This document shows positions 1 through 64,000 of a DNA stretch of 64,000 nucleotides, one piece after another. Origin of the DNA: Oscillospiraceae bacterium (GTDB lineage Bacteria > Bacillota > Clostridia > Oscillospirales > CAG-272); NCBI GenBank assembly GCA_015064255.1, contig SVSP01000005.1, positions 24,857 to 88,856 on the forward strand. The letters run 5' to 3'. The notes beneath the pieces were generated by a model. That model did not search any database. It saw only the letters and a program-made list of their open reading frames with translations, and was not told where the DNA came from. The position numbers were made by a program, and so were the translations under genes. The number at the start of each line of letters is the position of its first letter. The first letter of the stretch is position 1.

Positions 1-14
1 GTTTTTAAAAAGAT

Positions 15-734
15 TCAAAACCTTAGCGCATTATTATAATTTGTCGGAAGTCCTTCTCTGTAAAGATGCGAATCGGAAGAAAGGGTGAGCACCTTGGGGA
101 TAGAATATCCTTCCTTGCCGTCAAATTCAATAACGGTCATACCCGTGTGACCCATATCAAAATGAGTTGAGAACATCGGATACGGAATATCAAGCAAACA
201 GCTCAGGAAAGCAAGTCCGAAGCCCTGATGGGCAAAAAGCGCAATACGTTTGTCGTTTGCCTCTCTTATTTTGTATCTGCCCGTATATCTGTCGTGCTCG
301 TAGCCGAGCTCGCCGAGCAGGGTATCCACGCCGTCATAAATGCGCTCGATCCCTTTTTTGTAGTTGTAGCCTTCGAATGCCGGATGCTCGTACCAGCGGT
401 CGCCAAGATCTCTTATTGACTTTTCGTTGAAAAGCTGTCTTGTCCATTCCTCGTGGAATAGCCATCTTACGCCCTTTCCGTCCTCTCTTTTGACGGTGAG
501 ATCCTTCCAAGCGTGATTTTCGTGTGCAAAGTCGAGAAGAATGGGCTCTTTTTTGAGTATTTCACAGGTAGGCTTCGAGGTGAGCATAGCTCTGTTCGAG
601 GTTGAAGAATAAATTTTATCTATACCGTAAAGCGCAAGTCTTTTTGCAACGGCTTCTGCCTGACGCTCTCCGAGAGGAGTGAGCGAGTCCGGATCGTATA
701 TCGGATCGCCGTGACGTACGTAGAATAATAACAT
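15..734 (-). CDS. Histidine phosphatase (phosphoglycerate mutase-like) family protein
   Basis: N-terminal LLFYVRHGDPIYDPDSLTPLGERQAE (RHG motif). Start moved to internal Met, with GGAGAT just upstream. Confidence 0.85.
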   Translation of the reverse strand: MLLFYVRHGDPIYDPDSLTPLGERQAEAVAKRLALYGIDKIYSSTSNRAMLTSKPTCEILKKEPILLDFAHENHAWKDLTVKREDGKGVRWLFHEEWTRQLFNEKSIRDLGDRWYEHPAFEGYNYKKGIERIYDGVDTLLGELGYEHDRYTGRYKIREANDKRIALFAHQGFGLAFLSCLLDIPYPMFSTHFDMGHTGMTVIEFDGKEGYSIPKVLTLSSDSHLYREGLPTNYNNALRF

Positions 735-750
735 AATACAGATCTCCTTT

Positions 751-1806
751 TTAAAGTGATTTAAGAATATATTCAAGCATTTTATCGTCGTTTATAAGAT
801 ATTTGTACTTATGCACGTAGCGTTTCAGCGCCTCTTTGTTTATAGGCTTCGGAGTGCTTCCTGCCGCTTTTTCGAAATTTTTATAAAATATCTTGTCAAT
901 CGTTTCGTCGGGAAGGGATATTCCTTTGCAGGAGTTGTCTATCACCGTTACGTCGTTATCTGTTGTCAGAAAATCCCTCACGTTCTTTCCGCGGTGCTTC
1001 AGATGGTCAAGTCCCGCGCCCGAATAAGATGTGTCCGAGCCGAACATTATACGGTCTGCATATTTAATGAAGAATTCGCGGTAAAAATCTCTTCTTTTGT
1101 CGAACGAGCCGTACATTTCCGCGCCGGGTGTAATATCTACACCAACATTCGGATAACTTTCAAAGAGTGCCTCGAGCTTTTCGGGATGCTCCGACATAAA
1201 GAAAAAGTGCGCAAAATTCACCGAAAGCTTCGGATGCTTCTTTAAAATATTGAAAACGAGATTATACACACGCTCGTACGACATATACGTTCCGTCGCCG
1301 TAGTACCAACCTCTGTCGAGAAAACGCTTCGGGATTCTGTTTATATCCCAGAAGGTCTCGGGGTCGGCTACGTGCCAGATCATATGAGTATTATCTCTTT
1401 CGCAGGCTTCAAAAAAGCTGTCAAAATAATCGTCATCGATACAAACAGAGTAATCTCTCTGCTCGTACGGCTTGGTTTCGAGCATTTTTATACCGTCAAA
1501 TCCGATCTCCATAAGCTCTCGGTACTGCGAAAGCGGATCCATATTCTCGGGCATAGGATTTTTAAAAGGCTTTTGCGGATAAACGAGTCCGCCGTAAGCG
1601 TACACCTTGGGGTTATGAAGCTTATATATCGCGGCAAGCATATTCTGTGCAGGTCCGAGGTCTCTATATATCGGAATTGAGCAAATATTTACTCCGTCAA
1701 GGTTGTTTTCCGCTTGGAAAGCATCAAGAACCTCGCAAAAATCTCTTCCGTCACGGTCTGTGTGCGTGTACAGATGCCAATGGCTGTCAATGATCTTTCT
1801 CTTCAT
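751..1806 (-). CDS. Amidohydrolase-family TIM-barrel protein
   Basis: IDSHWHLYTHTD start, later NFAHFFF and MFGSDTSYS motifs typical of amidohydrolase-2 family. Confidence 0.8.
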   Translation of the reverse strand: MKRKIIDSHWHLYTHTDRDGRDFCEVLDAFQAENNLDGVNICSIPIYRDLGPAQNMLAAIYKLHNPKVYAYGGLVYPQKPFKNPMPENMDPLSQYRELMEIGFDGIKMLETKPYEQRDYSVCIDDDYFDSFFEACERDNTHMIWHVADPETFWDINRIPKRFLDRGWYYGDGTYMSYERVYNLVFNILKKHPKLSVNFAHFFFMSEHPEKLEALFESYPNVGVDITPGAEMYGSFDKRRDFYREFFIKYADRIMFGSDTSYSGAGLDHLKHRGKNVRDFLTTDNDVTVIDNSCKGISLPDETIDKIFYKNFEKAAGSTPKPINKEALKRYVHKYKYLINDDKMLEYILKSL

Positions 1807-1958
1807 TGTATCTAATTTCCTTTGACTTTCAGTTTCGGTTTCGATTAAATAGTATCACAGCCGTCGGGATTTGTCAAGCTTGACAAAAAAATCATTGACT
1901 TAAAGTAGTCAAAGTGTTATAATTATGACATAAACTTTTAGTTTTGGAGGCATTTACA

Positions 1959-2642
1959 ATGAAAATAAAGGACAAAGTCAAGCTTGATATTAACGGGCTG
2001 TACGAATACGGTCCAATCACGATAGTCGCTTTCGGTGACAGCGTAACACACGGTTGTTTTGAAATCGGAAAAATGGACTACGTAAGTGTTTATCACAGAG
2101 TTCTTGCAAACAAAATAAACGAAAAATACGACTATATTCCCGTAAACGTCATAAATGCGGGAATCGGCGGCACTACCGCAAAGGCATCGCTTGCACGAAT
2201 GGAAAGTCAGGTATTTTCACACTCGCCCGACCTCGTTATAATTGCATTCGGACTCAACGACGTAAACGGTACGCTTGAAGACTATCTGAACTCGCTTAAA
2301 ACAATCTTCGAAAGCTGCAAGGCGCACGGAACAGAGGCGATATTTATGACACCGAATATGCTCAACACTTACGTTTCTGAAAGAGCACCCGAACAGTATA
2401 AGGATTACGCATGCGTTACTGCCGAGTATCAGACGAGCGGACGAATGGATAAATATATGAACGCGGCGGTTGCCCTTGCAAACGAGATGGATATCAAGGT
2501 CGCCGACTGCTATGCGAAGTGGAAAAAGCTTGCCGAAAGTGAAGACACGACCGCCCTTCTGTCAAATGCGATCAATCACCCGACGCGAGAAATGCACAAG
2601 CTCTTCGCCGACACACTTTACGATGTGATCTTTGAAGAATAA
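1959..2642 (+). CDS. SGNH/GDSL-type hydrolase
   Basis: AFGDSVTHG (block I), GIGGTTA, FGLNDV, and a late NHPTREMHKLFAD block. GGAGG SD before ATG at 1959. Confidence 0.88.
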   Translation: MKIKDKVKLDINGLYEYGPITIVAFGDSVTHGCFEIGKMDYVSVYHRVLANKINEKYDYIPVNVINAGIGGTTAKASLARMESQVFSHSPDLVIIAFGLNDVNGTLEDYLNSLKTIFESCKAHGTEAIFMTPNMLNTYVSERAPEQYKDYACVTAEYQTSGRMDKYMNAAVALANEMDIKVADCYAKWKKLAESEDTTALLSNAINHPTREMHKLFADTLYDVIFEE

Positions 2643-2652
2643 AACAAACTTT

Positions 2653-2690
2653 AAATCAAAAACGGATGCGAGGCATCCGTTTTTTGATTT
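2653..2690. terminator. Bidirectional hairpin terminator between convergent genes
   Basis: AAATCAAAAACGGATGC-GAG-GCATCCGTTTTTTGATTT. Confidence 0.85.
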
Positions 2691-3157
2691 CAAAGACTCT
2701 TTGCTCTTTCGTGAACGGCGCGGCGGAAGTCGGGAAGGTCGTGCGAATATTCGCTGTCCATATAAGGACTTGTGATTATAAAATCGGCGGTCGCGCGGTT
2801 GTTTGCGATCGGAATATCGTAAACCTGCGCAATTCGAAGAAGTGCTTTTACGTCGGGATCGTGAGGCTGCGCGGTCAGCGGGTCGGAGAAGAATATCACA
2901 ATATCTATCTTTCCGTCAACAATACGCGCACCTATCTGTTGGTCGCCGCCGAGAGGACCGCTGTTGTAGCCTCTTACGGGCAGTCCTGTGTGCTCTGCGA
3001 CCATTTTTGCGGTAGTTCCCGTACCGCAGAGAAAATGATGCTCAAGAATTTCCTTGTTTTTCTTGCACCAAGCTATAAGGTCGTGCTTTTTGTTGTCGTG
3101 AGCGATAAGGGCGATATTCTTTTGAGGTTCCATAGTAAGATTTATGTTTTCGTTCAT
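2690..3157 (-). CDS. mgsA: Methylglyoxal synthase
   Basis: IALIAHDNKKHDLIAWC, GTGTTAKMV, SGPLGGDQQIGARI, IFFSDPLTAQPHDPDVKALLRI, PIANNRATADFI are hallmark MgsA motifs. Confidence 0.95.
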   Translation of the reverse strand: MNENINLTMEPQKNIALIAHDNKKHDLIAWCKKNKEILEHHFLCGTGTTAKMVAEHTGLPVRGYNSGPLGGDQQIGARIVDGKIDIVIFFSDPLTAQPHDPDVKALLRIAQVYDIPIANNRATADFIITSPYMDSEYSHDLPDFRRAVHERAKSL

Positions 3158-3316
3158 TGTAAATTCTCCGTGTTTGAAATATTTGATCTTTCTTTACTCT
3201 ATTATACTACATAATCTTTTCTAAATCAAGAATTTAGGCGAAATTTAGCGTTGATTTTACAAGTTGCGTGTGTTATAATGTGCGTGTAATTAAATTTTCT
3301 TTGCAAGGAGATAGCT

Positions 3317-4333
3317 ATGAACAACGATATTTTTGATTTTTCCGAAAAAAGCTTTTTAAATGTGGCAGATATCATTCCGCGCGACGGTTCAAGGGATGTA
3401 GCCGACGATATTCAGAATATCATTGACGCAAATCCCAACCGCACGATCTATTTTCCCGACGGAACGTATATCCTTTCGAAGCCGATATGCACTCCTGCCG
3501 ATCCGAAAAAGAGCGTTTCGCTTCAGCTTTCAAAATACGCGATCATAAAAGCCTCCGATGATTGGAACAGCGAAGAAGCACTCGTGCGCCTTGGAGGGAA
3601 AGACGCTTTTAATGACATCTATACAGACGGAAGCAACTATTCATTTGTCGGCGGTATAGTTGACGGCAACGAAAGAGCGAACGGAATATCTATCGACAGC
3701 GGAAGAGAAACTCTTATACGCGATGTATCGATAAAGCATACGGTTATAGGAATTCATATAAAACGAGGAGCAAACTCCGGCTCGTCGGACGCTGATATTA
3801 TGAACGTAAATATCGTCGGAAGGGGCGACACTTCTTCAAAGGGCGTTCTTATCGAGGGATGGGACAACACGTTTACGAATATGAGAATCGCGAAGGTCTT
3901 TACAGGCGTTGAGATACGTTCAGCAGGAAACTTCCTGAGAAATATCCATCCGCTTTACGTTTCAAACTACGAGGACTATGAAAACAGCTGTGCCTTCCGC
4001 GACGTTGAGGGCGGAAACTTCTATAATAACTGTTACAGCGACCAGTTCGGAATAGGCTTCTATACAGCCGAAAGCAGACTCAGCACCTTTGACAGCTGCT
4101 TCTGCTTCTGGTACTCCCCGAAAATGGGACGACACACGGCATTTAAGGCAGAAAAGAAATTCTGCTCGGTCGTTGCGAATTTTAAATCGGGCTTCAGAAA
4201 CGATACGGAAAACATTTTGCTCAGCGTAGGCGAAAGCGGAGGAAACGGTATTTTAAGTAATCCTATCGTCAATCCGAATATTCTCGCAGACGACACTTAC
4301 AAAGAATATCTCCGCGGAGAAGTAATAGGATAA
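3317..4333 (+). CDS. Right-handed parallel beta-helix (pectate lyase/GH28-like) protein
   Basis: Pectate-lyase-superfamily-like N-terminus (DIIPRDGSRDVADDIQNIIDANPNRTIYFPDGTYILSKPI) followed by beta-helix-like repeats. Confidence 0.75.
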   Translation: MNNDIFDFSEKSFLNVADIIPRDGSRDVADDIQNIIDANPNRTIYFPDGTYILSKPICTPADPKKSVSLQLSKYAIIKASDDWNSEEALVRLGGKDAFNDIYTDGSNYSFVGGIVDGNERANGISIDSGRETLIRDVSIKHTVIGIHIKRGANSGSSDADIMNVNIVGRGDTSSKGVLIEGWDNTFTNMRIAKVFTGVEIRSAGNFLRNIHPLYVSNYEDYENSCAFRDVEGGNFYNNCYSDQFGIGFYTAESRLSTFDSCFCFWYSPKMGRHTAFKAEKKFCSVVANFKSGFRNDTENILLSVGESGGNGILSNPIVNPNILADDTYKEYLRGEVIG

Positions 4334-4391
4334 AATCCCTTTGGGTGTGTTTTCGCACAGAAAAGAAAGGTATATAAATGTCTGAATATAT

Positions 4392-4429
4392 AAACAGTAC
4401 CGCAATTTTGATTTGCGGTACTGTTTTTT
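4392..4429 (+). terminator. Intrinsic terminator
   Basis: AAACAGTACCGCAA-TTTTGA-TTTGCGGTACTGTTTTTT. Confidence 0.8.
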
Positions 4430-4476
4430 AATATTTATTGGAGGTTTTGAATTTTACAAGGCTATTTTAAACGTTC

Positions 4477-5859
4477 TCAGTCATCATAGTCACGTTCTGC
4501 TTTTACGATCTCGCCGCTTACTGCATCAATCTTATATTCGAATTCGTATCTGCCTGACTCGAAATCAATCTCGTAAACTGCTTTGCCGTGCTCTACGTCA
4601 AATTCGCAGTCGTCAAATCTTACTTCGGATGCCGAAAGTCCTGAGTCTTTGAGGGCGATCTCTTTTGCTTTTTCTGCGGTGATATAGGTTACGGGAGTCG
4701 TTTCACTCGGATTTGAAGGACTTTCTGGGGTCACGGGAGTTTCGGGCTTGGTTTCCGAGGGCTTTTTGCCGTCTGTCTTTTTGCGGAGGATCTCGCCGCT
4801 TACTGCGTCAACGTCGTATTCGTACTCAACGCCGTTTGCGTAGAATTCAAGCTCGTAAACTGCTTTGCCGTGCTCGAAATCGAATTCGCGGTCGTCGAAG
4901 ATCGCTTCGGTTTCGCTTACGCCTGCGTCCTTGAGAACTATTGCTTTTGCCTCTTCAAGAGTAATATAGGTCGGCTGTGCGGGCTCTGCGGGAGTTTCGG
5001 GTGTTGTAGGATCTTCGGGGTTCACGGGAGTGTCGGGAACGTTGTCAAGATGCGTTGCATTTCCTGTGGGAGCAACGTTATTGCCGTTTTCCTTGCTTTG
5101 GTTATTTTCTACCGTATTTTTGTCGGAATTTGTTTTGTCGGGAGCTTTTTTGATTTCCCATTCGTGCTTTACAACTTCACCTGTAGTTGCATCGATCTCG
5201 TAATCGTATTCCGAACCGTTTGCGTAGAATTCAAGCTCGTAAACTGCTCTTCCGCGCTCAAAATCGAATTCGCGGTCGTCGAAGAACGCATCGGATGCGC
5301 TGATACCTGCGTGCGCGAGAGCAATCTCTTTTGCTTTTTCAAGAGAGATATACTGTGACGGGGAGAGTGAGTTTGTGTACTTTGGGTCATAGTCGTCGTG
5401 TCCGATTGTGATAACTTGCGGGTCAACGTTGAGCGATTTTACCGTGTTTGTGATCTCGCTTTCGAGCTTATCTGCAAAATTCTTTTCGGGGAGTACGGAG
5501 CCGGGCTCTACGCGTACAACGATGTTTCTTCTTTCGCCGTCAATATCTACTGCAAAGTATCCTGCGTTGTATATTTCTTTTACGAGAGCCTTCACAGCAT
5601 CAATATAGCTGAGACCCACGAAGGAATCAAGTTCGCTTAAAAGATCTTTGCCGTCTTTGTTGTTGCCCTTGACCGAAGTAACTTTTCCGTCTTTATCGTA
5701 ATCTATGCGGATCTCGGGGTTTACGCTCAGAATGATCGTTCCCGAATCGCCCGACATAAAAGGGCTTTTTTTCAGGATAAGCAATCCTGCTGTGAGTACA
5801 GTTGCTATAACGAGGAGTACTGCGATGGTTATTGTAGCTGTTTTGAGAGTCTTTTTCAT
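4477..5859 (-). CDS. Membrane-anchored protein with RsgI-middle-like region and three PepSY-type repeats
   Basis: N-terminal TM helix; IILSVNPEIRIDYDKDGKVTSVKGNNKDGKDLL resembles the RsgI middle domain; three copies of [Y/F]EFxYxIDAxxGEIVK with preceding ITxEKAKEIALxxAGxSxSExxFDDxEFDxExGxAVYE; Pro/Glu linkers. Confidence 0.85.
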   Translation of the reverse strand: MKKTLKTATITIAVLLVIATVLTAGLLILKKSPFMSGDSGTIILSVNPEIRIDYDKDGKVTSVKGNNKDGKDLLSELDSFVGLSYIDAVKALVKEIYNAGYFAVDIDGERRNIVVRVEPGSVLPEKNFADKLESEITNTVKSLNVDPQVITIGHDDYDPKYTNSLSPSQYISLEKAKEIALAHAGISASDAFFDDREFDFERGRAVYELEFYANGSEYDYEIDATTGEVVKHEWEIKKAPDKTNSDKNTVENNQSKENGNNVAPTGNATHLDNVPDTPVNPEDPTTPETPAEPAQPTYITLEEAKAIVLKDAGVSETEAIFDDREFDFEHGKAVYELEFYANGVEYEYDVDAVSGEILRKKTDGKKPSETKPETPVTPESPSNPSETTPVTYITAEKAKEIALKDSGLSASEVRFDDCEFDVEHGKAVYEIDFESGRYEFEYKIDAVSGEIVKAERDYDD

Positions 5860-6043
5860 ATTTAAAAAGTCCTTTCTTGATTTTATTTTGTTTTACATTT
5901 GCAGATTACGGATAAAGTTTTCAAATATCGGGGTAAAGAAAGGATTTTTTGAAAAAATATAATATTTTTTTAGCAACTTGACAACAGAGATGCCTGCTGA
6001 TATAATCAAAGCAGAAAAACACGCTTGAAGGAGTACGTATGCT

Positions 6044-7009
6044 ATGAAGATAACAGCTAATGAGTTTGTCCTGCCCATTATCGAAGGTAAGGAATGTCAC
6101 GCAAGCCACTTTGTTCTGCTCGGCGGAGGAGAGGTGTTTTGCGTTTACTTCTATGGCAGCCGGGAGGGTCAAAACGACGTGCGCATTTTCGGCTCGAGGC
6201 GTTTTCCTGACGGATCGTGGAGCGCGCCGACAGCGATAAGCGAGGATGACGGTCAGCCGCACTGGAACCCCGTCCTTTTCAGACGCAGCGACGGCACTGT
6301 GATACTCTTTTACAAGGTTGGAAAGCCGATCGCCGATTGGAAAACGGTGTGCAAAATTTCGTACGACAACTGCGAAAGCTGGAGCGAGTCCTTTGAAATG
6401 ATCGAGGGCGACGAAAGCGGCGGACGCGGTCCCGTGCGAAACAAGGCGATATATCTGTCGAACGGATCAATAATTGCGGGCGGATCGACCGAAAAGGGCG
6501 AATGGAAATGCTTCTTTGACCGTTCGGACGACGGCGCAAAGAGCTGGCAAAGAAGCCGCGATCTGCGGATTTTCGAAGGAAACAGCGAGGATTTCAATAA
6601 AAGAGGAATAATTCAGCCGACTCTCTGGGAAAGCTCGGACGGAGTACACGCGCTTATGCGTTCAAGCGAGGGTGTCGTTTACCGCACGGACTCTCCCGAC
6701 GGCAACGCTTGGTGTGATCCATACCCGATCGATATGCCGAACAACAACAGCGGAATAGATCTTGCTAGCCTCGAGGACGGCAGAATAATACTTTGCTGCA
6801 ATCCCGTTTCGGACAACTGGGGAAAGCGCTCACCGATATCGCTTTTCGAGTCTTTGGACGACGGAAAAAGCTTTAAATTTCTCACCCACCTTACGACAAT
6901 GCAGGGCGAGTATTCTTACCCCGCACTGCGCTATGAAGACGGACGTTTGCATATCAGCTACACGTGGAATCGCAAAACGGTGCAGTATTTTTGTCTTGAG
7001 GGGATATAA
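6044..7009 (+). CDS. Sialidase/BNR-repeat-like exo-glycosidase family protein
   Basis: Repeated SxDxGxxW-type motifs (SYDNCESWSESF, SDDGAKSWQRS, SLDDGKSFKF), GGRGPVRNKAIYLSNGSIIAGGS. Confidence 0.8.
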   Translation: MKITANEFVLPIIEGKECHASHFVLLGGGEVFCVYFYGSREGQNDVRIFGSRRFPDGSWSAPTAISEDDGQPHWNPVLFRRSDGTVILFYKVGKPIADWKTVCKISYDNCESWSESFEMIEGDESGGRGPVRNKAIYLSNGSIIAGGSTEKGEWKCFFDRSDDGAKSWQRSRDLRIFEGNSEDFNKRGIIQPTLWESSDGVHALMRSSEGVVYRTDSPDGNAWCDPYPIDMPNNNSGIDLASLEDGRIILCCNPVSDNWGKRSPISLFESLDDGKSFKFLTHLTTMQGEYSYPALRYEDGRLHISYTWNRKTVQYFCLEGI

Positions 7010-7024
7010 AAAGAATATAAAACA

Positions 7025-7053
7025 GCCAAGCGATGAATTTCTCATCGCTTGGC
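7025..7053. terminator. Hairpin terminator
   Basis: GCCAAGCGATGA-ATTTC-TCATCGCTTGGC. Confidence 0.75.
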
Positions 7054-7224
7054 AATTTCGTTTGTAAATGATGTGCGCAGTTTGCTGACGCGAAAAGGGC
7101 AAACCGCACCCTTCGAATACAGAAATATTTTTCATTATCGAACGGTGTGTGTGGTGAAATTCGGTTTTTTCGGTAAAGTTTTTGGAAAGAAAAGCGTTTT
7201 CCAAAAAACGATATCACACAGCAT

Positions 7225-7395
7225 TTATCTTGTGCCCGTTTTTATTTCACCGTGCTTTTTCTCATATTCTTCAATGCAATCACGAATAAGTATAAGTATC
7301 TGACTGTTTGCGCTTCTGCCTTCATAATCGGCTATAACATGTAATTTGTCGAGCATTTCGTCATCAATTCTGACAGATAAACTTTTTGTGGCCAT
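7225..7395 (-). CDS. Small ribbon-helix-helix (Arc/CopG-type) DNA-binding protein
   Basis: MATKSLSVRIDDEMLDKLHVIADYEGRSANSQILILIRDCIEEYEKKHG, typical RHH pattern. Confidence 0.85.
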   Translation of the reverse strand: MATKSLSVRIDDEMLDKLHVIADYEGRSANSQILILIRDCIEEYEKKHGEIKTGTR

Positions 7396-7413
7396 AATAA
7401 CTCCAAATTTAAT

Positions 7414-7474
7414 ATATTTTATGTTTACTTTATATCTATTTTGTGTTATTATGTTACGAATAGACATAAAATAT
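7414..7474. promoter_or_regulatory. Inverted repeat in the divergent RHH/SLOG promoter region
   Basis: ATATTTTATGT (7414-7424) and ACATAAAATAT (7464-7474), 11-nt perfect arms. Confidence 0.5.
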
Positions 7475-7503
7475 GTTCAAAATATATCTAAAAGGAGATA
7501 ATT

Positions 7504-7833
7504 ATGAAGCTTGCAATTATAGGATCAAGAAATCTGACAGTAGAAAATATCGGTGATTACCTGCCAAACGGGGTAACGGAGATCGTATCGGGCGGCGCGA
7601 GGGGAATAGACAGTCAGGCGGCTGAATACGCAAAGGAAAAAAATATTCCACTGACCGAATTTCTCCCCGATTATGCAAGATACGGAAGAGGTGCGCCGAT
7701 CGTGCGAAACAAGCAGATAGCAGAATATGCCGATCTGGTTTTGGCGTTTTGGGACGGAAAATCAAAAGGAACACTTTCGGTGATAAAATATTGCGAAAAA
7801 ACAGGGAAAAAGTGTACGGTTGTAGAAATTTAG
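7504..7833 (+). CDS. SLOG-family (DprA/YspA-like Rossmann) protein
   Basis: MKLAIIGSRNLT, VSGGARGIDSQAAEYA, DYARYGRGAPIVRNKQIAEYADLVLAFWDGKSKGT. Confidence 0.85.
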   Translation: MKLAIIGSRNLTVENIGDYLPNGVTEIVSGGARGIDSQAAEYAKEKNIPLTEFLPDYARYGRGAPIVRNKQIAEYADLVLAFWDGKSKGTLSVIKYCEKTGKKCTVVEI

Positions 7834-7987
7834 CGCGGTGCGAACATACCGCGTATTTGCGTTTTTCTCATCACAATAAGGCTTTTTGAAAAGGACGCAA
7901 AATAAAAGATTGACACGGACGGCTGTGAGTGATATAATAAATTGGAATAGTTTTTGATGAGCCGAGCGGCAGAAAGGTTTATTTATT

Positions 7988-8752
7988 ATGATTGCAAATT
8001 ATCATACACATACAGCAAGATGCGGACACGCAGACGGATCCGACAGAGAATATATCGAAGAGGCTATAAAGGGCGGTCTTAAGATCCTCGGATTTGCCGA
8101 CCACGCGCCGTTTGTCTATAAAAACGGCTTTGTTTCGGATATGAGAATGAAGCTCGCTGACGTTGACGGATATTTTTCCTCTTTGACAGCACTTCGCGAG
8201 GAATATAAAAATGATATAAAAATATATATCGGATTTGAGTCCGAGTATATCCCCGAGCTTATGGAAGCACAGGACGCTCTTCTTCGCGAATATCCGCTTG
8301 ACTATATGATAATGGGTGAGCATTTTTACGAGCCCGAGGACAGAGGAGTACACTGTCACGCGCGCCCGATGGATAACGCCGCACTTACAAAATATATCGA
8401 CGTGGTGATAGAGGGAATGAAAAGCGGAAGATATAAATATCTCGCGCATCCCGATATGACGAGAGTTGCCGAAAAGGACGAGCATTTTACAAAAGAATTT
8501 ACCCGTCTTTGCAAATTTATGAAAGAGGCGGGATTGCCTGTCGAAGTGAATATGCTCGGATATGTTACGAAAAGGATATATCCGTGCGATGAATTTATGA
8601 AAATTGCGGCGTCGGTCGGAACAAAGGCAATAATCGGCTGTGACGCACACAGTCCCGATTTCCTCTCGGATAAGGAGAAGCACAGGGCAGTAAATGAATA
8701 TGCGAGGAGCTTCGGACTTGAGATAATCGAAACTTTACCCGGGCTCGATTAA
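7988..8752 (+). CDS. PHP-domain histidinol-phosphatase (HisJ-like)
   Basis: NYHTHTARCGHADG, GFADHAPF, DYMIMGEHF, YLAHPDM, IGCDAHSPDFL. Confidence 0.9.
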   Translation: MIANYHTHTARCGHADGSDREYIEEAIKGGLKILGFADHAPFVYKNGFVSDMRMKLADVDGYFSSLTALREEYKNDIKIYIGFESEYIPELMEAQDALLREYPLDYMIMGEHFYEPEDRGVHCHARPMDNAALTKYIDVVIEGMKSGRYKYLAHPDMTRVAEKDEHFTKEFTRLCKFMKEAGLPVEVNMLGYVTKRIYPCDEFMKIAASVGTKAIIGCDAHSPDFLSDKEKHRAVNEYARSFGLEIIETLPGLD

Positions 8753-8892
8753 AAAGTCTTGACAAGGCATTTTATACGTGATATAATATCCTTTCAGGAA
8801 TTAATAATAAATCAGCATAAAAATCGGACGTTTTATATAAAAAAGATTGTTTTGGCAGACGCGTTCTGCTGAAAATGAGAAAGGTAAAGTTT

Positions 8893-10560
8893 ATGATATT
8901 ATCAGGAGCAGATATAATTGTCAGAACTCTGATCGAACAGGGGTGTGAGACCGTTTTCGGTTATCCGGGCGGTCAGATAATAAACGTTTATGATTCGCTC
9001 TATAAATATTCGGGAGAAATAAAGCACGTTCTTGCCGCACACGAGCAGGGCGCCGCACACGCGGCGGACGGATATGCCCGCGCAACAGGCAAGGTCGGTG
9101 TCGTAATTGCGACGTCCGGTCCCGGCGCGACCAATCTTGTCACGGGTATTGCGACAGCACAGCTTGACTCTGTTCCCGTAGTGGCAATTACGGGAAACGT
9201 ACCCACGTATCAGATAGGCACGGACAGCTTTCAGGAAATAGATATCACGGGTGTGACTCTCCCCATAACAAAGCAAAATTACTGTGTAGGCTCGGTTGAA
9301 GAGCTTGCAGATACGATACGCGAGGCATTCAAAATAGCGTCGTCGGGCAGACCGGGTCCCGTACTCGTTGACGTGCCCAAGGACGTTCAGATAGCAAAAT
9401 GTGAATACGAGCCGATGCCTCCCGTACAGCCTTACGAAAAAAGTGCCGCAAAGGATATACGCATAAAGGAAGCGGCGGAGTGCATAAACGCTTGTGAAAG
9501 ACCGTTTATTTACTACGGCGGCGGAGTTGTTTCAAGCGAAGCGCAGGACGAGCTTTTCGCCCTCGCAGAGCTTATAGACGCTCCTATCGGCTGTTCGATG
9601 ATGGGAATATCGGGCGTACCGACAGATCATCCGAGATTTCTCGGAATGCAGGGTATGCACGGACATTTTGCTTCGTCGATGGCTATGCACAGCGCAGACT
9701 GTATAATCTCGCTCGGCGTAAGATTTAACGACAGAGTTACGGGCAACCGCGCAAAATTCGCAACGAAGGCGAAGATTGTTCATATAGACGTTGACGGCTC
9801 CGAGCTTTCGAAGACGGTAAACGCGGCTCACGGTCTGCGAGCAGACGTGAAGCTCACGCTTCAGAAGCTTCTTCCGCTGATAAACAAGGTAGAACGCCCC
9901 GAATGGCAGAAAAAGATAACAGAGCTTCGCGCAGAAGAGGAAAATTATCTCGATAACAGAGAAGGACTCACTCCGCGCGCGGCGATACTGACGCTCAATA
10001 AGCACCTCGGAGAAAACACTCCCGTGGCAACGGACGTCGGACAGCATCAGATGTGGTCGGCACAGAATCTTAATTTCAAAAAGAGCAGAAGATTCGTTTC
10101 AAGCGGCGGACTCGGCACGATGGGATTCGGACTCGGCGCGGCTATCGGCGCTCAGGTCGGTACAAAAGAGCACGCCGTTCTCGTGACGGGCGACGGAAGC
10201 TTCGGTATGTGTCTGAACGAGCTTGCTACCGCGGTTTCGTACAATATTCCCGTGGTAATTCTGCTTATGAACAACGGTGTTCTCGGTATGGTGCGTCAGT
10301 GGCAGACACTTTTCTTTGATAAGCACTATTCCAATACCGTACTCGACAGAAAGACCGATTTCGTTAAGCTCGCAGAAGCGTTTGGCGCAAAGGGCGAGGC
10401 TGTTTCGAGCGTGGAAGCGCTTGACGAAGCTCTCGGACGGGCTTTCAAGGAAAACGGACCTTACGTTATCGACTGCAAGATAGATAAAGATGAATTCGTT
10501 CTCCCGATGCTTCCTCCCGGCGGCTCTATGGACGATATCATAGTAAAGGTTGGTGAATGA
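8893..10560 (+). CDS. ilvB: Acetolactate synthase, large (catalytic) subunit
   Basis: FGYPGGQIINVYD, AAHEQGAAHAADGYARATGKVGVVIATSGPGATN, TPVATDVGQHQMW, GDGSFGM...NNGVLGMVRQWQ. Confidence 0.96.
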   Translation: MILSGADIIVRTLIEQGCETVFGYPGGQIINVYDSLYKYSGEIKHVLAAHEQGAAHAADGYARATGKVGVVIATSGPGATNLVTGIATAQLDSVPVVAITGNVPTYQIGTDSFQEIDITGVTLPITKQNYCVGSVEELADTIREAFKIASSGRPGPVLVDVPKDVQIAKCEYEPMPPVQPYEKSAAKDIRIKEAAECINACERPFIYYGGGVVSSEAQDELFALAELIDAPIGCSMMGISGVPTDHPRFLGMQGMHGHFASSMAMHSADCIISLGVRFNDRVTGNRAKFATKAKIVHIDVDGSELSKTVNAAHGLRADVKLTLQKLLPLINKVERPEWQKKITELRAEEENYLDNREGLTPRAAILTLNKHLGENTPVATDVGQHQMWSAQNLNFKKSRRFVSSGGLGTMGFGLGAAIGAQVGTKEHAVLVTGDGSFGMCLNELATAVSYNIPVVILLMNNGVLGMVRQWQTLFFDKHYSNTVLDRKTDFVKLAEAFGAKGEAVSSVEALDEALGRAFKENGPYVIDCKIDKDEFVLPMLPPGGSMDDIIVKVGE

Positions 10561-11066
10561 GAATGAACAGATATACAGTAGCCGTTCTCGTACAGAACAA
10601 ATTCGGTGTACTTAACCGCGTTACGAGTATGTTCCGCCGCCGCAGATTCAATATCGATGCACTTACGGTAAGTGAGACCGAATCTCCCGATTATTCGCGT
10701 ATAACCGTGATATTCGACGGCGACTCGGCAAGTAAAAAACAGCTTGTTGAACAGCTTTATAAGCTCCCCGAGGTCTGCTCGATAAAAGAGCTTGACAATG
10801 AAAATTCGGTAAGCAGCGAGCTTCTCCTTATAAAGATGGAAAACAGCGCGGAAACAAGAGAAGAGATTCGCTCGGCAGCCGATGCGTTTGATGCAAAGAT
10901 CGTCGATTACACGAGAGAAGCGGTAATGATGCAGGTTACGGGCGACAGCCGCCGCATTGACGATTTTATAAATCTTATGCGCGACTATAAAATACTTGAG
11001 ATCTGCCGCACCGGTATAGTTTCGCTTGAACGCGGAAACAAAACCATTCGCGAAGAATTGAATTGA
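10557..11066 (+). CDS. ilvN: Acetolactate synthase, small (regulatory) subunit
   Basis: ACT-domain RYTVAVLVQNKFGVLNRVTSMFRRRRFNIDALTVSETE; overlaps ilvB stop by ATGA. Confidence 0.95.
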   Translation: MRMNRYTVAVLVQNKFGVLNRVTSMFRRRRFNIDALTVSETESPDYSRITVIFDGDSASKKQLVEQLYKLPEVCSIKELDNENSVSSELLLIKMENSAETREEIRSAADAFDAKIVDYTREAVMMQVTGDSRRIDDFINLMRDYKILEICRTGIVSLERGNKTIREELN

Positions 11067-11077
11067 TTTTAAAATAA

Positions 11078-12124
<1,047 letters not shown>

Positions 12125-12195
12125 CAAACACTATTCCGGAGGGCGTATTATGCGTTCCTCCGGACTTTGCTTGATAATTAAGTAATCTTCGAGAA

Positions 12196-12435
12196 AGCGA
12201 AGGCGACGCGGGACGCCCGGGAGGTCGTCCCCTACAAGAAGCAGACGATTCCTTTTTTCAAAAAGGGTTTTCGGAAAAGCGAAAGGAAAACGGACAGTCG
12301 GGGACGCCTGTCCCTACGGGGATGAAATTTTCCCTTTTTAGTAAAGTTTTTGGGAAAGTTTGAAAACCTTTTTTACAAAAAAGGTTTTCAAGAAAGTTTT
12401 TGAAAGGTATGGAAAACTTTTCTCAAAAGTTTTCC
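12196..12435. repeat. Mosaic palindromic intergenic repeat cluster between ilvC and ilvD
   Basis: GGACAGTCGGGGACGCCTGTCCCTACGGGG; GTAAAGTTTTTGGGAAAG; TGAAAACCTTTTTTACAAAAAAGGTTTTCA; final palindrome GGAAAACTTTTCTCAAAAGTTTTCC at 12411-12435. Confidence 0.85.
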
Positions 12436-14094
12436 GAATATAATATGGAAAAGATAGTAAAAGGTGTGGGAAATGCTCCGCACAGATCACTTTATCACGC
12501 TCTCGGAATGACAAACGAAGAGATGGACAGACCGATGATAGGAATAGTCAGCTCGTATAACGAGATCGTTCCCGGTCATATGAATCTTGATAAAATAGTT
12601 GAAGCGGTAAGACTCGGAGTTGCGATGGCAGGCGGAACGCCCGTGGTGTTTCCTGCGATTGCAGTATGCGACGGTATAGCGATGGGACACGAGGGTATGA
12701 AATATTCTCTCGTTACACGTGACCTTATCGCCGATTCGACCGAGGCTATGACGATTGCACACGGATTTGATGCGCTCGTTATGGTGCCTAACTGCGATAA
12801 AAACGTGCCGGGACTGCTTATGGCGGCGGCGAGAATGAATATTCCTACCGTATTCGTAAGCGGCGGCCCGATGCTTGCGGGACATGTCGGCGGCAAGAAG
12901 AGAAGTCTTTCAAGTATGTTCGAAGCGGTCGGACAGTATAACGCAGGCAAGATAGGCGACTCGGAGCTTGAAGAATTCGAGTGCAAGGTGTGTCCTACCT
13001 GCGGTTCTTGCTCGGGAATGTACACTGCCAACTCGATGAACTGCCTTACAGAGGTTCTCGGAATGGGACTTCGCGGCAACGGAACTATCCCGGCGGTATA
13101 TTCTTCAAGAATTGAACTTGCAAAGCACGCAGGAATGGCAATAATGGAAATGCTCAGAAAGAATATTCGTCCGCGCGATATTATGACAAAGGATGCGTTT
13201 ATGAACGCGCTGACAGTTGATATGGCACTTGGATGCTCAACAAACAGTATGCTCCATCTTCCCGCTATCGCACACGAATGCGGAATTGATATAAATCTCG
13301 ATATTGCAAACGAAATAAGCTCGAAAACACCGAATCTTTGTCACCTTGCCCCCGCAGGTCCGACCTATATGGAAGACCTTGATGAAGCGGGCGGAGTTTA
13401 TGCGGTTATGAACGAGCTTGCAAAGCGCGGACTTATAAATGAAAACTGTATAACGGTTACAGGCAAAACCGTGGGCGAAAATATCAAAAACTGTGTAAAT
13501 ACTGATCCGTCGGTAATCCGTCCTGTCGAAAATCCGTATAGTCGGACGGGCGGAATTGCCGTGCTAAAAGGAAATCTCGCTCCCGAGGGAAGCGTTGTAA
13601 AGCGTTCGGCGGTTTCCGAAAAGATGCTCGTCCACGAAGGACCCGCAAAGGTGTTCGACTGCGAGGAAGACGCTCAGGCGGCGATAAACGCAGGAAAGAT
13701 AGTTGCGGGTGACGTTGTTGTTATTCGTTACGAAGGACCGAAAGGCGGTCCCGGAATGCGCGAAATGCTCAATCCCACATCGGCAATTATGGGAATGGGA
13801 CTCGGCGACAGCGTTGCGCTTATTACAGACGGACGCTTCAGCGGTGCAACGAGAGGTGCGTGCGTCGGTCATATCACTCCCGAGGCGGCAAGCGGCGGAC
13901 TTATCGGAATTGTTGAAGACGGCGATATCATAAGCATAAATATCCCCGAAAACAAGATCGAACTGAAGGTCGATGAAGCAGTTATCGCAGAAAGACTTAA
14001 GAATTTCACACCTAAAACAAAGGAACTTACAGGATATCTGAAGCGTTATGCAAAGCTCGTGTCGGGCGGCGCTTACGGAGCTATCCTTGAATAA
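12409..14094 (+). CDS. ilvD: Dihydroxy-acid dehydratase
   Basis: [65 protein letters not shown]. Conserved part starts near MEKIVKG (12445). Confidence 0.96.
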
Positions 14095-14098
14095 AATT

Positions 14099-15319
14099 AT
14101 GGAAAATAAAAAGCTTAAAACACTCGGACTTCGGCTGCGCTCGCTGACACTTTTCAGAGAGCTTCTTGCCGATCCGATAATAAACGCGCTTGGCAAGTGC
14201 GTTGACACTCTCGCCGAGGGCGATAACAGCGAAAAAATATCGGCATACTGCGAATTTGTTTCGCTTCTTTATAAAAAAGGCGGAAATCTGTCGAAATATC
14301 TGCGCGAAGCGGTAAGAGATAGCGAAAACGTGTATATCCGAACTGTCGGAAAAGGCGAAAAGCCTGCCGATTTTCTTGAAAACGCGCTGAAAGCGGAGCT
14401 TAATATACTCGAAGAGATCGCAACGCTTGCCTCGAAAGAGCTTTCAAAAATTATTGAAGGCGAAATTTTCCTTCCCGAATATCAGACGGAAAATTTCTCA
14501 CTCTCCGATTTTTATAGAGAGCATATCGCGAGCATAGGCAAAAAGGGATACGGCGTTTACGCGAGATACCGTATGTTCTATCTCGGTGCCGATAACAAGA
14601 TCGTGCCCGTTCACAGCCCCGACGAAACAAAGCTTTCTTCGCTTGTCGATTACGAAAGGGAACAGAAGATCATTCTCGACAATACGAGAGCGCTTCTTGC
14701 GGGTAAGCCTGCGGCGAATATTCTTCTCACGGGTGACGCAGGTACGGGAAAATCCTCGACGGTAAAGGCAATAGTAAACGAGCTTTATACCGAGGGACTT
14801 CGCATTATCGAGGTCAGAAAGGATCAGCTTCACAGTATTGCGGGGCTTCTCGACACGCTGAGCGAAAATCCGCTGAAATTTATTCTATTCGTTGACGACC
14901 TCTCTTTCCAGAAGGATGACGATAATTACAGCGCACTCAAAGCAGTGCTTGAAGGCTCGGTTTCGGCGAAATCGCAGAACGTTGTAATTTATGCGACAAG
15001 TAACAGAAGACATATCGTTAAAGAAAAATTCTCGGACAGAGAAGGAGACGATATTCACAGAAACGATACGATGCAGGAGATGGTATCCCTTTCCGAGCGC
15101 TTCGGAATACACGTTACCTTCAAGCGTCCCGACAAGCAGACATATCTTGATATCGTAAGACATCTTGCCATTGAGGCGGGAATAAACGATATGGCAGAGG
15201 ACGAGATAGACCTTCTTGCAGAGCAGTATGCACTCGGCAGAGGCGGACGCTCGGCAAGAGCCGCAAAACAGTTCGTTGACGGACTTATAGCATCGGTCAA
15301 GGAAGCAAAAGATCAGTAA
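14099..15319 (+). CDS. AAA-type ATPase, DUF815-like
   Basis: NILLTGDAGTGKSSTVKAI (Walker A), FILFVDDLSF (Walker B), GRGGRSARAAKQFVDGL. Confidence 0.88.
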   Translation: MENKKLKTLGLRLRSLTLFRELLADPIINALGKCVDTLAEGDNSEKISAYCEFVSLLYKKGGNLSKYLREAVRDSENVYIRTVGKGEKPADFLENALKAELNILEEIATLASKELSKIIEGEIFLPEYQTENFSLSDFYREHIASIGKKGYGVYARYRMFYLGADNKIVPVHSPDETKLSSLVDYEREQKIILDNTRALLAGKPAANILLTGDAGTGKSSTVKAIVNELYTEGLRIIEVRKDQLHSIAGLLDTLSENPLKFILFVDDLSFQKDDDNYSALKAVLEGSVSAKSQNVVIYATSNRRHIVKEKFSDREGDDIHRNDTMQEMVSLSERFGIHVTFKRPDKQTYLDIVRHLAIEAGINDMAEDEIDLLAEQYALGRGGRSARAAKQFVDGLIASVKEAKDQ

Positions 15320-15345
15320 AAGCGTATGAAGAAAGGAACTTTCTG

Positions 15346-16068
15346 ATGGAAAAGATAATAAATTATGAAAATTTGCGCTATTTTACCTACTCAAACGATA
15401 AGCTTTGTACGGGTGAGATAAAAGGAATTGTAATATCATTTTTCGGACTCGGAAATGCATCGATGTTTTGGGAAGACACGGACGAAGGAATTATGTTCGC
15501 AAAAGAAAATATAATTCTTCTTGTGCCCTATAACAATCCTTGGGCGTGGATGAACCGCCAATCTATCGACTATACCGACGAAATAGTTGACGTTATTATT
15601 GAAAAATATTCGCTTTCCGATAATATTCCGATCGTTTCAAGCGGCGGAAGTATGGGCGGACTTGCATCTCTCGTTTATACGAGATATGCAAAGCGCACTC
15701 CGGTTGCCTGTGTTTCGAACTGCCCCGTTTGCGACCTGCCGTATCACTACACGGAGCGCCCCGACCTTCCGAGAACGCTTTACAGCGCGCTTGCAAACGA
15801 GGAAGGCACTCTCGCCGATGCGCTTGAAAGATATTCGCCTCTTCATCTTGCCGACACTATGCCCGACGTGGATTATTATATCTTCCATTGTACGGCAGAC
15901 CTCGCGGTGAATAAGGAAAAACACAGCGACGTTTTCGTGGAAGCTATGAAAGAGTCGCACAAGGTGACTTATAATATAGTTCCCGACAGAGGTCACTGCG
16001 ACCTGACTCCCGAAATGCGTGAGCTTTACGATAAGTACAGAATTTCGGCTGTTACCGAAAATAAATAA
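15346..16068 (+). CDS. Alpha/beta hydrolase-fold protein
   Basis: SSGGSMGGLASL nucleophile elbow, late DRGHCDLTPEM. Confidence 0.75.
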   Translation: MEKIINYENLRYFTYSNDKLCTGEIKGIVISFFGLGNASMFWEDTDEGIMFAKENIILLVPYNNPWAWMNRQSIDYTDEIVDVIIEKYSLSDNIPIVSSGGSMGGLASLVYTRYAKRTPVACVSNCPVCDLPYHYTERPDLPRTLYSALANEEGTLADALERYSPLHLADTMPDVDYYIFHCTADLAVNKEKHSDVFVEAMKESHKVTYNIVPDRGHCDLTPEMRELYDKYRISAVTENK

Positions 16069-16069
16069 T

Positions 16070-16106
16070 AAAAATCCGCAGAGATTAAACTCTCTGCGGA
16101 TTTTTT
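16070..16106. terminator. Bidirectional hairpin terminator
   Basis: AAAATCCGCAGAGA-TTAAAC-TCTCTGCGGATTTTTTAA. Confidence 0.85.
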
Positions 16107-16182
16107 AATTCCGTGTAAGATAATCCATAAAATTGTTCCAATCCTCGCGGCTCAAATACATACTTGGAACAATAGGTGTCAT
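16105..16182 (-). CDS. Unannotated 25-aa small ORF MTPIVPSMYLSREDWNNFMDYLTRN
   Basis: AAGGAGGGAACAAAA-ATG with optimal SD spacing; stop abuts terminator hairpin; not in the supplied ORF track (below length cutoff). Confidence 0.6.
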   Translation of the reverse strand: MTPIVPSMYLSREDWNNFMDYLTRN

Positions 16183-16312
16183 TTTTGTTCCCTCCTTTTT
16201 TGCTGAATCAACTGTAATTTTATCACGCTGTACGGAAATTGTGAATCTTTTCGCCGCGGATTTTAGGAGAAAATAAAAAAGCAGTCGGGTATTTTCCGCC
16301 TGCTTTTGTATT

Positions 16313-17392
16313 TTAATACGTAAGCTTTATTTCGTGACCTGCCTTGGAAGACTCGTATATGCCCATAAGCATAGCCTGAAGCTGTACAGCCTGATCAATG
16401 CTCGAAGAGGGTGTCTTGTCGTTTCTGATGCAGTCGATGAAATGGTCGATCTCGTTTTCGAAAATGTCGCCTGCGAAATCGCCCTCGATGTTTTCTTCAA
16501 CAAGCTTTTCGCCGTCAGCCTTGTAAAGCTTGAAGGGTTCAAGTGTGATTCCCGCTTTTTCGCCCGCCACCTGAGTGGAGTTGTTGATGGGTCCGTTGAA
16601 CGACCAAGCTGTTTCGAAAATAAGCTGTGCGCCGTTTTCAAAACGGAATACTCCGCAAGCAGAGTCTTCAACGTCAAACTTGTAATCGGGAACCTGCGCG
16701 CCCGACCAGGAGTTTGTAGCCGAAACCTTGCCTGTTACAGGGTCGACCTTGGGCTCTTCACGGTAGTCGCCGATCTTGTAGGACGCCGTTGCCGAAACAG
16801 AAACAGGCTTCGGGCAACCCATCATATACCAAGCGAGGTCGATTCTGTGTACGCCGATGTCGATGATCGGACCGCCGCCTGCGTATTTTGTGCAGGAGAA
16901 CCAACCGCCGGGGATACCTCTCTGACGTACGTATGCTGTCTTTCCGTAATAAACGTCGCCGAGAACGCCCTCGTCAACGAGCTTTCTTGCGTGTACCGCC
17001 GCTTTTCCGTAACGAAGCGGAACGGCAAGCATAAACTTAACGCCGTTTCTTTCAACAGCTTCCTTGAGTGCGAGAGCATCTTCGAGATTGTGGCATATCG
17101 GTTTTTCGCACATTACGTGGCAGCCTGCATTTGCCGCTGCGATAGATACGGGGCCGTGAGCTGCGGGCCAGGTACAAACGTCGACGTAATCGGGCTTGCA
17201 GTTTGCAAGAAGCTCTTCGACAGAGCTGTAAGCTGCGGGGATTCCGAATTTTTCAGCAAAAGCCTTTGCTTTTTCGAAGTCGATATCTGCGCACGCGATA
17301 ACTTCAACATCATCTCTCTTCATATAAACAGGCATATGAGCGCTTCTGCAAATATTACCGGTACCAACTACCGCTATTTTGATCTTTTCCAT
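16313..17392 (-). CDS. Gfo/Idh/MocA-family oxidoreductase
   Basis: IKIAVVGTGNICRSAHMPVY, VMCEKPICHNLEDA, GGGPIIDIGVHRIDLAWYMMG. Confidence 0.92.
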   Translation of the reverse strand: MEKIKIAVVGTGNICRSAHMPVYMKRDDVEVIACADIDFEKAKAFAEKFGIPAAYSSVEELLANCKPDYVDVCTWPAAHGPVSIAAANAGCHVMCEKPICHNLEDALALKEAVERNGVKFMLAVPLRYGKAAVHARKLVDEGVLGDVYYGKTAYVRQRGIPGGWFSCTKYAGGGPIIDIGVHRIDLAWYMMGCPKPVSVSATASYKIGDYREEPKVDPVTGKVSATNSWSGAQVPDYKFDVEDSACGVFRFENGAQLIFETAWSFNGPINNSTQVAGEKAGITLEPFKLYKADGEKLVEENIEGDFAGDIFENEIDHFIDCIRNDKTPSSSIDQAVQLQAMLMGIYESSKAGHEIKLTY

Positions 17393-17518
17393 TTTAATAC
17401 CTCCGTATATCCGTAAAACAAGGATATTTAGTGTAACTTTATTATAAATCCTTTGAACTTTAATGTCAAGGCTTTTATGAAAAGTTTTGCGCGGGATGCT
17501 TTACCGAGCGATTTGAGT

Positions 17519-19054
17519 TCAGTGTTTATAGCTTATATCGCCCGATAGATCTTGTATTATATTCGGCGAAAGTGCTGTTACGGGCCAACCGTTCTCGCTC
17601 CAGACGATAGTACTTATGTGAATAGATATGTTGTTTTCGAGATCGGAGTCCTCTGTCCACATTTCGCTCACCATATACCACTGACCGTTGCTGTCAAGGA
17701 AGGGTTGCGCGTGAGCAACTCCTTCTGTGTGCCTCTTGTTTTCGGTAAGCGCGGTTGAATTTCCTTCAAGCATAGGCTTGCCGTCACGATCAAGATACGG
17801 CCCGAAAAGGCTTTCACTTCTTCCGACAGCCCAGTGATAACTACCATCCTGTCCGAGGACGCCTCTTGCCACGAAAAGATAATAATAATCACCGCGTTTT
17901 ACAATATACGGAGCTTCAAGACCGCCGCTTCCCTTGGCGAGATGCCAAAGCGTGGTTTCTTTCTCGTTGAGCAGACCGGTACTCGGGTCAATGCTCCGCA
18001 TAAAGATGCCATCCCAATACGATCCAAAAATGAGATAAGTTTTTCCGTTGTCGTCAACAAAAATATTAGGATCGATGCAGTTGTACGGATCTCCCGCCTT
18101 GGATTCAATTACGATACCCATGTCTGTGTATGGTCCCGTTGGCGAATCGGCATAGACAAGTCCTATAAGGGAGTTTTGAGAACCGAGGGTAGATGCGCAG
18201 TAATATATACAAAGCTTGTCGCCGACGGTGTAGAATCCAGGCGCCCATATTGACGCCGAGTTTCCGAGTTTTTCGGTTATGTAGGATGGGAACGTGTCGA
18301 AAACCCAGTTGCAATTTTGCCAGGTTTTAAGATTTGGCGAGCGTTTTACCATCATTCCTGCGGTCATGTTGATGCTGTAATACGCGCCTTTGTATTCTAT
18401 TATTTCAGGACAGCTTGTCGGAGCGCCTGTCGCGCCCGACAGTGAAAGCACAGACGGAAGCTCGTCGTCCTTGTCAAAGACCTTGGATATTTCCCATACA
18501 GGTGCGCCTTCTGCCTTTTCAAACAGGATGGCGTCGCATTCTTCTGAATTTGATTTTCCCGAAAGATATCTTTCTTCGCTTGCAAGGGTTATAAAATATC
18601 CGCCGTCGGTCTCTGTAATGCTCCAGCTTTGCAGTAGTTTAGAGTCTTTTTTGCTGAGGGTGAGCGGTTTGTCCTGATCGCTTGCATCTTTTGAAAGATA
18701 CAAGCCCGAAACGGCGTTTATAATGTTGTAGCTTTCGTCATCAAGCTTTGAAAGACGCCATATTTCATCAAGATCTCCGCGATATTTTGCAAGTGTTGCC
18801 ATCTCGCCCTTTACCGTTCCGAAAGAGCTTCCGCCGATAGAAAAACCGTTTTTGGCTTTTATAACGTACGCGGCGCCGTTTTCTAGTTTTGAAGTGTTTT
18901 CGGGTGTGGGGTCGGTGTCGTCTTGCGGCAGGTCGGAATCGTTTTGCGGAGGGAAGGGAATATCGGGTGTAGTTGGCGGTGTCTCAATATTACCGCACGC
19001 GGAAATAATTGACAAAACAAGAACAAGAGATAAGACAAATGCCGTTTTCTTCAT
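17519..19054 (-). CDS. Lipoprotein with ricin-like N-terminal region and GH43-type arabinanase-like domain
   Basis: Lipobox LSIISAC; Gly/Asp/Pro linker; ESGRP-type 5-bladed features TGAPTSCPEIIEYKGAYY, SIWAPGFYTVGDKLCIYYCAS, CIDPNIFVDDNGKTYLIFGSYWDGI. Confidence 0.85.
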   Translation of the reverse strand: MKKTAFVLSLVLVLSIISACGNIETPPTTPDIPFPPQNDSDLPQDDTDPTPENTSKLENGAAYVIKAKNGFSIGGSSFGTVKGEMATLAKYRGDLDEIWRLSKLDDESYNIINAVSGLYLSKDASDQDKPLTLSKKDSKLLQSWSITETDGGYFITLASEERYLSGKSNSEECDAILFEKAEGAPVWEISKVFDKDDELPSVLSLSGATGAPTSCPEIIEYKGAYYSINMTAGMMVKRSPNLKTWQNCNWVFDTFPSYITEKLGNSASIWAPGFYTVGDKLCIYYCASTLGSQNSLIGLVYADSPTGPYTDMGIVIESKAGDPYNCIDPNIFVDDNGKTYLIFGSYWDGIFMRSIDPSTGLLNEKETTLWHLAKGSGGLEAPYIVKRGDYYYLFVARGVLGQDGSYHWAVGRSESLFGPYLDRDGKPMLEGNSTALTENKRHTEGVAHAQPFLDSNGQWYMVSEMWTEDSDLENNISIHISTIVWSENGWPVTALSPNIIQDLSGDISYKH

Positions 19055-19215
19055 TTTTTGCTCCTATTATAATATACTTGTAGTATTATATTAGCATAGC
19101 GCAGAGAAAAAGTCAACATAATTTGATTACTGCACCCCCCCCGCGCCACCGCGCGGGGATTTTTTTGCAAAAAAACAGCCCTACTTTTGTAAGGCTGTTT
19201 TCTCTTTATAAAAAT

Positions 19216-20103
19216 TTATTCTGCAAAAGCCTTCTGCACATCGGTGGTCGGTCCGTGGATAACGAGAATATCGTCGCCGCCGTTGGGGTCCTTTACAAAC
19301 TCTGCGCGGTCGATGCAGGTCTCTCTCGGGCAATTTGTTATTCTGCCGGGGCGGGAGTGATATACGCAAACAAGCTCTTTTCCGTCCTTGGAGGTCGTGA
19401 AGCTGTGGTGTCCTGTTCCGTTTACCTTGTCGTTCTTCTTCAGAATGGGGTTGTAGTCAACCTTCTTGAACGGTCCCATCGGAGAATCGGAAATAGCACA
19501 TCCGATAGCGTAATCTTCGCATCTTGTGTGGTTTGCCGAATATGTGAGGTAGTATTTTCCGTTGTGCTTGAGAACGAAAGGTCCTTCAACAACGCTGCAA
19601 TCCTTAAGCTCCCATTCGTCTTCTGCTCTGAAGAGGAACTTTGCTGTGGACTCGTCGTAGGAAAGGAGGTCGTCGTTCATCTTTGCAACCCAGAGTACGT
19701 TTCCGCCGTCGAAACGAACGAAATAGAGGTAGGTCGTTCCGTCATCGTCAACAAAGAAATGTCCGTCGATCTCGTTTACTTCGTTGAGCCACTTTTTCTC
19801 TTCCTGCTTGAACGGCCCGAGAGGGTTGTCAGCAACTGCGATTCCGAGATGCTCGTTTGCGATGTAAACCATATAGAATTTTCCGTCGCGTACGGTGATC
19901 TCGGGAGCCCAGAAGCCTCTGTCACCCTTTACGTCTTCTGCTTTAAGGCAGTAGCCTCTGTCTGTCCACGTGCCCATATCGTCAGACGTGAAAACTCTGT
20001 AACCGTCACGGGAATTTGTGGAGTAGAGATAGTAGGTTCCGTCGTGAAGAAGGATAAAGGGATCCGCGCCTTCGCATACGGGGTTTTTGTAGGTGTTGTT
20101 CAT
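19216..20103 (-). CDS. GH43-family glycosidase
   Basis: GADPFILLHDGTYYLYST, GFWAPEITVRDGKFYMVY, VEGPFVLKHNGKYYLTYSANH. Confidence 0.92.
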   Translation of the reverse strand: MNNTYKNPVCEGADPFILLHDGTYYLYSTNSRDGYRVFTSDDMGTWTDRGYCLKAEDVKGDRGFWAPEITVRDGKFYMVYIANEHLGIAVADNPLGPFKQEEKKWLNEVNEIDGHFFVDDDGTTYLYFVRFDGGNVLWVAKMNDDLLSYDESTAKFLFRAEDEWELKDCSVVEGPFVLKHNGKYYLTYSANHTRCEDYAIGCAISDSPMGPFKKVDYNPILKKNDKVNGTGHHSFTTSKDGKELVCVYHSRPGRITNCPRETCIDRAEFVKDPNGGDDILVIHGPTTDVQKAFAE

Positions 20104-20176
20104 AATAATATCTCCTTTTTATTAAAGTCGGTATTTATTTGACGCGCCGGAATTTAGACGCGTAATATTTAATGTT

Positions 20177-21379
20177 TTATTTAATTGATTTCTTTTCGGA
20201 CATCAGCTTGTCAAGGAAGCATACCCATTTTACGCACATTCTTTCATCGGGCTGCGGGTAAACGTATATCAGCTTGCCGTGATAATAGACATCGAAATGC
20301 TCGCCTGCGGTTATCGGGAATGCGCCAATCTTTTCGGGCGACAGGGAAAATTCGATCTTTTCGCCGTGCATCGTTCCCGAAAGTCTGAATATATCCTTGT
20401 CGAGATAGGCTTCGCCCTCGCCCGCAAACTCGTCCATAAATCCGTCGTCCTTACAGCATCCGAGTCTGACTTTCGATGAGAGTATTTCATTTTCCGTGTC
20501 GATCTCGCTCTGTTGCCATTCAAACCACTCGTTTACACGCTCAAAGGGTGCGTTGTGAAGTCTGTAAAAATTATCAAGAGTCGTGTCAAGACCGCACACG
20601 CAGCGTATGTGACCGTCTTTTGCGGTGATAGAGCCCTCTTTTAAGCATTTCGGGCATTTGAAAAGGATCTTGTCAACGCCGAGCGCAATATCGTTGCACT
20701 TGTACTCGATTCCCTGCATAGCAAGCTCGTCGTCGTGCAAAATGGCTTTTTCGGCGATCTCCTTGATCTCGGAAACGTCTTTCTCTGCCACCTCGTCCGC
20801 CGACAGAAGAAGCTTGACCGAAGCTTTTATCTTGCCACGTCTGTCGCTTCCCTTTTCACGCCATTTCGGAAATGAGAGATACGCGCCCTCGCCCTTCCAG
20901 ATATAGAGATCGACACCGAGCTTTTTGATAAGCTCAGCCGTGCCCTCTGCAACCGGAAGAGAATGACCGTAGCAGGAAAGTCTGCCCTCCGGGAAGATAA
21001 CGATGACCGCGCCCTCGCGCTTTGCGCGCATAATATTAACGATAGTCGAAGCATCGGGCGTGAACATCTTCTTTGTTATGACGTGCATAAGCTTCAGAAG
21101 TCTTGCGGTTGACGGCTTGCGCGTGAAATGCTCGCTGACTATGTAAGTCGGACGCACGGGATAGAGTGTGAGCGCCGAGAGAATATGGTCAACGTCCGAG
21201 GTGTGCGTCGCGATGACTATCGCGGGACCTTTGAGATCTTTTACGGCTTCTTTGTCGAACTCGATCGAATATTTTTTAGTATATTTCGGCTTAAGTGCCG
21301 CATATACAGCGGCATATAAAAGAGGATTTACCTTGCCGATACTCTTTTTGCCCTTCGATTTTTTACTCTTTTCAGCCAT
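20177..21379 (-). CDS. PlsC-like 1-acylglycerol-3-phosphate acyltransferase family protein with zinc-ribbon-like region
   Basis: ATHTSDVDHIL (HX4D), VIFPEGRLSCYG; later CPKCLKEGSITAKDGHIRCVCG. Confidence 0.82.
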   Translation of the reverse strand: MAEKSKKSKGKKSIGKVNPLLYAAVYAALKPKYTKKYSIEFDKEAVKDLKGPAIVIATHTSDVDHILSALTLYPVRPTYIVSEHFTRKPSTARLLKLMHVITKKMFTPDASTIVNIMRAKREGAVIVIFPEGRLSCYGHSLPVAEGTAELIKKLGVDLYIWKGEGAYLSFPKWREKGSDRRGKIKASVKLLLSADEVAEKDVSEIKEIAEKAILHDDELAMQGIEYKCNDIALGVDKILFKCPKCLKEGSITAKDGHIRCVCGLDTTLDNFYRLHNAPFERVNEWFEWQQSEIDTENEILSSKVRLGCCKDDGFMDEFAGEGEAYLDKDIFRLSGTMHGEKIEFSLSPEKIGAFPITAGEHFDVYYHGKLIYVYPQPDERMCVKWVCFLDKLMSEKKSIK

Positions 21380-21504
21380 ATCTTACTCCGATACCTGTGT
21401 GCAGATCTTTTTCTACATTATATCATTTATTTGTTCTGTTTGTCAATATATTTTGTGTTTTTACCGAGCCATCGCACGGTGATAAAGGCGGTAAAAGACT
21501 CGGA

Positions 21505-22530
21505 TTATTTCCAGCCGAGCTTTGCGGCTTCCTCGTTGATGGCTCCCCATACGATATCTTCGCACCACCAATGGTTTTTGGGAGTTTCGACAAGACGGCA
21601 ATTTCCCTCGGCACCATTTGCTTTGTAAATTTCGCGCACGGTTTCAAAGCCTCTGCGCACACCGTGGATAGGGAAGATGTCGTCTTCTTTTCCTGCGATA
21701 GCGATGAAATTTCTCGGAGCGATCAGACAGGAAAGATCCTGCATATCGAAATATCTGTATGCGGACGGGATATAGTTGCAAACACAGTGGAAAAGGTCGA
21801 GGATCGATTCGGGATACGGACAGAAAGCGCAGCTCGGCGCGCAGATCTTGATACGTTCATCACAGCAGGCTGCGTAGAATGATGCCGTGCCGCCGCCCGA
21901 ATTCCCTGTTATGAGAATTTTGTCGGTGTCCGCTTCCTTGAAATTCACAAGCATATCAATAGCCTTTGAAATATCCCAAATTCTTTCTGCAAGGAGCGTT
22001 CTGCCGAGCATAAGCGCAACGTGTCCGTCAAAACGGCAGTTGTCGTTCTTGCTTCTGTCAGGACGGGTAGGCTTTCTCTCTCCCATTGAACGCTGCTCAA
22101 TCGCAAGAGCGATATATCCGTTTTTTGCCGCTTGAAGAGCAAACTGTCCGCGCGGATGATAATTTTCGTCTGCGGGATATTTTTTTATTCCTATCGAGTT
22201 GTGGAATCCGGTGGAATGACCTTGCAGAGTTATCGCAACCGGATATTTCTTTTTGCCGAGCTTAGGAATAACGAGATAGCAGGGAACTGTCGCACCGATC
22301 TCGCTTTCGAAGGTGAAGCGTATTATCCTGCAGTCGTCGCGGTCTTCCTCGGATACGATCTGCATATTGGGCGGGCAGGTGTTTTGTGCGACGAGATCAA
22401 GACCGGTCAGAGCGACAAGCTTTTCTTTTACAGCCTCTCTCCACTCGCTGTAGTTTACATCTTTGTTATATGAAAGAAGCGGAGTCGTGTTTTTTACAAG
22501 TGTTTCGTGACAAAAATCCGAATTGATCAT
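21505..22530 (-). CDS. Alpha/beta hydrolase (acetyl-xylan-esterase/dienelactone-hydrolase-like)
   Basis: VAITLQGHSTGFH, ILITGNSGGGTASFYAA elbow. Confidence 0.8.
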   Translation of the reverse strand: MINSDFCHETLVKNTTPLLSYNKDVNYSEWREAVKEKLVALTGLDLVAQNTCPPNMQIVSEEDRDDCRIIRFTFESEIGATVPCYLVIPKLGKKKYPVAITLQGHSTGFHNSIGIKKYPADENYHPRGQFALQAAKNGYIALAIEQRSMGERKPTRPDRSKNDNCRFDGHVALMLGRTLLAERIWDISKAIDMLVNFKEADTDKILITGNSGGGTASFYAACCDERIKICAPSCAFCPYPESILDLFHCVCNYIPSAYRYFDMQDLSCLIAPRNFIAIAGKEDDIFPIHGVRRGFETVREIYKANGAEGNCRLVETPKNHWWCEDIVWGAINEEAAKLGWK

Positions 22531-22733
22531 AATAATATCCTGCCTTTTGAAAATAAAAATAGCTTTCTTTTTTAGTCCATTATAGCATCGGCAAAGAGTC
22601 TTGTCAATTATTTTGCAAATAATCAGGTAATTTCCGAAAGAATTTTCACAGAAGTTTTTGCCGTTTCTATTGACAACGTGTAGTATAACTGTTAAAATAT
22701 GATTGAAATATGAAAAAATGTTGGAGGAACAAT

Positions 22734-23621
22734 ATGAAAAATCCGCTTTTTTTAGGTGCAGACCCGTTCATTCTGTATTGGGAGGGTAAGTACTATGTTT
22801 ATCCGACCGCACAGGTACACGGCAGTGAAAACACACTTGCCGATATGGGGTATCAGGTTTACGTGTCGGAAGATCTTGAAAACTGGGAAAACAAGGGATT
22901 TGCGCTCTCTCGCGACGACGTGAAGGGCGAAAAATGCTTCTGGGCACCCGAAATTATTCGATACAGAGATAAATTCTATATGGTCTATACGTCGGAAGAG
23001 CATCTCGGCGTTGCTGTTTCCGATTCTCCCCTCGGTCCGTTCAGACAGGAAGAGAAAAAGTGGCTTAGCGAAAACAGAGCGATAGACGGACATTTCTTTA
23101 TTGATGACGACGGACAGGCTTATCTTTACTACGTTCGTCTCGGCGGCGGAAATAAGATCTGCGTAACGAAAATGTCTGACGATCTTATGTCGATAGACGA
23201 AGAAAACGAGAAGATCATAATTACAGCCGAAGAGCCATGGGAAACTGTCGATGCGCGCGTTACCGAAGGACCTTTTGTGCTAAAGCACAAGGGACTTTAT
23301 TACCTCACTTATTCGGCAAACCACACGAGAAGTCAGGATTATGCGGTAGGGTATGCGACTTCTTCCTCGCCTTTCGGGCCTTTTGAAAAGTACGAAGGCA
23401 ATCCTATACTGCACAAAAATGACAAGATCGTCGGTGTCGGACATCACAGCTTCACGAAGGTTGGCGAAAACAAGTGGATCTGCGCTTATCACAGCCATTT
23501 TTCGACAAATCAGTTCAGACCGAGAGTTACTCGCCTTGACTATGCCGAGTTCGTTGAAGATGAAAACGGCGGAAAGGATATTCTCAGAGTAAACGGACCT
23601 ACAGGCGAGGCTACGCTTTAA
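22734..23621 (+). CDS. GH43-family glycosidase (paralogue of 19216-20103)
   Basis: GADPFILYWEGKYYVYPT, CFWAPEIIRYRDKFYMVY, TEGPFVLKHKGLYYLTYSANHTRSQDYAVG. Confidence 0.92.
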   Translation: MKNPLFLGADPFILYWEGKYYVYPTAQVHGSENTLADMGYQVYVSEDLENWENKGFALSRDDVKGEKCFWAPEIIRYRDKFYMVYTSEEHLGVAVSDSPLGPFRQEEKKWLSENRAIDGHFFIDDDGQAYLYYVRLGGGNKICVTKMSDDLMSIDEENEKIIITAEEPWETVDARVTEGPFVLKHKGLYYLTYSANHTRSQDYAVGYATSSSPFGPFEKYEGNPILHKNDKIVGVGHHSFTKVGENKWICAYHSHFSTNQFRPRVTRLDYAEFVEDENGGKDILRVNGPTGEATL

Positions 23622-23645
23622 AATATAACATAAGGAGAAAAAATT

Positions 23646-24449
23646 ATGAATTACTGGACACAAAGCCCCGAAAACATTTACGTTGCCGCACACAGAGGCT
23701 GGTCGGCTGTATATCCCGAAAATACAATGATCGCTATCAGAAAAGCGGCAGAGCTTGGCGTTGACCAGATCGAGATCGACGTTCGTCAGACCAAGGACGG
23801 CGAGCTTGTCATTATACACGACGCGACGGTTGACCGCACTACAGACGGAAGCGGAAACGTCTGCGACCTCACTCTCGAAGAAATAAAAAAGCTTGATGCC
23901 GGCGTGAAAAAGTCTGCCGAGTTTGCGGGCGAGAGAATTCCGACCTTCACCGAATTTATGGATTATATCAAGGACTTCGATATGATGACACTTGATATTG
24001 AACTCAAGCTTTATCCCGAAGATTTCGGCGATACAGCATACGAGGTCTGCGACAGAGTTCTTAAACAGCTTGTTGAATACGGCTTCAAGGACCGATGCGT
24101 TATCAACTCGTTCAGCAGTTCGCTCAACGAATACATTTGCAACAAAAACGAAGGCTGGAAGCAGCACGTTTACTATCCTATCCAGTTTTTGCGCTCGTAC
24201 GATAAGTGCAAGGATCCCTATTCTTACGCTTACTGCTGCTGTATGTTCGGCGCGCCGGAGGGCGAATTTACGGGAACAGCCGAAAGCTACGTTGATATGA
24301 AGGCAAAGGGCGTTCAGCCTTGGGCAGGCGCTTCTATCAAGGATCAGACAGGCGTTGACGAAGCTATCGCAAAGAAAGCCGAGCTTATCACTTGTAACAA
24401 TCCCGACGTTGTTCTCGAATGCCTCAGAAAAAGAGGAGCGCATAAGTAA
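23646..24449 (+). CDS. Glycerophosphodiester phosphodiesterase
   Basis: AAHRGWSAVYPENTMIAIRKAAELGVDQIEIDVRQTKDGELVIIHDATVDRTTDGSG. Confidence 0.94.
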   Translation: MNYWTQSPENIYVAAHRGWSAVYPENTMIAIRKAAELGVDQIEIDVRQTKDGELVIIHDATVDRTTDGSGNVCDLTLEEIKKLDAGVKKSAEFAGERIPTFTEFMDYIKDFDMMTLDIELKLYPEDFGDTAYEVCDRVLKQLVEYGFKDRCVINSFSSSLNEYICNKNEGWKQHVYYPIQFLRSYDKCKDPYSYAYCCCMFGAPEGEFTGTAESYVDMKAKGVQPWAGASIKDQTGVDEAIAKKAELITCNNPDVVLECLRKRGAHK

Positions 24450-24471
24450 GATTACTGTTTTACTCATAAAA

Positions 24472-24505
24472 CAAATATCCCGTGCAGAACTGCACGGGAT
24501 ATTTG
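24472..24505. terminator. Hairpin terminator
   Basis: CAAATATCCCGTGCAG-AA-CTGCACGGGATATTTG. Confidence 0.75.
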
Positions 24506-24563
24506 CTATTTTGGGGAGGATTTATAATGAAATTATCGATTTTACGTAATTTGCAAAAGTAAC

Positions 24564-26261
24564 TTAATCTATAGACATATCGAGCTTGAATCTCATAATT
24601 TTTCTGAGAGTGTTCTTCGGGAACTCTTCGTCGCGGATCTTCAGCACGCCGATCTTCTTGTAAGGAACTGTGTTTCTGTTGTACTCATCGATAAAAGGCT
24701 TGAGATGTGCTCTGTAATCGGTGATATTGTTCTTTTCCATATATTCCTTGTCGGGATATACTTCTGCAACGATCGCGTTATGCTCCATTCCGCGGCGGCT
24801 CTGCCCCTCGTAAACTATAATGTCGAGGATGCCGGGAGTTGCGACAAGCTCGTTTTCTATCTCTTCGGGGTAAACGTTCTTTCCGTTTGAAAGAATTATA
24901 AGATTCTTCTTTCGTCCCGTGATGTAGAGAACTCCGTTTTCGTCAAGCTTTCCGTAGTCGCCCGTCTTGAAGTATCTGTCCTCGGTGATAGCGTCCATAG
25001 TGGCTTCTCCGTCCTTGTAATATCCGAGCATTACGTTGGGTCCCTTTACCCATATCTCGCCCTCGCCGTCTTCGTTGGGTTGGTCGATCTTTACGGTATC
25101 TATGTTAAGTACGTTTCCTACGCTTCCGGGAACGATATTTCTCGTTCTGTTCACGGCGATAATGGGCGCACATTCGGTGATTCCGTATCCGTTGAGGGTG
25201 GAAATTCCGACTGCGTCAAAGAAAGCGAGGATGTCGGGGTTGATGGGAGCGCCGCCCGAAATTATCATTTTTACTTCGCCGCCGAATGCTGCGCGTACAG
25301 CGCCGAAGAGCTTCTTGCGCATATCTATTCCTACTTTGCGCAGACCGTTGCTGACCTTTATCATATTTGCAATCAGCTTTTCCTTGCCCTGTTCCTTTAC
25401 GTTTGCCATTATCTTGCGGTAGAATGTTTCAAGGTAGAGAGGAACAAGCACGAGGTGACCCGGCTTCTGCTCTTTAAGCTCCTTCTGAACGTAGCGAAGC
25501 CCTGCCGAAATATATACCTCACAGCCTATCATAACGTGTCCGATAAGCATTACGGAAGATCCGTACGTATGATGCGGAGGAAGGACACCTACCGTTTTGT
25601 CCGAGAAATCTACGTATTGAATTACGTCCGAAAGGTCTGAAAGGATCGCGTTCTGCGAGAGCATAACGCCCTTTCCTTTGCCGGTCGTGCCCGATGTGAA
25701 TACAAGAAGGGACATTTTGTACGGATCGATCTCTGCGCCGAAATATTCTTCTGACGAGCTTTCGAATTTTTCTCTTCCTATTTCGACAAGCGAAAGGAGG
25801 GAGTTTTCTTCCTTCTTTGCGTTAAGAAAGACGGGCTGAGCGGAAAGCTCCGCCTTTTCTGCGATAACAGCCGCTTTTTCTGCAATATCTTCGTCACAGA
25901 TCAGATAGCTGATGTCAGCTCTGATAGCCGTGTCGGCAAGGTCCTGCGCAAGCCAGTCGCGGTCAAGCGGAACGAGAACTGCACCGATGCAGAGGGCTGC
26001 GTAGTAGGTGAGAGCCCATTCATACGAGAATTTTCCGATAACGACGCAGTGCTTCCCTGCGCAACCCATAGAGAGCATTTCGGTAGCGAGTGCGCGCACG
26101 TCATTTCTGAATTTTATAAAGCTGACCTTTACGGTCTCGGGCTTCGTGGGAACAGGGCGGTAGGAGTACGCTGCTTTTTCGCCGTATTCCTGCGCTGCCC
26201 ATTCGATAAGCTCGCGGACGTTGGCGAATTCTTTCTTTTCGTGCAAAATGTGATTTTTCAT
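24564..26261 (-). CDS. AMP-binding long-chain acyl-CoA synthetase-like ligase
   Basis: LLVFTSGTTGKGKGVMLSQ, NGYGITECAPIIAVNR, YFKTGDYGKLDENGVLYITGRKKNLIILSNGKNVYPEEIE. Confidence 0.93.
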   Translation of the reverse strand: MKNHILHEKKEFANVRELIEWAAQEYGEKAAYSYRPVPTKPETVKVSFIKFRNDVRALATEMLSMGCAGKHCVVIGKFSYEWALTYYAALCIGAVLVPLDRDWLAQDLADTAIRADISYLICDEDIAEKAAVIAEKAELSAQPVFLNAKKEENSLLSLVEIGREKFESSSEEYFGAEIDPYKMSLLVFTSGTTGKGKGVMLSQNAILSDLSDVIQYVDFSDKTVGVLPPHHTYGSSVMLIGHVMIGCEVYISAGLRYVQKELKEQKPGHLVLVPLYLETFYRKIMANVKEQGKEKLIANMIKVSNGLRKVGIDMRKKLFGAVRAAFGGEVKMIISGGAPINPDILAFFDAVGISTLNGYGITECAPIIAVNRTRNIVPGSVGNVLNIDTVKIDQPNEDGEGEIWVKGPNVMLGYYKDGEATMDAITEDRYFKTGDYGKLDENGVLYITGRKKNLIILSNGKNVYPEEIENELVATPGILDIIVYEGQSRRGMEHNAIVAEVYPDKEYMEKNNITDYRAHLKPFIDEYNRNTVPYKKIGVLKIRDEEFPKNTLRKIMRFKLDMSID

Positions 26262-26304
26262 ATCCGAAAAATTCCTTTCATAAGTAGACGTAATTGTTAT
26301 TTTA

Positions 26305-26440
26305 TAGTAAAGTTTTTTTCAAGGGGCGTCGCCCCTTGGGAAACCCGCGAGCTTTTGGAAAAGCTAGATCAAAGAACCTTTTTTCAAAAAGGTTCTTTGC
26401 GGGTTCTTAGGGCAGAGCCCTAAGCAAAGTTCCGTTGGCG
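26305..26440. repeat. Mosaic palindromic intergenic repeat
   Basis: AGTAAAGTTTTT; AAGGGGCGTCGCCCCTT; AAAGAACCTTTTTTCAAAAAGGTTCTTT; GGGTTCTTAGGGCAGAGCCCTAAGCA. Confidence 0.85.
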
Positions 26441-27019
26441 TTACTTCTTCAGACCTTCAAGCAGAAAAGCGAAGCTGTAGCGGAAGTTTTTGATAGCTTC
26501 TTCGCGGGGGAGATTTCTTCCGACGGCATCGGCGTTGTAGCCGCGGCAGAAGCACCAGATTGAATAGCTCATTATATCGGAGTCAACGTCCTTGATGTAT
26601 TCTTTTTCTTTAGCGTAGTCGATAAGCTTTTTTATTTCGGCAGTCCACCACTCGTAGTTGCTTTGAGAGAGAGAATCGTTTTCAAAGATGTACTGATTGA
26701 ATTTCATTTTCGTATCGTACGAAACGGTAAGAGAGGCTGTTACTATGTCGGTAACGTACTCGAAGAAATCCTTTTGGCTGTCCGGCTTGACGAAAACGCT
26801 TTCTCGGATCTTGAGCGCGGTGGCGAGATAAACTTTTTTCAAAACCTCGTCGATGTTGCGGAATCGGTTGTAAAAAACTCTGTTCGTAATTCCGAGCTCG
26901 CACAGTATTTTTCGTACGGTGACAGTATTTGCGCCGTCGGTGGTCGCAATTCTTTCGGCAGTTTCTATTATCTTTTCGGACATTTCATCCGAAATCAGCT
27001 TGCTTTTTTCGTTTGTCAC
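26441..27019 (-). CDS. TetR/AcrR-family transcriptional regulator
   Basis: IIETAERIATTDGANTVTVRKILCELGITNRVFYNRFRNIDEVLKKVY HTH; GTG start with GGGAGGAAAAACC-GTG. Confidence 0.85.
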   Translation of the reverse strand: MTNEKSKLISDEMSEKIIETAERIATTDGANTVTVRKILCELGITNRVFYNRFRNIDEVLKKVYLATALKIRESVFVKPDSQKDFFEYVTDIVTASLTVSYDTKMKFNQYIFENDSLSQSNYEWWTAEIKKLIDYAKEKEYIKDVDSDIMSYSIWCFCRGYNADAVGRNLPREEAIKNFRYSFAFLLEGLKK

Positions 27020-27056
27020 GGTTTTTCCTCCCGCTTTTTTGAAATTCAGAACAGAT

Positions 27057-27089
27057 ATACATCTCAGCACACTGTGTGCTGAGATGTAT
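27057..27089. promoter_or_regulatory. 33-bp perfect palindrome, candidate TetR operator
   Basis: ATACATCTCAGCACAC-T-GTGTGCTGAGATGTAT, 16-bp arms with 1-nt centre, ~40 bp upstream of the GTG start. Confidence 0.8.
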
Positions 27090-27200
27090 TGTAGCACATA
27101 CTTGTTGATTTGTCAAGAGGTTTTTGCAAAATAATAAAACACCGACAGATAAAAGAGCTCCCGCAAACCGAATGGTATCGGATTTGCGGGAGGATACGTG

Positions 27201-28235
27201 TTATTTTCCTGTACCGTATTTTACGGTTTCGTCGAGGAGGGCGTAAAGATTTTCGGGAGGGAAGTCAGGTGTTGCTTCGTTTCCGAGGGTCATAATAAGC
27301 CGGCCTTCGCTTCTTGAATAGGTGTCTATGAGGTGTCGCACCTCTTTTCGTACTTCATCGGGAGTGCCGTTAGGTATTATCTGCTGTACGTCAAAGCCTG
27401 CAAGAATGGTGATCCTGTCGCCGTACTTGTTTGCGACCTCGACTTCGTCCATAGAATATTTCTGAATGGGATGTAAAACGTCGAAGCCTATGTCGATAAA
27501 CTCCTCAATAAAGCTCGTGACGTTTCCGCAGGTGTGGAACCATACGTGCATTCCGGCTTCGTGCGCGGCTTTTACAAGCTGTGAATAATAAGGCTTGTAA
27601 AATTCACGGAATATTTGCAGGGAGAAGAAGGGATATTTCTGTGTACCGATATCGTCTGTTATAAATACGGCATCAAGATCGAAATATTTTTTGCAGTTTA
27701 ATATGTACTTTATATAAAAATCGGTGAGCGCCTGATAAAGCTTGTGCGTTTCGTCGGGGTACTCGTAATAATCTGTCAGAGCGTTTTCCATTCCGCGAAG
27801 CCACCAATGACGCTCAAAAAGCCAATGCCACCAATATCCGACGCGGTATTTTGTCTTTTCGCCAAGATGGCGTTCCCACGTTTTGTGATAGTCGGGGTTG
27901 GGAAAATCTGCGAGAAAATCGTCGATCTCTTCCATTTGCAGAGCAGTCTGCGCATCGAGTGCCTTGCTGCATCCTTCGGATTCCTTTGGATCGCGGTGCA
28001 TAAAGCGGTAGGAAGGATCGTCGGCAGGCGCTTTGTATTTGTCGGGCATCCAAAGTATTATCTTTTCAAAATCGAAGGGATAGCTGTTAAGATAACTTTT
28101 TGCAAGCTCTTTGTTTTCTCCGAATACGTCGGGATTTATCCAGCCGTGATAATACATAGGAACACGGCTTGCACGGCCCTTTCCTTCAATGACCGAAATT
28201 ATCTCTTCGCGAGAGAGCGCATTGTGTTTGTCCAT
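27201..28235 (-). CDS. Uroporphyrinogen decarboxylase (URO-D)-family protein, methyltransferase-like
   Basis: VFITDDIGTQKYPFFSLQIFREFYKPYYSQLVKAAHEAGMHVWFHTCGNVTSFIEEFIDIGFDVLHPIQ. Confidence 0.85.
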   Translation of the reverse strand: MDKHNALSREEIISVIEGKGRASRVPMYYHGWINPDVFGENKELAKSYLNSYPFDFEKIILWMPDKYKAPADDPSYRFMHRDPKESEGCSKALDAQTALQMEEIDDFLADFPNPDYHKTWERHLGEKTKYRVGYWWHWLFERHWWLRGMENALTDYYEYPDETHKLYQALTDFYIKYILNCKKYFDLDAVFITDDIGTQKYPFFSLQIFREFYKPYYSQLVKAAHEAGMHVWFHTCGNVTSFIEEFIDIGFDVLHPIQKYSMDEVEVANKYGDRITILAGFDVQQIIPNGTPDEVRKEVRHLIDTYSRSEGRLIMTLGNEATPDFPPENLYALLDETVKYGTGK

Positions 28236-28269
28236 AAAAGCTCCTTTAAATATCTGAAAAAAGTCAGTT

Positions 28270-28611
28270 TTATTTTTCTTCTGCTTTTACAGCGGGCTTG
28301 TTGTCAGAAAGACCGACAACGTCGGTAACCGGCATAGCGAATGCGATGCCCTGACCGGGAGTTTTGAGTCCGACTGCGCGGTAAAGCGCGTGAAGGATGT
28401 CGTTTTTAATATCCGAGGGAACGAGGATCATAACGATCTCTTTCTCGGGCTGGATCGTTATGCCGAACATTTTCTCGGCTTCGCTGTTTGCAGTTCCTCT
28501 TGCGTGTATTACCGTGCCACCGCGAGCTCCGAATTCTTTAGCCGCATCCATAACGGCGTCGGAAAATCCGGCGTTTACTATACAAAATATAACTTCGTGT
28601 TCAAATTTCAT
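28270..28611 (-). CDS. PII-like signalling protein
   Basis: KFEHEVIFCIVNAGFSDAVMDAAKEFGARGGTVIHARGT, EKEIVMILVPSDIKNDILHALYRAVGL. Confidence 0.8.
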   Translation of the reverse strand: MKFEHEVIFCIVNAGFSDAVMDAAKEFGARGGTVIHARGTANSEAEKMFGITIQPEKEIVMILVPSDIKNDILHALYRAVGLKTPGQGIAFAMPVTDVVGLSDNKPAVKAEEK

Positions 28612-28648
28612 ATCACATTATATCCTTTCGTTTGATCTTGCCTGTAAG

Positions 28649-29035
28649 TCAGTTAGGCATATTTGCAAGGAACTGATAAATAGCAACGCCGATAGTGCCT
28701 GTCATAGGTACGGTATAAGCTATGCCCTTGCCGTTTTTGATCGTGCTGAATTTTTCTTCGAGCGCGCTGAGTATTGCTTGAGCTTTTTCTTCTTTTATAA
28801 CGCTGATTATAACGCTTTTTTCGGAATCGGAAAGGCCGAGAAGGCTGAGCGTTTCGGTGCTTGCCGTTCCGCTTGCCGCGAGCGTGAGCTGCATATTTAC
28901 CTCAAAGGATTGGAGGAAATCGGCATAAAACTCTGCTTTTTTTCTGTTTACGATCGTAAACAGCAGTTGGAGCTTCTTGGGTGCCATAGATTCCTCGGGC
29001 TGTGCCTGTTTTGATATTGGATTTTTTATAGCCAT
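28649..29035 (-). CDS. Second PII-like protein
   Basis: KKLQLLFTIVNRKKAEFYADFLQSFEVNMQLTLAASGTAS; same fold pattern and order as neighbour; SD AGAAAGGAAA before ATG. Confidence 0.7.
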   Translation of the reverse strand: MAIKNPISKQAQPEESMAPKKLQLLFTIVNRKKAEFYADFLQSFEVNMQLTLAASGTASTETLSLLGLSDSEKSVIISVIKEEKAQAILSALEEKFSTIKNGKGIAYTVPMTGTIGVAIYQFLANMPN

Positions 29036-29053
29036 AGCGATTTCCTTTCTGTT

Positions 29054-30592
29054 TTACATAAAGGTGATTATCTGCTCGTCGTCCGCTTCGAGGATTCGCT
29101 TCATAGCGATACGCTGACGCATATGCTGTGTAAATACTGCTCTGAAGCCGAGTATCTGAATGGTGATAAGAGGAGTCATAGCAACCATAGCAACGATACC
29201 GAATGCACAGCTCATAATTTCGGATTCGCCCTGAAGCACGTAGCACGCGCCGATAGAGAGTGGAAGAATGAATCCCGAGGTGAGAGGGCCGCTTGCAACT
29301 CCGCCCGAGTCAAACGCGATCGCCGTGTAAAGACCGGGAACGAAGAACGAAAGTCCGAGAGAAATGAAGTAACCGGGAATTACGTAGTAAAGAATGTTAA
29401 AATCAAGTATAATTCTCAGCATCGAAAGTCCGATGGAAATTCCGACACCTATCGAGAGCGCGATCATCATAGCTCTCTTGCTGACAGTACCGTCCGTAAT
29501 GTCGTCAACCTGCTTGTTAAGTACGTGGACGGCGGGCTCTGCGAGTACGACTACCATTCCGAGAATGAAGCCGAAGCCTGTAAGTATAGCGGGATGCTTT
29601 GATGCAAGCTCCGTGCCGAGCTTGTAGCCTATCGGCATAAATCCGATATTTACTGCCGCAAGGAAGATAACAAGACCGAGGAAGGTATAAATAATTCCGA
29701 CGGTTATACGCAGAAGCGTCTTTTTCGGAAGCTTCAAGCAGAATATCTGAAGAATAACGAAAAATGCAACTATAAGTCCAAGCGCAAGAAGCACTTCGGT
29801 CACGGTGTGGTAGATCGTTTCAAAGATCGCTCCGCCGAGCTTTGATTCTATGTTAAAATCGGGAATAGTATATCCGATGTCGCCGCTTATCGTCGCACCG
29901 AGGATCATAACGGCGAGGATAGGACCGACCGAACACATAGCGATAAGACCGAAGCTGTTTTCGCCTACGTTTTTACCGCCGAGAGTCATTGCAATACCGA
30001 CGCCGAGTGCCATTATAAAAGGTACGGTTATAGGACCTGTGGTAACTCCGCCCGAATCAAAAGCTAGGGGGAGGAAGGACTCGTTGCCGTTCAGAATTAC
30101 GATAGCGGCAACGGCAAAGAGTAACATATAGAAGAAAAGGAGCATAGAAGAAAGTGACTTCTTGAACACTATTTTAAGTACCGAAAGAAGCAGGAAAATC
30201 CCAACGCCGATTCCTACAAAAAGGATGAGTGTCGTGCCGTTAATTACCTCTGCGACCTGTGTTGCAAGAACGGTAAGGTCGGGTTCTGCGACGGTAATGA
30301 GAAGTCCCATAAGGAAGCAGACCGAAAGGAGGAGCTTTAAGCTCTTTCTTTTTGTGAGTCCCGCGCCGATATGCTCGCCCATAGGAGTCATAGCAAGGTC
30401 TGCGCCAAGGCTGAACATACCGATTCCGAGTATAAGAAAGAACGCGGAAATGAGAAAAACGATAAGCTCTTTGGCAGACATATTTACCAGCGGTGTTAAG
30501 TTAAGAATGAAGACAATGGCAGTAACGGGAAGGACCGACGTCATAGCTTCCTTGATTTTTTTCATAAGGATATTATTCAATGTCCTGCACAC
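29054..30592 (-). CDS. DUF1538-type polytopic membrane protein
   Basis: Internal two-fold repeat: AEPDLTVLATQV / AEPAVHVLNKQV and AFDSGGVTTGPITVPFIM / AFDSGGVASGPLTSGFIL; many TM helices. Start codon uncertain. Confidence 0.85.
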   Translation of the reverse strand: MCRTLNNILMKKIKEAMTSVLPVTAIVFILNLTPLVNMSAKELIVFLISAFFLILGIGMFSLGADLAMTPMGEHIGAGLTKRKSLKLLLSVCFLMGLLITVAEPDLTVLATQVAEVINGTTLILFVGIGVGIFLLLSVLKIVFKKSLSSMLLFFYMLLFAVAAIVILNGNESFLPLAFDSGGVTTGPITVPFIMALGVGIAMTLGGKNVGENSFGLIAMCSVGPILAVMILGATISGDIGYTIPDFNIESKLGGAIFETIYHTVTEVLLALGLIVAFFVILQIFCLKLPKKTLLRITVGIIYTFLGLVIFLAAVNIGFMPIGYKLGTELASKHPAILTGFGFILGMVVVLAEPAVHVLNKQVDDITDGTVSKRAMMIALSIGVGISIGLSMLRIILDFNILYYVIPGYFISLGLSFFVPGLYTAIAFDSGGVASGPLTSGFILPLSIGACYVLQGESEIMSCAFGIVAMVAMTPLITIQILGFRAVFTQHMRQRIAMKRILEADDEQIITFM

Positions 30593-30710
30593 ACTCCTTC
30601 TGTTTGATTTATTACGCGAATGCGCTACGGCAATAATTTTATCATACTAAATTATATTCGTCAATCGAAAATCAAAAATTAATTTGTAAACAAATATTTC
30701 CTGAGACTAC

Positions 30711-30900
30711 TTTTAAAAAAGTTTTGCTCGAGCTTTTTCAAAAGCTCGCAGGGTTTCTTAAGGGACGGAGTCCCTTAAGTCGCGCGGGTATCAATGCGCG
30801 AAACACACTCGTGCATCTTTCCAAGGGTTCTGCCCTTGGAATCCGGTTAAGAAACTTTTTGAAAAAAGTTTCTTAACAATCTTCAAAAACTTTACTTAAA
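30711..30900. repeat. Composite of several consecutive palindromes (mosaic repeat family)
   Basis: GAGCTTTTTCAAAAGCTC; CTTAAGGGACGGAGTCCCTTAAG; CCAAGGGTTCTGCCCTTGG; AAGAAACTTTTTGAAAAAAGTTTCTT. Confidence 0.85.
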
Positions 30901-30916
30901 TAAATCTTGCAAAAAT

Positions 30917-31108
30917 AAAAACGGCGGAATTTTCCGCCGTTTCAATGTGTAGACAAAGTCATTAAAATTAACTGAGGAAAGGGGAAAACCATCTCAAACG
31001 CCGAAGTTTTTTTCTTTTCCTCAGACTCCTATCCCTTTTCCTTGGCTAAAAACTTTTCTCTTATTATTTTGCCTTCAGTCTGAAACGGCGGATTTTTCCG
31101 CCGTTTTG
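30917..31108. other. Conserved intergenic structured element, copy A, with flanking duplicated terminator hairpins
   Basis: AAAACGGCGGAATTTTCCGCCGTTT ... TTAACTGAGGAAAGGGGAAAACCATCTCAAACGCCGAAGTTTTTTTCTTTTCCTCAGACTCCTATCCCTTTTCCTTGGCT ... GAAACGGCGGATTTTTCCGCCGTTTT; ~90% identical core at 39250-39335 on the opposite strand. Confidence 0.85.
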
Positions 31109-31143
31109 TGTGAATATATCATTTTTCACCATAAAATTCCGTA

Positions 31144-32619
31144 TTATATCGACTTTGCATTGAGAAGCCCGTCGTATTCGTCTAGGAATGCTTCGGCAAC
31201 CTTATAGAAACGCGCGGTGAGTCGGTTTTCATCTGTAAATCCGAATATCATAGCGAGGTTTCCGAAGTACTTGTCGATTATCTGAACTCTGAGACGGAGC
31301 TTCTTTTCCTCCTGCCAATCGGCGCTGCAAGCGCAGTCGTACATATGACCCGGCTCGGGATATGTCGCTATAATGTCAGAGTAGTTTTCCTGCGGGAATT
31401 TTTCAAATTCATTGTGCCCGAAGCCGAATTTGAGAGCCTTTACACCCTGCGCATTTTCGTAGTGAAGAGTTCCGCAGTCCTTTTCAAATTCAAATCTCAG
31501 CCACTTGAAGCCCATACGGTTGGGATCGCAGACGAAGGTCTTTTTGTTGATTTCAGAAGCAAAAGCACTTTCTTTTTCGCCGTCGAGGAAGAAAAGCTCT
31601 TTTTTTGCAAGCTCTTCCTTGAGTTTGCCGTAGGCTTCCTTGTTTTCGGGCAGGGGAGAATCTTCGAGGTTTTCGATAATAGAGCCGTAAAGAGCTTCGA
31701 ACATAGGCTCGTATTCGCGAGGATCGCCCTGATTGTCAGAGTTGATGGCGAAAACAAAATCGTGCTCGGGGTCACAGAGTGCGACCTGAACGCCCATTCC
31801 GAGCATAGCAAAACAGCCGTTGGGTGCGCCCCAGATCTGATAGCCGTAGCCGTGACCGTTGCAAACTCCGAAACCGTAGGGATTGTTTGCGGCGCTCATT
31901 GTGGTCGCTTCGGTAATATATTCTTCGCTGAGATAGCGTTTGCCGTTCCAGGTACCCTTGTTAAGAACGAATCTCGCGAAAAGGAGAAGGTCTTTTGTCG
32001 TACACATTACGCCCGAATCTCCGAAGGAATGTCCGCCGGGGGCTTCAAGGCAGTAAGCGTCCTTGGAAAATCCTATATCGTCAAGCACTTTTTCCTGAAG
32101 ATATTTGAGGAATTTCTTTCCGGTTACCTTTTCAACGATGACTCCGAGCATAAACGAGCCGGGGCTGTCATAGCGGAAGATCGTTCCGGGATATTTGTCG
32201 CCGTTTGTGCGGAAATAACATTCCACTCTATCCTTGGTTTTTGAACCGAACCACCAGCAACCTTCAAATTCAAGCGCCGTCTCCATTTTCAGCATATCGC
32301 GGATCGTTACCGTGCATACTTTTTTGTCCGGGCTTTCCTCTACGTATTCGGGAAAGTATTTTATCATTTTGTCGTCAAGAGATATAAGTCCGTCCTGGAC
32401 GCAAAATCCGATAGCAATAGATACAAATGTTTTTGAAACAGAATACATTCTGTGCTTGAAATCCTTGTTGAAGGGTTTGTAGTAGCCTTCTGCGAAGATG
32501 TCATTTCCCCTCGCCATAACAACGCTGTGTGTGGAAAGCTTTTTCGCATCGAGGCGGGCAAAAAATTCAAGCACCTTTTCGGAAGGTATTCCGACTTTTT
32601 CGGGTGAACAGTAGTTCAT
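31144..32619 (-). CDS. Serine hydrolase, beta-lactamase class C/PBP4-like
   Basis: HRMYSVSKTFVSIAIGF (SxxK), YDSPGSFMLGVIVEKVTG, GHGYGYQIWG. Confidence 0.9.
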   Translation of the reverse strand: MNYCSPEKVGIPSEKVLEFFARLDAKKLSTHSVVMARGNDIFAEGYYKPFNKDFKHRMYSVSKTFVSIAIGFCVQDGLISLDDKMIKYFPEYVEESPDKKVCTVTIRDMLKMETALEFEGCWWFGSKTKDRVECYFRTNGDKYPGTIFRYDSPGSFMLGVIVEKVTGKKFLKYLQEKVLDDIGFSKDAYCLEAPGGHSFGDSGVMCTTKDLLLFARFVLNKGTWNGKRYLSEEYITEATTMSAANNPYGFGVCNGHGYGYQIWGAPNGCFAMLGMGVQVALCDPEHDFVFAINSDNQGDPREYEPMFEALYGSIIENLEDSPLPENKEAYGKLKEELAKKELFFLDGEKESAFASEINKKTFVCDPNRMGFKWLRFEFEKDCGTLHYENAQGVKALKFGFGHNEFEKFPQENYSDIIATYPEPGHMYDCACSADWQEEKKLRLRVQIIDKYFGNLAMIFGFTDENRLTARFYKVAEAFLDEYDGLLNAKSI

Positions 32620-32652
32620 AGTATATTCCTCCTGGTAGTACGTGTGTAAAAA

Positions 32653-33681
32653 CTATTCGTTCATACTTTCGAGCAGCTTCTGATTGAACTCTTCGGCTGT
32701 ATTATAGCCCATCTTCTTCTGTCTTTGGTTCATTGCGGCAATTTCAAGAATAACCGCGAGATTTCGTCCGGGGCTTACGGGAATCGTGTATTTCGGAAGA
32801 GTTACGCCCATTATGTCTATAGTTTCGGTTTCAAGTCCGAAGCGGTCATACGTTGTGTTTTCATTCCATATTTCAAAGCTTACGACGAGGTCTATCTGCT
32901 GATCGACCTTGACAGCACTCATACCGAAAAGACGTCTTATATCTACGATGCCTATTCCGCGAAGCTCGATATAGTGGCGGATTATGTCAGGCGCTGTGCC
33001 GATAAGAGTAGAGTCGGATACTTTTTTGATCTCTACGGCATCGTCGGCGATAAGACGGTGTCCTCTTTTTACGATTTCAATAGCGGTCTCGCTTTTACCG
33101 ATACCGCTGTCACCAAGCATAAGCACGCCCTCACCGTATATTTCAACGAGAACGCCGTGGCGTGTTATTCTGGGGGCAAGGCTTGTATGCAGGTAAGATA
33201 TGAGAGCTGCCATAAATTCAGAGGTCGGGCGAGAGGTGCGCAGAAGCGGCACGTCGAATTCTTTTGCATACTGAATGGTGTGCTCAAACGCGCTGAGTGA
33301 GGTCGAGAAAATGAGAGCAACGGGCTTTTTGGAGATAAAGTCGTAGATCTGCTTGTTTCTTGTTTCTTCGTCAAGACTTTCGAGATAAAGGTGCTCAACC
33401 TTACCGATTATCTGAATACGCTGAGTTTCGAAATGATCAAAGAATCCCGCAAGCGGAAGTCCGGGACGGTTTACGTCGCGGCAGGTGACCTTGACCGCGG
33501 AATTTTCGGGCATATGCATAATTTCCAGATTGAATGCCTTGATAATATCTGAAAGAGGAACGCTGTAAAGAGGCTCGTTCAGTTTGCCCTCTTTTTCAAG
33601 CTGAAGCTTCAAATAAGAATCTGTCCAGTCGGAGCTGTTGTCAGTACTCTGAAGAAGGTTATCGATGTTTTCTCTTTTCAT
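32653..33681 (-). CDS. hprK: HPr kinase/phosphorylase
   Basis: GVLMLGDSGIGKSETAIEIVKRGHRLIADDAVEIK, LRGIGIVDIRRLFGMSAVK, PVSPGRNLAVILEIAAMNQRQKKMGYN. Confidence 0.96.
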   Translation of the reverse strand: MKRENIDNLLQSTDNSSDWTDSYLKLQLEKEGKLNEPLYSVPLSDIIKAFNLEIMHMPENSAVKVTCRDVNRPGLPLAGFFDHFETQRIQIIGKVEHLYLESLDEETRNKQIYDFISKKPVALIFSTSLSAFEHTIQYAKEFDVPLLRTSRPTSEFMAALISYLHTSLAPRITRHGVLVEIYGEGVLMLGDSGIGKSETAIEIVKRGHRLIADDAVEIKKVSDSTLIGTAPDIIRHYIELRGIGIVDIRRLFGMSAVKVDQQIDLVVSFEIWNENTTYDRFGLETETIDIMGVTLPKYTIPVSPGRNLAVILEIAAMNQRQKKMGYNTAEEFNQKLLESMNE

Positions 33682-33915
33682 ATTTGAATATCCTTTCTGT
33701 CAAGCACGCGTAGCGCACAGAAATATTTACACACTTATTTTAATAACATTTTCCCGATTTGTCAACATATATGCCGATAATTTTGAGTGTGCGGACTATG
33801 TTTTTTTGCTTTGCCGTTATTGACAGCACTTTTTTTATGTGATATACTTGTAAAAACACTCAGGACAATAATGCATCTGCAAGAGAAATGTGCGGGTGCG
33901 AAAGGACGGAATAAC

Positions 33916-34494
33916 ATGGAAAACAGCTTTTTTGCTCTGCTTTTCAGACAGAAATACATAAAGCGTTGGGGACTTATGAGAAACACGACCGACGAAAATC
34001 TTTCCGAACATAGTGCGGAAACTGCGTTTATCGCTCACGCACTCGCGCTCATAGGGAACAAAAAATTCGGAAAGAGCTATGACGCAGATGCTATTGCCGT
34101 TGCCGCTCTCTATCACGATGCGGCGGAAATATACACGGGGGACCTTCCCACGCCTGTAAAATATTATTCCGAGGAAATGAGAAAAAATTATAAGCAGATA
34201 GAAGCCGCCGCCGAAAAAATACTCGTTTCGCATCTCCCCGAAGAGTTCAGAGAAGTGTATTCTGACATTATTTCGGGCGTTTCGGGCGAAGAAAAGGTGC
34301 TTGTAAAAGCGGCGGATAAAATCTGTGCGCTCATAAAGTGCATCGAAGAGGGGAAAAGCGGAAACAGCGAATTTGCAAGTGCGGAAAAAGCAACGAGAAT
34401 ATCTCTTGATGAGATGAATTCTCCCGAGGCGAATTATTTTATAAAGGAATTTCTCCCCGCGTTTCTTGAGACTATTGATGAAAATTCGCTGTAA
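33916..34494 (+). CDS. 5'-deoxynucleotidase YfbR-like HD-domain protein
   Basis: FFALLFRQKYIKRWGLMRNTTDENLSEHSAETAFIAHALA, ALYHDAAEIYTGDLPTPVKYY. Confidence 0.92.
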   Translation: MENSFFALLFRQKYIKRWGLMRNTTDENLSEHSAETAFIAHALALIGNKKFGKSYDADAIAVAALYHDAAEIYTGDLPTPVKYYSEEMRKNYKQIEAAAEKILVSHLPEEFREVYSDIISGVSGEEKVLVKAADKICALIKCIEEGKSGNSEFASAEKATRISLDEMNSPEANYFIKEFLPAFLETIDENSL

Positions 34495-34559
34495 GCGTGG
34501 TATAATAAAAAATCACAGAGTGAACTTTTGACGGTTTACTCTGTGTGTTTTTTTGTTTT

Positions 34560-34960
34560 TAGTAAAGTTTTTGGGAAACCAAAACCCTTTTTTCAAAAAG
34601 GCTTTGTACAATACAAACATACCAAAAACGCAGTTGCGAGTTTTTTCGTTCATTTCTGTGTCGACAGAAATGAACCAAAGAGCGACTTCCGGGAAGGGAG
34701 GTATCCCTTCCCCAAGAGACCCCAACCCTCTTTCGCAAAACCTCCCGACGTCTATGGTCGGTTTTGCTCGCGCCGCGTTTTTCCGCGGCGAATGATACCG
34801 TTAATATTTAATATGATACTTTATAAAGTGCCAACATACAGGAATGTGAAGTTCTTGTTTTTTCTTTTCAGTAAAGTTTTTTGGAATCCAAAACCCTTTT
34901 TACAAAAAGGGTTTTGTCGGGTTCTTAGGGCAGAGCCCTAAGCAGAGGCCCTTTGGCTAA
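34560..34960. repeat. Cluster of mosaic palindromic intergenic repeats
   Basis: AGTAAAGTTTTTGGGAAACC; GTTCATTTCTGT-GTCG-ACAGAAATGAAC; GGGAAGGGAGGTATCCCTTCCC; CGCCGCG-TTTTTC-CGCGGCG; AAAACCCTTTTTACAAAAAGGGTTTT; CTTAGGGCAGAGCCCTAAG. Confidence 0.85.
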
Positions 34961-35652
34961 ATAAAAAACTTTTTGTGGAGGGATTCGCGGAGAGGGCGGC
35001 AGATGGCGATAGTCAGGAGCATAGCGCCGAGGAGCGCGAAAACTATCATAGGATAGAGCGACCAAATGAAATAATTTCGCGGTTTGAAGGTGATATTTAT
35101 GAAAAACTCGATAAATACCATCATAGCGGCAACGGCGAGGGAAGCGCCGCCGAAAATGTAGAGATAGCCGCGCTTCAAGGTTACGCAAAGAATGGTAACG
35201 GTCGAACATATCGCGCCTATCATAGTTACAACAGGGAATGCGAGAGAAAGGAACCAGTCTCCGCCGAGCGTGTCGTTTATATAGCAGAGATAAATTCCTA
35301 TACATCCGAAATCGATAGGTGTGAAGATTATCGGGTGCGGATGCTTGAACCACGAGGGGAGAATTATTATCACGTAAGTTATAAGGACGGCAAGCATACA
35401 GTATCCCGACCAGGTTATAGCGTGGTTGAGACTTATGTCGCAGATGGGCGTCAGTATAAACGGTATCGCGAAGAGCATAGTTACGATGAAGAGAATACCC
35501 GTGCGGTTGAATTCTTCCTTGGGGATGTTGTTTTTAGGATAGGTCGGCTCTGCTTTTTCGCGTATGATGTCGGGGTGATAGGCTACCGTGCCGCAGAGAG
35601 GACAGCTTTTTTCGGTGTCGGCGAGTTCAACGCCGCATTTTACACAGTACAT
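34957..35652 (-). CDS. Zinc-ribbon membrane protein (DUF6320-like)
   Basis: MYCVKCGVELADTEKSCPLCGTVAYHP zinc ribbon plus about six TM helices. Confidence 0.75.
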   Translation of the reverse strand: MYCVKCGVELADTEKSCPLCGTVAYHPDIIREKAEPTYPKNNIPKEEFNRTGILFIVTMLFAIPFILTPICDISLNHAITWSGYCMLAVLITYVIIILPSWFKHPHPIIFTPIDFGCIGIYLCYINDTLGGDWFLSLAFPVVTMIGAICSTVTILCVTLKRGYLYIFGGASLAVAAMMVFIEFFINITFKPRNYFIWSLYPMIVFALLGAMLLTIAICRPLRESLHKKFFI

Positions 35653-35656
35653 ATTA

Positions 35657-37876
35657 TTATTTGTTTCCTTTCGTTTCTCTTTGGTTGCTTTCGACCTTGA
35701 CTTTCACGCCGAGAGAACGGAGTACGGCGTGGAAATGACGTTCAAAAATAGGTTCTTTTATATTTCGGATGATGTTGAAGGCGAGGGTGTCGCCGTAGGT
35801 TATCATTCCGCAGTTGTAGTGGCGGGTTGACTGTATGCCGAGGACGAAATCCATACGCTCAATGTATGGCGACATTTCTTTCGGCACCTTGACAAGTCCG
35901 AGGTTTGAAAGCGAAAGACAGGACTTCTTTTCTCCGACCGCGCTGAATACAGCCTTCATTATCGGATTTTTTATAAAAAGAGGGAGTATTTTTACGGCGA
36001 AAATGCGCTCGCTTCGGATATTTGTGGTGATCTTCGTCATCATATGCTTAGGGTTTATCGTAAATCCCATCTGATGGTGTACCGATTTGCATATTTCTTC
36101 AAACGAATATTCTCCGAGGCGCGGGTCGATCTCGGGTGTGACGTAAAGAACGAAATTGCGGAGCGTTTTCGAGTTAAACATTCCGCGCAGATTTACGGGC
36201 AGAAGAACCTTTGACGGCTTCATTTTGCTCTGCTTGATGCCGAGCTCTTTTTGAATGTTTATGATAGCCATAAGTGCCGCAGATGCGATAAAAGCGGTGG
36301 CAGTCACTCCGTATTCCTTGGATTTTTCCTTAACCTGAGATGCACTCATAAGAAATGCGGTGTCGGTAAGGAAGCTGTCACTTTCTTTCGTTCCTTTTAT
36401 TTTATATGCGGTGCTTTCATTTCTGCTTGCGCCGACAGGACCACACGAGCGCTGGAAGCTGTCTTCAAATTCTTCTTCGGACGGCTCTTCAAGGCGGTCA
36501 AGCACGCCGTCGGTGGGCGAAACGGTTATGTTGTATCTCTGCTGGAGATACTCGGCAAGCAAGGTCTTGAGGAATATAAGACCGCCGTTTCCGTCGGTTA
36601 CAGAATGGAAAAATTCGACGGCTACCCGTTTTTTGTAAACAAGAACGCGGAAAGCACATTTTCTTATGTCATCGAAGGGCATACGGGACAGCGGAAAACT
36701 GCGCTCGTCCATAATTTCGGGCGCTTCGGGTATTTCTTCGAGATAATACCAGAAAAATCCGCGGCGAAGACGCACGGCTATCGAGGGAAACCTTCTTACG
36801 GTAACGTCAAGCGCGGTTTTGAGTACCTCGCGGTCAATGTTTTCGTTAAGCGTTGCTGAAAGACGGAAAATGTTTACCCAAGTACGGCTGCGTGCCGCAG
36901 GATAGATCTTTGCCGCGTTGTCGAGCCGCATCCAGCGGAGCTTTTCGGGCGGGGGAAGCGCAGTACGCAGAAAGGCGTTTATGCGGTCAAAGTCGTTTCT
37001 GTGTTCCTTAAGGCAGTAGAGTGGGTAAACGTGCCACATTTTCGGCGTGACTATGAGCTGACTTCTCGCACCGACGGATACAAGCTTTTCGTGAAGAAGA
37101 CGCGAGTCGTCGAGGAGGATCTCATCTCCGCCGACGAAAATTATTGACGGCGGAAATCCTGTCACATCTCCGAAGATAGGAGAAACAAAGGGGTTTGATT
37201 TGCGGATCTTATCAGCGCCCGTATCGGACTCGGGGTTTTCCGAGCCGTATATATAGCAGTTTGCGTAAAATTCGAGTTTTTCTTTTTCAAGAGAGGGATC
37301 TGCGTGCTTGTTATGCTCGTGGCTTTGTCCCGAGAGAGTGAGATCGCTCCACGGGGAGATCGCGATAATGCCCGCGGGAAGCCGCTCACCCGTTTGCTTG
37401 AGCTTTAAGCAAAGCGAATATACAAGACCGCCGCCCGCGCTTTCTCCGCAAAGGATAATGTCGGACGGGAGATATCCCGAGCGAAGCAAATATCTGTATG
37501 CTTCAAGCGCATCGTCGAGAGCCGCGGGAAAGGGGTTTTCGGGAGCAAGACGGTATGCGGGTGCGAAAACCTTTACCGAGCATTTTGCGGCAAGAACGGT
37601 CGCAAATCCGCGCGCGTATTTAAGGTCACCGCAGGTGTAACCGCCGCCGTGAAGATAGAGAATGATACTTTTTGACGTTATATCGGACGGGGTAACTATC
37701 GCGCCCTCAAAATTTTCAAGCTGCACACTCTCGTAGCTTGAATCGTCTTTGTAGGAAGACGCCATAAGCGCACCGAGTCTGTCCTGACCGTCGCGTGTGT
37801 GTTCGAGCGAGCAGGATGATACGAACGGCTTGAAAAGAAGAAGCTGTGTGCGAATGAAATCGGATGAAAATTCCAT
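35657..37876 (-). CDS. Fusion protein: N-terminal alpha/beta hydrolase + C-terminal acetyltransferase/condensation-like domain
   Basis: N-term SIILYLHGGGYTCGDL and ILCGESAGGGLVYSL (HSL-type); C-term IFRLSATLNENIDREVLKTALDVTVRRFPSIAVRLRRGFFWYYL and FFHSVTDGNGGLIFLKTLLAEYL. Confidence 0.88.
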   Translation of the reverse strand: MEFSSDFIRTQLLLFKPFVSSCSLEHTRDGQDRLGALMASSYKDDSSYESVQLENFEGAIVTPSDITSKSIILYLHGGGYTCGDLKYARGFATVLAAKCSVKVFAPAYRLAPENPFPAALDDALEAYRYLLRSGYLPSDIILCGESAGGGLVYSLCLKLKQTGERLPAGIIAISPWSDLTLSGQSHEHNKHADPSLEKEKLEFYANCYIYGSENPESDTGADKIRKSNPFVSPIFGDVTGFPPSIIFVGGDEILLDDSRLLHEKLVSVGARSQLIVTPKMWHVYPLYCLKEHRNDFDRINAFLRTALPPPEKLRWMRLDNAAKIYPAARSRTWVNIFRLSATLNENIDREVLKTALDVTVRRFPSIAVRLRRGFFWYYLEEIPEAPEIMDERSFPLSRMPFDDIRKCAFRVLVYKKRVAVEFFHSVTDGNGGLIFLKTLLAEYLQQRYNITVSPTDGVLDRLEEPSEEEFEDSFQRSCGPVGASRNESTAYKIKGTKESDSFLTDTAFLMSASQVKEKSKEYGVTATAFIASAALMAIINIQKELGIKQSKMKPSKVLLPVNLRGMFNSKTLRNFVLYVTPEIDPRLGEYSFEEICKSVHHQMGFTINPKHMMTKITTNIRSERIFAVKILPLFIKNPIMKAVFSAVGEKKSCLSLSNLGLVKVPKEMSPYIERMDFVLGIQSTRHYNCGMITYGDTLAFNIIRNIKEPIFERHFHAVLRSLGVKVKVESNQRETKGNK

Positions 37877-38088
37877 ATTTGTTATCTCATTTCGAAGTAT
37901 TACTTGGGTATATATTATGCCTTTCGTGCAGGCTGTTCTAAACACGGAAGTAAGGTCGGCTGAAAAATATATACGTTATTATAACATATTTTAAAATATA
38001 ATCAAGTTTTTTTGAAATTATCTTGACACAATTATTTGAATATGTTATCATTTCTATGAAAATCCCTATAAAGAAAGGTGATAAAGCT

Positions 38089-39171
38089 ATGAAAGAAAGA
38101 TGGACAAAAGAACAGGCGTGGGAGTGGTGGAATTCACACGATTGGCTCGTAGGATGCAACTACGTTCCGTCACAGTCTCCCGTGCTTTCGGTATGGAAGG
38201 AAGACACACTTGAAGAAATAATGCCTTCTCTCAAGAGCGAGCTTGAGCTTGCGGCAAGCATAGGATTTAATACCGTGCGTATGTGGTTTCCCTTTAATCA
38301 TTGGTACCACGAAAGAGAAGTCGCTCTTGACAGAATTGACAGAGTGCTTGGAATAGTTGCAAGCTACGGCATATCGGTTATGCCCGTGCTTTATAACGAC
38401 TGCGTATCCTTCGGACGTCCAGAAAAGGTTGTTATACATAAACCGATGCCCGGACACGGACACTACGACGTCGGATATCACGGCGGTCACAAGAACAGTC
38501 CGCATATCGTTGTTCCCAAGGATGCAAAGGGCTGGATACTTTGGGACGAGCCCGAATACCGCGAGATCTGCGAAGAATATCTCCGCGATATATTCAACCG
38601 CTTCGGCAAGGACGAGCGCATAATTATGTGGGATATGTGGAACGAACCGGGCAACAGCAAGAGAGACGATATGAGTATTCCTTACCTCAAGAGAGCTTTT
38701 GAGGTTGCAAGAGAATGCGATCCCATTCAGCCGCTTACCGCAGGTCCTTGGAGATACCCCAAGAATTACGGTATAGACGAAACTCTCGACGTTTCTCCTA
38801 TCGAGCGCGTTGCACTTGACCTCTCGGATATCGTAACCTTCCATTGTTACGAGAATTTCGATATGATACAGAGAATAGTCAAACAGCTTGAAAAAGAGGG
38901 CAGACCTATGGCTAACACCGAATGGCTGCACAGAATCCTTGACAACAATATCGAGGAACAGATCCCCTTCTATCACGAAAAGAAGATCGGAAGCTACAGC
39001 TGGGGCCTTGTTGCGGGCTTTGCACAGCATTATCTGCCTTGGGAATGGCTCAAGGCGGCACGTCCCGAGCTTGACTACACAAAGTGGCAGCACGACCTTT
39101 TCAACGGAGATCACACGCCGTATAATCCCGTTGAGATCGAAATTATCAAAAAACACGCAGGAAAAATTTAA
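38089..39171 (+). CDS. Glycoside hydrolase, GH5-like (cellulase-fold)
   Basis: IGFNTVRMWFPFNHW, IIMWDMWNEPGNSK (acid/base NEP), YENFDMIQRI, MANTEWLHRIL. Confidence 0.85.
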   Translation: MKERWTKEQAWEWWNSHDWLVGCNYVPSQSPVLSVWKEDTLEEIMPSLKSELELAASIGFNTVRMWFPFNHWYHEREVALDRIDRVLGIVASYGISVMPVLYNDCVSFGRPEKVVIHKPMPGHGHYDVGYHGGHKNSPHIVVPKDAKGWILWDEPEYREICEEYLRDIFNRFGKDERIIMWDMWNEPGNSKRDDMSIPYLKRAFEVARECDPIQPLTAGPWRYPKNYGIDETLDVSPIERVALDLSDIVTFHCYENFDMIQRIVKQLEKEGRPMANTEWLHRILDNNIEEQIPFYHEKKIGSYSWGLVAGFAQHYLPWEWLKAARPELDYTKWQHDLFNGDHTPYNPVEIEIIKKHAGKI

Positions 39172-39183
39172 ATTGCTTTAACC

Positions 39184-39379
39184 AAAAACGCCTACGGATT
39201 TAATCCGTGGGCGTTTTAGAATGAAAGTAAGAAATAAAAGAAAAATTTTCAGCCAAGGAAAAGGGTTGGGAGTTTGAGGGAAGGAAAAAAACTTCGGCGT
39301 TTGAGATGGTTTTTCCCTTCCCTCAGTTAATTTTATATATGTTGAAATGCCTACGGAAATTAATCCGTGGGCGTTTTTA
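39184..39379. other. Conserved intergenic structured element, copy B, with flanking duplicated terminator hairpins
   Basis: AAAACGCCTACGGATTTAATCCGTGGGCGTTTT ... AGCCAAGGAAAAGGGTTGGGAGTTTGAGGGAAGGAAAAAAACTTCGGCGTTTGAGATGGTTTTTCCCTTCCCTCAGTTAATTTTA ... GAAATGCCTACGGAAATTAATCCGTGGGCGTTTTT. Confidence 0.85.
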
Positions 39380-39567
39380 TACGTGCGGAATAAATTTCCG
39401 CCGAGAAGTCATCTGATTTTTTGCGAAAACTATTGAATTATTAAATAAAAAGGTTTATAATATTAAGTTGCCGGAAAATCTTTTTCGAAATAAACCGGGA
39501 ACTGATCCCGTACAAAGCTGCTGCGAAAAAAATTGCGGCTCGTTTACGTAAGATATAAGCAATAAAA

Positions 39568-39619
39568 CTTCGTTTAAACGAAGAAAAATACGGCAAAAAT
39601 CGCTTCGTTTAAACGAAGC
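39568..39619. promoter_or_regulatory. Pair of perfect palindromes CTTCGTTTAAACGAAG / GCTTCGTTTAAACGAAGC
   Basis: 39568-39583 and 39602-39619; centre-to-centre 35 bp; directly 5' of the regulator ORF. Confidence 0.85.
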
Positions 39620-39636
39620 AGAATAAGAGTTGTATA

Positions 39637-40857
39637 ATGTATAGAATAACAGTAAAAGAAGCAGCGGAGCGTTGGGGCGTTACGGTGCGCCGCGTGCAGG
39701 ATCTCTGTAAACGCGGAGAAATACAGGGCGCACTGCGTTGGGGCAGGACCTGGATGATACCGTCGGACGCAACCTATCCCTCGGGAAGGAACATAAATAC
39801 AGACGGGCCGAATTTGCCGATGCCGAGGAAAAGTCCTTTTCTTGATATGACAGATTTGTATAATACTCCGGGAAGTGCCGAAGACGCCGTAAGAGCGCTT
39901 GAAAGCAACCCCGAAGCACAGGCGCTTTTCGCCGCAGAGATCGCATACAGCCGCGGAGAGATCGATACCGTGTATGAATACGCGCAATACTTTCTGTCAT
40001 CTCACTCGGGATTTTACGCAATACTCGGAGGAGGATTGCTCCTGTCACTCGTGGCGATGTGGAGAGGCGATGCCGAGCTTTGGAAAAAAGCAAAGAAGCA
40101 TCTGCTTGAAGCACCTTGCAAGGATGACAGGGACAGAGATATCGTTCTTTTGACACTCGCTTCGGCGGACAGCGCGATAAGAAATACCGAAGATTTTCCC
40201 GATTGGTTTGCAAGAGGAAGCTTCAACGAGCTTCCCGCGGACGCGCATCCCGCCGCGAGAGTATATTACGTGAAATATCTTTTGATAATTGCGCAAAATA
40301 CGGCGATGAAAAGGCAGGAAACCTCGGACGGCTTCGGATTTATGAAGGCAATACCCTACATAACAGAGCCGCTTATATCGCAGGCTTGCGTTGAAAAGAC
40401 TGTGATATCCGAGATATATTTAAGACTTCTTTGCGCGATAGCTTATTATGACACGGGAGAGATAGAAAGGGCAACGGAGCATATAGACAGAGCGATAGGG
40501 CTTGCGCTTCCCGATGATTTTATCGGAATTCTTGCAGAGCACCGCAGACAGCTCGGCTCTCTGCTTGACGAAAGAGTGGGTGCTGAATCTCCCGAAGCGC
40601 TTAAAAAACTCAAGGACCTGCATAAGCAGCTTTCCGAAGGCTGGACAAAGCTTCACAATCAGGTGCTTGAAAGAAGAGTATCTGCCGACCTTTCTCAAAG
40701 AGAGCGCGAGGTTGCGCGTCTTGTTGCTTTCGGACTTTCAAACACGGAGATATCCGAAAGACTTGGTATTTCAAAGGAATCGGTCAAGTCACTTATCACT
40801 ACAATTCGTAATAAAACGGGTATAGTAAAACGTGTCGAATTTTCCGATTACGTGTAA
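39637..40857 (+). CDS. Regulator with N-terminal excisionase/MerR-like HTH and C-terminal LuxR-type HTH
   Basis: N-term MYRITVKEAAERWGVTVRRVQDLCKRGEIQGALRWGRTWMIP; C-term LSQREREVARLVAFGLSNTEISERLGISKESVKSLITTIRNKTGI. Confidence 0.88.
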   Translation: MYRITVKEAAERWGVTVRRVQDLCKRGEIQGALRWGRTWMIPSDATYPSGRNINTDGPNLPMPRKSPFLDMTDLYNTPGSAEDAVRALESNPEAQALFAAEIAYSRGEIDTVYEYAQYFLSSHSGFYAILGGGLLLSLVAMWRGDAELWKKAKKHLLEAPCKDDRDRDIVLLTLASADSAIRNTEDFPDWFARGSFNELPADAHPAARVYYVKYLLIIAQNTAMKRQETSDGFGFMKAIPYITEPLISQACVEKTVISEIYLRLLCAIAYYDTGEIERATEHIDRAIGLALPDDFIGILAEHRRQLGSLLDERVGAESPEALKKLKDLHKQLSEGWTKLHNQVLERRVSADLSQREREVARLVAFGLSNTEISERLGISKESVKSLITTIRNKTGIVKRVEFSDYV

Positions 40858-40981
40858 AAAAATGTTTTTTTGGGTGATGTTTTTTGAAGGAAATCGATTT
40901 ATAATCTATGATGTAGGTTAGTATGAAAATTTATCATTACTACATTATAACAATATCCTATAAATGGGAGGAATTACATCG

Positions 40982-41311
40982 ATGGATTCAGAATTATTAG
41001 TTCCCAAAGAAGGAATGATCTATAAGATCATTGATATTGGAAATCACAAATTTGAGCTTAGATACGGATATAATGAGGATTTTGAAAGAGAACAGGGATG
41101 CCCCGTTGTTGTTTTCCCGAATCTGAAAAAAGATCCGAAATATACAGATGAAGGATTTCTGATAGTTACATCTCTTCAAGAACCGTGTGAGCACTACAAG
41201 CCGCTTGATAGCGACCAGTTCGAGGATTGGTGTGCTGACTGCGTATACTATCCGAATGTGCACGCGGAGATCGGAGTTTGCGGGTGCAAGAAAAATATAC
41301 TGAAAAAATAG
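40982..41311 (+). CDS. Small uncharacterised protein with C-terminal Cys/His cluster
   Basis: GGGAGG SD; EPCEHYKPLDSDQFEDWCADCVYYPNVHAEIGVCGCKKN. Confidence 0.7.
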   Translation: MDSELLVPKEGMIYKIIDIGNHKFELRYGYNEDFEREQGCPVVVFPNLKKDPKYTDEGFLIVTSLQEPCEHYKPLDSDQFEDWCADCVYYPNVHAEIGVCGCKKNILKK

Positions 41312-41375
41312 AAGTTCAGATAAAATTAATTTGAGTTTGTAGTCTTTCGTTTTATATATAGGAGGTTTATAAGAA

Positions 41376-44300
41376 ATGGCTAAACACAAAATATCGGTAA
41401 AGTTTGTAAGTGTTTTGCTTCTTATAGCTATGCTTGTTTCATATATGCCCATAATAATGACAGCAAGTGCGGCTGAAAGAGGAGTAACAAACCGCGTTAC
41501 CGACTCATCAACAATGAATGCTTGGGAGGATTTCTTCCTTGCAGATATTCTTTCCACTAAAAATTCGGGTGCAATATGGACCGATAAATCGGTATTCCTT
41601 GATTCGCAGGCATTTGCGGGTACAGGAATAACTCTTGATGATAAGGATGCCTTCCTTGTGGCTCTTTCTCTTATGGGTTCTAACTCGGTTATTACAGGTA
41701 TGTCACATCTTCCTACCGACACAATGCTCGTGCTTGACGTGTCGGGTTCGATGAATGATAATAATAACGATGTTGCTCAAGAACTTGTACAGGCGGCTAA
41801 TGCAACCGTTCACGCACTTCTCTCGGGCAATAAGTATAACCGTGTGGGTGTTGTACTTTATTCGGATTCTGCTTCTGTTATGCTTCCGCTTAACAGATAT
41901 ACAACAGCTTCCGACGGAAATTACTTTACATATACGTCAAACTACGGTGGTGAAAATATCAGCATAGATTCTGACGTATATATTGAAGGAACGAACACAA
42001 AACCTACCGCGATAACGCGCGCTGTTTCGGGGGGAACATATATTCAGACGGGTATAGATCTTGCAAAGGACCAGTTTATTGAATCTACCGATACAACGGT
42101 TGTAGATCCTTCCTTCGGTACGATTAACCGTATGCCCATTATGGTGCTTATGACAGACGGTGCTCCTACCTATGGCTCGACAGATTTTCAGAATCTCAGT
42201 GACCGCAATCTTGGCAACGGAAGCCAGACAACCGCTGCGCTCGGATTTGTTAACCAGCTTACAGCAGCTTATGCTAAAGCACTTATCGAAGAAAAATATG
42301 ACTGCGAAGCGTTCTTCTATACTCTCGGACTTGGTGTTGATGATGAAGACACTGCTTTGAGTGTTCTTGATCCTAATAACGCAAACGCATCTGTTGCAGT
42401 AAACGACTTTTGGACTCTTTATAACAACGCTAATATCGGCGGAACTGTTACAGTTCATACAGAAACGACACAGGGTAGTTGGGAACGTGTGAACGGCAGT
42501 TGGCAATGGGTTCCCGGTGAAACCGTATTCCACAACGTAACAAAGATAGAAACACCTCTTAATAAAAACTATGTAAATGAGTATTTCGAAGTAACAAACT
42601 CAAGCGATCTTGCACAGGGACTTATAGATGCGTTTGAAGATATCGTAAACGCAATTCAGCTTAAGTCGCGTTACTATCCCACACTTACAGAGTCGAATCC
42701 CGACGTTTCGGGTAACGTATCCTTCGTAGATAAGATCGGTAAATATATGACAGTTACCGACGTAAAGGGAATTCTTATCCACAACACGCTCTTCTCGGGC
42801 GCAGACCTCGCAAAGAACTTTGCTGCAAACGCTAACGGCGGTGTTCTCGGAACACCCTCGAACCCGACCGCGCTCGGCAACGAAATGGTATGGTCTGTTC
42901 AGCAGCGTCTTGGACTTTCTTCCGCTGACGAAGCAAGAACCCTTATAGAGCTCGCATATCAGAACGGTCAGCTTTCTTATACAAGCGAAACAGAATTTTC
43001 GAACTATATCGGTTGGTATGCAAATGCGGCAGGTGAAATCCTCGGCTTCTGGCACGAAGGAATAACAACAATGCCCGATCCCGCTGATCCGACGCTTACA
43101 GATGCTACAAGACCTGCTTTTATAGTTAAGTCTTACGGCTATCTCGGAGAGGTTGACGAGGAGCACGGCGTTGACGAGTCCGACCTTATGTATGCGACCG
43201 TTCAGGTTCGTAAAAGCATCGCAACAGGCGAAGAGCTCGTTACATTCTCTGTTCCCGCGGCTCTTATACCGATCATTACATATAATATTACTCTCGACGA
43301 AGACGGAGATCTTACAAAGCTTGAAGCAACAGGCGCAGATCATCCAATCAGACTTGTGTATGAGGTTGCTCTTAAGGAAGATATCAACGAAGTAAATATT
43401 ACAGAAAAGGTTTCTGCAGATTATATCGCAAAGAATACAAATCCGGATGGTTCTATAAACTTCTATACAAACCAGTATGAGGTTGATAACACCACAGGAT
43501 ACGGTAAAGTAAATACCTACTCCTATTTCAACCCGTCAAAGCAAAACGAAAGATACTATTATACGGAAAATTCTCCGATATATACAAATACAAACGGAAC
43601 ACTTTACACGAGTGACTCGTCACCTTTGGTAAATGGAACATACTACCGTTCGTATAAGGTTTACGAAAAGAACGGAGATACACTTACAACAAAGACAGTT
43701 TATCGTCAGATATCCTCGCTGGTTCTCGCTACCGCTAAAAAGGCAGGCGATAATACGTGGTATATCCCCGCAGGTGACATTCATGTAAATATGTCAGGTA
43801 TGACCGTATATAAGGGCGGCGTTTCCGAGGAAATCCCTGCAAACAACAAGACAGGTACACTCAAATATACCAAAGAAACGGAACTTTCGCATTTGAAGCT
43901 ATAACCTATACAGCGGCAGGAACATATTACTACGTTGTTATGGAAAAGGCTGTCGGCGGAGCCGAAGGCATTAAGTTTGACGAAACAAAATTCGTTGTGG
44001 CAGTTACTGTTAAGGATCCACGGTATCACATACAGCTCGACAGTATATCAGATAACCGTTAAGGTTGAAGATAACGGCGTCGGCGGTATCAAGACAACTG
44101 TCAGCGTAAACAACGGCGCGACAGCTTCCACACTTAACTTCACAAACACGTATGAAGTTTCCGGTGATGCTTACGAAACAGTAGTCCTTGGAGGACATAA
44201 GACTCTTACGGGCAAGGATCTTGTTGACGGCGCATTCAGATTTGAGCTTTATGCGGCAGATACGAGCTTCACAGCAGGCGAACTTCTCCTTGCTACGAGA

Positions 44301-46604
44301 AACGTAAACGGCAGATATGCGTTTGCTCTTGAATATACCGACACAGATATAGGCAAGACCTTCTACTACGTAGTTAAGGAAGAAAACGCAGGCAAGACAA
44401 TAAACGGTATCACATACAGCTCGACAGTATATCAGGTGACCGTTAAGGTTGAGGATAACGGACAGGGCGGTATCAAGACGACCGTTACGGTAAACAATAA
44501 CGTAGGTGCGACAGCTCTTGATTTCACAAACGTTTATAAGATAGCTGACGATGCTGCTACAAGCATTGAACTCAGAGGACATAAGTATCTTATGGGTCAG
44601 ACACTCGTTGACGGAGCATTCACATTCGAGCTTTACAGCACAGATGCAAGCTTCGCGGCAAACGGTACACCCAAGACAGCGAAAAACGAGCACGGCAGAT
44701 ATACGTTTACACTCAACTATACCGCAGCAGATGCAGGCAAGACCTTCTACTACGTAGTTAAGGAAGCAAACGCAGGTAAGACCATTAACGGTATTGCGTA
44801 CAGCTCTACTGTTTATCAGATAACCGTTAAGGTTGAAGATGACGGACACGGCGGAATCAAAGCGACAGCTACCGTAAACAACGGTGCTACAAATATAACA
44901 CTTGATTTCACAAACACATATGCTATAAACAATGACGCGAGCGCAGACGTAGTACTCAGCGGTAATAAGACTCTCACAGGTAAAGACCTCGTTGACGGAG
45001 CGTTCACATTCGAGCTTTACAGCACAGATGCAAAATTCACAGTAAACGGCACGCCCAAGACAGCAACCAACGTAAACGGCAAGTTCTCCTTTACACTTAA
45101 CTACACAGCAGCGGATGCAGGTAAGACATTCTACTACGTGGTTAAGGAAGCAAATGGCAGCCAGACGGTAAACGGTGTTACATACAGCTCGGCTGTATAT
45201 CAGATCACCGTTAAGGTTGAAGATAACGGCGTCGGCGGTATCAAGACAACTGTTACGGTAAGTAACGGTGCAAGCGCTTCGGCTCTCAACTTTACAAACG
45301 CTTATGCAATCGATCCCGATGCAAAGGCGAGCGTAACCATCAGCGGTAACAAGACACTTCTCGGCAAGGATCTTGTTGACGGAGCGTTCACGTTCGAGCT
45401 CTACAAGACAGCTGACAAAGACTTTGTTATAGGCGATTATCCGAGCACAGCAACCAACGTAAACGGAAAATATTCCTTCACACTCAACTATACCGCAGCA
45501 GATGCAGGCAAGACCTTCTACTACGCAGTTAAGGAGGCAAATGCAGGTCAGACTATCGACGGCATCACATACAGCTCGACAATATATCACGTAACAGTTA
45601 AGGTTGAAGACAACGGACAGGGCGGTATCAAGGCAACAGCAAGCGTAAATAACGATGCTACGATCTCGACACTCAACTTCACAAACGTTTATGCACTTTC
45701 TTCGGGAGCAAGCGCAAACGTAATACTCAGCGGTAATAAGACTCTCACAGGCAAGGACCTCATTGACGGTGAATTCGCATTCCAGCTTTATGCAACAGGA
45801 GCAGACTTCGTTGCAAGCGGCGAGCATAAGACCACAAACAACATAAACGGTAAGTTTGCATTCGCACTTAACTATACCTCTGCAGACGCAGGCAAGACCT
45901 TCTACTACGTAGTTAAGGAAGCAAATGCAGGTCAGACTATCGACGGTATCACATACAGCTCGACAGTATATCAGGTGACCGTTAAGGTTGAAGACAACGG
46001 ACAGGGCGGTATCAAGGTTACTGCAACCGCAGACGGCGGTGTGGCACTTGACGCACTTAACTTTGTAAACGAATACAAGACGGCAGACGATGCCAAGGCG
46101 ATTACGGCAATACGCGGTAATAAGACACTTGTAGGCAGAGAACTTGTCGAATATGAATTTGCATTCCTTCTTTACTCGGCAAACAGCGACTTTACAGTTG
46201 GCTCGGGCACTGCACCTGTAAGAGTACAGAACAGTGCGGACGGATCGTTTATGTTTGAAGATCTTACATTCACAAAGGCAGGAACATACTACTTCGTAAT
46301 TGTCGAAGATATTACTGTTGATGCTGAATACGTAACATTCGATGCAAGCGAGTATCACGTTACTATCGAGGTTAAGGACGACGGCAAGGGCGGCCTTATA
46401 GCAGGCGATCCCGTTATCACAAAGGGTACGGAAACGGTAGTTGAGGTTTCGTTCACGAACGTATACAGCGTTCCGACTCCTCCCGACAACCCCGAAACAG
46501 GCGACAATACACTCTGGATGTGGCTCATTATGATCCTTCTCAGCGGATGCGCTGTTGTTGGAGCTTCTGTTTACACACAGAAGAGAAGACGTATTGAAGA
46601 CTGA
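41376..46604 (+). pseudogene. Giant VWA / Spy0128-repeat cell-wall adhesin, split by two frame changes (ORFs 41376-43904 and 43935-46604)
   Basis: Signal peptide; VWA LVLDVSGSMNDN; C-term Spy0128 repeats and sorting signal NPETGDNTLWMWLIMILLSGCAVVGASVYTQKRRR. Reading frame lost near 43870-43880 and regained near 44015-44025. Confidence 0.8.
44181..46460 (+). repeat. Six tandem ~125-aa Spy0128-type pilin repeats
   Basis: Repeated GxKTLxGKxLVDGAFxFELY...NYTAADAGKTFYYVVKEANAG.TI.GITYSSTVYQVTVKVEDNGxGGIK...LNFTNxY. Confidence 0.92.
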
Positions 46605-46665
46605 TTAATTAAACAATAAAAAATCGGTGGCAGTTTAGAGCGTCACTCTAAAGGACAGTTTTACA

Positions 46666-46703
46666 AAAATACGGCATATCTCTTTCGAGATATGCCGTAT
46701 TTT
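46666..46703. terminator. Perfect 17-bp hairpin
   Basis: AAAATACGGCATATCTC-TTTC-GAGATATGCCGTATTTT. Confidence 0.8.
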
Positions 46704-46974
46704 GCGTTTGTGGATACAAATGCAGTGCTTGTCAGGAAAAATGACAACGATTACATTATCGTATGCGGGCGAACACAGTTCGCCCCTACAGTGTTCCATG
46801 CGAACAATTGTGGGTCAAATGCACCTTTCCAAAAATAATTTTTTCTGTTTTCGGTACATATCGTAATGAAATATGCCCCCGGAGAGCTATAATCATATTG
46901 CTTTAATCATATTTCTTTTCTTTTTTGTAATTCTTTTTCCATCTTATTCTTCTCAGTATCAAATGTTATAACTG

Positions 46975-47289
46975 TTATAACCGTCCATTTTTTGTTAAAT
47001 GAATTTTTTCCAATTCATCGTCGTTAATAATATTTAACTCAACATTTTCGTTTTTTATAGCATTTGTTAAATCGCTTACATCTTTATTCGAAATAGCAAG
47101 TGTCAATACGGCAGGATTTTTTGATTTACAAAATTCGTCTATGAATCCAACGATAGCGCCGATGCAATCTTCTTTGTTATATTCGATATACCAACAACCA
47201 AGGAAATTATAACTTTCTCTACTGTTAAAATAGGAACATATCGCATCTGCAACTTCTTTGCGGCGCATTGATATAATATTGATTTTCAT
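46975..47289 (-). CDS. Small uncharacterised protein
   Basis: MKINIISMRRKEVADAICSYFNSRESYNFLGCWYIEYNKEDCIGAIVGFIDEF...; GAGAGGTG SD-like upstream; no family recognised. Confidence 0.5.
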   Translation of the reverse strand: MKINIISMRRKEVADAICSYFNSRESYNFLGCWYIEYNKEDCIGAIVGFIDEFCKSKNPAVLTLAISNKDVSDLTNAIKNENVELNIINDDELEKIHLTKNGRL

Positions 47290-47592
47290 TTGATACACCT
47301 CTCTCAAACTATAATTTGTTCTTCAAAGATATTATGATATCTCGAAAAAACAAATTCTAATTTATCATTTATATTCCCATTATAACACAAAAACCGCAGA
47401 AAATCAATCTGCGGTTTCTGTTTTTTTTCTGTCGGTAGGTAATGTACTCCAAAAACTGTCCTTAAGAGTACAGCCCTTTTACTGTCACCGATTTTTTTGG
47501 TGTAAAATGGTTTTGGGGTTTTACCCCAAACCCCACCAAAGAACTTTTTGAAAAAAGTTCTTTGGAATCTCAAAAACTTTTCTGAAAATTGG

Positions 47593-48045
47593 TTAAGAAA
47601 GCACATTAGAGTCCATAACGATGGTTACAGGACCGTTGTTTATAAATTCACATTCCATATGTGCGCCGAATACTCCGCGTCCGACCTTGCCCGGAATAAG
47701 CTTTTCAAACCCTTCGCAGAAATACTCGTAGAGAGCATTTGCCTCGTCGGGCGGTGCGGCATTAAAATAGTCGGGGCGGTTGCCTTTAGCGTAATTTGCG
47801 AGAAGCGTGAACTGTGAAATAACGAGCGCAGAGCCTCCGATATCATTAACAGAGAGGTTCATTTTGTCGTTTTCATCGCAGAAAATGCGAAGCTTTGATA
47901 TTTTTGCCATAAGCTTGTTTGCATCTGCTTCGGTGTCACCGCGCGCAACTCCGAGTAAAATCGCGAGTCCGTGACCGCATTCTCCGACGGTTTCGCCGTC
48001 AACCTTTACCGAAGCGCGCAAAACTCTTTGAATAACTGCTATCAT
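47593..48045 (-). CDS. dtd: D-aminoacyl-tRNA deacylase
   Basis: MIAVIQRVLRASVKVDGETVGECGHGLAILLGV, SALVISQFTLLANYAKGNRPDYFNAA, GVFGAHMECEFINNGPVTIVMDS. Confidence 0.96.
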   Translation of the reverse strand: MIAVIQRVLRASVKVDGETVGECGHGLAILLGVARGDTEADANKLMAKISKLRIFCDENDKMNLSVNDIGGSALVISQFTLLANYAKGNRPDYFNAAPPDEANALYEYFCEGFEKLIPGKVGRGVFGAHMECEFINNGPVTIVMDSNVLS

Positions 48046-48068
48046 TACCGATGTTCTCCTGTGTCAGA

Positions 48069-50579
48069 TTACTGTATTGTATAATCGCCCGCGGTCAGCT
48101 CGAAAACGGCGGAGTTTCCGTGCTTTTTGTAGGCTGTTTCGACCGAGTTTACAAGAACTGTATCACTTTCACCGATAAGAGGGAAGATTACGGTCGCGCT
48201 CGTGCCTTCGGGAACTGTGGCGTTAAGGGTGAACTTGCCGTTTGTGATGTCCCACGCGCTCTTGATAAGTCCGCTTGCGGAGTTGTAGGAAGCCTTTACA
48301 AATGTGATACGCTCCTGTCCTTCGGGAAGCTCACCGTATGTACGAAGATCGGGTCTGGGTGAGAGGAAGAAGTGCCTGAACGCCGGAATTGCGGGATCTT
48401 TTGCGATACCTGCCATACTTTCAAACATCCATTCGGAAACAGCACCGTAAGCGTAGTGGTTGTAAGAGTTCATATTAACGTCGCCGAAGCCGGTTTCGAG
48501 AGTGTAAGAATTCCAGCGCTCCCAAACTGTGGTCGCACCCTGACGGAGGCTGTAAATCCAAGAGGGATTTTCGCTCTGAAGAAGGAGAGAATATGCAAGA
48601 GAGTCTTCGCCGACCTCGCTGAGAGTCTGGCTGAGCATTCCCGTGCCGACAAATCCGGTGGAAAGCTTGTATCCGTTTGATTTTATTTTGCCTACAAGAG
48701 CCTTTATGCAGTTTTCGCGAACTTCGCCGTCAACGAGTCCGAAGCGGAGAGCGATGAGATAAGTGCACTGTGTGCGCTCGGTGAGGTCGCCGTCCTTTAC
48801 GTAGCGTTCGTTGAACTTTTCTTTGGCATCGGCAAAAATATTTGCATATTTCTTCGCATCGAGGTCGTAGCGGTCGCCCTCTTTTTCGGAGAGCTCTGCA
48901 GCGATCTTCGACATAAGGTCGGCATCATTTGCATAGGTCGTGAAGGAAATATATTCTCTCGAGGTGGGCTCGTAGCTCAGCCAGTCGGCATATGCGTTCG
49001 GACGTCCGCCGAGAGGATATGTCGAGAGCTTTTCCATATATTTTATCATAGAGTCATAATGGTCCTCAAGAAGTGATCTGTCGCCGAAGAAGAGGTATAT
49101 CTTGTAAGGAACGATGAGTGTTGCATCACCCCAAGAAGCGTTGTTCATACTTGCGTCGCCGTTAAGAACGGAGGGGATAACGTCGCCGACAGAGCCGTCA
49201 TCTCGCTGGGTGTCGCGTACGTCGCGCGCCCACTTGCGGAAGAATCCGTTTACGTTTGCATTGTATGCCGCGGCACCGCAGAAAACCTGAGTATCGCCCG
49301 TCCAGCCAAGACGTTCGTCGCGCTGAGGACAGTCTGTGGGTACTGACAGGTAGTTTCCTCTCTGACCCCAGATGATGTTGGAGAAGAGCTTGTTGACTTC
49401 TTCGTTTGAGCATTCGAAGGTGGAGATCTCTTCTGTTTCGGAACCGATTATCTCCGCCTTGACGAAATCTATTTCAACGTCACCGTCGCAGGTTACTTCG
49501 AGGTATCTGAAGCCGTAGAATACGTGAGTCGGGAAGAATTCTTCTCCGTTTTCGTCACCTTTTGTGATATATACCATTCTTGCAAGCGCAGAACGGTAGT
49601 TTTCAATATACGCGCTGCCCTTAGGACCGTCGTTGGCTCTTGATCTGAGTCCGCTGTCGTTGAGGAATTCCGCGCAGTATATCTCGGTCATAACACCTGC
49701 GGGAGCTTTGATGGAAATGTGAGGTCTTCCGACGAGGTTTTGACGGTAATCGAGCACGAGGGTCTGACCTTTGCGGAGAGTGAGCTTTTCGCAGTTTGCA
49801 CCGACCCTTGTGAGTACGGTGTTTATTTCTCCGAAATCGCTTCCGTTCTCCTTTGTTCCTTCATATACTACCGCGCTGAAGGGTCTTCTTTCAAGATGCT
49901 CTCTTACACGGATAAACGGAGCTTCGGCAGGAGAAACTTCACCGTCAAATCCGTCGAATATCTCGCAGTTTTCCCACTTAGAAAATTCGGGATGAACAAC
50001 GGGAGATTCTATACGTGCGTCGAAATATTCTCCGTCATATATATCGGCAAATCTGATAGGTCCGCCGAGGGTGGACTGCCAGCTTTCATCTGTGTTTACA
50101 GAGATCTTTTCCCCGTCTGCGAACTCTATTTCAAAAGCGGCGATAGCAGCCATCTTTTTGTAGCAGTAAGTTCCGAAGGATATTCTTCCACTCCACCAAC
50201 CGCGGGTGACAACAATGCCGAGAATGTTTTCACCTTTTTTTAGGAGTGAAGAGATGTCGTAGGTGAATGAAAGCACACGCTTTCTGTATTCTGTCCAACC
50301 GGGCTTGAGTTCGTCGTAAACGGTTTTTCCGTCCGATATATTTCCGACACGCACGCCGTTTACGAAAAGCTCGAAAATTCCGAGACCCGAAACCGTAACT
50401 GCCGCGTTTTCGGGAGCAGAATTCAGTACGATATCCTTTTTGAAGTAAACTGTACTGTCATCGGGCTCAATGTGAATGTTGCGGTTGTTTTTTATCGGAC
50501 GCCACTGATTTCCGAAGTCTGTTGTTACCTGCTTTTTGCAGGATATCCAACTCGCAAGATTTAAAGATAAAGCTTTCAT
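48069..50579 (-). CDS. Alpha-L-rhamnosidase, GH78-like
   Basis: TDCPQRDERLGWTGDTQVFCGAAAYNANVNGFFRKWARDV, GATTVWERWNSY, SYNHYAYGAVSEWMFESMAGI. Confidence 0.93.
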   Translation of the reverse strand: MKALSLNLASWISCKKQVTTDFGNQWRPIKNNRNIHIEPDDSTVYFKKDIVLNSAPENAAVTVSGLGIFELFVNGVRVGNISDGKTVYDELKPGWTEYRKRVLSFTYDISSLLKKGENILGIVVTRGWWSGRISFGTYCYKKMAAIAAFEIEFADGEKISVNTDESWQSTLGGPIRFADIYDGEYFDARIESPVVHPEFSKWENCEIFDGFDGEVSPAEAPFIRVREHLERRPFSAVVYEGTKENGSDFGEINTVLTRVGANCEKLTLRKGQTLVLDYRQNLVGRPHISIKAPAGVMTEIYCAEFLNDSGLRSRANDGPKGSAYIENYRSALARMVYITKGDENGEEFFPTHVFYGFRYLEVTCDGDVEIDFVKAEIIGSETEEISTFECSNEEVNKLFSNIIWGQRGNYLSVPTDCPQRDERLGWTGDTQVFCGAAAYNANVNGFFRKWARDVRDTQRDDGSVGDVIPSVLNGDASMNNASWGDATLIVPYKIYLFFGDRSLLEDHYDSMIKYMEKLSTYPLGGRPNAYADWLSYEPTSREYISFTTYANDADLMSKIAAELSEKEGDRYDLDAKKYANIFADAKEKFNERYVKDGDLTERTQCTYLIALRFGLVDGEVRENCIKALVGKIKSNGYKLSTGFVGTGMLSQTLSEVGEDSLAYSLLLQSENPSWIYSLRQGATTVWERWNSYTLETGFGDVNMNSYNHYAYGAVSEWMFESMAGIAKDPAIPAFRHFFLSPRPDLRTYGELPEGQERITFVKASYNSASGLIKSAWDITNGKFTLNATVPEGTSATVIFPLIGESDTVLVNSVETAYKKHGNSAVFELTAGDYTIQ

Positions 50580-50610
50580 AATAATTCTCCTGTTTATATA
50601 TTAGAATTTC

Positions 50611-52086
50611 TTAAAATTCATATTTCTGAGTGGTATAGACTGCTTTTTTCCAGCGGTCGGTGAGAAGTTTGCCATCTTCGGGCGAAATAAGAGGGGTGAA
50701 CTCCTTTTCTGTTTCGCGCAGAGAAGCGAGACTGTCCTCGGAGATTATACCCGCGCCGAGAGATGCCATCATAGCCGCACCGAGGGCGGTTGTTTCAACG
50801 TTTGCGGGTCGGTTGACCTTTATTCCGAGGATATCAGACTGAAACTGCATCATAAAATTACTTACAGATGCGCCGCCGTCAACGTAGAGAGAGGTTATTT
50901 TGTTGCCCGAATCCTTCTCCATCTCGGAGATGAGGTCATACACCTGAAAGGCTATTCCTTCAAGGACTGCGCGGCAGATATGCGCGCGGGAGCTTCCGCG
51001 CGTGAGACCGAGAATACTTCCGCGTGCGTACATATCCCAGTAGGGAGAACCGAGTCCCGTGAAAGCGGGTACGCAGGTAACTCCGCCGCAGTCGGGTACG
51101 CTTTCGGCAAGAATGTCGGCTTCGCGTGCCGAGGATATCATTTTAAGCTCGTCACGAAGCCACTGTATTGCGCTTCCCGCGTTGAAAACGCTTCCTTCGA
51201 GGGCATAGACGGTCTTTCCGCCATAGCTCCAACCGACTGTCGTTATAAGATTTTGCGATCTTACGGGAACAGAACCCGTGTTCATAAGAGTAAAACAGCC
51301 TGTTCCGTAGGTGTTTTTCACGTCCCCCGGAGAATAGCAGGTCTGTCCGAAAAGTGCCGCGTGCTGATCGCCCGCAGAAGCACAGACGGGAATTCCCACA
51401 AGCTCGTCGGGCACCTTGCTTGAAGCAACGACAGTTCCGAAATCGGCTATATTTTCCGCAACCTCGGGGAGAATGTTCATGGGAATACCGAGAACATCGC
51501 AAAGCTTTTTATCCCAGCATTTCTTGTGAATATTGAAGAGCATCGTGCGCGATGCGTTGGTTATATCTGTCATATGCTTGCCTGTCAGATTCCAGATAAG
51601 CCACGAATCGACCGTTCCGCAGAGAATGTCACCCCTGAGCGCGGCTTCACGTACACCGTCCACGTTTTCGAGTATCCAGCTTATCTTGGTGCCTGAAAAA
51701 TAGGCATCTATGGGGAGTCCGGTGACCTCTTTTATGTAGGGTGCGTGTCCCTCGGCTTTAAGACGCTCGCAGATATTGGCGGTGCGTCTGCACTGCCACA
51801 CGATAGCGTGGAAGACAGGCTTGCCCGTGTGCTTGTTCCAAAGTATTACCGTTTCGCGCTGATTCGTTATGCCGATACAGCTTGGCTTCTTGCCGAGCTT
51901 TTCCATACACATACGCGCCGTTTTAAGCTGAGCGCAGAGGATCTCTTCTCCGTCGTGCTCAACGTATCCGGGCTGCGGATAATACTGCTTAAGAGGAAGC
52001 TGCGCGACGGCAAGAGCGTTTCCGGATTTATCAAAAATTATAGAACGCGACGACGTCGTTCCCTGGTCGAAAGCGAGAATATACAT
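50611..52086 (-). CDS. glpK: Glycerol kinase
   Basis: MYILAFDQGTTSSRSIIFDKSG, QYYPQPGYVEHDGEEI, NTYGTGCFTLMNTG, VDGGASVSNFMMQFQSDIL. Confidence 0.96.
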   Translation of the reverse strand: MYILAFDQGTTSSRSIIFDKSGNALAVAQLPLKQYYPQPGYVEHDGEEILCAQLKTARMCMEKLGKKPSCIGITNQRETVILWNKHTGKPVFHAIVWQCRRTANICERLKAEGHAPYIKEVTGLPIDAYFSGTKISWILENVDGVREAALRGDILCGTVDSWLIWNLTGKHMTDITNASRTMLFNIHKKCWDKKLCDVLGIPMNILPEVAENIADFGTVVASSKVPDELVGIPVCASAGDQHAALFGQTCYSPGDVKNTYGTGCFTLMNTGSVPVRSQNLITTVGWSYGGKTVYALEGSVFNAGSAIQWLRDELKMISSAREADILAESVPDCGGVTCVPAFTGLGSPYWDMYARGSILGLTRGSSRAHICRAVLEGIAFQVYDLISEMEKDSGNKITSLYVDGGASVSNFMMQFQSDILGIKVNRPANVETTALGAAMMASLGAGIISEDSLASLRETEKEFTPLISPEDGKLLTDRWKKAVYTTQKYEF

Positions 52087-52278
52087 AACTGCCACAATTC
52101 CTTTCGCAAATAAAATATTTGTGGTCTTTCTTTACTATATTGTAGCAAATTATAACATTCTTGTCAACCTAAATATGAAGTTTTGTTTGCGGTGAAGGGC
52201 TTTGCTTGTAGGGACTGTGCATCCAAACCGACGCTTTTCGTTGCTTGGCGTGCCGTACCCACACATATATACACACTC

Positions 52279-52352
52279 GTAGGGGCGATTCACGAATCGC
52301 CCGCACAAAAACCACGCAATAGCAAGACGGGCGATTCGTGAATCGCCCCTAC
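52279..52352. repeat. Perfect 25-bp inverted repeat with self-palindromic arms
   Basis: GTAGGGGCGATTCACGAATCGCCCG (52279-52303) / CGGGCGATTCGTGAATCGCCCCTAC (52328-52352). Confidence 0.9.
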
Positions 52353-52372
52353 AAGATATATTTCTCCATATC

Positions 52373-52440
52373 AGCAAAGTTTTTGGAAAGGTGTGAAAAA
52401 CCTTTTTACAAAAAGGTTTTCCACAAAAGTTTCCTTTGTA
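52373..52440. repeat. Mosaic palindromic intergenic repeat
   Basis: AGCAAAGTTTTTGGAAAGG; GAAAAACCTTTTTACAAAAAGGTTTTCC. Confidence 0.8.
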
Positions 52441-52532
52441 AAAATATTGACTAAACGCCATAAAAATGCTATAATATAATGAATTATTATGTTTAGAGCT
52501 AAGAAGCTTTTTATCGAAAGGAAAAAATCACA

Positions 52533-54707
52533 GTGGAGATTATAGCAAGACTCGCAAAAGAATTTAAAATAAGCGAAAAAAGAGTAGAGGACACCGTCGC
52601 ACTTATTGACGAAGGAAACACCATTCCTTTTATCGCACGTTACCGTAAAGAGGTCACAGGCGCACTTGACGACCAAGTGCTCCGTAACCTCGACGAAAGA
52701 CTCAAATACCTTCGCAACCTCGAAGAGCAGAGAGAAAAGGTGCGTGCGTCGATAGAAACGCTTGGATTTATGACAGAAGAGATATCGAAATCGCTCGACG
52801 AAGCCGAAACTCTCACCGAAATAGACGATATTTACCGTCCTTTCCGCCCGAAGCGTAAAACACGCGCGTCGGTTGCTCGCGAAAAAGGACTCGGACCTCT
52901 CGCAGAGGCAATATATGCACAGGAAAAGGACTCGAAAACGCCCGAGGAAATGGCTCCCGAATATATAAACGAGGAGCTTGGAGTGAATACGCCCGAAGAG
53001 GCTCTCGCGGGTGCGTCAGACATAATTGCCGAAATGATATCCGACGATGCGGAGCTTCGTAAGCGCCTCAGATACGTTTGCTTTATGCAGGGCAAGATAT
53101 CTGCGTGTGCGGCAAAGGTTCCCGAAGAAGGGCAGGAAAAGGCAGACCTCGGCGTTTACGCTATGTATGAGAACTTCTCGGAAGCACTCAACAAGATCGC
53201 AGGACATCGCGTGCTTGCACTCAATCGCGGTGAAAACGAGGAAATACTTAAGGTCAGCGTTGAATTTGACCGCGCAAAGGCTATGAATATAGTTAAAATG
53301 CTTCACGTTACAGGAAATAACGCTTGCTCACAGTTTGTGGAAAGCGCCGCGGACGATTCGTATGACAGACTTATCTTCCCGTCGCTTGAAAGAGAAATGC
53401 GTACCGCGCTCACAGACGAGGCAAACGAGTCTGCAATAAAGGTCTTTGCGCTCAATTTGAATCAGCTTCTTATGCAGCCGCCCGTAAAAAATAAGGTTAC
53501 CCTCGGTCTTGACCCCGGATACAGAATGGGATGTAAGGTCGCTGTCGTTGACGGAATAGGCAAGGTTCTCGATACAGCCGTAATTTACCCCGTTCCGCCA
53601 TTTAATAAGATAGAAGAAGCTAAAAAGAAGATAAAAGCGCTTATAGCAAAGCATTCGGTAGAAATAATCGCTATAGGCAACGGAACTGCATCTCACGAAA
53701 CTGAGGTCTTTGCCGCAGAAGTAATAAAGGAGATCGGCGGAGGAGTTGCTTATATGGTAGTAAGCGAGGCGGGCGCGTCGGTATATTCGGCGTCCAAGCT
53801 TGCCGCAGAGGAATTCCCCGATTACGACGTAAACCTTCGTTCTGCCGTTTCTATCGCAAGAAGACTTCAGGATCCGCTTGCAGAGCTTGTTAAGATAGAC
53901 CCCAAGGCGATCGGTGTCGGACAGTATCAGCACGATATGCCTCAGAACAGACTCTCCGAGGCTCTTGACGGAGTTGTTGAATCGGCAGTAAACCGTGTCG
54001 GCGTAGATCTTAATACCGCATCCGTGCCGCTTCTTTCAAGAGTTGCGGGCGTAAACTCGACTGTTGCTAAAAATATCGTTGCATACCGCGAAGAAAACGG
54101 CGAATTTTCATCACGCGCCGAGCTTAAAAAGGTTCCCAAGCTCGGACCGAAGGCTTTCGAGCAGTGCGCGGGATTCCTTAGAGTTCACGGCGGTCGAAAT
54201 TTCCTTGATAATACCGCAGTTCACCCCGAAAGCTATGCGGCGGCAAAGGAACTGCTTGAAAAGCTCGGATATACCCCCGATGACGTTAAAAAGAACCGTA
54301 TTTCCGGTGATATAAACGAAAAAATTGCGGCTCTCGGAAAAAACAAGCTTGCCGAAGAGCTTGGAATAGGTGTTCCCACCCTTGACGATATCGTCGCAGA
54401 GCTTTGCCGTCCGGGAAGAGACCCGCGTGACGAGCTTCCCGCGCCTATGCTCCGCACGGACGTGCTCGGCATTGAGAGCCTTAAAGAGGGAATGGAGCTT
54501 ACGGGAACGGTTAGAAACGTAACCGACTTCGGTGCTTTTGTCGATATCGGCGTTCATCAGGACGGACTCGTTCATATCTCGCAGTTCGGTAAGTTTGTAA
54601 AGCATCCGCTTGAAGCTGTCAGCGTAGGTGATATTGTTACCGTTTGGGTGCTGTCTGTTGACGTGAAGAAGGGCAGAATTTCGCTCACAATGAGAAAAAA
54701 CAAGTGA
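52533..54707 (+). CDS. tex: Tex-family S1 RNA-binding transcription accessory protein
   Basis: GTG start; FIARYRKEVTGALDDQVLR, LGLDPGYRMGCKVAVVD, VGQYQHDMPQNRL, NFLDNTAVHPESYAAAKELL, C-terminal S1 domain. Confidence 0.96.
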   Translation: MEIIARLAKEFKISEKRVEDTVALIDEGNTIPFIARYRKEVTGALDDQVLRNLDERLKYLRNLEEQREKVRASIETLGFMTEEISKSLDEAETLTEIDDIYRPFRPKRKTRASVAREKGLGPLAEAIYAQEKDSKTPEEMAPEYINEELGVNTPEEALAGASDIIAEMISDDAELRKRLRYVCFMQGKISACAAKVPEEGQEKADLGVYAMYENFSEALNKIAGHRVLALNRGENEEILKVSVEFDRAKAMNIVKMLHVTGNNACSQFVESAADDSYDRLIFPSLEREMRTALTDEANESAIKVFALNLNQLLMQPPVKNKVTLGLDPGYRMGCKVAVVDGIGKVLDTAVIYPVPPFNKIEEAKKKIKALIAKHSVEIIAIGNGTASHETEVFAAEVIKEIGGGVAYMVVSEAGASVYSASKLAAEEFPDYDVNLRSAVSIARRLQDPLAELVKIDPKAIGVGQYQHDMPQNRLSEALDGVVESAVNRVGVDLNTASVPLLSRVAGVNSTVAKNIVAYREENGEFSSRAELKKVPKLGPKAFEQCAGFLRVHGGRNFLDNTAVHPESYAAAKELLEKLGYTPDDVKKNRISGDINEKIAALGKNKLAEELGIGVPTLDDIVAELCRPGRDPRDELPAPMLRTDVLGIESLKEGMELTGTVRNVTDFGAFVDIGVHQDGLVHISQFGKFVKHPLEAVSVGDIVTVWVLSVDVKKGRISLTMRKNK

Positions 54708-54717
54708 AAAACTTAAT

Positions 54718-54852
54718 CGGGGGAACTTTTTGAAAAAAGCTTCCCCCGTACCCCCTCAAAAACTTTGACAAAACAAATAATTTTATTTTTTAATAAAAGT
54801 TTTTGGGAAGGTTTGGAAACCCTTTTTTCAAAAAGGGTTTCCAAGAAAAAAA
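54718..54852. repeat. Two adjacent mosaic palindromic repeats
   Basis: GGGGGAACTTTTTGAAAAAAGCTTCCCCC and TTGGAAACCCTTTTTTCAAAAAGGGTTTCCAA with AAAGTTTTTGGGAAGG. Confidence 0.85.
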
Positions 54853-54864
54853 CGGAGATAAAAA

Positions 54865-55803
54865 ATGATAGATATTCTTGCGCTGTGTCAGCGCATTGTA
54901 CTTATGTTCGCCATGATGGCGATAGGATTTGTTATGAGAAAAGCGAAATTCGGAGGAGAGAAGCTTCCGGGTGAGCTTTCAAATTTAATACTGTATTTTG
55001 CACAGCCTGCGCTGATCATATATACGTATATGATGGACTACGATGAGAGCATACTTGTGGGGGCGATGTGGGTGTTTATCGTGTCGATCGTCTATCACGG
55101 TATCGTATTCGGGATATCGCTCTGCTTTTTCAAAAACGCTCCGGAAGCAAAGCGTAAGGTTTACAGATACGGAATGCTCTTTTCAAATGCGTCTTTTCTC
55201 GGAATACCGCTTGTGCAGTCGGTGGTGGGCGATACGGCAATAATTTATATTTGTATATTCGTAATAGCGTTCAATATATACGCGTGGTCGGTCGGATGTT
55301 ATATCTATACGGGTGATAAAAAATATATGTCGGTAAAAAAGATGTTTATAAATCCCGCGACCGTGCCTACGTATATAGGACTCGTTTTCTTCTTTACACC
55401 GCTTAATAATTACGTGCCGGGCGTTGTAAACGAGCTTCTTGTGTATATAAAGGACCTCGTTGTTCCCGTGTCGATGATAATTGTCGGACTAAGATTTGCC
55501 GACCTTGAAATAAAAAGCGCGTTCAAGGATAAATATTTGCCCCTCGCGCTTGTGCTTCGTCTGTTTGTAGGACCGCTTGTGTCATTTGCCTTAGTAAAAA
55601 TACTGACTCTTTGCGGAGTGATTCTTTCAAACGATGTTGCGGTAACGCTTATGATATGCTCGTCAACGCCGGTTGCGGTCTATGCGAGTATGATGGCTGA
55701 AAAATATAACGGAGATGCGGTCACGGCAGGAAAATACGTTGCGGTGTCCACACTCTTCTCTCTCTTTACAATACCGATAGTATCACTTCTTCTTTATTTT
55801 TAA
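54865..55803 (+). CDS. AEC (auxin efflux carrier)-family transporter
   Basis: ILALCQRIVLMFAMMAIGFVMRKAKF, LPGELSNLILYFAQPALIIYTY, about ten TM helices. Confidence 0.9.
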   Translation: MIDILALCQRIVLMFAMMAIGFVMRKAKFGGEKLPGELSNLILYFAQPALIIYTYMMDYDESILVGAMWVFIVSIVYHGIVFGISLCFFKNAPEAKRKVYRYGMLFSNASFLGIPLVQSVVGDTAIIYICIFVIAFNIYAWSVGCYIYTGDKKYMSVKKMFINPATVPTYIGLVFFFTPLNNYVPGVVNELLVYIKDLVVPVSMIIVGLRFADLEIKSAFKDKYLPLALVLRLFVGPLVSFALVKILTLCGVILSNDVAVTLMICSSTPVAVYASMMAEKYNGDAVTAGKYVAVSTLFSLFTIPIVSLLLYF

Positions 55804-55827
55804 TACAATAATCGAAAGGCTGTAAAA

Positions 55828-57339
55828 ATGAAACTTATACTTAACGGAGATATTAATCCGTACTATGTTCAGACACTGTGTCTTATATTCTTTCCGGGAT
55901 CAAAATTTTCGGAAAATGAGGAGATAACAGACGACGTGCCCGTTGTGACTGTCAGCTTTAATGAAACCGAAGAGGCTTTTTCGGCGTGGGCACAGATAAA
56001 AATGGGTGACTCGGTCGCAACAGGCGAGTGTACCGAACTCAAAAAGAAGAAAAAGACCTTTGTTGATCTTTCAAAGGTCGTACTCGGAAAGGCTATGTTT
56101 GAGGCAGGAACAAAATTCTTCGCGCATACTCCGCCGTGGGGAATACTTACGGGAATACGCCCTTCGAAAATTGCAAGAAAGATGTACGATGAGGGCTATG
56201 ACCCTGCGCAGATAAGAAAGGTTCTCAGAAACGAATACCTGATGAGCACAAAAAAAGCGGCTCTTCTTGCAAATATCACGGTAAACGAGGCAAAAATCAT
56301 TGATGCTCTGTCAAAGGATAGCTGCAGCCTTTATATTTCCATTCCGTTTTGTCCGACAAGATGCGCTTACTGCTCGTTTATTTCGTTTGCGACAAAAAGG
56401 CTCCTTTCGATGATCCCCGAATATCTCGACAGACTTCTTCTCGATCTTGACGGAGTTTTTGAGGTGATAAGAGAAAGAGGACTCAGACTTTCGACGGTTT
56501 ATATCGGCGGCGGTACACCGACAACGCTGAGCGCACAGCAGCTTGACGTGCTTCTCTCGAAAATCGAAGAAAATACAGACGTTTCTCTGCTTGAAGAATA
56601 CACGGTCGAGGCAGGCCGCCCCGATACGATAGACGCCGAAAAAATAAGAGTAATAAAAGAACACGGCGTTACAAGAATAAGCATAAATCCGCAGACTCTC
56701 AACGATACCGTGCTTGAAGGAATAGGCAGAAGACATACCGCCGCAGATTTCTTCAAAGCGTACGAAATTGCGCGCGAGGGCGGAATAAAATACATAAATA
56801 CAGACCTTATCGCAGGACTTCCCGGTGAGGGCTACAGAAGCTTCTCGCGCTCGGTCGATGAGGTACTGGCTCTTCGCCCCGAGAACTTTACCGTGCATAC
56901 CTTCTGCGTTAAGAAGGCGGCGGACGTTGCGAAGATCGGCGCGGACGTTTATTCGGCACCGGGCGGCGACGTAAGAAAGAGTGTCGATTATTCACAGCTT
57001 AAGGCGAAAAGCGCGGGATATCTGCCATATTATCTGTATAAGCAGAAGAATACGGTCGGAAATCTCGAAAACGTAGGCTTTGCGCTCCCCGAATGTGAGG
57101 GTAAATATAATATCTATATTATGGAAGAGCTTCACACGATATTTGCGGTCGGTGCAGGCTCGGTTACAAAGATGGTTGACCGTGAGCATAATATGATAGA
57201 ACGCTATTTTATGCCGAAATATCCGTATGAATATCTCTCGCCCGAAAACAGCGAAACGATGCGCAGAGAATATTTTGATAAGATACGCGATTTTTATGCC
57301 CGTCTTGATGCGGTCAGAGCAGCCGAGGGTAATAAATAA
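55828..57339 (+). CDS. hemZ: Coproporphyrinogen III oxidase-like radical SAM protein (HemZ-type)
   Basis: SLYISIPFCPTRCAYCSFISF radical-SAM motif; GGGTPTTLSAQQLDVLL; long N-terminal extension with WGILTGIRPSKIARKM. Confidence 0.9.
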   Translation: MKLILNGDINPYYVQTLCLIFFPGSKFSENEEITDDVPVVTVSFNETEEAFSAWAQIKMGDSVATGECTELKKKKKTFVDLSKVVLGKAMFEAGTKFFAHTPPWGILTGIRPSKIARKMYDEGYDPAQIRKVLRNEYLMSTKKAALLANITVNEAKIIDALSKDSCSLYISIPFCPTRCAYCSFISFATKRLLSMIPEYLDRLLLDLDGVFEVIRERGLRLSTVYIGGGTPTTLSAQQLDVLLSKIEENTDVSLLEEYTVEAGRPDTIDAEKIRVIKEHGVTRISINPQTLNDTVLEGIGRRHTAADFFKAYEIAREGGIKYINTDLIAGLPGEGYRSFSRSVDEVLALRPENFTVHTFCVKKAADVAKIGADVYSAPGGDVRKSVDYSQLKAKSAGYLPYYLYKQKNTVGNLENVGFALPECEGKYNIYIMEELHTIFAVGAGSVTKMVDREHNMIERYFMPKYPYEYLSPENSETMRREYFDKIRDFYARLDAVRAAEGNK

Positions 57340-57450
57340 GGCATATATCCGAATATAAATAGCTGTATAAATATATTTCACACGGAAAAATAAAACACAG
57401 GACGTCATTTTCTGATTACAAAGCAAAAAGAAAGTGAGGAACTGTCAGTT

Positions 57451-59154
57451 TTGAACTATACGAAGAAAAACACACTGCTTTCGGGCGCGCTCGTGCTTGC
57501 GCTTGCGGGAGCTCTTGTAAAGATAATCGGACTTGTATATAAAATACCGCTTACCAACCTCATAAAAAGCGAGGGAATGGGCTATTTTAACTCGGCATAT
57601 ACGATATATACTCTCTTTTATATGCTCTCGACGGCGGGACTTCCGGTTGCGATATCTATGCTCGTTTCGCAGGCGAGGACACTCGGTAACCGCGCGAGAG
57701 TCAAAAAGATATTTTCAACGGCGGCGATTATGTTTTTCGCCGTAGGAACACTCGGAAGCCTTGCGATGTTCTTTTTCTCGGGTTTTTTTGCGGAAATTTT
57801 GGGAAATCCTTCGGCGGCGCTTTCGATAAAGGCAATATCTCCGACACTTTTTTTCGTGAGCGCGATAAGCGTTTTCAGAGGATATTTTCAAGGCCATCAG
57901 TATATGCTTCCGACTGCAATTTCGCAGATAGCCGAGGCGGCGGGAAAGCTCGGATTTGGAATATTTCTCGCGTCTGCGGCAATAAAAAAGGGTTATGGCT
58001 ACGAAAAAGCCGCGGCAGGTGCGGCAATCGGACTCTCGATAGGTATGGCAGTTGCCTTTCTTTACCTCGCTGTTACGGCGGTGTTTTTTAAAGGCGAAAA
58101 ATATTACGAAACTCTGTATGACACGCTCCCGTCGGGAAATAGGCGCACTATACTGAAATCTCTTATAAAAGCGGCGCTTCCGATAACATTCTCCGCGTCG
58201 GTGCTGAGTATGTCGAACACCCTCGATCTTGTGACAGTTATGCACGCGCTTGTAAAATCGGGGCTAAGCTCGGCGGCGGCAAATGCGGCTTACGGAAATT
58301 ATACGGCTCTTGCAGTCCCCCTCTTTAATCTGCCGATAGTTCTGATAACCCCGATAGCAAACACGGTCGTTCCGTATATCGCGGGAGCAATTTCGGCGGG
58401 GGACACGGGGAAAGTATCCTCGTCGGTGTCGATCTCACTTCGCACTACCGCGCTGATAGCATTTCCGTGCGCTCTCGGACTCTGCGCTCTTGCAGGACCG
58501 ATACTCACTCTGCTTTTTGATGACTCTCTTGCGCAGGCGGCGGCTCCTCTTCTTGCACTTCTCGCTCCGTCGGTGGTATTTCTGTCATTTGCAACCGTTA
58601 CAAACGCGCTTCTGCAATCGCTCGGAAGACCTCTTGTGCCCGTGTTTTCTATGTTCGCGGGCGCGGCTGTCAAAATAATATCCTGTCCGATATTTATCGA
58701 GCGTTTTTCGGTAAAAGGCACTCCGATGAGCACTTTTCTTTGCTATTTTACCGTTTGCATAATAAATTTCATCTTTATTTACCGCGGGATGAAGGAAAAA
58801 CCGAGATTTTTTAAAATGTTTATGCGACCGCTTTTTGCATCTGCCTGTTCCGCCTTCGGCTCATCCTATGCTAACGTGAAAATAGCGGAATATCTGGGAG
58901 AAAATATGGCGTGCCTTGCTTCGATAGCACTTGCGGCTCTGATATATTTTACAATTATTGTACTTACAAGGTATATTTCGCGCGACGAAATTCTGATGCT
59001 TCCGCGCGGAGAAAAGATACTTAAAATATTTGAAAAACTAAAACTTGTTAAAAATGCTGAAAACAGCCAAACGAATTTGTTTGAAAGCGAAAGGAAAGTA
59101 TTTGAAAATGAACGAAATCGAAATGTTAAAAGCCAAAAGCGAACACAAAATTGA
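57451..59154 (+). CDS. Putative polysaccharide biosynthesis/SpoVB-YabM-like MATE flippase
   Basis: VKIIGLVYKIPLTNLIKSEGMGYFNSAYTIYTLFYMLSTAGLPVAISMLVSQ; TTG start; gene order matches yabM. Confidence 0.88.
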   Translation: MNYTKKNTLLSGALVLALAGALVKIIGLVYKIPLTNLIKSEGMGYFNSAYTIYTLFYMLSTAGLPVAISMLVSQARTLGNRARVKKIFSTAAIMFFAVGTLGSLAMFFFSGFFAEILGNPSAALSIKAISPTLFFVSAISVFRGYFQGHQYMLPTAISQIAEAAGKLGFGIFLASAAIKKGYGYEKAAAGAAIGLSIGMAVAFLYLAVTAVFFKGEKYYETLYDTLPSGNRRTILKSLIKAALPITFSASVLSMSNTLDLVTVMHALVKSGLSSAAANAAYGNYTALAVPLFNLPIVLITPIANTVVPYIAGAISAGDTGKVSSSVSISLRTTALIAFPCALGLCALAGPILTLLFDDSLAQAAAPLLALLAPSVVFLSFATVTNALLQSLGRPLVPVFSMFAGAAVKIISCPIFIERFSVKGTPMSTFLCYFTVCIINFIFIYRGMKEKPRFFKMFMRPLFASACSAFGSSYANVKIAEYLGENMACLASIALAALIYFTIIVLTRYISRDEILMLPRGEKILKIFEKLKLVKNAENSQTNLFESERKVFENERNRNVKSQKRTQN

Positions 59155-59740
59155 TGACCTTGTTGAAATAATGCGCATACTCCGCGCGCCCGGCGGCTGC
59201 CCCTGGGATATTGAGCAGACACATAAATCAATAAGAAAAAATCTTATTGAGGAGACCTACGAGGTGGTTGAGGCGATAGATAACGAGGATATGCCCCTTA
59301 TGCGCGAGGAGCTTGGCGATCTGCTTCTGCAAGTTGTTTTCCACGCACAAATAGCAAAAGAAAACGGATATTTTGACTTCGATGACGTATGTAATGACGT
59401 TTGCAAAAAGCTGATAATCCGTCATCCGCACATTTTTGCCGACGTTGAGGCAGACACCTCCGAAAAGGTGCTCGAAAACTGGGATAAGATCAAGATGAAG
59501 GAAAAACAGCAGAAAACTCCGGTTGAAACTATGGATAGCGTTTCACGTGCGCTTCCTTCGCTTATGCGCGCCGAAAAGCTTGCAGGTAAAGCGGCGAAAG
59601 CGGGTCTTGATAAGAGTACGCTTGAAGAAAAGGTCGGTCAGCTTCTTCTTCTCACCGCGTCGATATGCAAGGAGTGCGATATTGACGGCGAAAAAGCTCT
59701 TTACGATGCCTGCGAAAAGATGATAGACGAAAAAAGATAA
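59108..59740 (+). CDS. mazG: Nucleoside triphosphate pyrophosphohydrolase MazG
   Basis: ILRAPGGCPWDIEQTHKSIRKNLIEETYEVVEAI, EELGDLLLQVVFHAQIA. Confidence 0.95.
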   Translation: MNEIEMLKAKSEHKIDDLVEIMRILRAPGGCPWDIEQTHKSIRKNLIEETYEVVEAIDNEDMPLMREELGDLLLQVVFHAQIAKENGYFDFDDVCNDVCKKLIIRHPHIFADVEADTSEKVLENWDKIKMKEKQQKTPVETMDSVSRALPSLMRAEKLAGKAAKAGLDKSTLEEKVGQLLLLTASICKECDIDGEKALYDACEKMIDEKR

Positions 59741-59757
59741 AAGGAAAGATCAGAGAA

Positions 59758-60003
59758 ATGAGAATAGATAAATTTTTGAAGGTTTCGCGCATAATCAAGC
59801 GCAGAACGGTCGCAAACGATGCCTGCGACGGCGAACACGTTGTTGTCAACGGCAAAAGAGTCAAGGCTTCGTATAACGTCAAGGAAGGCGATATCGTCGA
59901 GATAATTTTCGGAGCAAAAACTCTGAAATTCAAGGTGCGTGACGTGCGCGATAACGTGCCGAAAAACGAAGCCGACACGATGTACGAGATAATTACCGAG
60001 TAA
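59758..60003 (+). CDS. rqcP: S4-domain RNA-binding protein RqcP/YabO
   Basis: MRIDKFLKVSRIIKRRTVANDACDGEHVVVNGKRVKASYNVKEGDIVEI; synteny. Confidence 0.92.
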   Translation: MRIDKFLKVSRIIKRRTVANDACDGEHVVVNGKRVKASYNVKEGDIVEIIFGAKTLKFKVRDVRDNVPKNEADTMYEIITE

Positions 60004-60096
60004 ATAGCCTTTTGCGCAGATAAACGGCATAAATCCGAATATATCCGAATAAAATTAAGCATATAACAATGCTTTTTCAAATTCGGAGGTAACGCC

Positions 60097-60384
60097 ATGA
60101 ACAGGGAAGACAGCGAAAAGATCTCATACGGCAACGCCGTTATAGAAAACAGAAAAACGCTTACCGTTACGGGAGTCAACAATATAATCAGCTTTGACGA
60201 AAACTCGGCGCTTCTTGACTCGCAGTCAGCCGTTATAAGCGTGGACGGCGGAGGTCTTCAGATAATGAAAATGGACGTTGACAGCGGAGAGGTCGTTATT
60301 GTCGGAAGGATAGATGCACTTGCATATTCGGACAAAAAACAGGGCGTAAAGCGTCTTGGAGGCTTTTTCAGAGGCGGTAAGTAA
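60097..60384 (+). CDS. yabP: Sporulation protein YabP
   Basis: ENRKTLTVTGVNNIISFDENSALLDSQSAVISVDGGGLQIMKMDVDSGEVVIVGRIDALAYSD. Confidence 0.93.
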   Translation: MNREDSEKISYGNAVIENRKTLTVTGVNNIISFDENSALLDSQSAVISVDGGGLQIMKMDVDSGEVVIVGRIDALAYSDKKQGVKRLGGFFRGGK

Positions 60385-60386
60385 AG

Positions 60387-60896
60387 GTGATCGGAGAGCT
60401 TTCCCATATAGCGCTTGCACAGCTTCTCTTTCTGTCGGTGATCTTCGGATTTTGTGCGGGTGCGATATACGATATTTTCCGCATAAGGCGAATAGCTCTG
60501 AAAATACCGATAATCGAGCATTTTGAGGATTTTTTCTTTATGATATTTTGCTCGGTCGTTTACGCACTTCTTTTCTATGCACTGAACAACGGGCGTGTGC
60601 GCGGATTTGCCTTCGCCGGCGGTGCCGTCGGCTTTTATACGTACAGAAAAACACTCGGACGGCTGGTTATGTCACTCTCCGAGAAAATAATAAATTTTGT
60701 CAGATATATTTTAAGAAAGATCATACTGCCGCCGATAAAATTTGTTATCGGAATGATAAAGCGGGTGCTTAAGTGGATTTTTGCCGTTATTTCTATGATA
60801 TTCGGAAAGATATATCTGAAATTTGCAAGAGCGAAAATGAAAAAATATCTGAAGGAGTTTGCTGAAAGCGCTTCTTACGGATTTATGAAAAAATAA
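60387..60896 (+). CDS. yabQ: Spore cortex biosynthesis protein YabQ
   Basis: FGFCAGAIYDIFRIRRIALK, FFMIFCSVVYALLFYALNNGRVRGFAFAGGAVGFYTYRKTLG; synteny. Confidence 0.88.
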   Translation: MIGELSHIALAQLLFLSVIFGFCAGAIYDIFRIRRIALKIPIIEHFEDFFFMIFCSVVYALLFYALNNGRVRGFAFAGGAVGFYTYRKTLGRLVMSLSEKIINFVRYILRKIILPPIKFVIGMIKRVLKWIFAVISMIFGKIYLKFARAKMKKYLKEFAESASYGFMKK

Positions 60897-61026
60897 AATG
60901 TGAAAAAATTAAAGAAATCGGAGATTAGTCTGGAAAAGGTGTCATTTTCAGACCGAGGTTTTGTGACTTTTTGCAAAGGCAAGACGCACAAAGCTTCGTA
61001 ACTTCAAGAAAGGAATGGTCGTAAAA

Positions 61027-61305
61027 ATGAAAAGAGGAAACTTTTTTGTTATAATGCTGTTTGTTTTTCTTATAGTGGGTTCGGTGGCGACTATCGTCGG
61101 GCTTCAAAGCAAGCTTAACGAACTGCGTAACGATTACGCAGAGCTTGAGCAGCTTGCGATCGATTACAAGGACGAGGTCGATGAACTAAAACACGAGCTT
61201 GAAAGCGAAATAAATGATGAATACGTTGCTAAAATAGCGCGCGAACGCCTCGGATATCATATGCCGGGCGAGAAAATATTCTATTTCGGGGGATACGGAA
61301 AATAA
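61027..61305 (+). CDS. divIC: DivIC/FtsB-like septum formation initiator
   Basis: Single TM then coiled coil and EYVAKIARERLGYHMPGEKIFYF; synteny. Confidence 0.88.
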   Translation: MKRGNFFVIMLFVFLIVGSVATIVGLQSKLNELRNDYAELEQLAIDYKDEVDELKHELESEINDEYVAKIARERLGYHMPGEKIFYFGGYGK

Positions 61306-61435
61306 AGCAACATAAAATGTTGTGAACTTTTTGTAAACTTCAAAAAGATTGCGATGGGAAATGCAAAAAACGTCGTCTATATAGATAGAAGAAAATTTTA
61401 CTTTCTTTGAATCTTAAAATTAAGGAGAACGAAAA

Positions 61436-62677
61436 ATGAAAAAACTTGTTGCTTTAATACTACTGATGGCGATCGCCGGCAATATTGTCGGCTGCTCGAT
61501 GCAGGTACGCGCAGAAAATCTGATGGACGGTATAACCCCGAACGAGGTAAGCGCCTTGGACGATCTTGGTGCATATAACGCGGACGTTACCGACTTTGCG
61601 GTGCGCCTTTTCAAAGCAAGTGAGGAATGCGGTGAAAATACGCTTATTTCGCCTCTTTCGGTGCTTTATGCGCTCGCTATGACGGCAAACGGCGCTAAAG
61701 GCGAAACTCTCGCGCAGATGGAGAGCGTTCTCGGTATGACTGTCGAAGAGCTTAATCTTTACCTTTACAGCTATATGAAAAATCTTCCGCAGGGCGAAAA
61801 ATACAAGCTCAGCCTTGCCAACTCGATATGGTTTACAGACGACGAGCGCTTTACTGTAAATCAGAACTTTTTGCAGACAAACGCCGACTATTACGGGTCG
61901 GACGTTTACAAATCTCCCTTTGACAGTAAAACCTGCAAGGAAATAAACAACTGGGTAAAAGAAAAGACCGACGGAATGGTTCCCGAAATCCTCGACGAGA
62001 TATCTTCGGAAGCGGTTATGTACCTTGTGAACGCACTCGCGTTTGAAGCGGAATGGGCGAAGATATATGAAGAAGGTACAATACGCGACGGAAAATTCAC
62101 AAAAGAAGACGGTACAGAGCAAAACGTAGAGTTTATGTATAATACCGAGTACAGATATCTTGAAGATGAAAACGCGACGGGCTTTATGAAATACTATAAG
62201 GGCGGAAAGTACGCTTTCGTCGCTCTTCTTCCGAATGAGGGCATGAGTGTTTCCGAGTACATTTCTTCTCTTGACGGCGAGGCACTCATTAAAATGCTCA
62301 GTAACCCTAAAAGCACTACCGTTCGTACGTCTATTCCGAAATTTGAAACCGAATATGACGTGGAGATGTCCAAAATTCTCAAGAATATGGGTATGACAGA
62401 TGCCTTCAACGACGTTAAGGCTGATTTTACAGATCTCGGAACTTCCACAGCGGGCAATATATTTATAAGCCGTGTGCTTCACAAGACTTTTATATCAGTC
62501 GGAGAAAGAGGCACAAAGGCGGGCGCGGCAACCGTTGTCGAGATGAAAGATGGAGTATCAGATATTATGGAAGAGATAAAATCGGTTTATCTCAACAGAC
62601 CGTTTGTATATATGCTCGTTGACTGCGAGAATAATATTCCTTTCTTTATCGGAACGATGATGGACGTTAACGGATAA
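61436..62677 (+). CDS. Secreted lipoprotein serpin
   Basis: Lipobox AGNIVGC; ENTLISPLSVLYALAMTANGAKGETLAQM; LVNALAFEAEWAK; hinge GERGTKAGAATVVEM; NRPFVYMLVDCENNIPFFIGTMMDV. Confidence 0.95.
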   Translation: MKKLVALILLMAIAGNIVGCSMQVRAENLMDGITPNEVSALDDLGAYNADVTDFAVRLFKASEECGENTLISPLSVLYALAMTANGAKGETLAQMESVLGMTVEELNLYLYSYMKNLPQGEKYKLSLANSIWFTDDERFTVNQNFLQTNADYYGSDVYKSPFDSKTCKEINNWVKEKTDGMVPEILDEISSEAVMYLVNALAFEAEWAKIYEEGTIRDGKFTKEDGTEQNVEFMYNTEYRYLEDENATGFMKYYKGGKYAFVALLPNEGMSVSEYISSLDGEALIKMLSNPKSTTVRTSIPKFETEYDVEMSKILKNMGMTDAFNDVKADFTDLGTSTAGNIFISRVLHKTFISVGERGTKAGAATVVEMKDGVSDIMEEIKSVYLNRPFVYMLVDCENNIPFFIGTMMDVNG

Positions 62678-62691
62678 ACTTAAAAAAAGAG

Positions 62692-62717
62692 CACGGCAGT
62701 TCAAGCGAACTGCCGTG
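62692..62717. terminator. Hairpin terminator between convergent genes
   Basis: CACGGCAGTTC-AAGC-GAACTGCCGTG. Confidence 0.8.
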
Positions 62718-62728
62718 TTTGGGTTTCG

Positions 62729-63637
62729 TTAGTCTTTAAATTTTATTTCTTTACACATACCGTCCGCACCGCATACGCTGTTTGGGAAAATGCTCGTCGC
62801 AACAGAAATATAGTTGTACGGGTCGGGAAGAGAAGGGCTGAAATGCGTGAGCCAAAGCTCGTCGGGCGAAGCTTCTTTCGCAAGTCTTGCCGCTTCCGCG
62901 AAGGTCATATGCTTCGTTTCCTCGGCACGGCAGACTTTTGCATCCTCGGCAAACATTCCCTCGCATATCATAAGGTCTGCGCCCGACGCCATATCGGATA
63001 TCACCTTAAGAGGTCGGGTGTCTGTGCAGAAGAGAACCTTTATTCCGCGCCGCGCCTCTTCAAACGCCATAGCGCGCGTGTAGGTCTTGCCTTCGAATTC
63101 AACCGTTTCGTCCTTTTGGAGAAGCCCCCAGACGCGCATAGGCACGTTATTTTCGGACGCCTTTGAGGGTGAGAATTTTCCCACGCGGTCGATTTCAAGC
63201 GTGTAACCGTAACAGCTTACAGAGTGGTCAACGCGGAAAGCGGTTAAACGGCAACCGTCTATATTAAAGACCTCGGTGCTGTGTTTTAATTCAATAATAT
63301 TCAGCTCAAAAGGAAGCTCGCGCGCGATTATGAGAAGCGAGTGCAAAATTCGCGAGAAACCTGCCGGCCCGATAAGCGTGACAGGCTCGGTGCGCATATC
63401 GTTGCCCATAGAGAGGAGCAGTCCTGGAAGTCCGCTGACGTGGTCTGCGTGACAGTGGGTGATGCAGATCGTGTTTATGCGGCTGAGAGATATTTTCTGA
63501 CGGCGCAGAGAAATCTGAGTGCCTTCTCCGCAGTCAAAGAGAAAATTCGCGCCACTGTATTTCATTAAGCAGGACGACAGGAATCTGTCCTTAAGAGGAA
63601 GCGCGCCGCCCGTTCCGATGAGTGTTATGTCAAGCAT
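62729..63637 (-). CDS. rnz: Ribonuclease Z / MBL-fold protein
   Basis: LDITLIGTGGALPLKDRFLSSCLM, FDCGEGTQISLRRQ, ITHCHADHVSGLPGLLLSM, ELWLTHFSPSL. Confidence 0.93.
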   Translation of the reverse strand: MLDITLIGTGGALPLKDRFLSSCLMKYSGANFLFDCGEGTQISLRRQKISLSRINTICITHCHADHVSGLPGLLLSMGNDMRTEPVTLIGPAGFSRILHSLLIIARELPFELNIIELKHSTEVFNIDGCRLTAFRVDHSVSCYGYTLEIDRVGKFSPSKASENNVPMRVWGLLQKDETVEFEGKTYTRAMAFEEARRGIKVLFCTDTRPLKVISDMASGADLMICEGMFAEDAKVCRAEETKHMTFAEAARLAKEASPDELWLTHFSPSLPDPYNYISVATSIFPNSVCGADGMCKEIKFKD

Positions 63638-63824
63638 GATATTCTCCATATAAAAATAAATACAAGTACATTATAACAAATACTGCTTGAAATTTCAACG
63701 AAAATAACAATTAAAAATAAAAAATAAATAAAAAAATATGTGTGAACACTTGACATAGTGCCTTTGTTGTGGTATTATAATAGCGTTGCGAAGACAGAAG
63801 CCTTGTGCAAAACAAACTTAATAC

Positions 63825-63913
63825 GGAAGGATATCGAAGCGGTCATAACGAGGCGGTCTTGAAAACCGTTTGGGTTCACGCCCACGTGGGTTCGAATCCC
63901 ACTCCTTCCGCCA
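63825..63913 (+). tRNA. tRNA-Ser(TGA), CCA-encoded
   Basis: Acceptor GGAAGGA/TCCTTCC, discriminator G and CCA; anticodon loop CTTGAAA; long variable arm; TTCGAATC T-loop. Confidence 0.95.
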
Positions 63914-63944
63914 TCAAAGGGCAATGAAAAAGATATTGCCCAAG

Positions 63945-63969
63945 AAACCCCCGATTTTATCGGGGGTTT
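63945..63969 (+). terminator. Hairpin terminator downstream of tRNA-Ser
   Basis: AAACCCCCGA-TTTTA-TCGGGGGTTT. Confidence 0.75.
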
Positions 63970-64000
63970 CGCCGTTTCTACGGTCGAAATTTTTACAAGC

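Follow-up and report, generated by a model that had tools for sequence, protein, structure and literature searches.

The window, that is, the whole 64,000-nucleotide stretch of DNA analysed here, contains two copies of an element of ~142 bp, at positions 30942-31083 on the + strand (copy A) and ~39214-39348 on the - strand (copy B), each lying between two matching hairpins (Table 1). The initial annotation had described an ~85-nt block in two copies on opposite strands, bracketed by near-duplicate hairpins that are unlike between the copies; we confirmed the sequence, strand and coordinates of the block, as well as both pairs of hairpins. At copy A, the left hairpin is near-identical to the right one (direct-repeat score 21) and scores as a terminator on the - strand. 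Read along its strand, the core of the element has a purine arm and a pyrimidine arm on either side of the loop CATCTCAAACGCCGAAG; a turn of three bases then leads to a second pyrimidine tract, which is followed by CTTGGCT. The core was placed at 30964-31048 (+) and 39250-39334 (-) by a covariance model built from 22 copies including copies A and B, whose matches are partly by construction. Two further repeats were observed in the window: 30711-30905, just left of copy A, is a high-copy repeat in the genus, and 34595-34943 (~350 bp) is another high-copy genome repeat, with many matches in the window's own genome (G000) and in genome G002.

Table 1 Positions of the features of the two element copies in the window.
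Feature	Position	Strand	Basis
Copy A left terminator hairpin CGGCGGAATTTTCCGCCG, one copy of the duplicated target	30922..30939		sequence
Copy A left terminal inverted repeat TCAATGTGTAGACAAA	30942..30957	+	right end and ends of the L297 IS1182-family IS match it in inverted form
Copy A purine (R) arm of the core CTGAGGAAAGGGGAAAAC	30972..30989	+	stem covariation
Copy A conserved loop CATCTCAAACGCCGAAG	30990..31006	+	identical in 63 of 106 non-redundant copies
Copy A pyrimidine (Y) arm, Watson-Crick partner of the R arm	31007..31024	+	stem covariation
Copy A third strand CTCCTATCCCTTTTCC, mirror of the Y arm, parallel to the R arm	31026..31041	+	three-strand covariation
Copy A tail CTTGGC, complementary to loop GCC(G)AAG (putative pseudoknot)	31041..31046	+	near-invariant; one compensatory change (L065, L116)
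Copy A right terminal inverted repeat TTTGCCTTCAGTCTGA	31068..31083	+	end comparison
Copy A right hairpin CGGCGGATTTTTCCGCCG, second copy of the duplicated target	31086..31103		sequence; direct-repeat scoring
Copy B head-side hairpin CGCCCACGGATTAATTTCCGTAGGC (read on -)	39349..39373		sequence; direct-repeat scoring
Copy B core (R arm, loop, Y arm, third strand, tail)	39250..39334	-	covariance-model match, 104 bits
Copy B tail-side hairpin CGCCCACGGATTAAATCCGTAGGCG (read on -)	39189..39213		sequence; direct-repeat scoring; single hairpin without element at the G002 orthologous site

A BLASTN search for further copies, which the initial annotation had proposed, returned 40 matches in the 2.5 Mb draft genome G000, at least 16 in G002 and one in G001. 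Many of the G000 matches lie at contig ends, where the repeat broke the assembly, and some are two halves of one locus (e.g. L004/L015, L013/L025), so the number of loci is below 40, roughly thirty. Direct reading of the loop identified this core in 29 genomes from 11 genera of the family, and it is hardly present outside the family, with one strong match in another family of the same order (G532). A tally of 69/297 family genomes as the spread of this element was rejected as overstated, since the weak model matches it includes belong to a second, short-loop family. The named records with the loop are Clostridia and Oscillospiraceae MAGs, many of them from ruminant guts. A single contig with the loop came from a viral collection (L126, IMG/VR); it carries two copies 3.4 kb apart, and may be a bacterial fragment. 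Close pairs of cores were tail-to-tail in 21 of 38 cases (e.g. L097, L099, L100, L111, L118) and head-to-head in 3.

Duplicated terminator hairpins and IS1182-like ends

We aligned the copies side by side, and most were found to be bracketed by hairpins that are alike within a copy and different between copies. A direct-repeat score of at least 14 was reached by 18.6% of 172 copies, vs 0.2% of mismatched-flank controls. The initial annotation had suggested comparing orthologous loci to see whether the terminator is single where the element is absent; at the orthologue of the copy B site in G002, the neighbouring genes are the same, the element is missing, and a single hairpin (CCGCAGAaatgacTCTGCGG) is present. 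Among 24 copies with duplicated hairpins, the T-tract is found behind the far hairpin rather than the near one, whichever strand is read (far vs near T of 8: 5.5 vs 2.8, p=5e-5, on one strand; 5.2 vs 3.0, p=1.3e-4, on the other). A T-tract on the far side is the necessary outcome if an element enters a bidirectional terminator at the base of its hairpin and the complete palindrome is duplicated.

The ends of the element are imperfect inverted repeats of the form TCA..TG..GACAAA (left TCAAAGTGTAGACAAA; right, as reverse complement, TCAGACTGAAGACAAA). The terminal motif was found (at least 10/11 positions, at least one flank) in 28/183 copies and in none of the shuffles, and a search with the right end matched 59/297 family genomes, with few matches for the reversed pattern. 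At one locus in genome G061 (L297), two inverted end copies 1582 bp apart, with terminal repeats TCAGACTGAAGACAAA, surround a 495-aa protein that scores 469 bits with the NCBI model NF033551 (IS1182; cut-off 270). The ends are thus shared between the element copies of two genera (g1 and g59) and both ends of an IS1182-family IS. A 51%-identical IS1182-family relative in G088 (L342) has perfect direct terminator copies CCCTGCATTTTATTTGCAGGG on both flanks, and its target was duplicated in the same manner. Because of the matching flanking hairpins, the single-hairpin empty site and the ends shared with an IS1182-family IS, the ~142-bp element is, as judged from sequence comparison, a MITE of the IS1182 type whose terminator target is duplicated on insertion. 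The small mobile element that the initial annotation had offered as one of two readings is well supported by this evidence.

The route to this arrangement would be as follows. A transposase would take the palindrome of an intrinsic terminator as its target, join the element ends at the two feet of the hairpin, and leave, after gap repair, a full hairpin copy at either side, in a chemistry that we propose to account for the anatomy observed. The original A- and T-tracts are seen to remain outside, the gene-proximal hairpin having lost its U-tract and the far hairpin having kept it. Since this shift removes the U-tract of the near hairpin, transcription from either side would run through the element, and whole-hairpin duplication of the IS1182 type would rewire transcription termination at every insertion.

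We investigated whether a helper is encoded in the same genome. An IS1182-type transposase was looked for in G000 with PF13751, giving no match in this incomplete draft, and homologues of the L297 transposase gave no match in four genomes of the window's genus. The missing helper may have been lost or misassembled, the draft being incomplete. With no IS1182 transposase found in the window's genus, the helper would come from the type seen in another genus (g59), and we infer that the element is mobilised in trans by an IS1182-type transposase.

Several loci depart from the simple pattern. Duplicated hairpins with the loop inverted on one side were found at L009, L014, L035 and L199, which counts against simple duplication; these are probably later loop flips, and suggest flipping by template switching or cruciform processing. 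The full-length IS at L297 and a mini-element (L253) sit between unlike rather than duplicated hairpins, which could reflect recombination between copies or insertion without duplication. The L253 element (G122:C2) and a second one (L231, G241:C118) are tiny, with little beyond two inverted ends, and both lie between unlike hairpins. Both hairpins of L003 have counterparts at other loci, the left one on the right side of L021 and the right one on the left side of L024, owing to either recombination between copies or misassembly through the repeat. Four further loci (L298, L299, L303, L305) are MITE-like, with IS1182-type ends and a different conserved core, AATCTACCTGCGTTTCTCTC; terminator duplication is clear at L298 and L299.

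Stem, third strand, loop and tail of the core

The 17-bp stem carries compensatory changes at 12/17 pairs over 22 copies, a level reached in 0/500 shuffles, and the covariation that the initial annotation had proposed to look for is thus present. The second pyrimidine tract, here called the third strand, mirrors the first one. We compared it with the purine arm of its own copy in parallel orientation (T to A, C to G) and obtained a match of 7.71/12 over 106 non-redundant copies, higher than when tracts were swapped among copies (6.35 +/- 0.09) or shuffled (5.72). An antiparallel arrangement of third strand and R arm was rejected, since pairing showed no excess (8.00 vs 8.06 shuffled). The dependence of the third strand on the arm, P(C|G)=0.82 and P(C|A)=0.12, appeared only at offset +1; registers two or more positions off were flat, and the adjacent one (offset 0) exhibited a weaker trend only. 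Against swaps matched for G count, the three-strand register reached z = 12.8. The tract order (5' purine, pyrimidine complement, 3' pyrimidine Hoogsteen strand) is that of class III intrastrand triplexes and was found in the parallel register. As an exception to the triplet rule, A-T arm pairs face A in 30% of cells, and in 14/106 non-redundant copies loop and tail persist with no purine-rich arm.

Replication slippage yields direct or inverted repeats, not mirror repeats; for this reason, selection on a Hoogsteen third strand is the simplest reading. The comparison of copies shows a three-strand arrangement that appears to be under selection. The initial annotation had recognised a structured module, which the stem covariation bears out, but had described a plain hairpin and missed the third strand; because the third strand follows the purine arm, the core is a triplex-type motif rather than a plain hairpin. 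One strand of the core could fold into a class III intrastrand triplex, in which a purine arm, a ~18-nt loop and a pyrimidine arm are followed by a third pyrimidine strand that runs alongside the purine arm in parallel and forms T*A-T and C+*G-C triplets; the tail CTTGGC would pair with the loop GCC(G)AAG, possibly capping the triplex. Both of these last motifs are near-invariant. The sole two copies with loop GGC (L065 and L116, both in G211) are also the sole two with tail GCC, and other loop or tail changes are one-sided; with one compensatory step in one genome and one-sided changes elsewhere, a loop-tail pseudoknot is plausible, not proven. We infer that the core folds in the cell as single-stranded DNA or RNA and aids propagation of the element, for example as a structure that may be recognised when single-stranded.

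The mirror symmetry might instead reflect double-stranded H-DNA, or a protein-binding repeat, and not a single-strand fold of R arm, Y arm and third strand. The classic requirement for H-DNA is a pyrimidine mirror repeat (PMC4666352), and the Y arm and third strand supply one by themselves, but compensatory changes maintain the complementarity of the R arm, which lies on the same strand and for which H-DNA has no need, and a near-invariant loop separates the R and Y arms; we consider this explanation somewhat unlikely, and retain the single-strand, three-strand fold.

The core relative to its carrier, to RNA and to a second repeat family

IS1182-like ends accompany the core mainly in two genera (g1, g59), and most other genera carry the core without them, so the core is either older than its IS1182-like carrier or independent of it. 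The same distribution (11 genera, mostly without ends), together with other kinds of flanking repeat (13 bp at L032, 22 bp at L033), could also mean that the core is itself the mobile unit, e.g. a retro-inserted structured RNA, with IS1182-like ends gained secondarily in two genera. Against this, both g1 and g59 show clear ends and clear duplication of the terminator, and no reverse transcriptase or other linked gene was found between one tail-to-tail pair (L226), which makes this scenario unlikely. The genes between this pair were also considered as an autonomous element and rejected, as they comprise only a host-type 961-aa ORF and no transposase. The best explanation, which we hold with good confidence, is an IS1182-type terminator-duplicating MITE with a separate, conserved, triplex-type core.

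The initial annotation had further argued from G-U wobbles that an RNA may be transcribed from the strand antisense to the upstream gene. Over the family, this proposal is not supported: mismatches do not favour a + strand RNA (19 G.T/T.G vs 28 A.C/C.A), and orientations relative to neighbouring genes have no bias (31 ++ vs 26 --). Rfam, which it had named as a possible source of a known family, returned only a tRNA in the window at curated thresholds, and no match near the gathering score in a relaxed search of six loci (up to E=5). A structured ncRNA or 3'-UTR element of host genes, kept at gene 3' ends for expression control without mobility, would fit the strong stem covariation, the position at gene 3' ends (39 convergent vs 13 divergent contexts) and the better folding of the core as RNA than its shuffles (z -2.3), but is very improbable given the high copy number, the empty site, the duplicated hairpins, the inverted ends, the occurrence in both orientations, and the lack of a G-U bias or Rfam match.

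The weak matches of the covariance model proved to be sequence-unrelated short-loop hairpins, with the typical layout GGGGGAAGGGGAAAACTTTTTG...CAAAAAGTTTTCCCCTTCCCCC-CCCCCATCCCCTTTTCAAAAACTT, and their arms and third strand are arranged as in the core. Their match to their own third strand was 11.4, vs 10.2 +/- 0.2 for swapped and 7.9 +/- 0.3 for shuffled tracts, in a register chosen by hand re-anchoring (controls likewise), a first, badly anchored scoring having shown nothing. In these repeats, the third strand turns purine where the hairpin purines change arm (CTTTCT with CAAAGA, CTTCTT with CAAGAA), as would be expected for an alternate-strand triplex. Short-loop hairpins with such a switching parallel third strand were seen at L353-L380, L334, L335 and L337, and an R-Y-Y member of this family lies just left of copy A at ~30847-30903 (TTAAGAAACTTTTTGAAAAAAGTTTCTTAA then CAATCTTCAAAAACTTT). 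Since purine-motif triplexes are reported not to form in RNA (PMC4666352), the second family hints at DNA as the active form.

Taking both families together, we tentatively put forward a broader proposal, which is possible though doubtful: that mobile elements of gut Clostridia carry selected three-stranded folds (~12-14 pyrimidine-motif triplets, with a loop-tail cap in one family and an alternate-strand triplex in the second), and that folded single-stranded DNA is their active form, probably as the substrate of mobility.

Comparison with known repeats and insertion sequences

Bacterial MITEs that have a conserved internal structure, such as RUP, BOX and Correia elements, are short, high-copy and intergenic, with foldable transcripts. 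The element described here resembles them in these respects, compared by description only, and we know of no triplex layout or terminator duplication in any of them.

The IS1182 family (IS1272/TnSha1) and its derived MITEs share with our element a transposase family with the same ends and a stem-loop target, often a terminator. For IS1272, replacement or partial deletion of the targeted stem-loop, with no target duplication, has been reported (PMC4923244, PMC5678879), whereas here the whole hairpin is duplicated; for the IS1182 family, duplication of a whole stem-loop has been drawn only as a model (PMC5678879). Our element also differs from the family in its length of ~142 bp, its lack of a transposase gene and its conserved core.

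So far, the relevance of intrastrand triplexes in cells rested on motif counts and on in vitro folding of a small number of conserved oligonucleotides. The position-by-position three-strand change, in 11 genera and in a second, unrelated repeat family, provides evolutionary evidence that the arrangement itself is kept, and the core copies are a ready set of natural variants for the study of triplex formation and function. The published search for intrastrand triplexes could not find this family, because it allowed only 1-6 nt loops (PMC4666352). Like PIT/BoxC/TM-ECO of enterobacteria (PMC4666352), the element is a multi-copy intergenic repeat with one strand able to form an intrastrand triplex. 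By its tract order (R-Y-Y) and layout it falls outside their 37-nt G/C-rich class II consensus, and its layout is class III of the same study (5' purine, pyrimidine, 3' Hoogsteen strand). In TM-ECO, a purine-motif (class II) repeat of 37 nt, the loops are poorly conserved, whereas the element described here has a ~18-nt near-invariant loop, stems that vary with three-strand covariation, and a tail complementary to the loop.

Follow-up and report, generated by a model that had tools for sequence, protein, structure and literature searches.

In the 64-kb window, the whole stretch of DNA that was analysed, a gene on the plus strand (38023..39171) is followed by two nearly identical hairpins with a short repeated element between them. 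The question raised by this locus is what the element is, and how it came to lie between two copies of one terminator. The element, copy B, occupies positions ~39217-39345 and is a degenerate member of a family of about 140 bp. Its left hairpin, CGCCTACGGATTTAATCCGTGGGCG (39189..39213, plus strand; direct repeat AACGCCTACGGATTTAATCCGTGGGCGTTTT), and its right hairpin, TGCCTACGGAAATTAATCCGTGGGCG (39348..39373), which runs into a T-tract, are direct near-duplicates, as an earlier sequence-only reading of this DNA had described. Between them, on the same strand, lie a left terminal inverted repeat (39217..39232), a AGCCAAGGA box (39251..39259), the variable, purine-rich 5' arm of an internal hairpin (39276..39290), its conserved loop ACTTCGGCGTTTGAGATGG (39291..39309), its 3' arm (39310..39324) and a right terminal inverted repeat (39330..39345). 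Comparison with other copies shows both repeats to be degenerate: TAGAATGAAAGTAAGA stands for the consensus TCAGACTGAAGACAAA on the left and ATTTTATATATGTTGA for TTTGTCTACACATTGA on the right. The gene whose terminator is the putative target does lie directly upstream, but the family given to it earlier, GH5-like, is replaced by a weak match to the GH2 C-terminal TIM-barrel model (20 bits, cut-off 21).

Copy A, on the minus strand at about 31106-30919, is likewise flanked by the palindrome AAACGGCGG..CCGCCGTTT twice. The gene-proximal palindrome AAACGGCGGAAAAATCCGCCGTTT (31083..31106) is followed by the left terminal inverted repeat CAGACTGAAGGCAAAA (31067..31082), the right terminal inverted repeat TTTGTCTACACATTGA (30942..30957) and the distal palindrome (30919..30941). 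Both repeats are retained in copy A, whereas those of copy B are worn. The targeted gene (31144..32619, minus strand) belongs to the beta-lactamase family (PF00144). The hairpin is duplicated as the earlier description had it, but bracketing by two terminators holds only in part: the proximal hairpin has just three T left before the inverted repeat, and the distal hairpin with its T-tract is the only one of copy A that scores as a terminator. The T-tract and the scoring suggest that transcription may read through the element to the distal copy. An 18-mer shared by copies A and B has exactly two exact matches in the window, compared to 0.08 expected.

Two other repeats lie close to these copies. 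A second dispersed family, GTTAAGAAACTTTTTTCAAAAAGTTTCTTAACCGGATTCCAAGGGCAGAACCCTTGGAAAG...GGGACTCCGTCCCTTAAGAAACCC, occurs beside copy A (30710-30900 and 34600-34945) and has many matches in three congeners, among them one (G001) that lacks the element. Directly upstream of a regulator gene at 39637, CTTCGTTTAAACGAAG occurs twice (39568-39620), possibly as an operator pair; a fainter version of this pair is found in the congener G003.

The genome that contains the window (G000) is a 2.5-Mb assembly of 59 contigs; G001, G002 and G003 are its congeners, and L numbers denote loci or stretches. BLAST finds 40 matches to the element in G000, many of them stopping exactly at contig ends, none in G001, one remnant in G002 and 42 in G003, an assembly that is 85% complete. 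Typical copies measure 139-153 bp between the hairpins. They consist of a left inverted repeat TCAGACTGAAGACAAA, an A-rich spacer, the AGCCAAGGA box, the conserved-loop hairpin, a short spacer and a right repeat TTTGTCTACACWTTGA, the terminal inverted repeats of the element being TCAGACTGAAGACAAA and TTTGTCTACACATTGA. The element is thus short, non-coding, multi-copy and dispersed (~140 bp, ~40 copies in 2.5 Mb), as is characteristic of a MITE. Contig ends that are broken inside the element can be paired again by their hairpins (L010/L027, L013/L023, L026/L008, L028/L005, L237/L030 and L190/L223). One contig, L016, fuses the left half of one locus with the right half of another, which is either a misassembly or a real exchange.

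Flanking hairpins, empty sites and orientation

Nearly every well-preserved copy sits between two near-identical hairpins that are specific to its locus. The similarity of left and right flanks, summed over local alignments of the 55 copies with both flanks (from two genomes and, for one remnant, a third), is 1941. In 5000 random re-pairings of the flanks the mean is 887, with an SD of 48 and a maximum of 1150. This comparison with a shuffled control had been proposed in the sequence-only reading, and the true pairs lie far above the re-pairings, in agreement with its claim that such duplicated, locus-specific hairpins are not expected by chance. The direct repeats take in the whole palindrome and are mostly 17-35 bp long, with 51 bp at L189. 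The flank comparison found no recognisable hairpin pair at L004, L007, L011, L022, L036 and others; these copies are taken to be old, recombined or misassembled. In four loci (L014, L003, L302 and L114) the two hairpin copies have loops that are reverse complements of each other. This suggests that the palindrome existed as a hairpin at some stage or was flipped later, and it counts against a plain fill-in, which gives no account of inverted loops.

Sequence comparison indicates that the flanking hairpins are target-site duplications, because element-free orthologous sites of both window copies and of a third locus hold one terminator. G003 has kept the orthologous region of both window copies intact. 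At the site of copy B its intergenic space is smaller by about 215 bp and contains a single terminator, AAAACCGCAGAAATGACTCTGCGGTTTTTT; at the site of copy A there is also one terminator and no element. At the third locus, L024, the insertion with the same hairpin is common to G000 and G003, and G001 has a single diverged terminator without the element. All of these empty sites come from other species, and the terminator as it was before insertion is therefore not visible letter for letter. The search for empty sites had likewise been suggested at the outset. Together with the flank pairing it bears out the description of a dispersed element flanked by locus-specific duplicated terminators, and adds target-site duplication and empty sites to the MITE-like properties of the element. 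At L018 an element is present in both G000 and G003, with a subfamily sequence that is not the same in the two, and the hairpin pair is near-identical within each species and differs between them, including compensatory changes in the arms. Two histories are compatible with this: separate insertions, each of which copied the terminator already in place, or a pair that became homogenised afterwards.

An insertion that duplicates its target creates a second one, and tandem arrays of terminator and element are therefore expected. Such arrays are found at L143 (3797-4116), L179 and L226, which points to successive insertions into the duplicated hairpin or to unequal crossing-over. Elsewhere (L064, 4410-4738), a 280-bp insert with the ends CAGACCGCTGACAAA / TTTGTCATCAAGCTG lies between two identical palindromes ACCGCCAAGGTGAACCTTGGCGGT; it seems to be a further MITE of this type that lacks the core there.

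Orientation was counted at matched-hairpin loci, with genes called by codon usage, orthologues counted once and contig ends paired. Between co-directional genes the element is in the sense direction at about six loci (L001, L006, L017, L179, L191 and L193) and antisense at about nine (L189, L194, L218, L230/L024 and the five contig-end pairs L010/L027, L013/L023, L016/L021, L029/L016 and L237/L030). Convergent genes flank about 15 loci, divergent genes none. Terminators are therefore the target and orientation is free. The two copies in the window do run in the sense direction of their upstream genes, as had been noted; the fixed-orientation rule derived from them, for which random orientation elsewhere had been named as the refuting outcome, is refuted by the genome-wide tally.

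The internal core

Inside the MITE are the AGCCAAGGA box and a hairpin whose 19-nt loop, ACTTCGGCGTTTGAGATGG, is conserved, while its stems are hypervariable yet perfectly paired. The shared 18-mer occurs at more than 100 places in MAGs of gut Clostridia, and has a few unrelated chance matches in other phyla. GCCAAGG stands upstream of the loop in 96 of the 108 matches with enough upstream sequence, and the AGCCAAGGA box is invariant in 99 of 99 cores with GCCAAGG upstream of the loop in other genomes. An exact match to the loop was how these genomes were found, and its conservation in them is therefore partly built in.

The stem was examined by shuffling its arms between copies. In the correct register, with one bulged A, 9.45 of 11 pairs are Watson-Crick compared to 5.93 +/- 0.15 after shuffling. 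An earlier test had given little (6.95 pairs of 10 versus 6.73 shuffled) because its stem register was off by one base. The 107 flanks contain 90 distinct 5' arms, and in good stems 96% of the cells are Watson-Crick. Selection for RNA pairing would be expected to leave more G-U than A-C; the counts are 11 versus 11 in other genomes and 17 versus 6 in the two congeners. Rfam contains no match to the element or to the core above gathering score, and the weak listings at lax thresholds look like chance.

The outer flanks of the core vary by genome: IS1182-like ends are present at L050, L086, L114, L115 and L134, and quite different flanks at L130, L133 and L141. Among 391 genomes of the class, the exact core pattern was matched by the own genome alone and is therefore patchy. 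A gene travelling with the core can be rejected, as no recurrent protein family was found beside more than 100 cores in other genomes. Since the core occurs with unrelated outer ends in many genomes of gut Clostridia, it may be a separate, independently spreading structural unit, either a DNA hairpin or an RNA, that is absent from Rfam and is carried by different elements; this suggestion is tentative, and the odds are somewhat against it. In several Clostridia MAGs the AGCCAAGGA-loop core adjoins an element-specific hairpin, TTTTGTTGC..GCAACAAAA (L133, 146-422; L106, L130, L137, L111 and L124). At L133 this hairpin is on both sides, 208 bp apart, making up a differently built element. Worn core hairpins, GAGAAAGGGAAAAACTTCGGCGTTTGAGATGG, were also seen without terminator flanks at or near coding regions (L032, 3710; L036, 1523).

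IS1182-family relatives and a proposed mechanism

The ends of the MITE are IS1182-like, while its interior is unrelated to the insertion sequence. No IS1182 transposase (PF13751) and no DDE_Tnp_1 domain (PF01609) was found in the own genome; of the 118 genomes of the GTDB family, 16 have a PF13751 transposase. One of these, from another genus (G038), contains an intact insertion sequence of 1,584 bp (L242) with perfect 18-bp ends, TTCAGACTGAAGACAAAG, on both sides. Both ends include the left end of the MITE, TCAGACTGAAGACAAA, in 16 of 16 bases, so that the MITE has its inverted repeats in common with an autonomous element, those of copy B being degenerate. The L242 transposase belongs to the IS1182 family (NCBIfam NF033551, 469 bits, cut-off 270). 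The same model assigns all five transposases tested to this family, at 385-469 bits.

In the wider order, IS1182 insertion sequences with CAGnCTGTCGAAAAA-type ends show the same duplication of a whole palindrome. The near-complete genome G304 contains one insertion sequence of ~1.5 kb (1,526 bp between matched ends) in eight essentially identical copies. Six of its seven copies with both flanks have direct repeats, of 20, 21, 30, 22, 26 and 33 bp, each of which is a whole terminator palindrome abutting the insertion sequence. The seventh, L305, has unlike hairpins, the right one of which matches the hairpin of a contig-end copy (L312), so partners have been exchanged or misjoined. Whole-palindrome repeats also surround other IS1182 elements (27 bp at L287, 30 at L296, 31 at L303 and 25 at L254; L302 as well, save for its inverted loop). 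The CAG-ended transposases form one clade (support 99/100) that stands apart from IS1182 relatives with GGGGCTGT ends, around which no duplicated palindrome was seen.

Could the terminator pairs have arisen without any transposition, by selection or local duplication of tandem terminators, with the element as a conserved regulatory RNA between them? Tandem units (L143, L179 and L226) and the strong base-pair covariation of the core hairpin would agree with this. However, the empty sites have single terminators, the hairpins are locus-specific, the inverted repeats are common to the L242 insertion sequence and an identical pattern surrounds intact 1.5-kb insertion sequences, all of which makes such an origin very unlikely.

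The element is most probably (at a probability of roughly 0.88) a MITE that is moved in trans by an IS1182 DDE transposase with CAG-type ends, which would target terminator palindromes and duplicate the whole stem-loop. Several features of the sequence point to this: the inverted repeats, direct repeats as long as the hairpin that stop at the palindrome's feet, single-terminator empty sites, free orientation, intact IS1182 elements that behave alike and the 16/16 match to an end of one of them. It is from these that a CAG-ended IS1182 transposase, absent from the own assembly, is presumed to have moved the present copies.

According to the proposed mechanism, an IS1182-family DDE transposase specific for CAGnCTGTCGAAAAA-like ends would mobilise the MITE and recognise the palindrome of an intrinsic terminator by its structure, in either orientation. 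Joints would be made at both feet of the palindrome, and repair would duplicate the whole stem-loop, so that the element would end between two copies of the gene's terminator hairpin. Because one insertion sequence yields duplications of differing length that end at palindrome feet, the cut sites would be set by the structure of the target and would have no fixed stagger. In the preferred model the 3' ends of the element would attack an extruded cruciform at its 5' feet (pathway b, Fig. 13, PMC5678879); the cruciform is a predicted intermediate. Wan and colleagues (PMC5678879) considered this pathway for IS1182-type elements, with 3' ends joined at the 5' feet of the cruciform and duplication of the whole stem-loop as the outcome; they proposed this outcome and did not demonstrate it for IS1272. 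Judging by their sequences, the present elements match the product expected of pathway b.

The MITE is thus a recognisable kind of mobile element, and whole stem-loop duplication is the variant. For IS1182-type transposases, stem-loop replacement has been published (IS1272), whereas duplication of the whole stem-loop is a proposal there. In six copies of one insertion sequence the duplication ranges from 20 to 33 bp and follows the length of the palindrome that was hit, and dozens of MITE copies in two genomes agree with this. This pattern of lengths points to target cutting that depends on structure and not on a ruler. The MITE also accounts for the identical terminator pairs in these genomes and for the assembly breaks there, and its insertion leaves the coding sequence unharmed and regenerates its own target. 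ISfinder tables presumably list variable-length palindromic repeats for IS1182, and the behaviour may be known to curators, which limits the novelty.

Comparison with known systems

REP-like elements, moved by a Y1 (RAYT) transposase via single-stranded hairpins, resemble the MITE in being small, dispersed palindromic repeats with a conserved box 5' of the hairpin. There is one weak Y1 transposase (31.5 bits) in the own genome. However, no core adjoins this sole Y1 transposase, none was found in the 85% complete assembly of G003 with its 42 copies, and the MITE has true terminal inverted repeats and long target duplications, which are not known as Y1 features. Membership of this class is even less likely than an origin without transposition.

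Least likely of all is a retrotransposing RNA element homing to terminators: group IIC introns do prefer intrinsic terminator hairpins, as the MITE does, and its interior is structured (fold z-score -9.3, mostly owed to hairpins), but these introns are unrelated ribozyme/reverse-transcriptase elements that insert beside the hairpin and are not known to have inverted repeats or to duplicate the hairpin, whereas the present element is not of intron-like length, has terminal inverted repeats, has no Rfam match above any gathering score, uses both orientations about equally and has the whole hairpin duplicated. The analogy with these introns, drawn in the sequence-only reading, gives way to the DNA-transposon inverted repeats and whole-hairpin duplication common to IS1182-family DDE insertion sequences.

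For a MITE moved by an IS1182-type transposase, the closest published systems are IS1272 and TnSha1 of Staphylococcus (IS1182 family; PMC4923244, PMC5678879), whose transposase is of the same family as that of the gut relatives. The targets of IS1272 are palindromes of no specific sequence, frequently transcription terminators, and either orientation has been reported at one target (PMC4923244, PMC5678879). Palindromic or terminator targets and either orientation are also found here, and the palindromic target reported for some IS1182 members extends to the gut relatives (cf. PMC4923244, PMC5678879). The outcome at the target differs: according to Wan and colleagues (PMC5678879) and Furi and colleagues (PMC4923244), the stem-loop is replaced or deleted by IS1272, with no duplication left behind, whereas the element described here, a non-coding MITE, duplicates it whole. 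Replacement of the IS1272 type does not describe the present loci, where a stem-loop stands on both sides; the only exceptions, with unlike hairpins on the two sides, are L242, L294 and L292.

The IS1182 elements of gut Clostridia with CAGnCTGTCGAAAAA ends (G304, L254, L287, L296, L302, L303 and L242) are alike in their ends, their terminator target and their whole-palindrome direct repeats, and the ends of L242 are identical to the left repeat of the MITE. They encode a transposase of ~480 residues, whereas the MITE consists of the ends and an unrelated interior only.
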